From Cyathus striatus (Eukaryota > Basidiomycota > Agaricomycetes > Agaricales > Nidulariaceae): a stretch of 64,000 bases of DNA. The translations under genes were made by a program, and so were the position numbers. Where the stretch lies: positions 7,006,001-7,070,000 of the forward strand of contig JAOVFP010000001.1 in NCBI GenBank assembly GCA_025738555.1. The letters are read 5' to 3'. The notes beneath the pieces were generated by a model. The model worked only from the letters and a program-made list of their open reading frames with translations. It had not been told where the DNA came from and did not search any database. The number at the start of each line of letters is the position of its first letter. Within the stretch, counting starts at the first letter, position 1. This document shows, in pieces, positions 1 through 64,000 of this stretch.

Positions 1-168
1 ATGCTAGCACCTCATAACTGCCCTCCTGCTTTAAATGATTAGGGCACCTCTCCCTCACCCATCTAATATTAATCTGCTTAAGCGTAGGATTGGCTTTAGC
101 AAGGTGTATGGCAGTAGAAAGCATCAGCTCATTGGTGTACTTGTGTCCTTTGGTTAGACTGAAATGTG

Positions 169-642
169 TTAGATTTTTGAGGTGTGGGAGGGTAGAGAGG
201 AGGTGGGACATTGGCTTCTATTCTCTTTATCAGCCTTCATCCATGAAAGAAAAGAAAAGAGACTGATGGAAGTAAAAGCAGTAGTGCACATAAAATGCCA
301 CTCCTCCAAGCTGGGACAAGCCCTCCCAATCCCCTCTAAGAGACCCCTCACCCCCTCCCCAGCAGCCGCCCCACCTTCCAGCACATGTGTCCAAATATCC
401 AAGCTCCTCAATGACTTCAACTGCACCAGGGCTGCACATAAAACCTCCACCCAACTCTCATAAACAGGCTTGCATGTCAAATCCACACTTTCCACACTCT
501 CAGGATGGGGCAGCTCTGCAAGCTGCTGATATACCCTGATAAATGTCATAAGCCTCAGTAAAGCCACACTGCTCAATCCCATTGGAATGGAGTCTGGGCT
601 CATCCATCTTTTAAAGTTCCATAAGAAGCAAATGTATTCCAA
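169..642 (-). pseudogene. Fragment with leucine-rich-repeat character
   Basis: A 157-codon open frame. Its middle reads QLKSLRSLDIW and, about 40 residues on, ACPSLEEWHF; these are the spaced L-x-x-L and CPxLE patterns of fungal F-box/LRR proteins. There is no F-box in the frame and no upstream exon I can join, and the last 30 residues look like read-through. If it is a gene it is a 5'- and 3'-truncated remnant. The LRR call rests on two motif instances only. Confidence 0.35.
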
Positions 643-1540
643 TCTGGAATGTTTCTGGAGAAAGGAGCCTAGTTCAGTGGGACTGAGGGTGAAATCAGAT
701 TGGTACCCAAATGAACTGTGTTAGAGTGTGGAGTTTTGGGAAGGTGAGAAGGGAGAGTGGGGAGAAGTCGAGGATGCAGGTGGATGAGGAGAAGGAGCAG
801 ATTGCTAATTCTTTGAGGTTGGGGGATGCTGTTAACATATTCCAGAGGTGGGGTGGGAGGGGTTCTAAGGGTGGGAATAGTTCTTTTCATCTCTAGTTAG
901 TTGGATAGAGAGGGGAGGGGAGAGGGGACAAACCATTGCTGCCTAATCCATGTCATACAACAAGCGAGAAGGATGTTAAATCCATGAAATTGAATAACTG
1001 GCCAAGATAAGCATCACAAAAGACACAGTGGGGAGAGGGACATACTTCACTATATGGATTGAGGGGCTTCATGCCTATGTTTGTAAATATGCTTTTAAGC
1101 TTTGGACAACTGTAGAATGAGAAATCAGCATAATATCAATGATTTGGATTGCAGTGAGGCAGGGTGCAACTGCTGTTGTTTAAGATAAAGATAATCTAAG
1201 GTGCTAACAGGAATCAACTTTGTTCATGTTACAACACCTGAGTGTCAGGAAATATTTAGCGAGGATATTCTTGGAAATTTAATGGGTGATCTTGTACAGC
1301 AAAAGCTGTATAAACTGTATGAAACTTGGAATGAAGGGTTATGTACAGCAAAGGCTGTATATAATGACAAGTATAGTGGAAGGGGTATAGTACACACTAT
1401 AGACTTAATGCTATATCTGATGTGTATATTGTATAGATCAATGCTTAACTTGCTTAAGACTTGACCTATGACTGTATTTGATTCTGAACTGTATTGAACT
1501 GTTGCTTTGACTGTGACTGTGACTGTGACTGTTCATAAGT
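643..1540. other. No recognisable gene
   Basis: AT-rich DNA with no convincing coding signal. A short plus-strand frame at 1201-1464 has no recognised domain. From about 1470 the sequence becomes an irregular ACTGT microsatellite (1500-1532), which is the target in which the first foldback element sits; matching ACTGT-rich DNA resumes at 5363. Confidence 0.5.
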
Positions 1541-3033
1541 GTAGGTGATTTTGATCAAATAACAGCAGTGCTATTTGATTGTCGGCAATTGAATTCACCC
1601 AGCCATTATTTGATTGGGATCATAAACAATCATTGAAGTTCTAAATCAATATTACTATTGTATGAATGTATTAAGTGATCATAAACAATCATTGATGTAT
1701 TCTAATCCAATATTAATATTGAATGGTGGGTAGGCAATCATAAACAATCATTGATCTTTACTAATTGAATATTAGTATGAATGGAGAGGCAATCATAAAC
1801 AACCATTGATTTTTTCTAATTGAATATTATTATTGTATGAATGGTGAGGTGATCATAAACAATCATTGATCCTTACTAATTGAATATTAGTATGAATGAA
1901 GAGGCAATCATAAACAATCATTGATTTTTTCTAATTGAATATTATTACTGTATGAATGGTGAGGTGATCATAAACAATCATTGATCTTTACTAATTGAAT
2001 ATTAGTATGAATGGAGAGGCAATCATAAACAATCATTGATTTTTTCTAATTGAATATTATTACTGTATGAATGGTGAGGTGATCATAAACAATCATTGAT
2101 TTTTACTAATTGAATATTAATATGAATGAAGGAGGCAATCATAAGCAATCATTGATTTTTTCTAACTGAATATTAGTATGAATGGTTAGGCAATCATAAA
2201 CAATTATTGATGTTTTTTAATCCAATATTAATATTGAATAGTTGGTTAGGCAATCATAAACAATCATTGATTACTACTAATTGAATATTAGTATGGGTGG
2301 TTAAGCAATCATAAGCAATCATTGATATTTTCTAATTGAATATTATTATTGTATGGATAGTGAGGTGATCATAAACAATCATTAATTTTACTAATTTATA
2401 TTAGTATAGATGGTTAGGCAATCATAAGCAATCAATGATAACTACTAGTTGGATATTGCTACTGTATGGATTTGTCACATTTCCTCACATGTCACGTTTG
2501 TCACACATCTTCCCACACGTCACATATTTCCTGCACATCACACATCTTCCCGCATGTCACACTTTTCACGCATGTCACATATGTCATGTTCTTTCGCATG
2601 TCACAATTGTCACATATATTCCCTCATGATTGTCACACATATTCCCGTGCCTCACATATTTCCCGCACCTCACATATTTCCCATGCATCGCATATTTCCC
2701 GTGCATCACACATTTCCCACGCATCACATATTTCACGCATGTCACATTTGTCACATACATTCTTGCATGTCACAATTGTCACATATATTCCTGCGCTTCT
2801 TATTTGTCATGTGCGTCACAATTGTTACATATATTCCCGCATGTCACATTCTTCTCGCACATCACAGTTGTCACATACATTCCCGCGCTTCATGTTAGTC
2901 ACGCTTTTCATGCGCGTCACATATGTCACATTTTTAGCACTTGTCACGCTTTTCACATTCCTACATTTGTCATGCTTTGAAATCATGTCTTTCTTTGGTA
3001 TTAATCTTTTGATTCACATTACATGTCCTATGT
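1541..3033 (+). repeat. Left inverted arm of FB1
   Basis: The outer 75 bases are unique. From 1618 to 2450 come about 13 tandem units of 55-72 bases, each containing ATCATAAACAATCATTGAT followed by CTAATTGAATATTA and a variable linker. From 2466 to about 2990 the arm changes to short degenerate units around CACATNTGTCACA. The long overlapping frames here (2449-3119) are products of the repeat and are not genes. Confidence 0.85.
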
Positions 3034-4261
3034 GTGTCATTACATTTCTCACAGCATTACATTTGTTATGCTTTGTAAGTGTGACACTTGTCATGCTCTT
3101 AGTGTCGGTGGCAAATTGAAAACTATATTAATAGATGGATACTCAGCAATGGTATGTGCATGGACCACTTCCTGATGCTGTCTGAGTAGTTACCTGATTT
3201 ATTCTGCTTGTAGTTATATGCTTATCACAGAGATTAAGCCATGCATGTACAAGGATAAGCAACATTTATCTGAGACATAAACACATACAGCAGTATAGAG
3301 GTGAACCTGATTGTCATGGAAGAAGTTTCTGAGTTGAAGGAAATTCTAAGACAAAGAATTTGTGAGTTGATAGCACATCCATATATCCACAGGTACTAGT
3401 AAGGGAAAGTCACCTGTATTTAATGAATGTAATGTACTGTACTTAAATAGGTACAGAACAATGGTAGTGAGCTGAGTATCAAAAAGAGAAATAAGCCCAA
3501 TTATAGGGTACAGGTAATTTGCCTGCTCTACATTGTGATACAATATCAGTAAGAGTGAAGATAGATTACATTACCTCTCTGTATGAATAAAGCAAACTGT
3601 CATGTAGTTATATAGAGTAAGCAGATATGTGACTCAATAATGTGTGTTGAAGATATCAGTATAACCAATAGTGATAAAGGAATCATAATCATCTAATGAC
3701 AGAGATGTGTAAGTTTGATGTGATGTAGAGTTACATAGTTCAATACCATTATATCATATCTCTAGTCTTGATTGTAAAATGTCAATGAACTTACATACAC
3801 ACTCTACATTTTTCATTCTAGTTGCTTCTTACTGTTAGACTTCCATAATTTACTAATTGTAATATCTCATGTCATAACCTTCAATTTAGCAAGAACACAC
3901 TCGTGTCCTTGCTTTAATAATTTATTCTGCAGTTTTGGATACTTCTGTTCTGTAATGTGAACAATGATATAGATATACAGGTAACCAGACACACATAACT
4001 GGCTCAAGTAGTTATATCTTATGACAGATAAATAAAGTTGAAATATTCTACATGTCATAATAATTTCCAGAAATCTTGTGTTCTTATGAAATATGCACAC
4101 AATGTGACAAATGAGATGCATATTGAGAACATGACAAACTTGCATGTGACTTGCATCAAAAAGATAGTGTACATGAAAACCATGAAGGCCAAATTAGAAT
4201 ACTGAGCTGTGAAAATTGTGGCAAATGTAACATGTGAAAAGAGTATGATGAGTGACACTCA
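3034..4261. repeat. FB1 spacer with a dispersed-repeat relic
   Basis: Non-palindromic centre of FB1. The stretch 3318-3545 resembles the segments flanking the 15.6-kb element: GAAGAAGTTT...GAAGGAAATTCT and, further on, TACTGTACTTAAATAGGTAC both recur at 15455-15582 and 17034-17135. In this copy those two parts are adjacent, so it is an empty-site relative of the 15.6-kb locus. CpG positions of the other copy are mostly TpG or CpA here. The rest (3560-4260) shows nothing recognisable. Confidence 0.55.
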
Positions 4262-5357
4262 TAGAACATGTAATGTGAATCAAAAGACTAATACCTAAGA
4301 AAGGCATGATTTCAAAGCATGACAAATGTAGGAATGTGAAAAGCGTGACAAGTGCTAAAAATGTGACATATGTGACATGCGTGAAAAGTGTGACATGCAG
4401 GAAGATGTGCGATGCGCAGGAAATATGTGACGTGTGGGAAGATGTGTGACAAACGTGACATGTGAGGAAATGTGACAAATCCATACAGTAGCAATATCCA
4501 ACTAGTAGTTATTATTGATTGCTTATGATTGCCTAACCATCTATACTAATATAAATTAGTAAAATTAATGATTGTTTATGATCATCTCACCATCCATACA
4601 ATAATAATATTCAATTAGAAAATATCAATGATTGCTTATGATTGCTTAACCACCCATACTAATATTCAATTAGTAGTAATCAATGATTGTTTATGATTGC
4701 CTAACCAACTATTCAATATTAATATTGGATTAAAAAACATCAATGATTGTTTATGATTGCCTAACCATTCATACTAATATTCAGTTAGAAAAAATCAATG
4801 ATTGTTTATGATCACCTCACCATTCATACAGTAATAATATTCAATTAGAAAAAATCAATGATTGTTTATGATTGCCTCTTCATTCATACTAATATTCAAT
4901 TAGTAAGGATCAATGATTGTTTATGATCACCTCACCATTCATACAATAATAATATTCAATTAGAAAAAATCAATGATTGTTTATGATCACCTCACCATTC
5001 ATACAATAATAATATTCAATTAGAAAAAATCAATGATTGTTTATGATCACCTCACCATTCATACAATAATAATATTCAATTAGAAAAAATCAATGATTGT
5101 TTATGATTGCCTCTCCATTCATACTAATATTCAATTAGTAAAGATCAATGATTGTTTATGATTGCCTACCCACCATTCAATATTAATATTGGATTAGAAT
5201 ACATCAATGATTGTTTATGATCACTTAATACATTCATACAATAGTAATATTGATTTAGAACTTCAATGATTGTTTATGATCCCAATCAAATAATGGCTGG
5301 GTGAATTCAATTGCTGACAATCAAATAGCACTGCTGTTATTTGATCAAAATCACCTA
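4262..5357 (-). repeat. Right inverted arm of FB1
   Basis: Reverse complement of the left arm. The GTCACA-rich part runs 4262-4480 and is shorter than on the left. The AATGATTGTTTATGAT units run 4505-5285 (about 12 units), followed by the unique 75-base end. At 4920-5100 three almost identical units stand in a row that the left arm lacks, so unit number has changed independently in the two arms. Confidence 0.85.
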
Positions 5358-5362
5358 CATGC

Positions 5363-5470
5363 CTCGACTGTTACTCTGATACTGTTTCTGATACTGACTG
5401 GACTGTACTGATACTAATACTGTTGCTGTTACTGTTACTGACTGTGCTGTACTGATAAAACTGTGCTAAT
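5363..5470. repeat. ACTGT/CTGATACTG microsatellite
   Basis: Irregular repeats of ACTGTTACTG and GATACTG. The same type of sequence lies immediately left of FB1 (1500-1532), so FB1 probably inserted into one microsatellite tract. Confidence 0.6.
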
Positions 5471-5579
5471 AATAGTAGCTAACTACTGACAATGGGATGA
5501 GACTACTGGGGAGTGGGTAGCTATCTATCTACTGCCAAACTGCCCTCCTTATATACCTTTTCCCAACCTGCTTAGTAAT

Positions 5580-6440
5580 CCAATTCCCACTCTACCAATC
5601 TACATTGTTCTCCAAAACGAGCAATGTGCAAGTGTAGATTTTAGATCTGAGGCTGTACAGGACAATGGTATTTGAGGGTTAGTCAGCAGAGAACAGTAGC
5701 ATATGTTAGAACAATGTGTAATGAATTACATTGTTCTAAATAAAGAGCTACATTGTTCTGGGCAAGAACAATAGGAATCCATTTTTATAACAATGGAGTA
5801 GTGAACAATAGATACCTATCTGCCTGTCAGAAGTAACAAAGAATAGAGAGGGTGATTGAGAGGAATGAGGGTGATAATGGAGCAAAGAGAGGGTGATAAA
5901 GGAGCAAGAACTCAAACACAGACACAGACACAGACACAAAATGGGGAGGAAACTTGTTGACAACTACCAAGTTACAGAGTGTTTATATACTGAAGGTGTC
6001 TATCAAAGTCCAACCAAGGTCCATGTAACTAAGGTAACAGACAGCTGTCAATCTGTCAATCACATATCTGTCAATCACAGAACTGTCAAGTATGACAGGT
6101 GACAAGTGACAGCTGTCAAAGAAGCTGTGCAACCCAGAATATCTAACACTGCCATTGTGTGAACAATGGCAATGAAAACAATAGTGTCATATATAAATAG
6201 TTTTGCATTGTCCTCAAACAATGGGTGAATAGCACAATGTAGTTCATTAGTTATGAACAATAGGAATGAAAACAATGGAGTTGTATATAAATAGTTTTCT
6301 CATTGTCTTCAACAATAGGTGAATAGTACAATGCAGTTCATTTATTATGAACAATAGAATTGAAAACAATAGAGTTGTATATAAATAGTCTCTTATTGTC
6401 TTCATACAATGGATGAATAACACAATGAAAGAGTGTCATA
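5580..6440. repeat. ACAATG/CATTGTTC repeats with three 95-base tandem units
   Basis: The motif ACAATG and its complement CATTGT occur many times in both orientations. Between about 6165 and 6430 a unit of roughly 95 bases is repeated three times, each containing GAAAACAATRG, then TATATAAATAG, then CATTGTC and GAATARCACAATG. The TATATAAATAG box in each unit looks like a TATA element, but no gene follows. An upstream block (6025-6115) is rich in TGTCA/TGACA. Frames here are short and unrecognised. Confidence 0.55.
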
Positions 6441-6726
6441 TTATCCTTTGTTAGTGCATTGTTTGTGCAAGCGATTAATTATTGATATGTGTATGATGTT
6501 TAATGGTGATTTAAAGTTATTTGTTCATGTAAGGTATTGGTTTGTTCATGTATGGTATTGGGTATATTTGATTAGTAGTGTATTGTATCATGTGATGGTG
6601 TGAAGTATTCAGTCATGTGACATTACTGTGCAATTTCTTTAATTGTGGTATACAGTGCATTTGCATGCATTATATATAATCAAAAATCATGCCTGACACT
6701 GCATCTGAGAGAAAATACATGTACAC

Positions 6727-7146
6727 GTGCTGTGCATGTGTCATTGGCCAGATGGGCAGTGTCCAGCCAGTGAACTCTACACCCACCACCTCACTCCCAA
6801 CATTCCATCCCACACATCCCACACAGTGTGCAACCCTGTCCCCCAAGTAACAACTACCAAAAACTCACCACTCACATACAGTCCTCCAAAGCCCATCCTG
6901 GGGAACTTCCAACCCATCCCAATCAAAAGTACTCAAACTACCCAACCCACCAGATGCAGCAATCCTTTCCATCACACCAATGACCCACTCTTTATTGAGC
7001 CATTTGTCCAGTTTAGGCCAGGAGAGGTAGCAGTTCAGTCTTATGGCAAGCCTCTGTGGCTATTGAAGCTGTCCACTGGACTGACCTATGGACATTGGGC
7101 AGCCATTGTCAACAAGCATCACATGATGACGCATGCTCGCTGTTGA
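6727..7146 (+). CDS. Unrecognised frame ending in a thrice-repeated peptide
   Basis: A 139-codon frame rich in proline, threonine and histidine. Its last part, LSTGLTYGHWAAIV...MTHARC-stop, recurs with conservative changes at 29027-29108 and 39349-39432, where CpG codons are kept (GCW and GRW for GHW here). The upstream part is not shared. It may be the 3' exon of an element gene or simply an open stretch in a dispersed repeat; I do not recognise the peptide. Confidence 0.25.
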   Translation: MLCMCHWPDGQCPASELYTHHLTPNIPSHTSHTVCNPVPQVTTTKNSPLTYSPPKPILGNFQPIPIKSTQTTQPTRCSNPFHHTNDPLFIEPFVQFRPGEVAVQSYGKPLWLLKLSTGLTYGHWAAIVNKHHMMTHARC

Positions 7147-7970
7147 ACTCTACAGTGGTCCACCTGATGTTCAGAGTCATAGGGAGGGGAGAATGAAGAA
7201 CTTGGATGTACATATGGTGTGTTTCTTAATGTGGTTCTTTCTTAATGATTTGAACTGACTAATGGATGGGATCTGCAGCAGCCTTTTGGTATTGACGTAT
7301 CTCAGCAAGGGCAGTGAAGATCCACCTTAAGATCCCCAATGATAGTGTGGACATGGTATGGTACACCTGGCAGTTTATATCCAATAGTTTGTCTGAGAAT
7401 ATGTACCCAGCATATGGTACTTCCACACTGAATCTTTCAAGATCCTGAAGAGATCAATGTTTGGAATGAAGAGGATTTTGGGATGACACAAACATATATA
7501 TCCCATCAAGATCCTATTCCTGGCACCTAGGGACTCTCCTGCACACTGATCTTCACAATCCTGCCATCATTCTTCTTGTTATACACTGGTGCTTCAATGG
7601 CTGTTACAATGCTACATGAAGGTGTCATTGGTTCCACATCAACCTCAATATAGCCTTTGGGCCATGTGGCATGGGAATCCTGATGCATATGAAGAGAATG
7701 TGGGAGACAAGAAGGATGTAGCTGATATGGAGAGTGTAGGGGATGGGGAAGGAATGAGGATGTGTGGGGGCAGAGAAGATGTATGAATGGTGAATCAGGA
7801 TGTTGTAGATGATGCAGGTGGGGTGTCTCATCACAGCAGTGTCCACTCCATGCTGCTATATTACATCCGTGTTTGTGCTACCCTTCCCTCTTGTTACTCA
7901 ATGGTGTATCTTCGGCCATTACCATTGCATGACACTACTTGATGACATCCATGGCAGAGGTGCCCTATCC
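7015..7970. repeat. Dispersed repeat R1, copy 1, left part
   Basis: Aligns by eye with 29010-29940 (copy 2); its first part also aligns with 39340-39494 (copy 3). Copy 2 has many CpG dinucleotides (for example CGGCTATCGAAGC) where this copy has TG or CA (TGGCTATTGAAGC), so copy 1 is CpG-decayed. The repeat resumes at 10576 after the foldback element FB2. Confidence 0.75.
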
Positions 7971-8089
7971 CTGGTAGGAGTGGTGTCAGCCAATATTTTC
8001 AAAAAAGCCTAGGATAATTGATTGCCTCAATCATGCAAGCCAGGCTTTTTTTGAGTGCCTATCTTTGTATGGGTATTAGTCTTTTAGTG

Positions 8090-8335
8090 ATCAAAAACAA
8101 TCATTGGTTTATTCTAATTGAATATTACTACTAATCTATTGGTGATCATAAACAATCATTGGTTCATTCTAATTGAATATTACTATTAATCTATTGGTGA
8201 TCATAAACAATCATTGGTTCATTCTAGTTGAATATTACTATTAATTTATTGATGATCATGAACAATCATTGGCTCAATCCAATTGAATATTACTACTAAT
8301 CTATTAGTGATCATAAACAATCATAAAGAATACTA
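8090..8335. repeat. Subterminal tandem units of FB2
   Basis: About four to five units of around 57 bases, each with GTGATCATAAACAATCATTG and CTAATTGAATATTACTA. These are the same two blocks as in the arms of FB1, although the outermost ends of FB1 and FB2 differ. The inverted set lies at 10205-10470. Confidence 0.8.
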
Positions 8336-8754
8336 ATTAGATATTGCATCAGTTGGTCACACTGTTTGAGCATGTCACATGTGTCACAGGTTCGCACACT
8401 TCAGTATTTCACGCACATCACACTACTTTCCTGCACCTCACAGATTTCAAGCAGATCACTATTTTCCTGCACTTCACATTACTTTCCCACACCTGAAATA
8501 TTTCTTGCGCATCACATTTGTCACAGTTTCATGCCACAGGTTCGAGCGCTTCGGTATTTCGTGCGCTTCACACTACTTTCTCGCACTGTACACATTTCTC
8601 GCGTGTCACACTATTCGCATGTGTCATACTATTTACACATGTGTCACACTATTAACACATGTCACGCTATGCATGCATGTCACACTATTCACATGCATCA
8701 CACTATGCATGTGTGTCACACTATTTACACATGTGTCATGCTGTTCATACGTGT

Positions 8755-9480
8755 CGTCACGCCATTCACACGCGTCACGCCATTCACACGCGTCACGCCA
8801 TTCACACGCGTCACGCCATTCACACGCGTCACGCCATTCACACGCGTCACGCCATTCACACGCGTCACGCCATTCACACGCGTCACGCCATTCACACGCG
8901 TCACGCCATTCACACGCGTCACGCCATTCACACGCGTCACGCCATTCACACGCGTCACGCCATTCACACGCGTCACGCCATTCACACGCGTCACGCCATT
9001 CACACGCGTCACGCCATTCACACGCGTCACGCCATTCACACGCGTCACGCCATTCACACGCGTCACGCCATTCACACGCGTCACGCCATTCACACGCGTC
9101 ACGCCATTCACACGCGTCACGCCATTCACACGCGTCACGCCATTCACACGCGTCACGCCATTCACACGTGTCACGCCATTCACACGTGTCACGCCATTCA
9201 CACGTGTCACGCCATTCACACGTGTCACGCCATTCACACGCGTCACGCCATTCACACGCGTCACGCCATTCACACATGTCACGCCATTCACACGTGTCAC
9301 GCCATTCACACGCGTCACGCCATTCACACGCGTCACACCATTCACATGTGTCACGCCATTCACACGTGTCACGCCATTCACACGTGTCACGCCATTCACA
9401 TGCATCATGCCATTCACATGCGTCACGCCATTCACATGCGTCACACCATTCACACGCGTCACACCATTCACACGCGTCAC
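8755..9480. repeat. 18-base satellite, unit CACGCCATTCACACGCGT
   Basis: About 40 head-to-tail units. The first 22 or so (to about 9165) are essentially identical; variants with ACGTGT, ATGTGT or ACATGT follow, and the array grades into degenerate units up to 9780. Because 18 is a multiple of 3 and the unit has no stop in several frames, it opens long frames on both strands (RVTPFT, ASRHSH, CEWRDA and similar hexapeptides). I treat these as satellite artefacts. Confidence 0.95.
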
Positions 9481-10575
9481 GCTATGCACGTGTGTCACAC
9501 TTTTCACATGTGTCACGCTGTTGATATGTGTCATGCCATTCACACGTGTCACGCTATTTATGCGTGTCACACCATTCACATGTGTCATGCTATTCATGCG
9601 CGTCACACTATTTATGCGTGTCACACCATTCACACGCATTATGCTATTCATGCACATCACACTATTTATGCATGTTATACCATTCACACACATCATGCTA
9701 TTCATGTGCGTCACACTATTCATGTGTGTCATGCTATTCACACGTGTCACGCTATGCACACATGTCACTCTATTTACACATCAGTTTCACTTCTGTGCTG
9801 CTATATGTATTCACTTCTATGATATGTAATGTATGGTTCTTTTAATATTCATTTACATTTCTGAGCATAATGTCCATATCATGTTAACAGCATGACAAGT
9901 GAAAGTTGAGTAACAGGCATGAAAGTACAATGTGAATACTGCATGATATGCATTAACACATAGTGTGATGCACATGAACAGTGTGACACATGTGAATAGC
10001 ATGACATGCATGAATATTGTGATGCACATGAACAGCATGCCACACGTGAACAGCAGGACAGGCATGTAAATAGTGTGACACATGTGCATAGCATGACACA
10101 TGTGAATAGCATAATGTGCAGGAAAGTAGTGTGATGTGCGTGAAATACCGAAGTGTGCGAACCTGTGACACATGTGACATGCTCAAACAGTGTGACCAAC
10201 TGATGCAATATCTAATTAGTATTCTTTATGATTGTTTATGATCACTAATAGATTAGTAGTAATATTCAATTGGATTGAGCCAATGATTGTTCATGATCAT
10301 CAATAAATTAATAGTAATATTCAACTAGAATGAACCAATGATTGTTTATGATCACCAATAGATTAATAGTAATATTCAATTAGAATGAACCAATGATTGT
10401 TTATGATCACCAATAGATTAGTAGTAATATTCAATTAGAATAAACCAATGATTGTTTTTGATCACTAAAAGACTAATACCCATACAAAGATAGGCACTCA
10501 AAAAAAGCCTGGCTTGCATGATTGAGGCAATCAATTATCCTAGGCTTTTTTTGAAAATATTGGCTGACACTTATG

Positions 10576-11010
10576 CTGGTAGCTCTCTTTTGTCTACTAC
10601 CATTGCATCTTCACCATACCAACATCTTCCCATTACAATGCTAGTCAGACACCCCATGCCAAACCTTGCAGTTCCAGAGCCTGGAAAGGACAGATATCTT
10701 GTACCCACTGGTTCCTTGCCAGTCATCACCCAGACATCAAAGACTTCTCATAGCTCGCAACAACTCTCCATTAGGGTCACTCATAGACTGAGTTCATGAG
10801 GCGTAGGATGGCTGTTCATTCATGGTAAAGGCAGTGCCACTGAGATGCAAGACAATATTTTATCCAAGAAATGAGGTGGTGAGTGAATGGGAGGTGAAGA
10901 GTGTGGGAGGTGAAGCAAACCGAGGATCCTTGTTCTTAGCAGCCAATCAGCCATGGCCCATTCTTCATTTGGTACTGTGACATCTCCGCTATATCACAGT
11001 TCTTCAATCC
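10576..11010. repeat. Dispersed repeat R1, copy 1, right part
   Basis: Continues copy 1 after FB2 and aligns with about 29930-30375. It begins with the second CTGGTAG. Shared landmarks include AGCTCTCTTTYGTCYACTAC and GACTTCTCATAGCTCGCAAC. CpG decay relative to copy 2 is again evident. The frame at 10518-10799 crosses the FB2 junction and is not a gene. Confidence 0.7.
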
Positions 11011-12480
11011 TGTTTACAACTCATGTGCTGTCAATTATTCACAAATAGCGAATTTCTTTTTGCTTCCAAGCACAGAAATATGGGAGTAGAAGAGCTCCTT
11101 CTCAGTGACGTTATTAGTTAGGCATTCTGTCCTTGATAGTAATACTCTTGATTTGCCCTCCTGGCTTAAAGTTCTTCCTAACATCTCAATATAGTACGCG
11201 ATATACTTCCTGTTGCTCAATTCGTGTTGTCAATCTCACACTCAGATATAGTTCTCATTTTTTCACCTAGTTTCTAGCCTGGAGCAAGTTTCTTTCTTAA
11301 TGTTGAGCTTTGGATGGGTATGATCATTGACCTGACAAAAGCATGCATGTACCTATAGACGTTATAGGTGTGAACACTGTATTGTGAACGAAAACTTTGT
11401 GACCTCCTTGCTGTGGTTTGTTATGTGCAAATAGTACACCATCACCATGTCTGTACTCCTGTGGGTACATATGCTCTTGAGTCTGAATTGCCCACCAATC
11501 GCAATATCATTATTGACACCACTGCATACCACTCATGTTGCAGCTATCCGAGCTCTACTTACCTCCTCCCCACCTCGGAACTGTCTCGAGATCGAAATTC
11601 ACATTTCGAACATCATACAGGTTGTGTTCGTCCACTTCCCCTCTTCAGTTCTTCTCCCCTATGCTAAAATCTGTAACAGGTGTCTGTTAATCACATCTAC
11701 ATGCTGTAAAATCGATTGGCACTGCTAAGGATCTACAGTTCATTGACTGAACATACTTATGACAAACATTGGGATGTTGTTGGGCCTTGGGTCTGCATTA
11801 AAGTTTACTGTTAATGAGAGCATAGTATGATGGGCTTTTCCTTTCCTCAACTCGCTACACGTGTTTTTGTGTAGTATAGTACCATTTTTAATTGGACTTC
11901 GGAAAGCCGTTCTGTTCAAGAATTTCCACTTTCCTGTGTCTTAATTATTCTTTCACTTTGCGAACTGCACTCTTCCAATGTTATATCTTTGACATCCATA
12001 AGCACGAGCCATGTGGTAGGCTTATTCTGGAATTGATATGTGCAGATTGGGTGAACACACTGCTGGAAAGTGTGTACCTTACGTTATGGGAACAAGTTAA
12101 CATTTTATTTTAATAAATGTCTGTTCAATCAGTGTGTGAGATTGAAAGCAACTGGCGATTTGAACAATATACCCACTTCCTCAACTGACTTCAATTGAAC
12201 TTTCCTGCAGCTCAAGTGCGGTTCATGTTACCTCTTTATGCTATGTGTAGAGTTTACTTATACAAAGGCAAGTATTAAAGATTACCATGGGCATGTGCTT
12301 AGTACAAAGTTAGTTTGTAGGATCACTTGTACTTACATTTAGTCTCTGACCAGTGTTAATGATTCATTGAAGGCCTGATTTCATCATCTTGGTGTTGATA
12401 AGTATCGATTAACCAGCCCATGTTCTATTTCTGTACTTATCAATAGTTATTGGTGGCCTAGTATGTTGGGTCAGAGTGTG
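11011..12480. other. No supported gene
   Basis: CpG content is higher than in the foldback regions. Short frames on both strands (for example 11413-11667 and 11892-12113) show no domain, no convincing splice structure and no conservation inside the window. Nothing further can be said. Confidence 0.4.
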
Positions 12481-12489
12481 TGTGGAAGA

Positions 12490-12700
12490 CATGCATACAA
12501 ATGGTCCCATGGTCCTAAGTTTCGGTTCTGGCTCTTGTCGAAGTACATAAATATAACATAAGTATAGATGACATGGATGCGATCTTTGTGTTTATTTCCA
12601 TAGTTGAATTGATTTGTAGATGCACCAAAGAAGGTGCGTGAACGCTTACAGTGACTTGACAATGCTGGCTGCTGATAAGATAAGAACTTTCTACATTGTC
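12490..12700. repeat. Diverged copy of the 27.8-kb repeat
   Basis: AAGTTTCGGTTCTGGC...TTGTCGAAG and, 130 bases later, GCTGCTGATAAGATAAGA parallel AAGTTTCGGTTCAGGC...TTGTGGAAG and GTTGTTGATAAGATAAGA at 27795-27958. Similarity is partial, so this is an old pair. Confidence 0.45.
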
Positions 12701-13019
12701 CAACCTCGTCCAACCTCTCTCAGCACCAATGACAACGACAACCTCCAGAGTGTTGCCTCCTTGCTATTTCATCATCACATTCCTATTTCTTCAATTGAAA
12801 GATTCAATATAGATACAGCTACTTGTATGAACCGCCTGTTGAGAGTGTTTGAGAAGACCATCTAAATGCACACCAGTTTGACATCACATGCACAGAGCAC
12901 TGGAATAACCCTAGGTCCTGGAGATTCTCCTTCGCATGTTGAACACCAGCAGCTGCAGCTAATGGAGGGTGAGAATTAGTAGAGAAAGGAGGGCAAGAGA
13001 CATTGGGTATGCCTGTCTC

Positions 13020-13410
13020 TTTGCTCTGCACTTCGTTTTTCATTCTTCGCTGTCAAGATGTTGCCCACTATTCCATTTTTACCATCAGTCGACTTGTCAT
13101 GTGAGTGTGTCAGCCCAACCTTGTACTCTTTCATTCCTCTCTTCCAACTGCAGTTGTCTTACAGTAATCAAATGATTACTTACACTCATTCCAGGCCTAA
13201 GCTGTACCCTCTGCTGTATCACGACTCCTAAACTGGTCATTCCAAAGACGATAACCCCCGGGTTGGAGGAGTTAGGTCTTCAACACCGCTTTCAACAACG
13301 ATACTATTTCCGTTCAAAACCTTCCTCGCAACACTCGCGCCTTCACCTTAAACATCCTCAGCCCCTTCTGTTGTGCTGTCCCCTGTCTCTTCACATATGA
13401 CATGATGCAT
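13020..13410. repeat. Diverged repeat paired with 15070-15340
   Basis: Shared order of landmarks: an AACTGCAGTTGTCTTACAGTAATC-like block, then a TGTACCCTCTGC / TGTGCCCCCTGC block, then a CGATACTAT block, then a CAGCC...TGTGSTGYC block. Similarity is interrupted and no frame is kept open. It is probably an old dispersed repeat. Confidence 0.4.
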
Positions 13411-13753
13411 GACGTGCGAAAGAGGGTGATAGTAATGACACAGACCCCGGTTTTATGACAAAGGCTATCATTGTGCATGTGGTGGAAGTGTCACCTCTAG
13501 TTAAAGTTGGAGTGAAAGAGGGATCAAGGATTGAGGGTCAAAGAAGACAATGTAGGATGGATCAGGGCTAGCTCTCGACCTAGACAACGGACACTCACTG
13601 CTCCTTCGCACGTACGCGCGAGGTGAATGGCATCGTCACGCATATTCAACCAGGACACATCTTTATCATCCACCCCTCCTAGCTCATATATGCTCCTCGG
13701 TGCCTTAAACCACAACCACAACCACAACCACAACTACCCTACGACTCTTGCCA

Positions 13754-14131
13754 CTAAGAGTATGAAGGCAGGATCGTTACCTTCACCACACGAGTTTCCT
13801 CCGACACCTGTATCGTCTCCATTCTATGTGCCTCTTGCAACTTGTACACTTCAAGTACTTGCACAAGACCCGGCTTCTGCCCCTTCTCTGCTCCATATGC
13901 TACAATGAGCACTGAGGCCCGCGAGGACTGAAACATGCATCGGAGTGCGTAGGATTGTGATGTGGGTTGTGGTTGTTGTGCCGTGCGGGATTTGTCGGAG
14001 TTATTGATCAAGTTGGAGCGGAAGAGGGTGGAGGCTTGGAAGTCGGGATGGCTCACGAAGCGTATGTCAATGTTGTGCCTATTCAGCAAGGTAGGCTCAT
14101 GGTCGCTGAAGCTTATATCTTCAATTCTCAC
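13754..14131 (-). CDS. Unrecognised 125-codon frame
   Basis: Rich in polar residues, with no domain I recognise. The opposite strand is also open (13962-14188), which weakens the case. It lies between the two diverged repeats at 13.0 and 15.1 kb. Listed only as a possible gene fragment. Confidence 0.15.
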   Translation of the reverse strand: MRIEDISFSDHEPTLLNRHNIDIRFVSHPDFQASTLFRSNLINNSDKSRTAQQPQPTSQSYALRCMFQSSRASVLIVAYGAEKGQKPGLVQVLEVYKLQEAHRMETIQVSEETRVVKVTILPSYS

Positions 14132-14189
14132 AACACTTCTAACGTTCTACATGGGCTCGATCGTCTTCACCTCTTCCTAGGCTTATGAA

Positions 14190-15060
14190 GAGACCGTATG
14201 ATAGCCCCTACTCCCTTCAAAATGGCTTTTCTTATCGTCTCTGATTACTCTCATTGCTATTATACCCTGGACTGAGGAGCAAAGCTAGGAGAGTAGATTG
14301 CCTTTGGACGCAGTTGAGGATCTGGATGACGTAGAATGCCGGGTCTATAACAGATGCACACCTTAAGTCTTGTTCAGAGAGTCTATTTGATAGCGCCCGC
14401 TATACTTCGCTCGGTGCTGGATTCTGCAGTGGGATTAGATTTAAGAGCAGATGTTGGATGGTTCAACTTGTGCTCACTTGCGCGTGATGCGTTATGATAC
14501 GTTTGGAAGGGAGTACAGTTGCTCAGCATTGGGAGATCTTTTACACCAGTAGTCTGGTAGGCTCAACCACCCCTGTTGCGCGCGGATCATAACTAATTTG
14601 AAGTTGTCATAGTAGAACCACCACTGTTGTCGAAGGATAAATTTCATTTTGCCCTCATATCATTTGACAGAGAGGAAGAACCAATTCCTTATGACTGTTT
14701 AGCATACGCTAGCCTTTCGAGCAAGGGTTATGGGATGATTTCTTGTCATGACACGTCTTCCTGCCTTCACGTCTGGCTTCCGCCCCTATAGGGATGAGAG
14801 AAGTAAGATTCTTCAGTGAATCTATTACTACAACGTGACCTAGCAGCATGCTCGCAGGATTGAGCTGAGGATGTAATGAGTCAGGGAGACAATGTATGTC
14901 CGTTTGCGTTGGCGACCACATTTCTCTGTAAAACCAATGTCCACTCCTTCTGCTGCCCCACAATTGATCTAGGGGGCATATGTTTGTGGTTTGAGCATCG
15001 TCTCTGGACTGCATGAAGCTGTAGGCAAGTCCATCCGTTCTTTCATGAGTTGAAACGGTT
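14190..15060. other. No supported gene
   Basis: Ordinary composition. The one longer frame (14709-15014, minus) shows no domain or splice pattern. Confidence 0.35.
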
Positions 15061-15454
15061 CTCTGTGTCTTGGTGCGTCACTCTACCATATACTCCTTTG
15101 CTCCTTGAAGCTTCCTTCTAACTGTAACTGTCTTGTAGTAATCGACGTCTCAGGGATAACCTGTGCCCCCTGCCGTTTTACGACTGGAGTAGCTGTCTCT
15201 TCAATACACACTACCCCTGCGCCGCTTCCAACGTCGATACTATCACGTTTAAAACGCTCGTCACAGTACTTGCTTCTTGGCTTCAATCAGCCTCAGCCTA
15301 TTATGTGGTGCCATCCCCTCTCTCTGCACCTCTGCACCTACAATGACGTCCTACAAAGGAAGGTGAGTTAATCAAGGGTCTCGGTATACGCATAACGACA
15401 ACGACAACGACAACCACTCTGTGTCCATGATCACAAATATCACGAAGAATACTG

Positions 15455-15582
15455 TGGAAGAAGATTTCCGGTTGAAGGAAGTTCTTGAACAAAGAACTTG
15501 CGAGCGGATAGCGCGTCCGTCTATCCTCAGGTCCTAGTGAGGTACATTGAGAAGTGAAGAAGGGGGGAAGAGTAACCTGTAT
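15455..15582. repeat. Left flank repeat of the 15.6-kb element
   Basis: Together with 17013-17135 this forms one repeat unit interrupted by the element at 15583. The uninterrupted relative is at 3318-3545 inside FB1. Here CpG sites are kept (GCGAGCGGATAGCGCG) where the FB1 copy has TGTGAGTTGATAGCACA. Confidence 0.65.
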
Positions 15583-17012
15583 CAGGCCATACGGTGATTT
15601 TTATACATAATCCCACTGTAATTACAGTGGAATGATAATGTATACATCACGGTAGTTACAGTGGTGGCTTGTTATAATGAAAGTATGTAAGCCTGTTACT
15701 AAGAGTGCTGATACACGTGTTATTGGAAGCTGATGCACATGCATCCTTAGCAACGGACTATTAATCGTGCCAAAATTGCGCCTTTTCCCACCTGTTGTGC
15801 TGTATTTCCAAAATTAGCATATTTCATTTGGCCGAGTGGGATTGATTAGCTTAGCTTCTTTAAACCTTCATCTGCTTTTCTCCGTTTTCGACATAAAAAC
15901 ACATAATAGAATTTGAAATAACATAGAATACTATTTTCTGTAGCTAAGCACTGCCTAATTAAATGTACACTATACAATTATGTTTGCATTAGTGCCAATA
16001 GCATTTTATTTCAATACTTTCAGATGTCTAAACAAAAAGAACATTTATTTCTTTCACCCTGAAGAACACACATAAATCAATTGTAGCTACATATGTTGAT
16101 ACATTTTACAGCCCAGAGTTAATTAATAATAGAAATGAGTTTCTATATCATTATAAGTGTCAATTTATTTGAAAACTATACCTAGTAGGTGCGGACAGCA
16201 TTTGTTTTATCAATGTTCCATATACAATTAAGCAATCTATTCACAAGACTTTGAAGTTTCATCAGACCGAAACTCAATGTCTTTCCATGAGCTTCATAAA
16301 TGGTGCTATCACTCATTTATAACTTAAATATCAAACATTTAGCTTTTTTTATCTGATATTTCATTCAAGAAGTGACTATAAATCGTTTGTTTTCCCTTTT
16401 CCGAAATCTCCGCATGATACGGCATCCGGCACGATGGAAGCTATCATGTGGAATATAAGCTTAATACCGATAGCTTCGAAGGCAATCTTATCCCGGAAAT
16501 TCCCGGACTCCAATAAAAGATTCCAGCTGCCCACAGTTCCTGTGCAATTCGCGCCTCGCCCCACCTCTCCACATGCACCAACCTCTTCACTGCACAAAAC
16601 TGTGTACATAGATACATGAAATACCAAATCAAACCATGTCAACTTTGAAATAGAGTGATTTTTTCTTACAGTAAGTATCCACAAATTGGGAACACCAATT
16701 ATGAAAGATATTCCGATTTTTACAACGCCATAAGCAGAATTCACTGCAAAAGCTTATGGTGTTGTGAGCCTTCCGAAAGTTCAACTTTGAGGGTGCTCGC
16801 ACCACTGTGCAGCCATATGTACAGGGTGCTCATTGCACAATGTGCCGTGCGATAGTTTGGACGAAGGGCCCAAATCTATCAGGTATTTGCGTTGATATAG
16901 TACATCACTTATTTGAACTTACGTAAGGACAAGCACTGTAACTACAGTTAAGTATACATTACGTTCTCACTGTAATTACAGTTGATTATTATAAAGATCA
17001 CTGCATCTAGTG
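15583..17012. mobile_element. 1.43-kb inverted-repeat element, hAT-like, no transposase
   Basis: Left end CAGGCCATACGGTGATTTTT and right-end complement CACTAGATGCAGTGATCTTT share about 45 bases of imperfect inverted repeat. Both contain the palindrome ACTGTAATTACAGT, with a second subterminal copy at each end. CCTGTAT lies on both sides (15576-15582 and 17013-17019), so the duplication is 7 bases, or 8 with one mismatch. No long transposase frame is present, so it is non-autonomous. The internal frame at 16376-16744 (minus) is unrecognised. Confidence 0.75.
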
Positions 17013-17135
17013 CCTGTATTTCAAGGAGTGTCGAGTACTGTACTTAAATAGGTACAGAAAAATATAAACAAGCTGAGTATTAAAAATTGACATGAGGCCG
17101 ATTCTACGGTACAGGCAGAATGCCTGCTCTACAAT
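17013..17135. repeat. Right flank repeat of the 15.6-kb element
   Basis: Begins with the second CCTGTAT and contains TACTGTACTTAAATAGGTAC and GGTACAGGCAGAATGCCTGC, matching 3432-3535 in FB1. Confidence 0.65.
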
Positions 17136-17793
17136 ACACATGAACCAGCAAGTTCTTTTCACCACACGTATATCAGGTGTTACCTCTAGGCCAGGCTCCG
17201 ACTAACCACTTCTATAGCTTCATGTTGAGCATTCCCAGAGCCCAGACTCATCTCCAGCAGCATCTCCTGGGCATCCCATAGGATGAGACCTGCGAAGGCT
17301 GTTGAGAAGGGTTTTGGTGGTGTGCATAGGACCGTACCGGTGGAAGTCAATTTTGTTGTTTACTTAAGTTGTAGCGGAATAGGGAGGGTGACAGGAGATT
17401 CGAGAATGAGGAAGACATAATACTCAGAATTCTTCGCACACCGATGTTTGTCTTGTTCTCTCTGCACATTGTATATTAATTAGACGACAACGTTACATCT
17501 TATCTAACTAAGCTTATATTCTCCAATGCCGATGTTATCAACTCTTCGTAACATCTTAGATCTCTCTGTTCCTCTGTGTACGAAGGGGCCTGCACAATAG
17601 ACAGAGCTACGCAGAGGAATGGAATGTGCGTGCATGACAGCTATTCAAGGTTCTCCTTTTATCCTCTTCAATCCCTCTGGTCGTTGTGAGACTGGTACTG
17701 GGTAAGAGAAGCTAGTTTTTCGTTGGATGCTGCTTTCCCATATCTTACCACACTGCTTCGGGGTGCCGCCGCCACCCGCCTCGTCTTCGATAG
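17136..17793. other. No supported gene
   Basis: Mixed composition; short frames only, with no domain or repeat landmark recognised. Confidence 0.35.
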
Positions 17794-18865
17794 TATGACG
17801 CTCCAATGTGTCATTTATTCGCCGTACTTAACCATTGCCATACTCACAATAACTAGTTTTTCCATATTTTCAGTACACATCTTTACATCTACTATATTCT
17901 ACATGTAAATATATCCTATTACTCTGGGTATGTCTTTCATAATGACCGTTTTGACGAGTTTCTGAGACCTCGGAAATATCCGTTATAATTCCCACGCTCT
18001 TCTTGAGCGTCGTGCCGTACATCCAACTTCATTCTACTGTACCATTAAACATCATAGAACTTCGTTTAAGCTCTTCTTTTATTCTTGTACGTTGTGTCAA
18101 GCGATAATTGATACCAAAAATATTTATTATATGGTGGTTCTCATTGTTACATCCAATATTTAAGTACCTGTAATGATACTGCTCACCAAAAGGTATGTAT
18201 AAATTTGCTATCAATACAGCAAGCTGTGTATGTTATGTAAAAGCGGTGTGGAAGGAGTATAACATAAAAATTAGAGCCTTGTAGGTGGTTATCAAATGTC
18301 TTAGCTTTGAATTTAACTAGGTTAAACAGAAAATGTCCTGTGTTAAAACACAGGTACCACAAAAAGTATTTTAGCTTATCTGAGTTCAACAACTATTAAG
18401 TTTAACCATGCACATTAGCTTGAAGGTATGTAAGGTAAGTACTATCTGGACATGGCCATATTATGATGGGCAGTGTACAGGTACATTTATATATGAGATA
18501 ACATCGAGAAGTACCATATGATAAGCCTTTGTAGTGTAATTCATCTGCTACTGCGATATCCAACAATGAAATAAGAGCTAAAACGAAGTTTGGTAATGCC
18601 TAACGTACAGTAGAATGAAGTTGGATGTACGGCACGACGCTCAAGAAGAGCGTGGGAATTATAACGGATATTTTCCGAGGTCTCAGAAACTCGTCAAAAC
18701 GGTCATTATGAAAGACATACCCAGAGTAATAGGATATACTTACATGTAGAATATAGTAGATGTAAAGATGTGTACTGAAAATACAGAAAAACTAGTTATT
18801 GTGAGTATGGCAACGGTTAAGTACGGCGAACCGAACTACAAGTATGGCGAATAAATGACACATTG
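17794..18865. mobile_element. Inverted-repeat element IR1
   Basis: The left arm (about 17794-18055) starts TATGACGCTCCAATGTGTCA and includes CGGAAATATCCGTTATAATT and GTCGTGCCGTACATCC. The right arm (about 18595-18865) is its complement, ending at GACACATTG without the last 11 bases. The 530-base centre matches the centre of IR3 (landmarks GTTTAAGCTCTTCTTTT, TAAGTACCTGTARTGAYACT, ATGTCCTRTGTTAAA). No transposase is present; this is a large MITE-like unit. Confidence 0.75.
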
Positions 18866-19916
18866 TATGACGCTCCAACTATAAATAAATTTATATGATG
18901 CTCCAACTATAAATAAATTCACCGTACTAAAAACCTGTGCCGTACTTCGGTTGCCATAAATAAGTGTCGCCGTAATCGCAGAATTGGCTTATTCTGCAAT
19001 ATTATACATATATATGTATTCTACATGGTTATACTATGTACTCATATATTATAACGTCTTCGAAATTGACCGTTTCGACGATTTTTGCAGCTTCGGAAAT
19101 CTCCGTACAAGGTTCCCACACCTTCTCGAGGATGGAGCGTCATATCTATTAATAAATTCGCCGTAGTTATAGTTCGGTTCACTGTACTTAAGTGTCGCTG
19201 TAATCTTATAATCTGCGCATTTTTCGATATTTCCATCATAAATACATTCTGCTATTTAATAATATATGTTGATGTGTAAATCTACTGTGGATATGTCTGT
19301 AAAATTGACTGTTTTGACAACTTTCTAAGGATTCGGAAATTACCGTTTTAATTCCCGCGCTCTTCTGACCGTCGTGCCGTACATCCAACTTCATTCAATT
19401 GTACCAGATACCTTCAAGCTATATTGTATGTTCAGCTTCCCAATATACTGCATATTGCTATCAATAAATTAAGGAAGATGGTGCAGAAGAGGTATAACAT
19501 AACATAAAAATTGGAGCATTGTAGGTGCCTATCAAATGCCTTAGCTTATCTCAGTTCATGCCTGTAAGTAAATAGCATTTAATATAATAATTATATGTTA
19601 TATAGTATACAGAAGTATTATGTTATATATTTTAATGTATTAGTGAGAACGAAGTCATAACGACGTACCTTTCTCATCCTCGAGAATGCGTGGGAACCTT
19701 GTATGGAGATTTCCGAAGCTGCAAAATGTCGTTGAAACGGTCAATTTCGAAGACGTTATAATATATGAGTACATAGTATAACCATGTAGAATACATATAT
19801 ATGTATAATATTGCAGAATAAGCCAATTCTGCGATTACGGCGACACTTATTTACGGCAACCGAAGTACGGCACAGGTTTTTAGTATGGTGAATTTATTTA
19901 TAGTTGGAGCGTCATA
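18866..19916. mobile_element. Inverted-repeat element IR2
   Basis: Starts TATGACGCTCCAACTATAAA; the end at 19916 is the complement. The arms run about 250-280 bases and carry GGTTGCCATAAATAAGTGTC and TGACCGTTTCGACGATTTTT. The first 30 bases are duplicated in tandem at the left end. A partial IR1/IR3-type sequence lies in its centre (about 19290-19570), so it is itself a nested host. Confidence 0.7.
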
Positions 19917-19927
19917 CAGAGCGTCAT

Positions 19928-20981
19928 ACCAATGTGTCATTTATTCGCTGTACTTGTAGTTCGGTTCGCCGTAGTTAACCGTTGCCATACTCACAATATC
20001 TACTCATTTTTCGGTGTTTTCTGTACATATCTATACATTTAATATATATTACATGTTAATACATCTTACTACAACAGGTATGTCTTTCATAATGACCGTT
20101 TTGACGACTTTCTGAGGCCTCGGAAATATCCGTCATAATTCCCACGCTTCCGTTGACCTGCATCCAACTTCATCCTACTGTACCGCTAGGCATTACAGAA
20201 CTTCGTTTAAGCTCTTCTTTTGTTGTTGTACGTTCTGCTAGTCGATAATTAACACCGGAAATTATTAATATATGGTGGTACTCGATGTTACATCCAATAT
20301 TTAAGTACCTGTAGTGACACTGCTTACCAAAAGGTATGTTTAACTTTGCTATCAATACATTAAGCAATATGTGTGTTATATAAAAGTGGTGTAGAAAAGG
20401 TATAACATGAAAAAATTAGAGCCTTGCAGGGGCTATCAAATATCTTAGCTTTAAATTTAACTAGGTTAAACAGACAATGTCCTATGTTAAATCACAGGTA
20501 CCACAAAAGGCACCTTAGCTTATGTGAGTTCAAGAAATAGGCATGTAAGGTAAGTATTATTTGGACATGATCATACTTTGATTAGTAGTGTACAGGTACA
20601 TTTACATACAAGATACATCGAGAAATACCATATAATATATCTATTTAGTATAATTTATCTGTTGATGTGGTATACAATGATAAAATAAGAGCCAGAACGA
20701 AGTTTTGTAATGCCTAACGGTATAGTCAAATGAAGTTGGGTGTACGGCAAGACACTCAGAAGAGCGTGGGAACTACAACGGATATTTCCGAGGCCTCAGA
20801 AAGTCGTCAAAACAGTCATTATGAAAGACATACCTGTTGTAGTAAGATGTATTAACATGTAATATATATTAAATGTATAGATATGTACAGAAAACACCGA
20901 AAATGAGTAGATATTGTGAGTACGGCAACAGTTAACTACGGCGAACCGAACTACAAGTACGGCGAATAAATGACACATTGG
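19928..20981. mobile_element. Inverted-repeat element IR3, hit by the integrase element
   Basis: Same family as IR1. The left arm begins CCAATGTGTCATTTATTCGC (its first bases are lost against IR2). The right arm ends AATAAATGACACATTGG at 20981, and its last bases (AGCGTCATA) lie beyond the integrase element at 27278. The integrase element therefore sits inside the right terminus of IR3. Confidence 0.75.
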
Positions 20982-21097
20982 TATGAAGTTCCAAGTGTTG
21001 AAAAAGTCGCCGCCGCCGTAATTCGGTTGCCGTCGCCGTATCTGCATTGTGCCGTATCTACGACAGTGCCGTATCCACAACATCTCCATTTTTTTAC
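20982..21097 (+). repeat. Left terminal inverted repeat of the integrase transposon
   Basis: Complement of 27153-27271. It contains several GCCGTA-type steps (GTTGCCGTCGCCGTATC, TGTGCCGTATCTACGACAG). These resemble the GCCGTACTTCGGTTGCC motifs in the arms of IR1-IR3. Confidence 0.9.
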
Positions 21098-21425
21098 TCT
21101 CTTCACAATATATTTCACACTGTTTTAAAGTCAAATAGATACACAGATCCTGTTAGTATTGAATTACAGGATTCTTTATCTGATATTTGACGGAAATTGG
21201 TAACATTAAGCCTTTGGCTGATGGGTAATAGTATATAAGTGAACATGTATGAGTATTATAGTTGTAAGGAATGGAATATCATCGTAAAAATGATTAATGA
21301 AATGGGAACTAAAAGAATGGTAAGGTAATTAATGACTATGGGTATATGAATGGCAATTAAAACGATGTAGATATGATCTGCTGAGATGGGCAATTATACC
21401 CTGCACTAAGAGGAATGCGACGATA

Positions 21426-23292
21426 TCAAACATCAAACTTCTCAATCTCGTATGATTCTGACCAGGCGTTGCGGTAAGGGGTTTCACCGACCTGTACGTA
21501 CAAGGGCTGAGGCGAAGGTGGAGCCTCGAAGTCAGCATCAACAAAGCTACTTGAGAAATCAAAATTGCTGTCATGAATAACTGGGTCGATGCTATATTAA
21601 TTAAAAATCAGAATTTGTAGAAGAAATTGATATAATACCACATACTCCTGGATAGAAATGTCTGAATCGTCGATGACAATAACTTCCGGTGTATCTGCTC
21701 GACTGGCTGCAGCAGGAAGACCTGATGAATATGTAAGTTAAATATAGATGTTCTCACAACTAGCTATTACTTACGGGTGTCTTCATCTTCGACTGATGAA
21801 TAGGTAAGCTAGATATAGATGTTCTCGCAACTAGCTATTACTTACAGGTGTCTTCATCTTTGACGTGATCTGAACTAATAGTTTCCTTGATGCGCTTCCG
21901 AGAGCAACTAGAATGAGCTGCAAGTATTGTCAAAAACTGCATAGTAATATAATAATAAATTCACCATTGTGCGATGATTCTGATTCTGATGTCTGTCGTA
22001 ATGCCTTACGCTTCCTGTTACTGACTGCTTTTCATTGAAAATAAGATACGAAATTATAGTAAGACATTGAGAATATAAATAAATACCTGTTTTTTTAATG
22101 GACCCAGCTGATATCTTTCTGGAAACTGAGCGTGTTAGAGGCCGATTACGAAGTGAATGTTGAGATGATGCAGATGAGTCAGATTCATTCAATTCATCGA
22201 AATCCAAACCAGATGTAGTGGAAGTTCCATTAGAGTTACCATCAGAGCTAGCAAACCCATAAAACTCGTCATCTAGGTCATTGCTATTGTTGCTGCTGTG
22301 TGAGACATCTCCTGATTGAAATCGATAGTTCTTTGGGTTTATAGGCTTGGATAATGCTGAGAATGATATGAGTATAAATGTGTAATGGACTTTCGATCAG
22401 AAATAAAAAATATGATACATACTAATGAGTATCATTGACTCATCTATACGTGACTTTCCAGATCCTTTAAGTTGGTACATAACCCCTCCAGAAATGGTGT
22501 CGATATCAGCTACAATTAGTCTGCTGCTGTTGCGCTTTTTTCCGAGCAAAACCCACTCTAAACCATGAGTTTCGACGTACTCGAAGACATCCTGGAGTTT
22601 GGACTTCAGCCATGAGACACAGCGCCCGTGGGGCCAATTCCGACCAAATGCGAGCTCCTTTCCATCAGAATTAACCACCGCTAAGCCATATTTTTGAAGG
22701 TTGATGATATCCACAGCGGATAGAAGGCTGTCATCATAAAGAGTTCGTCGCTTCTGTATAGTTTCAGTTAATAATTCAATGCCAATATAATGGTAGAGAG
22801 CTTACTGGATCGAATCCTGAAGGAACACAAACCACCGCCCATACATTAATAAGAGACTCTCCTTTTTTGATGGACCGCCTGATGTCTAGAGGGCTCAAAT
22901 TATCAGTGCGAATATCTATCATGTAATCTTAAGAGACTTACTTTCAGTTTCGACTTTCGATATCCACGATTGGTCTCGTCAAGCGCCTCCTCCACTGTTG
23001 TATGTGCACGGACACCATCCTCCACCAATGTTGATTTGATTGTGTTCTTAACAATGTCATCAATATCGGGTGATGAGCGAGACGAAAGCTGGTATCTTGA
23101 AGTCGATACAAGTGGCCGATGAGAATGCGAGGACTTGGATTCAGAAGATGGGTGATGGGAGTTTGAGAACTTCGATCCAGAGGATGGGCGACGAGAATGT
23201 GAGGACTTCGATTCATAAGACGGTCGACGGCTAGAATGTGAGGACTTTGATCCAGAAAATGCCCGCTTAGAGCGTGACCTCCACATAATCAA
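21426..23292 (-). CDS. Serine-rich protein with SUMO-interaction-like motif
   Basis: A multi-exon gene in the integrase transposon. The N-terminus (23292-22943) is a serine/histidine-rich tract of repeated SKSSHSRRPSS units. The next exons give SLINVWAVVCVPSGFDP and KRRTLYDDSLLSAVDIIN, then a stretch with YGLAVVNSDGKELAFGRNW and HGLEWVLLGK. I recall this arrangement from an unnamed agaricomycete protein family but cannot assign a function. The C-terminal part is acidic and ends PEVIVIDDSDIS (a typical SUMO-interaction pattern), then a short last exon finishing at TGA 21426. Splice sites are canonical and no internal stop is found. Two copies of an intron plus short exon lie in tandem at 21727-21850. 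Exon limits are by eye. Confidence 0.7.
21727..21855 (-). repeat. Tandem duplication of an intron plus an 18-base microexon
   Basis: Two copies of about 70 bases, each holding GTAAGTAATAGCTAGTTG...TATTCATCAG (a complete intron) and an exon end coding DEDT. Splicing both introns keeps the frame and gives VKDEDT-FEDEDT-RLPAAAS. The copies differ at a few bases. Confidence 0.75.
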
Positions 23293-23878
23293 ATAGGTTG
23301 AAAGGAATGTATGAAAATAAATATAAAGGGTTATAGGAGGAAAGAATGGATGGTCTTCGGGCTGTTGAACAAGGTCGTATTTTTAAATAACTGTAGTGTG
23401 CTCCAGGTAGCAATCGGAGTTGTTCAGAAATGAACTACGTAATTCAGTGAACAATACAAGTGCTCTTGGAATGCACTTCGGTGACTCATTCTCTCAGTCG
23501 CTGCACGCTACTTACTAGGGTTCTGCTTCCGCGGCCATTGGTATCAAGCAATGTAATCTAGTGAGTGACACAAGAATTCTTGTAACGCACTTCAGTAACT
23601 CATTCTTTCTCTGCTGTGCATTACATACTTGGATTCCGCAGCTGTTTCCAATAGTATTAAAAGGGGCTGGTGTCATATTAAACACATTTTACAATGCACA
23701 TATTATCGATCACTACATGTATCAGCACGAGTCAGACTACTCCTGCAAAGTTCAAACATGTGTTCAGCATTTCATCAATTGATCAGTACTTATCCTTTGT
23801 TTTTGCAAATAAGTTCTTTCTGCCAGTTCTCCGTCACATGCCCATGAAGTGATTAAATATATATTACATTCTTTGGTC

Positions 23879-25864
23879 TTACAGCTGATTGACAAAATCT
23901 GTATCTAGCCGCAACTTCACTGCAATCATAGTTTTATATGCTTGGCACCAGCGCAGAGCACGAGGCTTCCATATATTGGAAGGGAGATCAATTACTACAT
24001 CCTTCCCCCTAACTTTTATTACTTCGCTTTCAGGGTATGTCTCATAATTCCACTCATCGTCATGAATCCGCATGTTTCGTGGAATACTGCCTTCACCAAT
24101 TACATGCGTAAGGGCTTCCTGAAACATGTTTTGACTTCGATCAGTAGAAAAGGGGTTGTCAGCATCCGGTGTCTTTGCAGCCTGCTGTTTAATATTATTC
24201 AGTTGGTGTTCATGGATATCATCAACGATTGCTTCAAGATCTTCATTTTCATCGGTGTCAGAGTGTCCTGCACCTGTTTGTGTCTGATCTCTTCGCAATA
24301 TATTTCCCATTGTTCCATGATAGCGCTGCAGAATATCTGGGTGCACACTGTTGTAGTCATCAACATATACACCTTCTGTAACTTGTCCTATTAAGTACAT
24401 GTCCTAGAGATTCTCTTGTCAGTATAAATACAATAAGCAATATTTGAATGTAAACATTAGGTGATTGGTTCCTTGCTTCCCGTCCTATTATTGGTTTATT
24501 ATTCCACAGTGTTTGAAATTCATTGCAATCATCATTAATTTCGTTCATGAAGAGGAAGTGGATTAGCCATAGGTGATGTGCATTATCTCTTTGAAGTCCA
24601 TGCAAATCTTCAAGTTGAATAAAAAATGCTTTCCATTGACGACAGAATTGCTTCCCAACCTCAACCCATAAACGCTCAATGCGTGTGTTATGTGTTGAGC
24701 TAAACAACTAGTTACCATTAATTTTAGAGCTACTAAAGACAAACTCTTACGATCCCCATAGAAATGAACCCCGATTTGGGCCCTGCCTCATTATCATATA
24801 CACAGAGACTAGTATATTTTCACCTCCCCTATCCCCACGCATTCTAGAAGGACAACCATATTCTCGAACTGCGAGCAAAAATAAATCAAGTACAGTACTT
24901 GATTTATTATTATTGCTTGCTTTCAATGCTGTTACCTGAAGAGAAAATGTGAGATTGCAGAATAGAAACTAGGTTTAAATAATGTTACCATGCGCGAATA
25001 TCCATCAACTATTCCATGAATAACTATTCCCCACTGAATAAGTTTATGATGTCCATCAAGATGCCACAGACTGTTTGGCATTCTAACAGTATATTTTCGT
25101 CGATGCAGTGCTCTCCTCTGGCGCAAGATATGGCCAACTGGATCAACACGACGAGCAGAGCTAAGTACCCGTCTTCGTTGAATCCTTAATCCTTTTGTAC
25201 GCAGAAAAGCAGTCAAATATGCGAAACCCAGAGCTGGGTTTTCGAGCCTTAAACTTGCAAACAATTTTATCCAATTGACGATCACTTAATGCGGAGAATT
25301 TATGTGATATTTCATATCTTGTCATGTAATTGTACACAGTTGAACGGTGAACTCCAAGCATCTTGGAAAGCTTGGTAATAGGTATGTTTCTTGCTGATGA
25401 CAACACTTCTTGTAAGAAATCTGGATCTATCTCTTTTTCGTGGACGGCCGAAGTTTTGTCTATTAATAGTAATGGGGTTAATACGCTGTATTTTTCTTTC
25501 GTCACTGAATATTTAGCAAATAATGTTACAAATACTTGGAAACAAAACTAAATATCAAAATGTCATACCGATCCCTTGATAGTGCTTCAGCTTTCTGGAG
25601 TTCTGCAACAACAACTCCCATTTGTTCAGCACAGGCTGTTATCCACTCATTTGGAAGTGGCATAATCATATCAGACTTGAGTGCACGTAGCAATGGTATG
25701 CTGTCACGCATGATAAGTTCAGCCATTTGATCCAACTGAATCAGATCAGCTTCATCTTGGTTCAGGAGCTGTAATGCAAGGCTGTGTGTTTCATTTAGTG
25801 TTTGAAATGCACGGTGTGTGTTCTCTGGCCAGTTTTCATGTAGAGGAAGGGGTGGGAGTGGCAT
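23879..25864 (-). CDS. DDE integrase of the rve type (transposon integrase)
   Basis: Five exons by eye: 25864-25569, 25504-24989, 24935-24751, 24699-24456 and 24403-23879. The N-terminal part has a FGRPRK segment and a helix-turn-helix-like LGVHRSTVYNYMTRYEIS. The catalytic core shows D in PNSLWHLDGHHK, D in MRGDRGGEN and E in SSTHNTRIERLW, in the order expected for the integrase fold. It matches what I remember of a fungal and animal integrase-core family (Pfam rve type). Two single-base homopolymer changes break the frame, at a T5 run (25434-25438) and an A4 run (25205-25208). Removing one base from each restores a continuous family-like protein with no stop. It lies 121 bases from, and divergent to, the BTB gene. 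Confidence 0.82.
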
Positions 25865-25985
25865 ATTTCAAATAGATGTCGATCAAAACCATCTGTCTCA
25901 GTTATATTAGTTAACTGTGAGAGCTAACATCCGATTTGAGTCACATTTATATCGCATTCCCCAGGGTATATATATCCACAGTGCA
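25865..25985. promoter_or_regulatory. Short divergent promoter, integrase and BTB gene
   Basis: Only 121 bases separate the two start codons, so both genes must draw their core promoters from this interval. It contains TATATATATCC and TTATATCG stretches near the middle. No specific operator can be named. Confidence 0.5.
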
Positions 25986-26987
25986 ATGAGCTCGTGTAAT
26001 TTGTCAAACATGCCCTATCAGCATCATGACCGGTTCTACTTCGAGTTTGGCAGTGATATATTTCGGGTGAGTATTTTGTAGCTTATGTTTTCATGCCTCT
26101 CTCTAATGACTATTATTGTAGGTTGAACAAACATTATATAAATTATACCGAGATGTCCTCACACGACACTCTGATGTTTTGGCACACATGTTCTCTGTCC
26201 CACAGCCCACTGTTGAATCTCCATCTCATGTTGAAGGGAAGAGCGATGAAAATCCTATCGTTCTTGAAGGAATAACTTGCATGGAATTCGATCACTTACT
26301 TGATTGGATCTTTCCTACCTTGTATGTCTACCACATGATCAATCCGCTGGGAACTGTCTCACAAACTGTCATAGATGTCCTGATGAAACAGTCACCTGGG
26401 ACTTTGAATACTGGCGTTCCTTATTTCGCCTCTCAGACATGTACAGTATTACGAAGGCAAAGGAGGAATCAATTCAATATTTACGGTCAGCAATGAAATA
26501 TGGAACTCAAAACCCAGCGAAGGTTCTTGAATTTGCAAGGGGTTATCCAGGCATTTTGGACGAGGTTTTCACCGCAGCTTTTCACTCATTGGTCCATAAA
26601 GATATCTCCACCTTGTCACCAGGTGATGCGGAATTAATTGGACTCCGCTGCCTTCTTGCTGTTGTTAAGGTGCAGAACTCGATCTTAAAGATCCGACGTG
26701 ATCTTGTTTTTATTCCACCTTCTGTTTCACATGCAGTATCTTGCTCTGATAACGTGGTATGTGCTGATATCTTCAGAGATGAATGGTGGAAGCACGTTGG
26801 CCGGGCAATTCTTAACCCTGCAAGACATGAACGGTCTGATAGGATCAAATCTATGATTCAGTCGATGGACTTCAAAAGAATGAATCATGCATGTTGGGAG
26901 AAGACGAAGAAGCTCTTACCTTACGATAAGTTTAGCTTAGAGGATACCATCATTAAGCAGTGTGTATCACAGCTACTTGGTACTTAA
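25986..26987 (+). CDS. BTB/POZ-domain protein carried by the integrase transposon
   Basis: Exons 25986-26066, 26122-26321 and 26375-26987 join in frame to 297 residues; all three junctions are GT-AG. The start was chosen because ATG 25986 leads directly into the BTB strand (DRFYFEFGSDIFR, then VEQTLYKLYRDVLTRHSDVL and MFSVPQP). This is followed by SDENPIVLEGITCMEF, the usual agaricomycete BTB signature. The C-terminal half (FEYWRSLFRLSDMYSITKAK, EFARGYPGILDEVFTAAFHS, DAELIGLRCLLAVV) matches the companion region of the same large family. BTB proteins often bring partners to cullin-3 ligases or act in transcription; a role here is not shown. No stop or frameshift is present. Confidence 0.88.
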
Positions 26988-27152
26988 CTCTGAATAGTTA
27001 TGTGCTCATTCACATTGTTTTTATTAATACACTGTTGTTTTCATGTTTTTAAGTTTTCATGTTCGAATTATTAGCTAATTTCGAATGTTTGATGTATAAC
27101 ATGTCCTCCATATACGTTATTTGATGCATGTAGATAATAGATATCATAAAAG

Positions 27153-27271
27153 AAGTAAAAAAAAAGGAGATGCTGTGGATACGGCACTGTCGTAGATACG
27201 GCACAATGCAGATACGGCGACGGCAACCGAATTATGGCGGCGGCGACTTTTTCAACACTTGGAACTTCATA
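27153..27271 (-). repeat. Right terminal inverted repeat of the integrase transposon
   Basis: Complement of 20982-21097 with few differences (for example TTATGGC against TTACGGC). It ends CTTGGAACTTCATA and is followed by the second CATTGG. Confidence 0.9.
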
Positions 27272-27277
27272 CATTGG

Positions 27278-28167
27278 AGCGTCATAGTGCTCCGTCCTCA
27301 TTGTCGATCCGTGTGTCCTCGTTTAAGGGCATCCAGAGCATTCATAACTTTTGAGAATTGCAATCTTTGCGGGCCAATGTTCGATCGTTGATGTCCAATA
27401 GAACGGGTCGTGTACTGGTGGTTTATTATTGTGAATTTGAAGTATGCACAGGTAGTTGAACTCGACACCGGTAGTATGTACCTTTTGTTGTAGTCGCAGT
27501 TAACCCAATAACGTGTAATTTTGGTGTTGGACTTTGGTCTATACCGGGTTGAAAGGCAAATTAACGGTTTAAACCAAGCTTGAACGACATACATACCTCG
27601 ATTGAACTTAGGTCGTGAGGATCGAGTGCTGTTTTCGTCTCATTCATATGCAGAGTGCACTGTGAATTAACCAGTACGTTCTATTTCCGTGGTTATCGAT
27701 GGTCCGGTGGGTCGGGTCAGTTAAAATTGTGTCGTGTGTAGCAAGTGTGCACTGTGTAAGAGGAGCGCATGAAGAAAACATCGATGCGAACGGTCCCAAG
27801 TTTCGGTTCAGGCGCTTGTGGAAGATCCTGTTCATAGCTGTTGTCGATTTCATCTGCGCATTTATCTTCGTGGTCGAATGGATTCATGTCTAGATGCGCT
27901 CAATAGGCGGGTGCGCGCTTCACTTTACTAAGTTGCAAGTTGTTGATAAGATAAGATGGATATCACATGACGCGTGTGAAAGTTGAATTCAACGTTCCGA
28001 ACTTCTGGCGCTGTTCCGATTCGACCTCTCGTCGCTCGAATGCCAACCACCTTCACCGTCCCAATTCTGCTACTCGCTTTAGGTCCCATGATCCCAAAGC
28101 TCGTGTTCACGTGCTGAACGCTGGTGAATGTCAAGTATAGGTTCATACCAAGCCAGTAAGTATACTC
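27278..28167. other. Repeat relics, no supported gene
   Basis: Starts with the displaced end of IR3 (27278-27287). The stretch 27770-27960 is related to 12490-12700. Short frames on both strands (27298-27594 and 27644-27853) show no domain. Confidence 0.45.
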
Positions 28168-30375
28168 CATCAAGGTCAATTACACGTCCTAAACTACCCT
28201 AGGAGACTACCTTAGGGCCTAGGCACAGTATTCACGTTTTCAACCAGGGATGTATGTTTTTGCAGTAGCGTGACCTTCACGTCAGTGTGCATTGCATCCT
28301 CACGTCCTGATTGGGATACTGCCTGCAAGTCTGCAGCAGCCTCAACACCCACCTCCGATTCCTTTGTTACAGGAGCTACCAACATACGTATCGCCCACGT
28401 TCATGCTCCCCAATGGACAAGGGATCACAATTACGCAAAGCACGGTGATACCGGGAACACCGCGTGGAAGGTTGGAGCAAGGTTGGAGGTAGCTTCAAGT
28501 CAGTGAAGTTGAATATGTGTAGAGGAGGGAGCGTCCATTGCTAGCGATGATGTTTGGCGCACTGAGCCAGCTGCTGCTGGGTATACGCGTGAGGATAAAG
28601 AAACGAGGTAAGCACTCGAACTGTTCTGCTGTTCCCCCCGATCTGAATTCGGACCAGGACCAACACAGACCCGAGGATAGGCTCCATGTCATATGTTATC
28701 GTTCTCGGTCTGAGGAAGCTGCTTTCGCACAGCGCAGTGCCTGCCCCCAGGAAAATTTCGACTTTCAAAGCAACACTGAAGCTGAAGGGTCGCATTTTGT
28801 ACTTGCGTTGTTCATGGACGGACTGGATGGTAGCTTGCTGTTGTCCGTCCCCTGAACACGGGTTCGACTGTACAGTGTCTATGCTTCACATTCACCCACC
28901 CTTATGCTCAGTTTCAGACGCGAGTTCGAGGGTGCCTATGCTGCTGCTGCCTGATATGCGAGGACTCGGAGTGAAGCATCGTGCCGATTATATACGCTTC
29001 ATTAGGCCGTACTCTCTGCGGCTATCGAAGCTGTCCACTGGACTGACCTATGGATGTTGGGCGGCCATTGTCGACAAGCATCGCACGATGACGCATGCTC
29101 GGTGTTGAACCCTACGGTGGTCCACCTGATGTTCGGAGTCATAGGGAGGGGAGGATGAAGAATTTGGATGTACATATGGCGTGTTTCTTAATGTGTTTCT
29201 TTCTTAGCGATTTGAACTGACTAATGGATGGGATCTGCAGCAGCCTTTTGGTACCGATGTATCTCGGCGAGGGCAGTGAAGATCCACCTTAAGATCCCTA
29301 ACGATGGTGTGCACGCGGTAGGGTACATCTGGCGGTTTATATCCAATAATTTGTCTGAGGATACATACCCAGCGTATGGTACTTCCACACCGAATCTTTC
29401 AAGATCCCGAAGAGATCGACGTTTGGAGCGATGAGGATTTGGGGATAAAGCGAACATATATTCCATCAAGATCGTATTCCTAACACCTAGGGACTCTCTT
29501 GCACACTCACCTTAGCAATCCTGCCATCGTTCTTCTCATCATACGCTGGTGCTTCGATGGCTGTCGCAATGCTACGTGAAGGCGTCATGCGTTCCACGTC
29601 AACCTCAACGTAGCCTTTGGGCCATGCGGCGCGGGAATCCTGGTGCGTGTGGAGGGAATGTGGGAGACGAGAAGAATGTACCTGATATGGAGGATGTAGG
29701 GGACGGGGAGGGAATGAGGATGTATGAGACGGAGAAGATGCAGGAAATAGCGAATCAGGACGTAGTGGATGATGCGGATAGGGTGTCCCACCCCAGCAGT
29801 ATCCTTTGCCCGCTGCTACATAACATCCCCGTTTGCGCTTCCCTCTCGTTTCTTGGTCATGTGTATCTTCAGTCATTACCATTGCACGACACTAGATGAC
29901 GTCCGCTGGCAGAAGTATCATATCCTTTTAGCTCTCTTTCGTCCACTACCGTTGCATCTTCGCCATACCGTCATCTTCCCATTACGAAGCTAGTCAAGAC
30001 ACCCCACGTCAAACCTCACGGTTCTGGAGCTTGGGAAGAACAGATGTTTTATACCTGGACATCAATGACTTCTCATAGCTCGCAACAACTCTCCACTAGG
30101 GTCCCTCATAGACCGAGTTCATGAGGCGTAGGAAGGCTGTTCGTCGGTGGAAAAGGCAATGCCGCTGAGATACGAGACAATATTTTCATCCAAAGAGCGA
30201 GGTGGTGGGTGAACGGGAGGTGAAGAGTGTGTGGGAGGTGAAGCAAACCGAGGATCTTTGTTCTTAGCAACCATTGCCAATCAGCCGCGGCCCGTTCTTC
30301 GTTTGGTACTGTGACATCTCCGCCATATCGCAGTTCTTCAATCCTATTTACAACTCGTGTGTTGTCGATTAGGAT
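28168..30375. repeat. Dispersed repeat, most complete copy (copy 2)
   Basis: About 2.2 kb. Its first 1.0 kb (28168-29180) matches 38488-39494 closely. Its last part (about 29010-30375) matches copy 1 at 7015-7970 plus 10576-11010. CpG dinucleotides are frequent. I see no long terminal or inverted repeat bounding it, so its element class is unknown. Confidence 0.7.
29221..29882 (-). CDS. Possible two-exon gene inside the dispersed repeat
   Basis: Two minus-strand frames (29487-29882 and 29221-29469) are separated by a GTGAGT...CTAG interval that could be a very short intron. The first is rich in proline, serine and histidine; the second reads ERFGVEVPYAGYVSSDKL and ALAEIHRYQKAAADPIH. No family is recognised, and the junction frame is uncertain. 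The copy at 7.0-8.0 kb has lost the frame through CpG changes. Confidence 0.25.
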
Positions 30376-33300
30376 AACGCTCCTCGAACTTCGAAGGCAT
30401 ATATCTCCTGTGCGAAACCTCTTCTTTGTGTTACTGCTGCATGGAGTCTAGGATGTTGTGATGGGGGAGTGGCTATGAGCAATTGAGGCGGTGCGTTGGG
30501 AGATGTCGTTGTTAAGCAGGAACTAACTGTCCTGCAAATGGACGCAGGGAACGGAAGGGCCCTATTCTTTGTCTACCACTGGTGCACTTCCGCCAGTTTG
30601 CCTAGCATCCGCAGGTTCGGTTTGAAGATTAAGTTGAGGACATGGTGCTTTTGGTGGAGGGTATGGAAGTTATGGCTGCATGAGGGTTGACTCAATTGAT
30701 GTGAGTTATCCGTTCCCTTTGTCTTTTCGATGGTGCTAATAGATTGAGAAAGGTCCCCGCTTATCATACCGGGTTTCAGTTGCTGTGGGGTGGCTGGTTC
30801 TGTGTACTTCAACCCCACGTAACCCTGCCACTAGAGTCCTCGCCACGCTGAAGGGGGGGCTCGTGAACCCCAGTTACCACCCCAGAGGTCCCTTCAATCT
30901 CCCTTTCGTATTTCTTGCTGCGAACGTTTAGAGAGGTTGGCTGCTTCAGTGGTGGGGGTTATCGTGGATACAAGCCCTTGAACGTGCCCTTGGTACTATG
31001 TTTCGTTTTGCACAACTGAAGGCGAAGGCGAGTTGTATATAAACCTCTTGCCCCCAGATTTCCTCTCTTTCGAGCGTAAATACAAGAGAGATATGGAAAT
31101 ACATACACACCCACTCGAACTTCCTAGTTTCTTCCCCACGCTTCGAACGGGGTTACGCTTGTGCTCGTCCTTTGATGATAGCAGTGACCTGGTGTGTGTT
31201 GGAATTGTTGCGGAGGCGACCCTAGAATGGCTGGGGATCTGTGCCCTAGGTTGGCGTGGAGAGCGTATCCGAAGTGCCAAGGAGGGAGTGCCAATAGATG
31301 AGGTGTTGTCGCCGGTTTGTCTAGCACGCGAAGATGACAGCGGCATGGCTATTAGTAGTAACTTACCGGGTCCCAGCATCTTAATGTAAAAATGCAAGTA
31401 CTATAATCATATCAAATGATGAAGCATATACAATGTTTGAATAGATAAACAGTCTAAAGTACGATAGATAACAAAGTTTCAAGGCAGAAGATATCGTTGA
31501 AGAGTAAATGAAGATTGATAAGGTACTTCTACGAAAGGTAAGCAAGCACGTTCGTGGTGGGCAAAGAAGCAAGTTAGTTGACAAAAACGAGCTGCTTCAG
31601 ATCCTCAATGGTATACTAGTGGCGACAAATATCCAGCACTCGGATTACCAAGGCTAAGAGGAGGGACGACGTTAAAGATGAAAACGTAACATTGAGGAAA
31701 TGGATATAGACAACGAAATGTATATACAGTAACTGTTTGTACCGACGAACATGATAAGGAACGGAAGCCACTGGCATATATAAAGTAGCACTATGACATG
31801 CTATGGGAGATGGAGGGTTGGACGGGTAACGACAAATGCTACGTGATGAACGCTTCGCAGCACATCGGTTGTGATGAAGATAGTGTTGCCGCGAGTTGGG
31901 TTGTCTTCAACGTGGAGGTGCCTTCGGTTGGAAGGAAAGAAGGTTTACAGCGGTAATGAGTCCCCTGTTACAATCGACCATACCAAATTGGGTTCTAGCG
32001 AAAGATTTTGACACATCACGTGATTGGTTCGCAAGCCAGTTTGAACGGTGCCGTGACGCTTGGAAGGCGCTTATACGGCAATCCTTCGCGCGATGTTTCC
32101 TGTGCTTGCATTTTTGTATGCAACTCCCTAGATACAATAGATACATCATTACAGCAAATAATAAGTCCACTATACTTGCCTGTATTTGATATTTTATTGT
32201 AGGTAGGCATTAAACAAGTGCTTATAAACTGTAGGTAACCACATGCTGCGTCTGGTAACAGTAATCTACTAAGGAAATATATGTATTCACTGTAGTGTCT
32301 GGGAGTGACTTTAATTTAACATTTGATTTCAGTAACTATTTACTGTAAGGTGATAGCACACTTATCAACATTAATAATAGTGCTGTACAAGTGTTATAGT
32401 TATTGAAATAAAGCTATTGATTTTGTAAGTATTTATAACTCTTGAGCCTCTTGTGCCGTTTACAGAAAATTTTAGCATGTACAGGTAATAGAGGTGTGTA
32501 ACTAGATAAAGTAAGAACACTATAGCAGGTAATATAAATAAGTAAAACGTTGTAATCTACTTTTATACCAGGAAAAGAATGAAAATTCGTAATACGAGGT
32601 CGAGTCAAGTCAGTTAGGAAAATGGCAGTGCCCCGCCGGCTGAAGTGCTGACATAGCGCATCAATAGCGCGACGATTGGATGATAAATCCGTGTTCCATA
32701 ACAGGGACGAGATGAGGGTGTAAACCACATGCGTAGATACTAAATTACTTTTGAGGAAAATATATGTAGGTACATCATTAATATATTAAGTATTTGAACA
32801 CAGTCTACCTACTGTATACATTAAAAAACATGGTTATAACATTCCGCAAAGTTGTATATTTTAAACACTACATAGATATGCATAAGTATGCACCTTACGA
32901 CATGACATCCCACGAAAATTAATTCACCGGCCGGCGGTAATCCAACATCCAACACGGGTACATATCTATCAACTTAAGTATAACTACCAGTTTATTGGAT
33001 GAAATGATTTTCGAAAAGACGGGGAAGAAGAAAGGATCAAGTTCGTACCTCACGGCGTTGTATTATCCCACAAACATACTTTTTGTTTATATAAAAATGT
33101 TACTTAGGTACATACCGATTTGTAACTTCGATATTGATAAACAATGTCACAGACAAGAGTTTGTAACTATCTCTTAGCTTGACATTCTGGTTGGTAGATA
33201 TTTTTTAGCGCAATGTATTGAATAGTTGTAGCTCGCCAGTAGTAATTATTCATATACTTATCTTAAATACATGACATACTTTTAACAACGTTACATCACT

Positions 33301-34318
33301 CTCCGTTTCATGCATTTTATAGCATTGGAAACGAGAACAAGTTCCTCCAATAGTAAAGAAAGAAAATAAACCCGCCTTTTATTCCATACTGTACCGCACA
33401 TTCCCTCTTATCTCCTCGCGCAACTAGAACGCGAGGGCGTTAAGTCAACGGAAGAGGTTCGCTTACATAAAGGCTGCCATCCGAGCCAAATCCGAGCTGA
33501 TGTGTCGAAATCTCGCGCTAATACCTAATTTGGTATAGTCAGTTGTAACAGGGGACTACGGACTCGGTTTACAGTTGAGGGTTGCGGGGATTGAACTTCT
33601 GTCACATGGACCGATCTGTCTCAGGCCGCCAATCGCATGTGAAACTGCGAGCGTATGCGATAGAGATGTTCCACATATATGATTATTTTTAGGAATAGTC
33701 ATATTCGGATTCCGGAATCGACCAACTATTGCAACTTTAGTTATTCGACAATTATTCAGCGCCTGCGTTCATACATGTCTGTCATCAGCGCGCGTTACCC
33801 GAAAACTCCAGGGCTTAAAACAGAACAAGAGCGATTACAAGATTCGTAATACGTAGTCTGCACTACATAATATCATCAACGATCAATCACTTGCTCAGTG
33901 CTGTGCATATTGGCTGCTCAAAAGCCAACTATGGTATGTCGAATCTGTATGAAGCGGCTGTACAATCGGTTACAAGGGTAAGTGGTTCCTTATCGCGAGA
34001 GGCTAGAGCAGATGTTCAAGCGCCCATTTTGCAATATCCAGTGCTAGTAATTGTAGTCATTTGACCAAGGATATTATTTGTGGAACACTATCACCCACAC
34101 ATCACCGCCTTTTTCCTGTCACAGCGGTGTTCAAAGACTTAAATCCAGATATCACCACCCCATTTGGGATCGGTGTTCTCATGATCGACTGCGTACGTCA
34201 AACAGCTGAACTATAAAGCATTCATCAGTTTGAATATAATCAATCGATCGAAACTTCCTCCTCGATTAAACCATAGCGCTAGCTCAAGCATCTATCCGCA
34301 CAAATTACAAGAAACAAT
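30376..34318. other. About 3.9 kb without a supported gene
   Basis: Several frames reach 100-130 codons (30996-31397 minus and its partner 31033-31389 plus; 32414-32728 minus), but both strands are open at the same places and none shows a domain. AT-rich DNA lies at 32190-33330. CpG content rises at 33400-34000. The last few hundred bases probably hold the promoter of the NB-ARC gene. Confidence 0.4.
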
Positions 34319-37116
34319 ATGTCTTATAAATATGCCCATGATTTCGTCGTACAGAAACAAATATTGACTGAGATCAATACTCAGGTGATTTACTGCATAT
34401 CAGACCCGAGACATCTATGCACTTAACTATTTTGAATTTACAGTCTTTACAGAACAACACTTACGTTACAAATCAAGAGAATTCTAAACCTCTTTCTCCC
34501 ATTAAAAATACTCAACCCAGCACTACTCGAAACTTTACTGGACAACAGGAATATCTCAAAAAGTTGCATATGCACATGAATATGAATGATAATCCTGGTC
34601 GAAAGATGTATCTTCTATATGGAATGGGTGGTATTGGAAAAACTCAAATCACTTTGAAGTATATAGATGAATCATCTGATAGGTTTGTATCAGCTTTACA
34701 AAGTTATAATATATGAAGTTAATCCTGTTTTTATAGCTATTCTTACATCTTTTGGATTGATGCAACATCTGAAGTGACTATTGATCAAAGTCTAAAGGAT
34801 ATATATAAGACCAATATCACAATAATGCCATCTGGGGTTTCTTATTCTGCTGCAATGATTCAACAATGGATGAATACTCTTAATGATAAATGGCTAATGA
34901 TTTTTGACAATGCTGATGGATCACCTGACACAGTGGAAAAATTTATTCCACCAGGAGATAAGGGACACATTCTGATAACAAGCAGGAATCCAGAACATAA
35001 AAGAGTTGTATCTGCAAGTAATTCTGAAGAGGTGTCAGTAATGAATGAAGAGACTGCTGTTGAATTGCTACTGAAATCTTCTGGTTTAAATGAATCTCAT
35101 GAGAAGTATTATAATGTAGCTACAGAGATTTGTGCTAAATTTCATTTTCTTCCTTTGGCTATTGACCAAGCTGGAGCATATATTAGTGCTGGAAAATGTA
35201 GCATTGATAAATACATATCAGTTTATGAAAGATATAGGCTTAAACTAATGACCAGCAAAAAATTTCAAGGGGCATCAAAGTATAATAAGACAGTGTATGG
35301 AACATGGGAGATATCATTTCAAAAAATATGTGAAATGGAGAATGATGAAGATGAAGAAAGTGCAATGATAGCCAAATATGCTATACAATTGATAAATATG
35401 AGTGCCTTTCTACACCATGAGAATATTTCTGATGAAATGTTTGAAAGAGCTGCAAAGTATAATGCAGACCATGTAAAAAGAAATAAGAACAGTCTAATTC
35501 CAACCTTTATTCAAACTATGGATAAAGAATTATTCAATTTTGAAGAACACAATGAGTGGAATGAGATGCAATACAGAGAAAGTATTGGACTTCTATTATC
35601 ATTCTCATTGATAAAAAGAACTGTAGATGAGGCAAAATTTGGGTTACATCCATTGGTACAAACATGGTGCCAAGATCGACTATCCTTAACTGAAAAGAAT
35701 ATATGGATTTTGAATTCCAGGGGAATATTGTGTAGCTCAATAAGTAATGAAGATTCAGTAGCTCAATATCAATACCAGAATTCTATTCTTCTACACATTA
35801 CTGAAAACTTATCACATGAAACTTTAGCCAGCTTAATATATTATAATGACATATTTAATATATTGGCTGAAGTAATGAGAATGAATGGACAATATCATAT
35901 GGAACTAATACTAAGATCTAGAATATTTAAGGTACATGAAGACACATATGGAAAAAATAGTCCATATGTATTCACTAGCATGTCTAAATTGGCAGCAGCA
36001 TATGTAAGCCATGGTAAATCAACAGAAGCTGAAGTACTGCAGATTCAGGTTCTGGAGATGGATACCAGAATTCTGGGAAAAGAGCACCCAGTTACACTGA
36101 CAAGTATGAATAACCTTGCATTGACACTTTGAAAAATGGGAAAATGGACAGAAGCAGAAGTGCTACAGATTCAGGTTCTGGAGATGAGAATTAGAATTCA
36201 GGGAAAAGAGCACCCAGATACACTGACAAGTATGAATAACCTTGCATTGACACTTCAAAAGATGGGCAAATGGACAGAAGCTGAAGTACTGCAGATTCAG
36301 GTTCTGGAGATGAGAACCAGAATTCTGGGGAAAGAGCACCCATACACACTAGCAAGTATGAATAACCTTGCATTGACATGCTGGGATATGGGCAAATGGA
36401 AAGAAGCTGAAGTACTGCAGATTCATGTTCTGGAGATGAGAACCAGAATTATGGGAAAAGAGCACCCAGATACACTGGCAAGTATGGGTAATCTTGCAAC
36501 AACACTTCAAAAGATGGGAAAATGGACAGAAGCTGAAGTGCTGCAGATTCAGGGTCTGGAGATGCATACCAGAATTCTGGGAAAAGAACACCCTCATACA
36601 CTGACAAGTATGAATAACCTTGCATTCACACTTCGAGACATGGGCAAATGGACAGAAGCTGAAGTGCTGCAGATTCAGGTTCTGGAGATGTATACCAGAA
36701 TTCAGGGAAAAGAACACCCATATACACTGATATGTATGAATAACCTTGCATTGACACTTCAAAAAATGGGCAAATGGACAGAAGCTGAAGCACTGCAGAT
36801 TCAGGTTCTGGAGATGAGAACCAGAATTCTGGGAAAAGCGCACCCAGATACACTGACAAGTATGAATAACCTTACGTCAATACTTCAAAACATGGGCAAA
36901 TGGACAGAAGCTGAAGTACTGCAGATTCAGGTTCTGGAGATGAGAACCAGAATTCTAGGAAAAGAGCACCCAGATACACTGACAAGTATGGGTAACCTTG
37001 TATCAACACTTCAAAAGATAGAAAAATGGACAGAAGCTGAAGTACTGCAGATTCAGATTCTGGAGATACATACCAGGATTCTGGGAAAAGAGCACTCAGA
37101 TACACTTAGGGTCTGA
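34319..37116 (+). pseudogene. NB-ARC/TPR STAND receptor with one internal stop
   Basis: Exons 34319-34384, 34444-34682 and 34737-37116 join in frame (895 codons with the final stop). ATG 34319 follows AGAAACA and is the first in frame. The NB-ARC parts are visible: P-loop GMGGIGKTQ, Walker B WLMIFDNAD, ILITSRN, FLPLAIDQAGAYI and an MHD-like GLHPLVQTW. Nine 42-residue TPR units then follow, typed EAEVLQIQVLEM...GKEHPDTLTSMNNLA. The region before the P-loop is only about 80 residues and carries no recognised effector domain. TGA at 36130-36132, between the first and second units, would stop it after 566 residues; sister repeats have CAA or CGA there. Such proteins are fungal innate-immunity or incompatibility sensors. 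Confidence 0.85.
36007..37110 (+). repeat. Nine near-identical 126-base TPR repeats
   Basis: Units start at each GGNAAATSRACAGAAGCTGAAG and differ by only a few bases, mainly at the codons for the variable positions (MRTR, MHTR, MYTR, MDTR; HPDT, HPYT, HPHT). A more diverged tenth unit precedes them. The last unit is truncated after DTLRV. Confidence 0.92.
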
Positions 37117-37272
37117 CAAGTTGAAAACCAGCTTAACACTAAAGCATTTGAAAAGTAATTTTTAACTCAATTTGTACTCTCTTCACATATATCTGTCATC
37201 TATTTACAAATATATAACAATGTAATCTTTATTCCCAATAAAACTAAAATTGCTCACTCTGATAAACTAACC

Positions 37273-37308
37273 TAGCCGATGCCCGTGCTACGCACGGGCT
37301 GTCGGCTA
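37273..37308. other. GC-rich hairpin ending in CTAG, Helitron-3'-end-like
   Basis: CTAGCCGA...TCGGCTAG encloses GCCCGTGCTACGCACGGGC, giving an 8-base inner stem with a three-base loop and an outer stem. The inner hairpin is followed after six bases by CTAG and then T, which fits the known 3' terminus of Helitrons (GC hairpin, short gap, CTRR, insertion before T). It sits about 160 bases after the NB-ARC gene. No Helitron 5' end or Rep/helicase gene was found. Confidence 0.45.
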
Positions 37309-37309
37309 G

Positions 37310-38487
37310 TTAATTGGTTAAAGCAGTTATACACAACAAATAAAATTTTCAGAACTTACCTAAGCAAACCTAAGCGCAGCGGGCAGTGAACAGCCGAAGG
37401 GCGGGGGAAAAGAGAAGTGAGAGAGGGCGAGAGGCGGGAGAGTGATGAGCAGGCCGTCACGACAATGAGGAGGGAGGGGGCAGAGGAATAACCAACGATG
37501 GCAACGGTGGAGGTTGCCGGTTGTGTTTGATGTGCCGAAGTACCGAGATCCGAAGACGATCGTTATCATTGGCATTAGATTACATAACGACAGAACGAAG
37601 CAAAAGGTGGGAGGGGGGGAAAAAGGCGGGGGGATGGGCGGTGGGCAGGATCAGACGATGAGTAGAGGGGCTGGAGCGAGCGAGCGACGATGAGAGGGGC
37701 TGCGGGATGATGCGATGCGCGGGAGGTGATGGCACCGGCCACAATCCCCGCGGTTGCCATCGGATGCGCCTTATCTCGCCATCGATCTCCCTCAAAAACA
37801 TTCCTCAAAGTCATCTTTTAACGATGCTTTAAGCATCCTATGAACGAACCCCCGAAATCCCCTCTAATTAGAGGGGATATGTGGGATTAGCAGGTGGGCA
37901 AGGCTAGAACCAGAGAATCGGAGGCAGTGCATTGTTCTGCTGCCAATGCCATTACGTCTTCATCTTCGGAACGGTCCAGTCAAGGCAAGGCGGTGCATCC
38001 GCCGCACCCACGTTGCACCCAGCCGCCCGCACCAAAGCCCGAGCAGAGACAGCCCAGCCTACTACCCCAACGAAAACGATGCTGCACTCTTCAACAACAA
38101 CCTCGATCCACGACTCCGTATCCTCCGAACCACACTCTCCCTCTTTCTCTCTTGCTGCACCTCTCCCTCGTCACCGTCTCCTTCCTCAGCTATACTGGTA
38201 TCCGCCTTTTCTTTCCCCTTCCCTCTCCCTTTATCTCTCCTAGCACTCGCCCCCACCCCAGAAGACGAAGAAGAAGCAAGAGACGAAGATATCCGCCCCT
38301 TCCCTAAACTAAGCACCAAGTTGCAACTTGAATAGGCTACCTAACTCCTCGAGTCCTATACACAGAAACACAACATTCACAGGCGCAGCCCTCTCCACCT
38401 CTTCTTCGCATTTGCATCTAGGGAGTGTAGCCATATCATCGCATTTAAACAGTCCGAGGTGAATGTAGGATCATACCAAGCCTGTAA
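37310..38487. other. No supported gene; CpG-rich
   Basis: CpG-rich DNA with overlapping frames on both strands (37575-37814 minus; 37894-38335 plus in three frames). Products are proline-, serine- and arginine-rich without a domain. I regard them as composition artefacts. Confidence 0.4.
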
Positions 38488-39494
38488 GTATACTCCTTCA
38501 TCAAGGTCAATTACACGTCCTAAACTACCCTAGGAGACTACCTTAGGCACAGTATTCACGTTTTCGATCCGGAATGTATGTTTTTGCAATAGCGTGACCT
38601 ATATGTCAATGTACATTGCACCCTCCCGTCCTCATTGGGATACTGCTTGCAAGTCTGCAGCAGCCTCAACACCCACTTCCGATTCTTTTGTTACCAGAGC
38701 CACCAACATACGTATCGCCCACGTTCATGCTCCCCAATGAACAAGGGATCGCAATTACGCAAAGCACGGTGATACCAGGAACACCGCGTGGAAGGTTGGA
38801 GCAAGGTTGGAGGTAGCTTCAAGTTAGTGAAGTTGAATATGTGTAGAGGAGGGAGTGTCCATTGCTAGCGATGATGTTTGGCGCAGTGACCCAGCTGCTG
38901 CTGGGTATACGCGTGAGGATAAAGAAACGAGGTAAGTGCTCGAACTCTTCTGCTGTTCCCCCCGATCTGAATTCGGACCAGGACCAACACAAACCCGAGG
39001 ATAGGCTCCACGTCATATGCCATCGTTCCCGGTCTTAGGAAGCTGCTTTCGCGCAATGCAGTGCCTGCTCCCAGGAAAATTTCGACTTTCAAAGCCGCAC
39101 TGAAGCTCAAGAGTCGCATTTCGTACTTGCGTTGTTCGTGAACGGACTGGATGGTAGCTTGCTGTTGTCCGTCCCCTGAACACGGGTTCGACTGTACAGT
39201 GTCTACGCTTCGTACTCACCCACCCTTATGCTCAGTTTCAGACGCGAGTTCGAGGGTGCCTATGCTGCTGCTGCCTGATATGCGAGGACTCGGAGTGAAG
39301 GATCGTGACGATTATATACGCTTCATTGCGCCGTACTCTATGCGGCTATCGAAGCTGTCCACTGGACTGACCTACGGACGTTGGGCGGCCATTGTCGACA
39401 AGCACCGCACGATGACGCATGCTCGCTGTTGAACGCTACGGTGGTCCACCTGATGTTCGGAGTCATAGGGGAGGGGAGGATGAAGAACTTGGAT
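38488..39494. repeat. Dispersed repeat, copy 3 (left part only)
   Basis: Closely matches 28168-29180. Similarity stops abruptly at about 39494, where the Ulp1-like remnant begins, so the copy is cut by that element or by a rearrangement. Confidence 0.75.
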
Positions 39495-39496
39495 GT

Positions 39497-41142
39497 ATGG
39501 TAATCAAAAGTAGACACTGGCTTTATAGATGATCTGCAGGAAGCTCTTGAATCCATTATTGAACCTTTCCTTGATAACCACAAAACCAGAGTCTTTATGC
39601 ATCATAACCAGCACTGCAAGACATTTTTTGAAGAACGAGAGCTGGATATTATGAATTCACTATTTACATAGCTAAATGATGGCTGCATAAATGGTATTGC
39701 AGCACTGCTTCAAAAGATATTTATTCACTCAAACAATGCATCCCATTGTGCAATTTTTAATACCTTCATTCTTCAGCCCACCTGCAGCCATGCCTCTGAT
39801 GAGTTCATTTGGCAGCAGGTTAAATTCTCTGAATATTGGTCCAAGGATGTATGGATTTTACCAATTCATCACAATACACCCTCTCAGCACTGGGTGTCAG
39901 AATTGGGTTGTGCTCTCACAGTGGTCATGTGATATGGAATATTCCGATAGAGTATTTTAGCTAGTACGCGCGTCGTTTGTACTCCTTACCTGCAAAGACA
40001 AAGCTTACTTTCTCTACTCTCTACTTCTCTTGAGGATGCCTGGAAGCACCCTTAACTGGGTTTTCTGACATTTGCGGGTTCAGCAGTCCTGGCCTGCTAC
40101 AACAAAGCCAGCCCAGGGTGATCTGGGACATCAAGCCCGCCTTGCCATTTGCATGTGCCCCAGTCAGCAATCCTCTATCAGGATCCTGCAGGAGAGTCTG
40201 CATCATCAACTCTATATCACCCGGTCAGCTTTTTGCAGGGGAGTCTGCATCATTAACTCCACATCTCCTCAACACTGCCTTTTGGCCACACTCACTTCCA
40301 CCCACCACACCATCTTCTTCACCTGGCCCTTTTCTCTGTTCAACCTGATAGGCCAGCTCCTGGAATCCACCTCAGATCTCTGATCCAGCTCTGATCAGCC
40401 ACCATCCACCTCCATCCAATCTCCGACACCTTTCCAACACTCCCCTCCTATCTTATTCATATCTCCTCTGGCAACTCCATCTCCACTTCATCTGTCATCT
40501 GGACAACATCCAGCATACATCAAGAATGGTCTTCACCTTCAGGGAGGGACACAGGGGACTCAGAGGGAGCTATTTGGTTCAGGGAGGGAGCAGCAGTTCA
40601 GGGAGGGGCTTTTGGTTGGGGGGATCATTGGTGCTTTTTGATTTTGTTGTGTTTTCTTTTCTTTCCCAGTTCTTCTGGGCACTCTTTACATATCCATTCC
40701 TTTCACCCTACTCTCTTATCTTCCTTCTCTTTGGGTTTTTCATTTGTTCCCTGCTTTGAGCGAGGGAGGGTGTCAGAATTGGGTTGCGCTCTCACAGTGG
40801 TCACGTGATATGGAATATTCTGATAGAGTATTTTAGCTAGTACGTGTGTCGTTTGTACTCCTTACCCGCAAAGACAAAGCTTACTTTCTCTACTCTCTAC
40901 TTCTCTTGAGGATGCCTGGAAGCACCCTTAACCAGGTTTTCTGACACTGGGTACTCTGTACAATTCTACCACATCAACATAGACTCCTTCTCTTTGATAG
41001 CTTCTCTCAGTGCAAGCCTTGGATTAGCCAAATCAAGGTAAAGCATTCCAATAGGCTATAGATGGATACCAGGTGGCTAAAATCTCACTGTCATCTTAAT
41101 TCTAAACTGTACTTCTAGGATATCATGCACTTAGTGTCTTGA
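39497..41142 (+). pseudogene. Ulp1-like (C48) cysteine peptidase remnant, transposon-associated
   Basis: The frame before the LTR element reads ALESIIEPFLDNHKTRVFMH, later NDGCINGIAALLQ, DEFIWQQVKFSEYWSKDVWI and ends HHNTPSQHW. After the LTR element the frame resumes exactly with VLCTILPHQHRLLLFDSF. HW and the D of FDSF are where Ulp1-type peptidases carry His and Asp; the Cys region is lost. I know this form from agaricomycete transposon proteins. Stops: TAG 39669 (where the family has W before LND) and TGA 41140 after an intron from 41038. It is a pseudogene. Confidence 0.72.
39895..40946 (+). mobile_element. Miniature LTR retrotransposon (TRIM), target duplication CTGGG
   Basis: Two direct 176-base LTRs (39895-40070 and 40771-40946) begin TGTCAGAATTGGGTT and end TTTTCTGACA, giving the TG...CA ends of LTR elements; they differ at about eight positions. 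CTGGG is duplicated at 39890-39894 and 40947-40951. The 700-base interior has no gag or pol. A purine run GCGAGGGAGGG just before the second LTR fits a polypurine tract. The primer-binding site is unclear. Removing the element and one CTGGG restores the peptidase frame. Confidence 0.93.
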
Positions 41143-42158
41143 TTAAAATATATATCCTTGAAGAATAGCTATAATCTTTCCATTGAAATGAAAGATTGGA
41201 CAGCCTATCCTATTTCCATATGTAATCCCAGGGTCAATATCACATGTGTTATATTTCTGATTATTGAATAACAGATGGAAACTAAGCAGACAAATGGTTA
41301 TGACTAGTGTTGCTGTGGTGCGGCTAAAAAGCCGAGAGCCGATGTAACCAAACTGATTTTGAGCTAAGCTGAGTTGTCATATCAGCTAGTGGCTTTCAAG
41401 CTGCACTAGCCATACATGTACTTCTATATTTAGAACCATAACTTGTGTTTTCTTGCTCTGCATCACAATCACAGCCAGGGAGTTAATTGTACACCATAGT
41501 ATATTAGATATACATGTAATTTAAAACAAGTGCCATAAAGAGAAATAAATGAGCATTAAATGAGCATTAAATGAAATGAGGACAACTCAGATTCAATTTG
41601 GAAGACAGTCTCCAAAGGTTCGGACTTCGGAGACTGACAGCTGTACAAATAGAAGTATACACTTCAATGCATCAATGCATCAATGAATTAATAGTGAGCA
41701 CATTGACTGTGAATGCATCAATAACACTTGCTCACATCTTCCACTTCATGAATCACACTATTTATTCCAGAAATTCAACAAGCCTGGCCTTGAATATGAT
41801 ACATACTGCAATTTTTTGCCTTGCACTGAGTTGAACATGGTAAGTCATATGGTTACATTTACAATTGAGTCTTGACCTCATGATAGTCTTTGATATTATA
41901 TGGCTCTGTCTTCTCCAAACTTTAAGTATCTATAACCGAGGTGTTGTCACCTAAGCATTTATAACTCTGAGGAACATGCTTCTGTTTCATTGAATACTGG
42001 TATGTTATCTTTTTATCTTTAGAAGCATTCAATCATTTGCATTGTGAAGAGGACTGCCACAACTGTGGTTGGACCATAATTGACTTCTTCAGATAAGAAA
42101 CAGTATTATTGCTTCAATCACATATCAAAGTAAGGTGTGTAACATGAGTTCTTAATGT
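41143..42158. other. No supported gene
   Basis: May hold decayed 3' parts of the Ulp1-like gene, but no frame can be followed. The short frame at 41598-41834 is unrecognised. Confidence 0.35.
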
Positions 42159-42360
42159 CAGTAATTTACACTCCCCCTGGAGGTCTGTACAGATCTGTGC
42201 GAATTCCGTATGGAATTTTCGGATCTGTGCAGAATCTGTACAGATCCGTACAGACCTCTGCAGGCAACACACAGAATTTAAATAGTAGTAATTTTTATTG
42301 TTTGAGGTGATAATTCTGTGTGGATTAATGTAACAATGGAATGGGAATGTATAGTATCAC
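42159..42360. mobile_element. Element C, left fragment (E-type)
   Basis: Starts CAGTAATTTACACTCCCCC, then TGGAGGTCTGTACAGATC. Its 200 bases match the left part of element E (52142-52310), up to GTATAGTATCAC. It is interrupted at 42361 by element D, and its right end is not found. Confidence 0.7.
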
Positions 42361-42719
42361 CAGTAATTTACACTCCCCCAAGAGGTCTGTACAGACCTGT
42401 ATAGATACCATACAGAATTTATATAGTGGCTATTATTATTATTAGAGGTGATTATTCTATATGGATTCCATGCATATTCTGCATGGACTCTGTGTGGATT
42501 TGTGTATTGCTGCCTTGTCACAGGTGTCAAGTGTGACACTACATGAAATCTGTGATACACTCAATATATAGTATCATGCTCCATGCTTAATGTATAGTAT
42601 CACACTCAATGCATAGTGTCACACTCAACACTTAGTGTCATGCTTAATGCATAGTGTCACACTTAATGCATAGTGTCACATTTAATGTATAGTGTCACAC
42701 TCAACACTTAGTGTCATGC
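42361..42719. mobile_element. Element D, left fragment (A-type)
   Basis: Begins with the same CAGTAATTTACACTCCCCC end followed by AAGAGGTCTGTACAGACC, and includes the GTCAAGTGTGACACT and TAGTGTCACACTCAACAC units seen in elements A and B. It stops abruptly against the DDE gene remnant at 42720 with no terminal motif, so its right part was deleted or moved. Confidence 0.7.
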
Positions 42720-44020
42720 ATCAGGTGGAAGGGCTGCATGTGCAGAAGACTGATCAAATATGAAAAGTGCTTGCTTTCCAGGATGTGCAAGCTCAAAAAT
42801 CCTAATTGCATTCTTTATTTGTTCCAGAAGCTGTTTTGTATCCCACCAAGGATCACCATCTGCTCCAGGATATATAATTTTTCTTGCATCATGTGTAATT
42901 TTACCATCTTCACCAATCACAACCAGTCAACCATTTTCAGGGTTTAAAAAGTCAGAGACATGTATTAGTCGCCCACATCCCTTCTTACATAGAACTTGTT
43001 CTCCAGTTTGAAGCCTATGTTATGTACAGTAGACATATTTTAATACAATAAAGCACTTACCAGGCTCAACTAGTTAGATCATTTGCATGAAAACAGCATT
43101 CATCATGGAATAAAGGGATTATCTCTCGCTCTCCAGGCAAAAGAGTAGGCCCCACTCATATTAATTCTGGTCCTACATATTGTGCCATTCATGCTTGGAA
43201 TTTCTTCATCAATGGCAAGAACTCTTTATCTCAATAATAAACCACATCCACCTGCTCATGCCCATTCATATAAACTCCTTTCATTATTACAGAGTATCAC
43301 CACCCAAGTTTTATAAGCCATCATCGTCCAGTCTGAAGACTGAGCTTCTTAACAGGAGATAGTTCAATTTCTGGAAAGATAACTTCATTAACATGTTTGA
43401 CAAGTACTCTTGGTGTCACCTTTCCACTGGGAAGATTTTTTGGAAACAGTAAAACTTTTGATTTAACAACTTCATCATGTAACCATAAATGAGACATGTG
43501 TAAACCACCCTGATGTTCTTTTGGCAATTGTTCAAATGTTTGGTAATGATGTGCAAGATCCCTTACACATCTTGCAAACCAAGTCCCAGTGCCATCTTTC
43601 CACTGCTGTGCAATATCATGGCTAGCCTGCATGCATGAAATACCCTTCAAACATAGTGTAGTGAAATTTGCTAGTATCATCAATTGGTTTAGTTGCAAAT
43701 GTGAAAGGGTTTTGCTGTATTTCTTAATTTTATCTCTAATCTTTGCTTGCAAGATATCCCAAGGGCACACTTCAGCTTGTGGATCACATACATTCTCGTC
43801 ACGTTCATCCTCCCAGGCCTCACCATCTGCTTCATCAAGCTCTAGCATATTAGCAACCTCTGCCTCAATCTGATTGATAAATTCCTGGTCAACATTTCCA
43901 TCATCACTTGGAACAATAACTCACTCAAGCAGATCAAGATCTGATACAGATCCACCTGCAACACTAGGCGAGTATTCATTTTCTGAGGCAACAGCAGATG
44001 ATGGAGTCCAAGCATATTAG
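42720..44020 (-). pseudogene. DDE transposase-like remnant with FDQSSAHA motif
   Basis: One minus-strand reading frame, with an intron at about 42... resolved as donor near 43062 and acceptor near 43011, runs from SEYSPSVAGG through HYQTFEQLPKEHQGGLHMS, TPRVLVKHVNEVIFPEIEL, KGVYMNGHEQVDVVY, HDECCFHANDLTS, GRLIHVSDFLNP, IIYPGADGDPWWDTKQLL and ends LFIFDQSSAHAALPPDA. It matches what I recall of a large agaricomycete DDE-endonuclease-like family. Eight in-frame stops (43921, 43321, 43297, 43231, 43189, 43156, 43066 and 42927) are all TGA. The 3' end is cut by element D. Confidence 0.75.
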
Positions 44021-44301
44021 GCTTGTGTTTCCTTGATGGACAACCTTGAGGACAGCTCATGGTGGGTGGTGGAATGAGTTACATTGCAATTGACATCTTA
44101 CAATACTTATCTTGTTGTATTTAACGAGTGTGAAAATCAGTCAGATAGCAAATATAGCATCTTATCTCACATCATTGTTCCTATTTGGCAGTTCACACCA
44201 TGTACAGATGCAACTTTTGTTCGATTTTTTGCTCAACAACCACTCAATAAAATGTTTTAATACATTGGAATCATTAATAGTACATAAAAAGGAGTCTATT
44301 G

Positions 44302-45987
44302 CAGTAATTTACACTCCCCCAAGAGGTCTGTACAGATCTGTACGGAATCTGCACGGAATCCGAAAATTCCGTACAGACCCATACAGACCTGTATAGATAC
44401 CATACAGAATTTATATAGTAGCTATTATTATTATTAGAGGTGATTATTCTATATGGATTCCATACATATTCTGCATGGATTCTGTGTGGATTTATGCATT
44501 GCTGCCTTGTCACACATGTCAAGTGTAACCCTAGGTGAAAAGTGTCACACTATACAAAATCCATGATACACTCAATATATAGTATCATTCTCAATGTATA
44601 GTATCACACTTAATGCATAGTGTTATGCCTAATGTATAGTGTCACACTCAACACTTAGTGTCACGCTTAATGCAGAGTGTCACACTCATCACTTAGTGTT
44701 ATGCTTAATGCATAGTGTCACACTCAATACTTAGTGTCATGCTTAATGTATAGTGTCATGTTTAATGTATAGTGTGACACTCGATGTTTAGTGTCACACT
44801 CAACACTTAGTGTCACGCTTAGTCACACTCAACGCTTAGTGTCACACTCAACACTTAGTGTCACACTCAATGTTTAGTGTCACACTCAACACTTAGTGTC
44901 ACGCTTAGTCACACTCAACGCTTAGTGTCACACTCAATGTTTAGTGTCACACTCAATGCTTAGTGTCACACTCAACACTTAGTGTCACGCTTAGTCACAC
45001 TCAACACCTAGTGTCACACTTAATGCATAGTGTCATGTTTAATGTATAGTGTGACACTCAACACTTAGTGTCATGCTTAGCTACACTCAATGCTTAGTGT
45101 CATGCTTAGTTACACTCAACACCTAGTGTCACACTTAATGCATAGTGTCATGTTTAATGTATAGTGTGACACTCAACACTTAGTGTCATGCTTAGTTACA
45201 CTCAATGCTTAGTATCACACTCAACACCTAGTGTCACACTCAACGCTTAGTGTCACGCTTAGTCACACTCAACACCTAGTGTAACGCTTATAGTGTCACA
45301 TTTAATGTATAGTGTCACACTCAACACCTAGTGTCACATTTATCGTGTCACATTTAATGTATAGTGTCACACTCAACACCTAGTGTCACGCTTATAGTGT
45401 CACATTTAATGTATAGTGTCACACTCAACATCTAGTGTCACACTCAACACCTAGTGTCACACTCAACACCTAGTGTCACACTCAACACCTAGTGTCACAC
45501 TCAACACCTAGTGTCACACTCAACACCTAGTATCACACTCAACACCTAGTGTCACATTTATCATGTCACATTTAATGTATAGTGTCACACTCAACACCTA
45601 GTGTCACGCTTATAGTGTCACATTTAACGTATAGTGTCACACTCAACACCTAGTGTCACGCTTATAGTGTCACATTTAACGTATAGTGTCACACTCAACA
45701 CCTAGTATCACACTCAACACCTAGTGTCATGCTTAATGCAGAGTGTCACATGCAAGGAAATAAGTATAATAAAATTCTGTACAGAATTTTCAGGTCTGTA
45801 ATGCGGAATTCCGAGGAATTCTGCGTAATCCGTACGGAATTTTCGGAATCTGTGCGGAATCTGTACAGACCCAAAAAAACCTCTGCCAAAATGAAAAAAA
45901 TCTGTGCAGATTCTGCACGGACTCCGAAAATTCCGTACGGATTCTGCGCGGATCCGTACAGAACACATGGCTAAGTGTAAAGAGCTC
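44302..45987. mobile_element. Element A, GTCACAC-array element
   Basis: Ends CAGTAATTTACACTCCCCC (left) and complement of GAGCTCTTTACACTTAGCC (right), sharing TTTACACT. The interior is about 60 degenerate units of TAGTGTCACACTCAACACC (44540-45750) and a palindromic segment of TTCCGTACGGAATT-type motifs (45775-45960). It is a near-complete inverted copy of element B. Its present flanks (GTCTATTG at 44294-44301; ATGAAATC at 45988-45995) do not match each other, but each matches a flank of B. Confidence 0.88.
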
Positions 45988-48606
45988 ATGAAATCTATAT
46001 ATACCATTCAGAACACCTTGAGAAAATGCCCTATCTACCTATAGTTTTTTTCCTACTTTCAGATATTTAGCAGAGTTTAAATGAACCATATAATATCCCT
46101 GTTTTTCATCATAGGCTCGTTCATGTTCTGCAGAATATAATGTTTTACATTTTTCACAAACACCTGATACTACATAAGCATGTTCAAATATTTTTGAGCC
46201 TTTAATTAATGTTGCTTTAGGTACATCTCTAACTTTAGTATGCCATCCAACTGAAAAATCATATTGTAAACTAATACAATTTGAGTTCAATATACTTACT
46301 TGTGCTTCTTTGAACTTGATTTCTCTTTATCCTCATGAGCCTTCTCATCCTTACCTCCCTTCTCCTCCTTGCTCTTTCCCTTTCCCTTTCCCTTCCTTTT
46401 CTCCTTCTTCTCCTTAAGCCATCTTTTCAAATCCAAAAATGTGTAGTAATCTCTTTCAAAGCCCCAAAGGTCCAGATCAGTAGGACTATCCTCATCTTCA
46501 GCCAACCAAGACTGCATTGCTGGAAAATCTGCAATCTTATCAAAGTTTGAATAGTTCTCATACCAGGCTGAAGATGAGACAAAGACTGTGACAATTTCTT
46601 TCTTTGTGGCCTTGGCAACTGACCAAGTCCTGTTCTTGTCCATAGTATTGTGGTCAGAAACTGCCTTTATACAGGCAAGATATCTCTGGTATGTGACTCA
46701 AAGTCCAGGTGCAGTGCTCTCAAGAATGTCCCTAGGAATCTTTAGAACATCAATAAGTTCCTCAGTACATTGCTCTGAGATTCCACCTCTTTGAACAAGA
46801 GAAGGGGTGTGAGAGCGAGAAACAGCACAAGAGCTAGTTGCAGAGCTTCCAGCTGACTTAGACTGAATGGAATATGTCTCAATATCAAGGGAGAGTGGTG
46901 CATTTGGCTGAAATCCAGACTATAAAGCAACACAATATAAGTAAATAGTACAAGAATAAAAGAATAAAATATATAGCTACACTCAGAATTGGCAAGATAA
47001 ATTTGCCATCTATCTTTAGCCAGTCGACTTCCTCATCATCCTTGACAGCAGATTCAAAGTTTCTGAGAATGTTCCAAGCTTTACTTTCATAAACATACAA
47101 ACAGTGATCAGCAGCTAAAATGATATTAGTATATGAATAAAATATGAAAGAAAACATACTAAAGAAATGTTCGGCTCTGTCTTTGAGTTTCTTCAAGACA
47201 GGCCCAATGGTTGCTGTAAGATTATGCTTCAATGTAAATGAAGCAACTCCAGGTACCATAACAGTACTTGGATCTGCATTAGACATATACAACCATACTC
47301 ACCCCTTAACTGAACCAACAGTAGTGCTTTCAGCAGCACTGTAAAAGTCAGCAGCATTTGGGTGATTCCCAAGTGCATTTCCTCTCAGAATGCCACCTAC
47401 TTAGAGTTAGTACATATATATTTATACAAATTATAGGTTTACCTTCACTCCTTGAAGAACCTTTGGGACTAATATTGGTAATATCCACAGTGTCGACTGT
47501 ACCTGGCTTACTGGTGGTATGAGGTGGACTAACCGGTGGACTATTCATGATAATATCTACCTCTGCAAACATTGAGTCAGTATAAATACAAATATTACTG
47601 AAAATCCATACCTTTATCTTTACTAGTCCTGTCTTCTGTACGATTGCTGTTGGACTTGGAAGATATGATGCTGATATCACTCTCTTTCAAGATCTTAAGT
47701 ACAGTAATACAGTTATAACATTACTGAATTTTTCTTACCTTTATTCTTACTGGTGTGATCTTCTGTATACTTTTTGTCAGACTTGAAAGATGTGATGCTA
47801 ATATCACCTACCATCACTGTGTTCTGATTCATTTCCATGACCTGCATTTGATCCATCAGTTGAACCTTCAGTATTTTCTGAAATATAACTTGTGTTAGTA
47901 AATATATGTGTAAGCTATCAATTCAAACCTTTATTTTCGCTTTCATTATTGGTATCATATCCATCTGATTCATGTTCTTCTTCAACTGTAGAAGATATAA
48001 ATGTTTAGATACACATTTTATACATATAAATGAATATTTCTTTATCTTTTTTCATGTCTGAATGGCGCTTATGAGTAACAGTGAAAACTGGAGCTGCTGG
48101 TTGAGGTACATCAGAAGATGAACCCCGCTTTGGAGGGGCAACAGGAAGGCCACTTTCCTCCAGCACCCTTTCAGCACTAAGTATTATTAGTACATAAATA
48201 TTATATAAATATATGTAATATGTATGCAGTAAGGTCAGGTACACCTTCTTCATCTGCAGCAGCATCCTCAGCTCTTTTCTGTTCCGAAGTTTTTCTAAAA
48301 AATATTAGCAAGGCAGTGAAAGAAAGTTATGAAACCATGCCGAGTTTTTTTGGCTTTCTTGGCTTTTACAACTTTTTTACTCTGTTTTTCCTGCACATTT
48401 TCACTCTCCTCATTATCTGTAATAGGTTTGTTGGTTGTGGCCTGCTTCTTTGTTGGTGGTTGGGCTGTAAGATCAGCAGCAGAAGTACCATGCTTGCGAG
48501 ACTCGCTATGAGTTTCATGTGTAGCAACTGACAGAGAAGCAGACTCAGTAGGAGTAATACTAGAAGCCTGAGTTGTAGCAGAGCGAGTGGAACGATGAGG
48601 AGCCAT
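45988..48606 (-). pseudogene. KDZ (CxC5-type) transposase gene 1, N-terminal half
   Basis: Starts MAPHRSTRSATT and runs through several short exons of serine/lysine/acid-rich sequence (AERVLEESGLPVAPPKRGSS and others). An exon follows with WSVAKATKKEIVTVFVSSSA and FERDYYTFLDLKRWLKEKKE, then a KGKGKGKS tail. The part homologous to 51211-51771 of gene 2 is missing, so an internal deletion is likely. The cysteine cluster begins at VRDVPKATLIKG and continues VVSGVCEKCKTLYSAEHER, HLNSAKYLKVGKKL, TAG at 46039 (family W), then VDRAFSQGVLNGIYRF at the edge of element A. The C-terminal half is at 62686, separated by the inversion. Confidence 0.75.
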
Positions 48607-48990
48607 TGTGTGTAGAAGTGTTAAAATGCTTTGAGATAGCAAGATAGTAGTGGTGGTTGAGGGTTGAGAAGGAGGGGGGGTTTGATGCAAACCAAAATCT
48701 TAGAAGTCTGATGATGCACAGCAATTTCTCATGATCAAAAAGTTAAAAATATACAGCCTTTTATAGGCTACATTGAACATAACTAAATATATATTACATG
48801 TCATTGGCTATACAACATTACTATCTAACTATTTTAAGGAGACACAGCCTTCCATCTACTTCGGCCCGTTGACAGCATGCATGAAGACAAAGGGAGAAGG
48901 GGGGGGAGGGACAACATGATAGGGGGGGAAAGGGGACAACAGAGACGACAGAAATGAGGGGGGAGGAGGCAGGGGGAAAGGACAGTGGGA
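48607..48990. other. No gene; probable 5' flank of KDZ gene 1
   Basis: AT-rich to 48830, then increasingly purine-rich on the plus strand. No motif identified. Confidence 0.35.
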
Positions 48991-48995
48991 CCACA

Positions 48996-49900
48996 CTCGT
49001 CATTTGCTAGATGAGGAGACAGCAGAGGAGGGGGGGATGGCGCACTCATCCTTGTCACTTGTGAGACGAGGCGTGGGAGGAGGGGGGGGGACTGGCACTC
49101 GTCAGTTGCAAGACAAGGAGGGGAAGGAGGGGGGGACTCGTCCATGCCACTTGCGAGACAAGGAGGGGAAGGAGTGGTGAAGAGGAGGGGGACACACGTA
49201 CAAGGCAGAGGCAGAGGGGTGGAGGGGAGGGGGATGGACACTCATCCTCATCACTGTGAGACGAGGAGGAAGAGGAAGAGGGGGGGATGAGGAGGGCAGG
49301 GGATGAGAAGGAGGGGGGATGAGCGCTCGTCCACGTCACTTGCAAGATGAGGATGAGGAGGGGGGATGAAGAGGAGGGGGGATGAGCACTCGTCCACATC
49401 ACTTGCAAGACAAGGAGGCAGCGGAGTAGGGGGGGACAGCAAGCTCGTCATTTGCGAGATGAGAGCCAGGTGAAGAGGGGGGATGGCCGCTCTGACGTGC
49501 GCAGGGATGCACGCACACTCGTCACTTGCCAGGCGAGGTGGGGGACAGGACGACAGGGGGATGGAGGACATGGGAGGAGGGGAAGAGGAAGGGGATGTGC
49601 AGGGAGAGGATGACGGGAGGACGGAGGGCATATGAGGTGAAGAGGAGAGGGATGTGCGTGGGGACGCACACACACTCGTCACTAGCCAGACGAGGTGGGG
49701 GAGAACGATGGGGGGATGGAGGATGCTTGGGGTGGAGAGGAGGGGGACGTGCACATGGACACACGCATGTTCATCACTTGCCAGACGAGGTGGGGAAGGG
49801 AAGGATGGGGGACAAACACTTGTCACTTGCCAGATGAGGTGGCAGTGGAAGCGCAAAGAGTACTCATCCTCATCACTTGCAAGACTCGGACAAGGAGGGG
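48996..49900. repeat. G-rich minisatellite with about 13 hairpin boxes
   Basis: A box of the form CTCGTCACTTGCAAGACGAG, an imperfect palindrome, recurs about 13 times at 40-150-base spacing, separated by G/A-rich linkers. Many boxes differ at matched positions (CTCGTC...GACGAG, CTCATC...GATGAG), although pairing is not always kept. The long frames on both strands (49251-49856 and others) follow from the skewed composition. Confidence 0.7.
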
Positions 49901-50089
49901 AGGGGGACGATGAGAGGCACGCCTATAACCAGCACCCGTATCGTGTAGTGAGAAGAGAAGAGGGAGAAAGGAGGGGGAAATACATACCTGTAGTTTTGTA
50001 TGCGCTCACCCACATGCAACCATTCACACCACAGCGCTTATACCCTACATTATCGATCTTGCTGTGCTATCAATCTTGTGCTTGAGTCA

Positions 50090-50300
50090 ATTTGGGCGAC
50101 AATGTGGGAGGTGGGCATGGGGCAACGATGTGGAAAGGGGTCCTAAGGCGACGACGTGTGAAGGAGTCTTGAGGCACCAATGTGCAAAGGGGGCTTGAGG
50201 TGATGACGTGGAAGAGAGCATGAGGCGACAACGTGAGAAGGCAACGATGTGGGAAGGGGGTGTGAGGCGACGACGTGGGCTTGACATGTTGATGTGGGAG
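50090..50300. repeat. GCGACGACGTGGGAAGG minisatellite
   Basis: About nine degenerate units of TGAGGCGACGACGTGGGAAG. CpG is partly kept and partly changed to CA or TG (GCAACGATGTGG). No coding role is visible. Confidence 0.65.
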
Positions 50301-50393
50301 AGAAAGAAAAAACGAGGTGGGAAAAATGACATACCATTTCAGGAAAGTGAAATATATGGTGATTATCTAGCATATTGTCTCTATGAAATATAT

Positions 50394-50480
50394 GACCCTT
50401 TGGTGTATCGGTATTGCGTGTGTTCATACTTGTCCACATGACTTGTCTGTTTGATCTGGGTTCGATTCCTGCTCGTTGCA
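50394..50480 (+). ncRNA. tRNA-like (SINE-like) segment 1
   Basis: TGGTGTATCGGTA (A-box-like, 50401) and GGTTCGATTCC (perfect B box, 50459) lie 58 bases apart, as in Pol III internal promoters. No full cloverleaf is evident. A tail of TAATAAAAG/CTAGTAATACTAA repeats follows, suggesting a tRNA-derived SINE or relic. Confidence 0.4.
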
Positions 50481-50554
50481 TATTTTTACTATAAATTAAT
50501 AAAAGGTAGCTAATACTAATAAAAGCTAGTAATACTAATAGTGGCTAATGAAGA

Positions 50555-50880
50555 GTCTGTGTCCACCTAGTTCCAACCGGAGTCCAGGTGAGTTCCGAAT
50601 GGATTTAGTCCACTGGAATTCCTGCTAAACTTGCCAGACTCCAGCTAATGAAAGAATTCCTGGTGGACTCCAGGCAGACTCCAGGCAGACTCCAGGTGGA
50701 CTGGAACAGGACCAGATTTGAACAAATTGGCTGGACTTGCAGCCAAAATGAGTCCAGCTGGAGTCCAGCTGGATTCCACGGACTATCTGGAAAATCCTTG
50801 AAGTCCGTCCAGATAGTCCGTGGAATCCACGGAGTCCGTCTGGAGTCCAAATGGAATGGGGGGGCAAGTGTAAAGACCTC
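50555..50880. mobile_element. Element G, right end inserted in KDZ gene 2
   Basis: On the minus strand the end reads GAGGTCTTTACACTTGCCCC, a variant of GAGCTCTTTACACTTAGCC, directly after the gene's SFHASA codons. Inward are inverted and direct GAGTCCAGNTGGA units (50580-50860), including a perfect inverted pair TCCACGGACTATCTGG/CCAGATAGTCCGTGGA. The other terminus was not found, so the left limit is provisional. Confidence 0.6.
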
Positions 50881-52501
50881 AGCTGATGCATGAAAACTGT
50901 ATATACCATGCATTATTGCTTTAGAGAATACTCGATCCACCCAAAGATGAGTACCTATTTTAAAATAATGTGCTTTATTTAAATATTATTTTTGTGGTCT
51001 TTGACCAGTAATAGATATATGTTTATGATCAGCATAGTATATTGATTTACACTTAGAGCAAGATCCTGTTAGTACATATGATTCATGATACATTTTTGTA
51101 CCCTCAATAAATGTAACTTTTGGTATATCTTGATATTTTGAATTTTGTGTTAATGCAGACCCATCACATGATGCACCATTGCAACACATAAATAATGGAC
51201 ATATCATTCATACTGGAGTTAATTTAGTTTCTGAAACAGGTTCTAGCTCTCCAATATAGTGCCCTGTCTCATCATATGGATGCAATTTAAGAAATTTGGA
51301 AAATGCATCCAGTTTTGTAGAAATATTATAGTTAATTTCATCATCATCATAGTGATCTGAAATTATATTTTCTTGAAATAAATATTTTGTTTTATTACCA
51401 AGAGAAGATGTAATAGCCATTGACAGTGCATTAATCCAAGCAGTTAGTGTTGTTGTTCTTCTGTCATTTCCTTCACAATACTGTTGTCTTGCATGTAAAT
51501 TTAACAGCTCAACATTACTTGTTAGAGAAAACAGCAGAAATAAAACTGTTGATAGGCTAGTCTTTGACCCAAAGTTTGCTTCAATAAACTGACTAAATTG
51601 GCTAAACTTTAACATAGGAAACTCTTGTTCAGTTCCTATAGCATAGGCCATTGGCAAGTAATACAATGCAACTAAATATGAGTGCCTGAGCAATAGAGAA
51701 ATGCATATTTGAAGTAACCAAATGACAATGTTAAAGAAACTAAAATTACATGATACAAACTTTAATACCACATGATGTACAACTACTTACTTGTTCTTAA
51801 TTCCAGCTCCTCTCTTCAATTTTCCCTTGTCCTTCCCTTTGGCTGATTTCTGCTTTGAATCACTGGCCTTCTCTTTACCAGCTGCTTTATCTTTATTAGC
51901 CTTGTCTCTGGCATCCATCCAGTCCTCTAAATTGACTCTTGTAAATCCAGAAGACTTCTCCAAACCCCAAAGCTCACATGTATTATTCATGTCAGGATAA
52001 TTGGAAATTCTCTTCAAAACAACATCCCAGTTGTGCCATGCAGTAGTTTTAATTCCAAAGAGTTTATAAATGTCAGAGGATGATGGTTTAGCAATCCCAT
52101 TAGGCAAGGGTTTAGATTTTATGTTCACTAAGCATCTAACCCAGTAATTTACACTCCCCCTGGAGGTCTGTATAGATCCATGCAGATTCCATACAGACCT
52201 CTGTGGGTAACATACAGAATTTAAATAGTAGTATTTATTATTGTTTGAGGTGATAATTCTGTGTGGATTAATGTAACAATGGAATGGGAATGTATAGTAT
52301 CACACTCAACACTTAGTGTTATACTTAATGCATAGTGTCACAGTTAATGTATAGTGTCATACTCAATACTTAGTGTAACACTCAATGCTTAGTGTCATGC
52401 TTAATGCTTAGCGTCATGCTGATGCTTAGTGTCACACTTAACACACAGTGTCATGCTTAATGCTTAGTGTCACACTTCATGCACAGTGTCACACAATTTT
52501 T

Positions 52502-53982
52502 GAGCTCTTTATGCTCCCCCCTTACACATGAATTTCACATGAAATTCATGTGAATTGGTGAAGTTCATGTGAAGTTCATGTGAAATTTAGGTGAACTTTT
52601 TCACATTATTTTTGCTGAATTTCAGTGAGAACACTGCTAATAATTTCACCTGAATTTCACATGAATTTCACATGAACTTCACCAATTCATGTGAATTTCA
52701 GGTGAATAATTCACTTGATCTTCACATGAAATTTTTCACCAGATTTTCATGTCACTTAGTGAAGTTCACGTAAATTTCACCAGAAATCCACATGAAGCTT
52801 ATACAATAGTAGTGAGCTTCAATTGTATTTCATAGTGTTGCTTACTAATACTAAAAATAAATGTATGTAGTAAATAGTGACTCCAGTCAGAATTGAACCA
52901 ACAGCCTCGAAGTGATGACTAATAGTTTTCCCACAGTACAACAATTAACCACTACACCATGAACACTTGTATAGAAAAAATATTTCCCACACTATATACC
53001 CCCATCAACCCTCCGCTTTCTAATACTTTGTCACATGATTGAAATATCACATGACCAAAACACATTGCACCATTGTTGATTCTTGCTTCTTGCCACATCA
53101 TCATCATTCACTCCCTTCTTCCTCCTCCCCCCCCCCCTCCCTCTCCCTCCTCCCTCCTCCCTCTGTTCCACTCTTTGATCCCCCACCCTCACTCCTCCCC
53201 TATTTCACTCACTCCCTCCTCCTCTTTCTCCATCAAGAACAAACACAGTAACAACAAGAGTGTGGGAAAGTGGGAGGCACACAGCAAGCGTGAGGGGCAG
53301 GATGGCAGGGCAGGAGGGGTGGGATGATGAGTGCGTTAGGTTGCACAACAACCACAGGGAGCAGAATAGGGAGCAGAGGGGCAGGATAGTGAGTGGAGGG
53401 GCAGGATAGCGAGTGGAGAGGTGGGGTAATGAGCAGGATGGGGCACACAGTGAGCGGAAGGGTGGGGATAGCAAGTGGGATGGGGCATGCAGCGAGTGGA
53501 GGGGCAGAATAGTGAATGGGATGAAGCGCACAGTGAGCGGAGGGGCAGGATAGCAAGCAGGATGAAGTGCACAGCAAGCAGAGGGGTGGGAGGCATGGGA
53601 AAGCAGGGGATGGGACATCAAGTGCAAGGGCAGGAAATTGGGGAACATTATGTAATACTATTGTTGCTTTGTAATATGTAAATTAGTCACATGATCAATA
53701 AATATATTCATTTTCTCCTTGTTTTTAAATGAATTTCACTCAATTTTTCATGTGAATTTCACTATGTTTTCACTTTGATTTCACCCAAAATACATGAAAG
53801 TTCATAAACCTATGCTTTTTAGAAAATATTCAAAATCACATGAAGTTCATGTAATTTCAGGTGAATTTCATGTGAATTTTATGTCAAATAGGTGATATTC
53901 ATGTGAATTTCATGTGAATATGTGAACTCTTGGTGAAATTCACATGAATTCATGGTGAAGGGGGGGGGAGTGTAAAGTACTG
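52502..53982. mobile_element. Element F, 1.48 kb, inserted in element E
   Basis: Ends GAGCTCTTTATGCTCCCC and complement of CAGTACTTTACACTCCCC. A perfect 8-base duplication CAATTTTT lies at 52494-52501 and 53983-53990. The subterminal parts are dense in TGAATTTCACATGAA-type palindromic words on both sides (52525-52800 and 53700-53960). The centre holds a tRNA-like segment and a CpG-poor G-rich minisatellite (53280-53640, units near GGGGCAGGATAGCGAGTGGA). No transposase is present. Confidence 0.92.
52877..52965 (-). ncRNA. tRNA-like (SINE-like) segment 2, inside element F
   Basis: On the minus strand TGGTGTAGTGGTTAATTG (A-box-like) and GGTTCAATTCT (B box with CpG changed to CA) are spaced about 65 bases apart, with GGAGTCAC at the 3' end. 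The acceptor stem does not pair convincingly. An AT-rich TTTAGTATTAGTAAG stretch follows, as in segment 1. Confidence 0.45.
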
Positions 53983-56065
53983 CAATTTTTGATTCTAATT
54001 TTCCAAAAGAAAATAAGTATAATAAGATTCTGTGTGGATTCTGTACAGAATCTGTACAGAATTTTTCAGGTCTGTAATGTGGAATTCTGTGTAATCTGCA
54101 CAGAATTTTTGATTCTGTGTGGAATCTGCACAGATCCAAAAAAACCTCTGCCAAATCTGTGCAGATTCCACACAGGCTCCAAAAATTCCATATGGATTCT
54201 GCATGGATTCTGTGCAGATCCATACAGAACACCCAGCTAAGTGCAAAGAGCTCATCTAGCCCTATTAACCTCATTGTAAACTTTCCATGCCTCCTGAATT
54301 GACCATTTTCCACTAAGTCCAAGGAGTGACTGGTCTACCTCATAAATGGATATAATGGTCCTCTCTCTTGGAGATAACTTATTGCCAATTTGGGTGTTCT
54401 CAACTAAATAGTTAGACTTATTATCCTCACTCTTAGAATGAGCTGAAGTTTCATTTGTGCTAACAGCACTTGGAGCCTCACTGTAGCCAATATGTTTATT
54501 GATAGGGTCAGTTTGACACAAGAATTGGTATTTTAATATAGATATGTAAATAAAATTCTTACTGCAGCAAGAAAGATAGCTAAGTCTTGATTTTGTGGGT
54601 GCCACTCAATAGTAACTGCATCTTGTATACTACTGCAGCACCCTCACATAATCCAGATATTTCAGCTGGTATCAAATACTCTAATCTGATGGTCTTGTTC
54701 TACAATACATATTAGTGAAAATGAAACAAAATTTCATAATAATATTACCTTTAATATGAGGAATCATTTGAGAAATTTCTTCAAGTACAGGTTTGAGGTG
54801 GTTGTTGACAACAACAGGAATGGCTGTTGAAGGAGTTTCAATATTCAATAAAGTGGGGTTGACATTTGGAGAATCATCAGATATGATTATATATGCCAGT
54901 CCTTCTTCTTGAATATCCATAGGAGAGTTGTTCTCATTATCAATATAATCAGCAAAATTCAAAGTATTCCCATATTCCTTTCCTCTAATTGTACCACCAT
55001 GAGTTTTAGATGCACCTTTCAATTCTGCCTTGGTTGGTACAGGGAACAGAGGAAGATTGGTTGGTGGAGGGCTATGCATATCATAGTCTTCTTTAGCACT
55101 CCCCTCCTCCAACATTTGTTTATTTTTCTCATTATTCACCTCTATATTCTTTTCCTTCTCCTCCATATCAATCATCTCATTATAAGAGCTCTCACTATCA
55201 GTCTCTTCACTATTTCCCTTCATTTCCAAGTCATCTCTCTCTCCTTCTTCAGCATCATTACCATTGTCATTCTCACTTTCATTGTTTTCAGTAATATTGT
55301 TTTCAGTTGTCTCAGATTCAGTATCTGAGGGAGTGGCAGCTATAATAGCTTTTCTTTTAATTCTCCCTTCACCACTTATAGCTGATGCCCCAGGAGTATT
55401 CATAGTATTAATTTCAGTTACAGTCTCAATAGTTTTGACTTCAGCAGAGGTTCCAATAATCTCAGTCAAAGTCTCAGTAGTGCCAGCCTTGATAGTAGCC
55501 CTAGTGCCAATTTCAGAAGCAAAAGTACTCTCAGTATTAATAGTTGCAACTCCAGCAGCAGCAGCAGTGACTTTAATAGTAGTTCCAGTGGTCTCAGTAG
55601 CTATAACATGTGCAGGAGGTGCCACAGTAAGACAAATTTCTTTAATAATACTCTCAGCACTGAAATAATTGCATTAGAATTAATTTAATATGAAATAAGT
55701 GTATATACTCTTTAGTGGAAGAGGCAGCTTCATCTTCTTCTTCCTTATTTACAGCTGTTTTACTGTGAAAAGTGTTAGCAAATCAATAGAAATAACTCAA
55801 CAGCCAGTACATACTGTCCTTTAGTGTGTCTTCCCTTCTTCCCCTTTCCTTTTTTAACTTTACTCTCATCCCTCTCAACATCCAGCTCATCTGAATTGAT
55901 AGTAGCCTTCATAGCAGCAGGCTCAACTGTAGTATCCACAGATGATTGTGCATGCTTGCATGGCTTTGATGCTGGTGGATCAGAATGAATCTGACCACTA
56001 TGAGAACAAGGTGGTGAAACAGTAGTAGAGGTGTTGTTGGTGTTGTTTTTCTTGTTTGGAGCCAT

Positions 56066-56640
56066 ATTGTATAGTAGAAAGTTGAATGAATATCAGTGAG
56101 GACAAGAGACAATGTGGGGGTTGTGAGTCAAGTGGGAGCAGGGCAATGAAAAGATAAGTAGACCCTTCTATACCCACACATATGCCACATGTATGCCCAC
56201 TGACCAGGTCTAAAATTATCTTGAAAGCTTCTTGTGTGAATAAAAGTCCGAAAATGGGGTGGCCACTGCTTCTATTCTAATTATAATGGGCCACTCCCCT
56301 GGTTCATCATAAATTATAGTGAATAAAAGTCCGAAAATGGGGTGGCAACTGCTTCTATTCTAATTAAAACAGGCCATTCCCCCAGTTCATTATAAATTAT
56401 ACCCTATTTTGGCATGCCACTTACATCATGCACACATATGTGTGGATAACACACACATTGCTTGTGAAAATGTGTTGATAGTACACATGCATCACTTGCA
56501 TAAATGTGTTAATAGTACACAACATGTATATTTGTGAGAACAAAGTTGTGTCATGAGTTATCAATTGAATATATTATAATAATCTACAAGGTGTGAGAAC
56601 AAAGTATTGTACACTACTAACTAAACCCTATGCACTATCA
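56066..56640. other. 5' flank of KDZ gene 2; short direct duplication
   Basis: GAATAAAAGTCCGAAAATGG and its following 75 bases occur twice in tandem (56238-56312 and 56322-56398). A further pair of ACACATGCATCACTTG/ACACACATTGCTTG units is seen. No gene. Confidence 0.55.
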
Positions 56641-56990
56641 ATTCACTCATGCACTATCAATTCACTCCCTCACTATGCACTATGCGCTATAAATCCCCCT
56701 CCTTGCTATGTGTTATCAATCCCCCCTCTCTGCCATGCACTATCAATCCCTCTGCTCACTATGCACTAGGTGCTATCAATCCCTCCCCCTTGCTATGCAC
56801 TATGTGCCATCCCCACCACCCCTCCTGCAACTCATCATTCACCTTGCTATGCACCCCCCACTACCTCTCCCACTGTGCACTGCCCTTGTCATTAGCATTT
56901 GGTGCTGTCATTGCTATCTCTGTGGTTGTCAGTGTTCAGTGTTGGGCACTGGTTGCTGTCGTCCTCCTTGTGGATGTTGGCATCATGGTT
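56641..56990. repeat. TATGCACTATCAATCCCCC minisatellite
   Basis: About nine degenerate units of GCTATGCACTATCAATCCC. A related array, CTATATGTTCCCCCC, follows the next element at 59030-59205, so both arrays were probably one tract before insertion of FB3. Confidence 0.6.
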
Positions 56991-56997
56991 GTTTTCA

Positions 56998-58972
56998 CAT
57001 AAGTATCAGCCAATTATTTTCATTAAATGCCTAGGTTTTTCCCACATGTCACACATTTGTCACGCTTTAATGCATTTGTCATGTTTTGGAAGCATGTCAC
57101 ATGTTTCTATACTTTTCACAATCAATGAATCAGAGCATCCAGTGATGCCATATTAAACTCCCAGCCCATTGCATAGCAATGTAATTCAGGCTCTTGCATT
57201 GACAACTCTACATTGATGATTCAGCAATAGCCACATTTCTGAGGTGCAGCACATTTGTCATGTTTTTGAGATGCATGATGTGTTTTTCATACATGTTGTG
57301 TTTGTCAAGCACATTGCAACTTTTTTGCAAATGTCACACTTTCCAATCATATGAGATTTATCTGTCTCTACCACTATTGAAACCAGCACATAAGTGGAGT
57401 AAGTAAGTATCTAATGGTACAGAGTAAATTATAAATGCAGAGGAAACAATATGTACTTGTAGAATTGGAAGACTTAACATGGAAAACAACAATCAGAGTA
57501 TTGTGGAATTGTGGTAGTAATAAGAAAGTAGAATGAAAAATGCAGACTGTTTATGTAGTTGGAGTCTTAGTGCTATTGACAAAGCATGAGAAACTTGAAA
57601 ATGAGATGGTATGAGATGTTTTATAATCAGGTCTAGAGATGTAATGAAATGAAAAAGTAAAAACTATAATAGTTTGTCTGGATATGAGAGATAATGAAGT
57701 TATGAAAGAACTACACATGTATGACAAATGTTAAAGAATGGTGAACATATGTGATTCCACATCACATCAAATTCACATGTCTCAGCTATTAGATGGTTAT
57801 AATTCTTGTATCAACCACTGGTATTCTTATATCTTCAATAAGCACTATTGAGTCACATATATGATTACTCTATATGATTACATGACACTTCTACACTGTC
57901 ATATGTGTTTCACTCCTCTGACATATGTGATATTGCTCTTTTAGTATCAGTATCCATTCATACATATGAAAACCGCCTCCTGTACTTCTCTATGCTTTCT
58001 TGTGCAGCAGCCATTACTTGCTTTTCTATTCTTTGGTTTAATATTCATTATAGGCCTCTTTGCCTTTTCTTCTCTCTTGCCTAAAACAACTTACTATTAC
58101 TTCTCCATAGTCTTGTGCAGTATTGTTATTGACAGGATCTTTGAAAAGTATAGAAACATTTTCATTATAGACTTGTTGGAATTCCATCAACATGTTACAA
58201 TTATGACACACATGCAAGCATGATGTGCTTGAAATGTATGACACTCCTCAGAAATGTGACAAATGTGACATGTGATGCGCTTCCAAAGCATGACAAACAC
58301 ATTAAAGCGTGACAAATGTGTGATGCATGGGAAACGTAATATATGTGTAGCATGGGAAATATTTACAGTGCAAGAAATAGGTAATGTGCCAGATGTGCGA
58401 GAAATGTGTGACAAATGTGACGCACGTGAAAGCGTGACAAATGCGGGAAATGATGTGACAATTGTGACGCGCATGGATGCGTGACAAATGTAATGTGCAG
58501 GAAATATGTGGAAAGTGGGAATGATGTGGAACGCAGGAATGATGTGACAATTGTGAGATGTGCACATATGTGACAAGTGTAATGTGTGGGAAATATGTGA
58601 AATGTGGGAATGATGTGACAACTGTGACGCGTGTGACATATGTGATATTACCCAAAATTATATGCTATTGTAATATATAATGATTACTTATGATCACCTA
58701 TTAGTACTAGTAATAAGTGAATATGTACTTGAAACACCTAATGATCACATATGATCACCTGTAGATTCATTAGTACCAGTAGTCAGTGAATATCCACCTG
58801 AAACACTACTAAAACACTGAAAGATCACTTATGATCACTTATACATTTACTAGTAATCACACATTCTTTACTACATATATAATAGTGGGTGATCATAAAA
58901 AAAATCCCTAGCTTATATAATCACCATGATCATAAAACCTAGGCATTTAATGAAAATATTGGCTGACACCCC
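56998..58972. mobile_element. Foldback-type element FB3
   Basis: The left end CATAAGTATCAGCCAATTAT and the right-end complement GTGTCAGCCAATATTTTC are followed in both arms by ATTAAATGCCTAGGTTTT. This is the same terminal family as FB2. The right arm (58200-58965) has GTCACA-type units and then AATGATCACATATGATCACC units; the left arm has only a short GTCACA stretch to about 57120. The arms are therefore strongly unequal. The centre (57150-58190) has no recognised gene. No clean duplication was found. Confidence 0.7.
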
Positions 58973-59029
58973 TCATTTTTGTGGGCCATGTCCTTGCAGT
59001 TGTTGGCATCAGTGAGGGCATTGGGGCTT

Positions 59030-59205
59030 GTTCCCCCCTCACTATGTGTTCCCCCCCTCACTATACATCCCCCTGCCTCGCTATATGTTCTTCCCCCCTT
59101 CACTATACATTCTTCCCCCCTTGCTATATGTTCCCCCACCTTGCTATATGTTCCCCCCTTCTCTATATGTTCCCCCCCTTCACTATACATTCCCCCCCCT
59201 TGTGG
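59030..59205. repeat. CTATATGTTCCCCCC minisatellite
   Basis: About ten units of CACTATATGTTCCCCCCTT. See the related array at 56641-56990 on the other side of FB3. Confidence 0.65.
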
Positions 59206-59224
59206 AGAGATGAGATGTGTGGGA

Positions 59225-60380
59225 GAGGACACCTCCTCACCAGCTGGGCAGCATGGTGTTGTTGTCACAATGTAGAGGGGAAGATGGTGGCACACAGAGA
59301 CACAAGACCATTCTCACCAGCTGGGTGACATGGCATCACTGTGTTGTAATGCAGAGGCAAGGACGGGGTGCTGGGTGAGGTGGGACATGTGGGGCTGTCA
59401 TGACACAGAGGGGAGGAGGTGCTTGGTGACTGGGTGGCATGGCATCATTATGCTGTGGCACAGAGGGAGAAAGGGGGCACTGTGAGACATGGTGGGGATG
59501 AGACATGTGGGGAGATGAGACAGAAAACAGTGCACTTACCGACTAGTTGACAGGAGTCATCATTGTCACGATGCAGAGAGGAGAACAAGGGCACTAGGTG
59601 AGATGAGATGCAGTGCAGAGGGAGGACAGGGATGCTGGGAGAGATGAGACAGAGGACAGTGTCCTCACTGGCTGGGTGCCATGGCATCATTGTCACAACA
59701 CAGAAGTGAGGAAGGGGGCACTGTGAAATGGGGCACTGGGTGACATCATAGAGATGAGATGCACTGTGACAACAGCTGTCCTCACCAGCTGTGGGCCATG
59801 GTGTTGTTGTCAGAGGGGAGGATGGGGGTGCTGTGAGACATGGGTTCTGGGTGATGTTGCAGGGATGTGATGCATGGTGACAGTAGCTGTCCTCACTGGC
59901 TTGGGCACTGGGTGACATGGCATCATCATCATCATGACACAGAGGGAACAATGAAGGCACTGAGTGATGTGGCATCATTGTCATCATCACAACAAGAGTG
60001 AAGAATGGGGGTGCTGGGTGATGTGGTGGGGGTGAGGAGAGGACACTGTCTGGGTGATGTGTTGTGACACAGGGCACTGTGGAGGGGGCTGGGTGGTGTG
60101 TCATTGTCATTGTCACAGCAAGGGTGGGGACAGAGGCACTGGCTGACACAGTGGGAATAGACGTGTGGGTGGTGTCATGTCATTGTCATCATGATGAGGG
60201 GGGAGGGACAGGGCACTGGCCAATATGGTAGGGATAGACACATTGGTGGTGTGGTGTCATCATTGTCATGACGAGGGAGGGGATGGGGGTGCTGGCTGAC
60301 ATGGTGTGGATAAATGCATGGGGATCCAGTGCTGTCCCCACTGGCTGGGTGGCATGGTGTCATTGTGTCACAATGCAGAA
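59225..60380. repeat. Degenerate minisatellite with GGGTGACATGGCATCATTGTCA units
   Basis: About 17 units of 50-90 bases with the core CTGGGTGACATGGCATCATT, then GTCACRACACAGAGG and a GGGGCACT linker. Frames on the minus strand (59448-60149) result from this composition. CpG is nearly absent. Confidence 0.65.
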
Positions 60381-61168
60381 GGGATGATGGGAGTGCTGTG
60401 GCTGTTATTAGATTTTGTCCCTACCAACTCCACCATCATTGACCCACCTGTGATAGATCCCTTCATTGTTCTTATCACCCCTCTTCATCTCCCTCCACCA
60501 TATGCTGTCCTCCTACATCTCTTCTCCCTTACCTTACCTCCTCCATTGCTCCTTGTCCACCTCATGTGGTCCCAGTCACATTGTATGCCTTCAATGTCAC
60601 TAGTGATTGGGAAGAGGGGAGAGAGAGAAGGGGGAAGGGGAGAAAGAAGGGAGGAAGGGGGGCAAGGGGAGTGGAGGGGGGGTGGTGATGGATGGGGTGT
60701 GCAATGATGGGATGGTTGTAATGTCAGAAGATGCCATTGACCAAAATGGTCTGACAGACACATGCAGTTGTGTGGTCAACATATACACTGAGATATCAAC
60801 TTGAAATAATGCTCCTGTAGTGTAATGGTATACAGTATTAATTGCTTGAATGTGGTAACTCATGCTTATGTAATAATTATATGGTCAAGGGTTTGATTCA
60901 TGATAGTGCCACTTTCATTTTTAATAAAAGTAAGTAAGTACCATTACATGTACTACAGTCAAGGACAGTCAAAGTCAGCAAAAAAAATCAATAATTTTTT
61001 TTGACCTCAGACTTCTTCAGGAATGAAAGCTACCTAAAATAGCTTTCATTTGATACAATTTTCGTGATGATCCTACGAGCTGTTCCTTCTAAAAATAGGA
61101 ATTGATATTTTTTTTTCCAAAAAATTTGGTCAACTGTAAAAAAAACCATTAAATTCATGAAAAAGTGC
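60381..61168. other. No gene; purine tract and AT-rich flank
   Basis: 60605-60690 is a GGAAGGGGAGAAAG purine tract. 60960-61165 is AT-rich with A/T homopolymers. Apart from the tRNA-like segment at 60811 nothing is recognised. Confidence 0.4.
60811..60910 (+). ncRNA. tRNA-like (SINE-like) segment 3
   Basis: CCTGTAGTGTAATGGTA (A-box-like, 60814) and GGTTTGATTCA (B box with CpG changed to TG, 60890) lie about 70 bases apart. CATTTTTAATAAAAGTAAG follows. The spacing is longer than in a normal tRNA. Confidence 0.4.
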
Positions 61169-61176
61169 CAATAGAC

Positions 61177-62685
61177 GAGCTCTTTACACTTAGCCATGTG
61201 TTCTGTACGGATCCACGTGGAATCCATACGGAATTTTCGGAGTCCGTGCAGAATCTGCACAGATTTTTTTCATTTTGGCAGAGGTTTTTTTGGGTCTGTA
61301 CAGATTCCGCACAGATTCCGAAAATTCCGTACGGATTACGCAGAATTCCTCGGAATTCCACATTACAGACCTGAAAATTCTGTACAGATTCTGTACAGAA
61401 TCTGTACAGAATTTTATTATACTTATTTCCTTGCATGTGACACTCTGCATTAAGCATGACACTAGGTGTTGAGTGTGATACTAGGTGTTGAGTGTGACAC
61501 TATACATTAAATGTGACACTATAAGCGTGACACTAGGTGTTGAGTGTGACACTATACATTAAATGTGACACTATAAGCGTGACACTAGGTGTTGAGTGTG
61601 ACACTATACATTAAATGTGACACGATAAATGTGACACTAGGTGTTGAGTGTGACACTATACATTAAATGTGACACTATAAGCGTGACACTAGGTGTTGAG
61701 TGTGATACTAGGTGTTAAGTGTGATACTAGGTGTTAAGTGTGATACTATACATTAAATGTGACACTATAAGCGTGACACTAGGTGTTGAGTGTGACACTA
61801 TACATTAAATGTGACATGATAAATGTGACACTAGGTGTTGAGTGTGACACTATACATTAAATGTGACACTATAAGCGTGACACTAGGTGTTGAGTGTGAC
61901 TAAGCGTGACACTAAGTGTTGAGTGCGACTAAGCGTGACACTAAGCGTTGAGTGTGACACTAGGTGTTGAGTGTGATACTATGCATTGAGTGTAACTAAG
62001 CATGACACTAAGTGTTGAGTGTCACACTATACATTAAACATGACACTATGCATTAAGTGTGACACTAGGTGTTGAGTGTAACTAAGCGTGACACTAAGCA
62101 TTGAGTGTAGCTAAGTGTGACACTAAGTGTTGAGTGTCACACTATACATTAAACATGACACTATGCATTAAGTGTGACACTAGGTGTTGAGTGTGACTAA
62201 GCGTGACACTAAGTGTTGAGTGTGACACTAAGCATTGAGTGTGACACTAAACATTGAGTGTGACACTAAGCGTTGAGTGTGACTAAGCGTGACACTAAGT
62301 GTTGAGTGTGACACTATACATTAAACATGACACTATGCATTAAGTGTGACACTATACATTAAACATGACACTATACATTAAACATGACACTAAGTATTGA
62401 GTGTGACACTATACATTAAGCATAACACTATGCATTAAGTGTGATACTATACATTGAGAATGATACTATATATTGAGTGTATCATGGATTTTGTATAGTG
62501 TGACACTTTTCACCTAGGGTTACACTTGACATGTGTGACAAGGCAGCAATGCATAAATCCACACAGAATCAATGCAGAATATGTATGGAATCCATATAGA
62601 ATAATCACCTCTAATAATAATAATAGCTACTATATAAATTCTGTATGGTATCTATACAGACCTCTTGGGGGAGTGTAAATTACTG
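61177..62685. mobile_element. Element B, inverted partner of element A
   Basis: Left end GAGCTCTTTACACTTAGCC, right end complement of CAGTAATTTACACTCCCCC. The order is the complement of A: palindromic TTCCGTACGGATT segment (61200-61420), then TAGGTGTTGAGTGTGACAC units (61440-62470), then a 200-base unique end almost identical to A. A is about 180 bases longer, mainly by array length. The left flank CAATAGAC pairs with the left flank of A; the right flank GATTTCAT pairs with the right flank of A. Confidence 0.88.
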
Positions 62686-64000
62686 GATTTCATGCATCTG
62701 CTGCAGCATATATGGAATATTGGAACAACAGTTTTGGAAATGGAAAGGAAATAAGCCAAAGACAAGTCTGGGAGGCTTTTATACATGAATCAATATGCAT
62801 GGTTTCTGCAGGATCTGGTGTTAATTTTATTAGTCTTGATGGACTTTCAATTACTGCATTAACAGAAGAAGCATTTGCAAGATTGGGTGAAAATGGAAAA
62901 ATACATGCATCACATAATCACAGCTGCTTAGAGTGTACAGAGCCTTATAGAGAAACTCAAGACTCACTACCAAATGAGAGTGCAACAGTTAAAATGGTAG
63001 TAATTGATGGGATTGTTATGGGACCACAGGTAATGCACAACTAAAACTAAACAATATTATACTAATACATATTTTAAGCACTGTGCATATGACAATTGTT
63101 CCAATACTCTTGTAAACTATAGAGGAGGTGTATTTTGTGATGTTCACAACCAAGAATTTGGAGCAAGATGCTGTGTTTGTGACTGTCAAAATCAAAAGAT
63201 AGATAATACACAAGCTTGCAATGAGCACCAGGAAATGTGGCGTAAATATAATTTAGAACATAGTTCAGATTATTTAAATGGTGCATGAAGAATGCTTCGC
63301 AAACCAGCTGAAAATCCACCTTGGAATAAAAACCAAGGAAGACGTGCTCAGCAGCCTCATGATGAGTCAGATACCAATATTCCAAAGAAATCTCATTATT
63401 TTAGTGCCTCTTGCTATTATTGTGTAGAAACAATATGTGCTCCATGTGGTGCTGTAATTGCATGGACAAAGTTTGTGAAGTCTGAGTCAACAACCAATAT
63501 ACTTAAGTTCTTAGAAGATGTTTTTCCTGATGAAGAATTAAGGCCAGATTATATATGTATTGATAAGGCATGTAAACTTCTTCGAACAGCAGTTGCAAAT
63601 GGAAGTTGGGTAGATTGGTTTAAAAGTAGCTGCTTTATAGTAGATGGCTATCACTATACAAATCACTGCTCAGATGATTATCTTTGTAGAAAGTGGTGTA
63701 ATCCAGCACCACAAGATGGTTCTGCACCAAACCTTGTTTATATTGCACAAGACAGAAATGGTGAAAAATATCACAAATGAGCATTCAATACACAAGCCTG
63801 TGAACAACTAAATTCATGGCTTGGTGGGTTTGAATCTATAATGAAACGTATGACTCCAAGCAACTTTAATTGGTTCATACATTCTATGATCTTTTATCAT
63901 ACTCAAAAAGTAATAAAATGGCAGAACAGCCAAAACTTTAGTATTATTAGTGAAGATTTTGAACATGATGATGGTCTGTTGTAGAAGCATTGGAAGATGT
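62686..64000 (+). pseudogene. KDZ (CxC5/CxC6-type) transposase gene 1, C-terminal half
   Basis: Begins in codon FHASAAAYMEYWNN directly after element B and continues IHASHNHSCLECTEPYRETQ (cysteine cluster), KMVVIDGIVMGPQ, an intron from 63030 to 63078, then HCAYDNCSNTLVNYRGGVFC and CCVCDCQNQK. After TGA 63286 come YYCVETICAPCGAVIAWTKF, DYICIDKACKLLRTAV, FIVDGYHYTNHC and CRKWCNPAPQDGSAPN. After TGA 63778 comes AFNTQACEQLNSWLGGFES. Acidic residues in VIDG, VDGYHYTNH and ACEQLN are candidates for the DDE triad. Both TGAs stand where I expect CGA arginine. A TAG at 63981 may be the true end or a third lesion. The gene reaches the window edge. Confidence 0.8.

What the first reader, a model, noticed from the sequence alone, without database searches (positions are those of the whole stretch)
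20982..27271. Compact integrase transposon with a BTB gene and a SUMO-motif gene as passengers
The element has complete boundaries: about 115-base inverted termini, a 6-base CATTGG duplication, and an empty site readable from neighbouring IR-family copies. It carries a DDE integrase with D, D and E all visible, but none of the Polinton partners that normally go with 6-base duplications. The two other genes are intact and spliced. All three genes lack the TGA decay of the other coding remnants. This may be a little-described integrase-transposon class that carries regulatory-type cargo.
Basis: partly seen in the sequence, partly recalled or inferred. Interest (0 to 1): 0.88.

Follow-up and report, generated by a model that had tools for sequence, protein, structure and literature searches.

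The report
Three-gene IS3EU jumping gene in mushroom
This is a mobile DNA element of a known but little-studied class in a mushroom-type fungal genome; its two extra genes, taken for stray passengers, are long-standing companions of its transposase in this genome, and they look like proteins that may contact the cell's ubiquitin and SUMO tagging systems.

Summary
The element is real: 20982-27271 (6290 bp), 114-bp TIRs (111/114), CATTGG 6-bp TSD, readable empty site, and a second full copy (99.6%) on another contig with its own TSD. TA..TA termini, 6-bp TSDs (11 of 18 copies checked, no other length), an rve-type DDE transposase (Pfam rva_4) and no HHCC motif fit the known IS3EU superfamily, not Polintons or Ginger; no tree could be built. 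The 'cargo' is not accidental: of 23 integrase loci in this genome, 19 have the BTB gene head-to-head with the integrase and 18 the third gene downstream (both 16, neither 2); integrase and BTB distances agree (Mantel r 0.95, 11 loci). Two more families have full TIRs and 6-bp TSDs. The third gene's domain lies behind the integrase in eight gene models from six other agaricomycetes, and SUMO-interaction-like motifs occur in 5 of 9 tails. BTB outside this genome was found only in Cyathus striatus. What the BTB and SIM proteins do is inferred, untested.

The parts
20976..20981 (.). Left target site duplication CATTGG
20982..21095 (+). Left terminal inverted repeat, begins TATGAAGTTCC; four GCCGTA motifs in the first 120 bp
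21426..23287 (-). Third (serine-rich) gene, spliced; one frameshift in this copy by my model; exon limits approximate
   Evidence: gene model by eye
21660..21683 (-). SUMO-interaction-like motif VIVIDDSD in the third protein's tail
22424..22753 (-). Conserved ~110-aa domain of the third protein, no Pfam match
23879..25864 (-). rve-type DDE integrase/transposase gene, 5 exons (25569-25864, 24989-25504, 24751-24935, 24456-24699, 23879-24403); two one-base frameshifts in exon 2 of this copy
25865..26009 (.). 145-bp head-to-head intergenic stretch between integrase and BTB starts (two-way promoter is inferred)
26010..26987 (+). BTB gene, 3 exons (26010-26066, 26122-26321, 26375-26987 with stop), 289 aa, intact, identical protein in the C6 copy
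27158..27271 (-). Right terminal inverted repeat, ends GGAACTTCATA
27272..27277 (.). Right target site duplication CATTGG
17794..17829 (+). Start of a related element that reads the empty site in reverse complement (36 of 36 bases)

Best explanation
It is an IS3EU-superfamily DNA transposon with a conserved three-gene organisation: a SIM-bearing third gene and the DDE transposase on one strand, and a BTB gene head-to-head with the transposase. Shown: elements with TA..TA TIRs and 6-bp TSDs contain all three genes, and the genes keep together across families whose integrases are diverged to about a third identity. Inferred: the transposase (HTH-like stretch plus rve core, DD34E) binds repeats in the TIRs and joins the ends to a staggered target cut; the BTB protein acts as a dimeric adaptor (possibly to CUL3), and the third protein uses its SIMs to bind SUMOylated chromatin or silencing factors, so that together they help the element escape silencing or reach a target. 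The window copy is probably not autonomous as assembled but could be served by relatives.
For: Boundaries and second copy. Exact 6-bp TSD in 11 of 18 copies (window plus 17 of the 20 stretches fetched; three had no clear second end), none at 3-5 or 7-9 bp. Pfam rva_4 E 2.4e-62; no HHCC pattern; termini and TSD match the IS3EU description in passages of PMC10045372 and PMC12730594. BTB at 19, third gene at 18, both at 16 of 23 integrase loci; 0.04 BTB cases expected for randomly placed, unrelated loci. Mantel r 0.954, p 5e-5 over 11 loci; within the two clades r 0.998 and 0.922. Further families with full TIR and TSD: C18:1333028-1340200, CTGTAC; C4:5916671-5926541, CTAAAG, and C18:418926-428189, AATTAC. 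All 6 BTBs of alignment A1 match Pfam BTB at E up to 0.5, best 3.9e-7. Third-gene domain behind the integrase in 8 gene models of other agaricomycetes: 4 at E 1.5e-7 or better and one at 0.0023 in the first round, the other 3 at 1.7e-4 or better in the second; reversed sequences never below 0.61. SIM-like motif in 5 of 9 tails, 0.25 expected.
Against: The window BTB alone scores under Pfam's cut-off (15.4 vs 20.5). BTB relatives outside this genome were found only in Cyathus striatus (3 proteins), probably a near relative of the source, so BTB may be a local addition. 4 of 23 integrase loci lack BTB, 5 lack the third gene, 2 lack both; in 3 loci BTB is 1.4-8.2 kb away. Several of the 23 loci belong to one family, so they are not independent, and the chance figure and the Mantel p overstate the case. 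21 of 40 BTB-like places are not near an integrase. Structure models were poor (pLDDT 67.5 and 54.9), and the fold search made with the third-gene model matched nothing. No integrase tree with named IS3EU sequences. The SIM rule was written after I had seen motifs by eye; C18's VITIDDDPV fails it. The zinc-like pattern was found in only 3 of 9 outside models tested. No function is tested.
Confidence: 0.8

Rival explanations
1. An IS3EU transposon whose core is integrase plus third gene; the BTB gene is a capture limited to bird's-nest-fungus relatives and has no transposition role.
For: The third gene is seen behind the integrase in other agaricomycetes, whereas BTB was found only in Cyathus striatus; the single-sequence BTB search found none.
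Against: BTB accompanies integrases of both deep clades in this genome (32-54% identity to the window's over 10 other loci), with congruent distances and similar intron positions. BTB lies on the opposite strand, so gene models would not fuse it, and the protein search reaches only relatives that share 5-residue words.
Confidence: 0.3
2. The two genes are accidental host-gene cargo caught by one element.
For: Both are regulatory-type; mushroom genomes have many BTB genes (recalled, not from a call).
Against: 19 and 18 of 23 integrase loci, from several families, carry them in the same order and strand; both copies of the window family carry them.
Confidence: 0.03
3. A reduced Polinton/Maverick or a Ginger element.
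For: 6-bp TSD is also Polinton's; rve core.
Against: No Polinton-type domain in the three genes or in the other long frames given to Pfam; TA..TA termini; Pfam rva_4; Ginger makes 4-5 bp TSDs and Ginger1 has HHCC (PMC10045372, passages).
Confidence: 0.05
4. The BTB and third proteins serve transposition directly (transpososome assembly, nuclear import or target choice) rather than countering host silencing.
For: Tight co-diversification of BTB and integrase fits physical interaction; BTB domains dimerise (recalled).
Against: No test made; rust IS3EU carry TET/JBP genes that the author proposes to counter methylation-based silencing (PMC12730594, abstract and passages), which makes anti-silencing genes plausible in this superfamily.
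Confidence: 0.35

Closest known systems
IS3EU / GingerRoot superfamily (PMC10045372, PMC12730594; passages read)
   Same: TA..TA termini, 6-bp TSD, rve-type DDE transposase without HHCC, multi-gene elements in fungi.
   Different: Passages I read describe TET/JBP and alpha-kinase genes in fungal IS3EU; here BTB and a SIM-bearing third protein. 'BTB' and 'SUMO' do not occur in the main text of PMC12730594.
Rust-fungus TET+ IS3EU (PMC12730594, passages)
   Same: An accessory gene in the opposite orientation to the transposase; termini TAYGG..CCRTA match the C4 family here (TATGG..CCATA).
   Different: Alpha-kinase instead of BTB; TET/JBP between the genes; the window family starts TATGA.
Helitron-encoded deubiquitinases, VTD and OTU (PMC9741609, passages)
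   Same: A transposon with its own ubiquitin-related protein.
   Different: Enzymes in rolling-circle elements; here a non-enzymatic adaptor-like BTB in a DDE element.
Polinton/Maverick
   Same: 6-bp TSD, long TIRs, rve integrase.
   Different: No polymerase, ATPase, protease or capsid domain found; 6.3 kb.
Ginger1/Ginger2
   Same: rve integrase, TIR element.
   Different: 4-5 bp TSDs, and HHCC in Ginger1.

Membership tests
IS3EU | TA..TA termini | tested here: met
   TAT..ATA in the window, C18 and C4 families
IS3EU | 6-bp TSD | tested here: met
   11 of 18 copies of the window family, no other length from 3 to 9; C18 and C4 families
IS3EU | rve-type DDE transposase lacking HHCC | tested here: met
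   PF24764 and PF00665; D248, D305, E340, no HHCC pattern; on the C6 copy
IS3EU | Transposase groups with IS3EU/GingerRoot in a tree | not testable with these tools
   No named IS3EU reference sequence was available
Polinton/Maverick | Polymerase, packaging ATPase, protease, capsid genes | tested here: not met
   Pfam on integrase, BTB, four third-gene pieces and three other long frames shows none; not every short frame was scanned
Ginger1/2 | 4-5 bp TSD | tested here: not met
   0 of 18 copies at 4 or 5 bp
BTB/POZ proteins | Pfam BTB domain | tested here: met
   6 of 6 family members match at E up to 0.5, best 3.9e-7; C12 copy above the curated cut-off, the window copy below it
BTB/POZ proteins | BTB fold and CUL3 binding | tested here: inconclusive
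   AlphaFold model of a C7 relative, pLDDT 54.9, too poor; binding not testable
SIM-containing proteins | Hydrophobic core next to an acidic/serine run | tested here: met
   5 of 9 tails including the window's, shuffle mean 0.25; SUMO binding itself not testable

The most novel reading that the evidence does not exclude
A long-lived lineage of eukaryotic DNA transposons carries its own ubiquitin/SUMO interface: a BTB adaptor and a SIM-bearing protein that co-evolved with the transposase and redirect host ubiquitin ligases or SUMO-marked silencing complexes to protect or target the element.
Probability: 0.25. Interest if true: 0.82.

Novelty: new variant of a known kind. Interest (0 to 1): 0.6.

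Why it matters
The two IS3EU papers of which I saw passages describe few accessory genes. A gene set kept through deep divergence suggests that transposition or survival needs it. That makes it testable whether transposons recruit the host's ubiquitin and SUMO systems with proteins of their own. It also warns that BTB-like genes of this family, and 'integrase fusion' gene models in databases, may be transposon genes.

Tried and rejected
Tried without result: single-sequence BTB protein search (none of 549 candidates); sequence searches of solved structures (none; one weak hit, E 0.0012, a chain named acyltransferase); structure models of a BTB relative from C7 and of the third-gene domain (too poor) and a fold search with the latter (best E 0.7); viral-contig scan with integrase alignment A4 (94 stretches matched a pattern, none confirmed). 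Papers: IS3EU with BTB (1 paper, on buffalo methylation, listing only); broader listings. The 2020 review I sought is not held.

Considered and rejected: accidental cargo; Polinton; Ginger; chance TIR.

Search hits are lower bounds. One search used 11 of the 23 loci, those whose letters I held; its window integrase row comes from the frameshifted copy and is wrong around the first D. One search used 9 third-protein tails; those of C12, C3, C7, P0085 and P0107 were not included.

Full report
1. Observation. The element runs from 20982 to 27271 (6290 bp). Its 114-bp ends pair at 111 positions and it is flanked by CATTGG on both sides. A second full copy lies on contig C6 (5543571-5549861), 99.6% identical, with its own duplication TATTTG. 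The terminal region gave 66 matches in the genome (lower bound). Twenty stretches were fetched; with the window, 18 copies had both ends clear, and 11 of 18 have an exact 6-bp duplication while none has one of 3-5 or 7-9 bp. The empty site is readable: the flanks joined with one CATTGG share their last 36 bases exactly with the reverse complement of the start of another element at 17794, so this element jumped into the terminus of a relative.

2. Genes. The integrase is on the minus strand in five exons. In the C6 copy it is open (587 aa) with Pfam rva_4 (E 2.4e-62), weak HTH matches below their cut-offs, D248, D305 and E340 and no HHCC pattern. In the window copy it has two one-base frameshifts in exon 2. 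By my gene model the serine-rich gene has one frameshift in each copy, at different places. The BTB gene, on the plus strand, is intact (289 aa) and its protein is identical in both copies. The claim that all three are intact is therefore wrong for this copy, with the caveat that some indels lie in homopolymers.

3. The companions are conserved. I searched the own genome with each protein. Clustering gave 23 integrase loci, the two full copies included. BTB lies 5' of the integrase on the opposite strand in 19 of 23 (16 of 23 within 1 kb; the other three at 1.4, 3.7 and 8.2 kb), the third gene downstream on the same strand in 18 of 23, both in 16 of 23, neither in 2 of 23. The loci without BTB are C3:2277528, C7:4700488, C15:381136 and C3:1853988; those without the third gene are C7:2075881, C7:2046918, C19:2186900, C15:381136 and C3:1853988. 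About 0.04 BTB cases would be expected if loci were placed at random; but several loci are copies of one family, so they are not independent. 21 of 22 third-gene places, but only 19 of 40 BTB-like places, lie by an integrase. In 11 loci compared, the other integrases are 32-54% identical to the window's and the BTBs 15-43%; the two distance matrices agree (Mantel r 0.954, p 5e-5; r 0.998 and 0.922 inside the two clades). BTB exon limits fall at similar places by eye. Six BTBs share two cysteines and a WW pair, and 6 of 6 match Pfam BTB at E up to 0.5, best 3.9e-7, though the window member alone is below the curated cut-off.

4. More complete families. C18:1333028-1340200 has TIRs of about 510 bp (TATGACGCTCC..) and TSD CTGTAC and carries all three genes, the integrase with two in-frame TGA stops by my reading. 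C4:5916671-5926541 (TATGGCGGTC..; TSD CTAAAG) and C18:418926-428189 (TSD AATTAC) form another family with the same arrangement. For the related C16 copy I found one end only.

5. Beyond this genome. Integrase relatives are common in Agaricomycetes (317 proteins at E up to 0.001, best 120 listed). Seven of those 120 are longer than 740 aa. A profile of the third gene's domain matches behind the integrase core in all seven and in P0107, eight models from six species: Lanmaoa asiatica (three, two of them nearly alike), Coprinellus, Favolaschia, Agrocybe, Psilocybe and Galerina. In the first round four reached E 1.5e-7 or better and P0090 0.0023; the remaining three were insignificant (0.34-0.63) and reached 1.7e-4 or better in the second round. 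Later E-values (below 1e-24) include the sequences in their own model. Reversed sequences never fell below 0.61. So the third gene follows IS3EU-type integrases in other agaricomycetes, as far as these fused gene models can be trusted. BTB relatives were found only in Cyathus striatus: three proteins among 3566 candidates, 47-81% identical to the C16 BTB. I infer that the source is a Cyathus or near kin; no tool names it. Whether BTB is general is open.

6. Third protein. Beside the conserved ~110-aa domain (no Pfam family), the C4 copy begins with a CxC..CxxCxH zinc-like motif (by eye), found in 3 of 9 outside models (P0005, P0023, P0107). Tails show hydrophobic-plus-acidic motifs of the SUMO-interaction type: 5 of 9 by a fixed rule against 0.25 in shuffles, P 2e-4; the rule was written after I had seen the motifs. 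C18's VITIDDDPV misses it.

7. Classification. PMC10045372 (passages) says that complete IS3EU families always have TA..TA termini, that TSDs are usually 6 bp, and that the transposases lack HHCC. PMC12730594 (abstract and passages) describes rust IS3EU with TET/JBP and alpha-kinase genes, the latter opposite to the transposase. The element meets every feature I could test; the tree position is untested. A search for papers with IS3EU and BTB gave one unrelated paper (listing only), so I found no report of this gene set in the library searched. PMC9741609 (passages) gives a precedent for ubiquitin-related genes in transposons (deubiquitinases in Helitrons).

8. Mechanism. Shown: complete elements with the gene set, its conservation, and co-diversification. 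From established knowledge: rve-core DDE enzymes join ends to staggered target cuts, which gives the TSD. Inferred: GCCGTA repeats near the ends (4 in the window family, 3 in the C18 family, 0 in the C4 family; GTGCCG 2 in each) as binding sites; BTB as dimeric adaptor; SIM protein as link to SUMO-marked chromatin. Anti-silencing and transpososome roles are about equally likely.

Noticed in passing
window 17794-19916 and 27276-27286: Several ends of the C18-type family (TATGACGCTCC at 17794, 18866; GGAGCGTCATA at 19134, 19906, 27276): nested related elements; the window element sits in one of their termini.
   Followed up: partly
window 21722-21863: A 71-bp tandem duplication (92%) inside the third gene, possibly a duplicated mini-exon with intron borders.
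   Followed up: no
window 26010-26987 versus the C6 copy: None of the 24 differing alignment columns between the two copies falls in the 978-bp BTB gene, although about 3.7 would be expected by length.
   Followed up: no
L024 (C5:6321952-6329884): A terminus pair with TSD CTGTTA encloses 7.9 kb with long frames that look like another transposon's protein (recalled resemblance, not tested): probably a nested insertion.
   Followed up: partly
C7 of the own genome, 1.6-2.4 Mb: Five of the 23 integrase loci lie in one 0.8-Mb stretch of C7.
   Followed up: no
C6:3590706-3591541 (L064): A BTB relative with a window-type terminus (24 of 24 bases, partly doubled) beside it but no integrase hit: perhaps a partial element.
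   Followed up: no
P0068: An agaricomycete-like integrase listed for the willow Salix suchowensis, perhaps fungal contamination.
   Followed up: no
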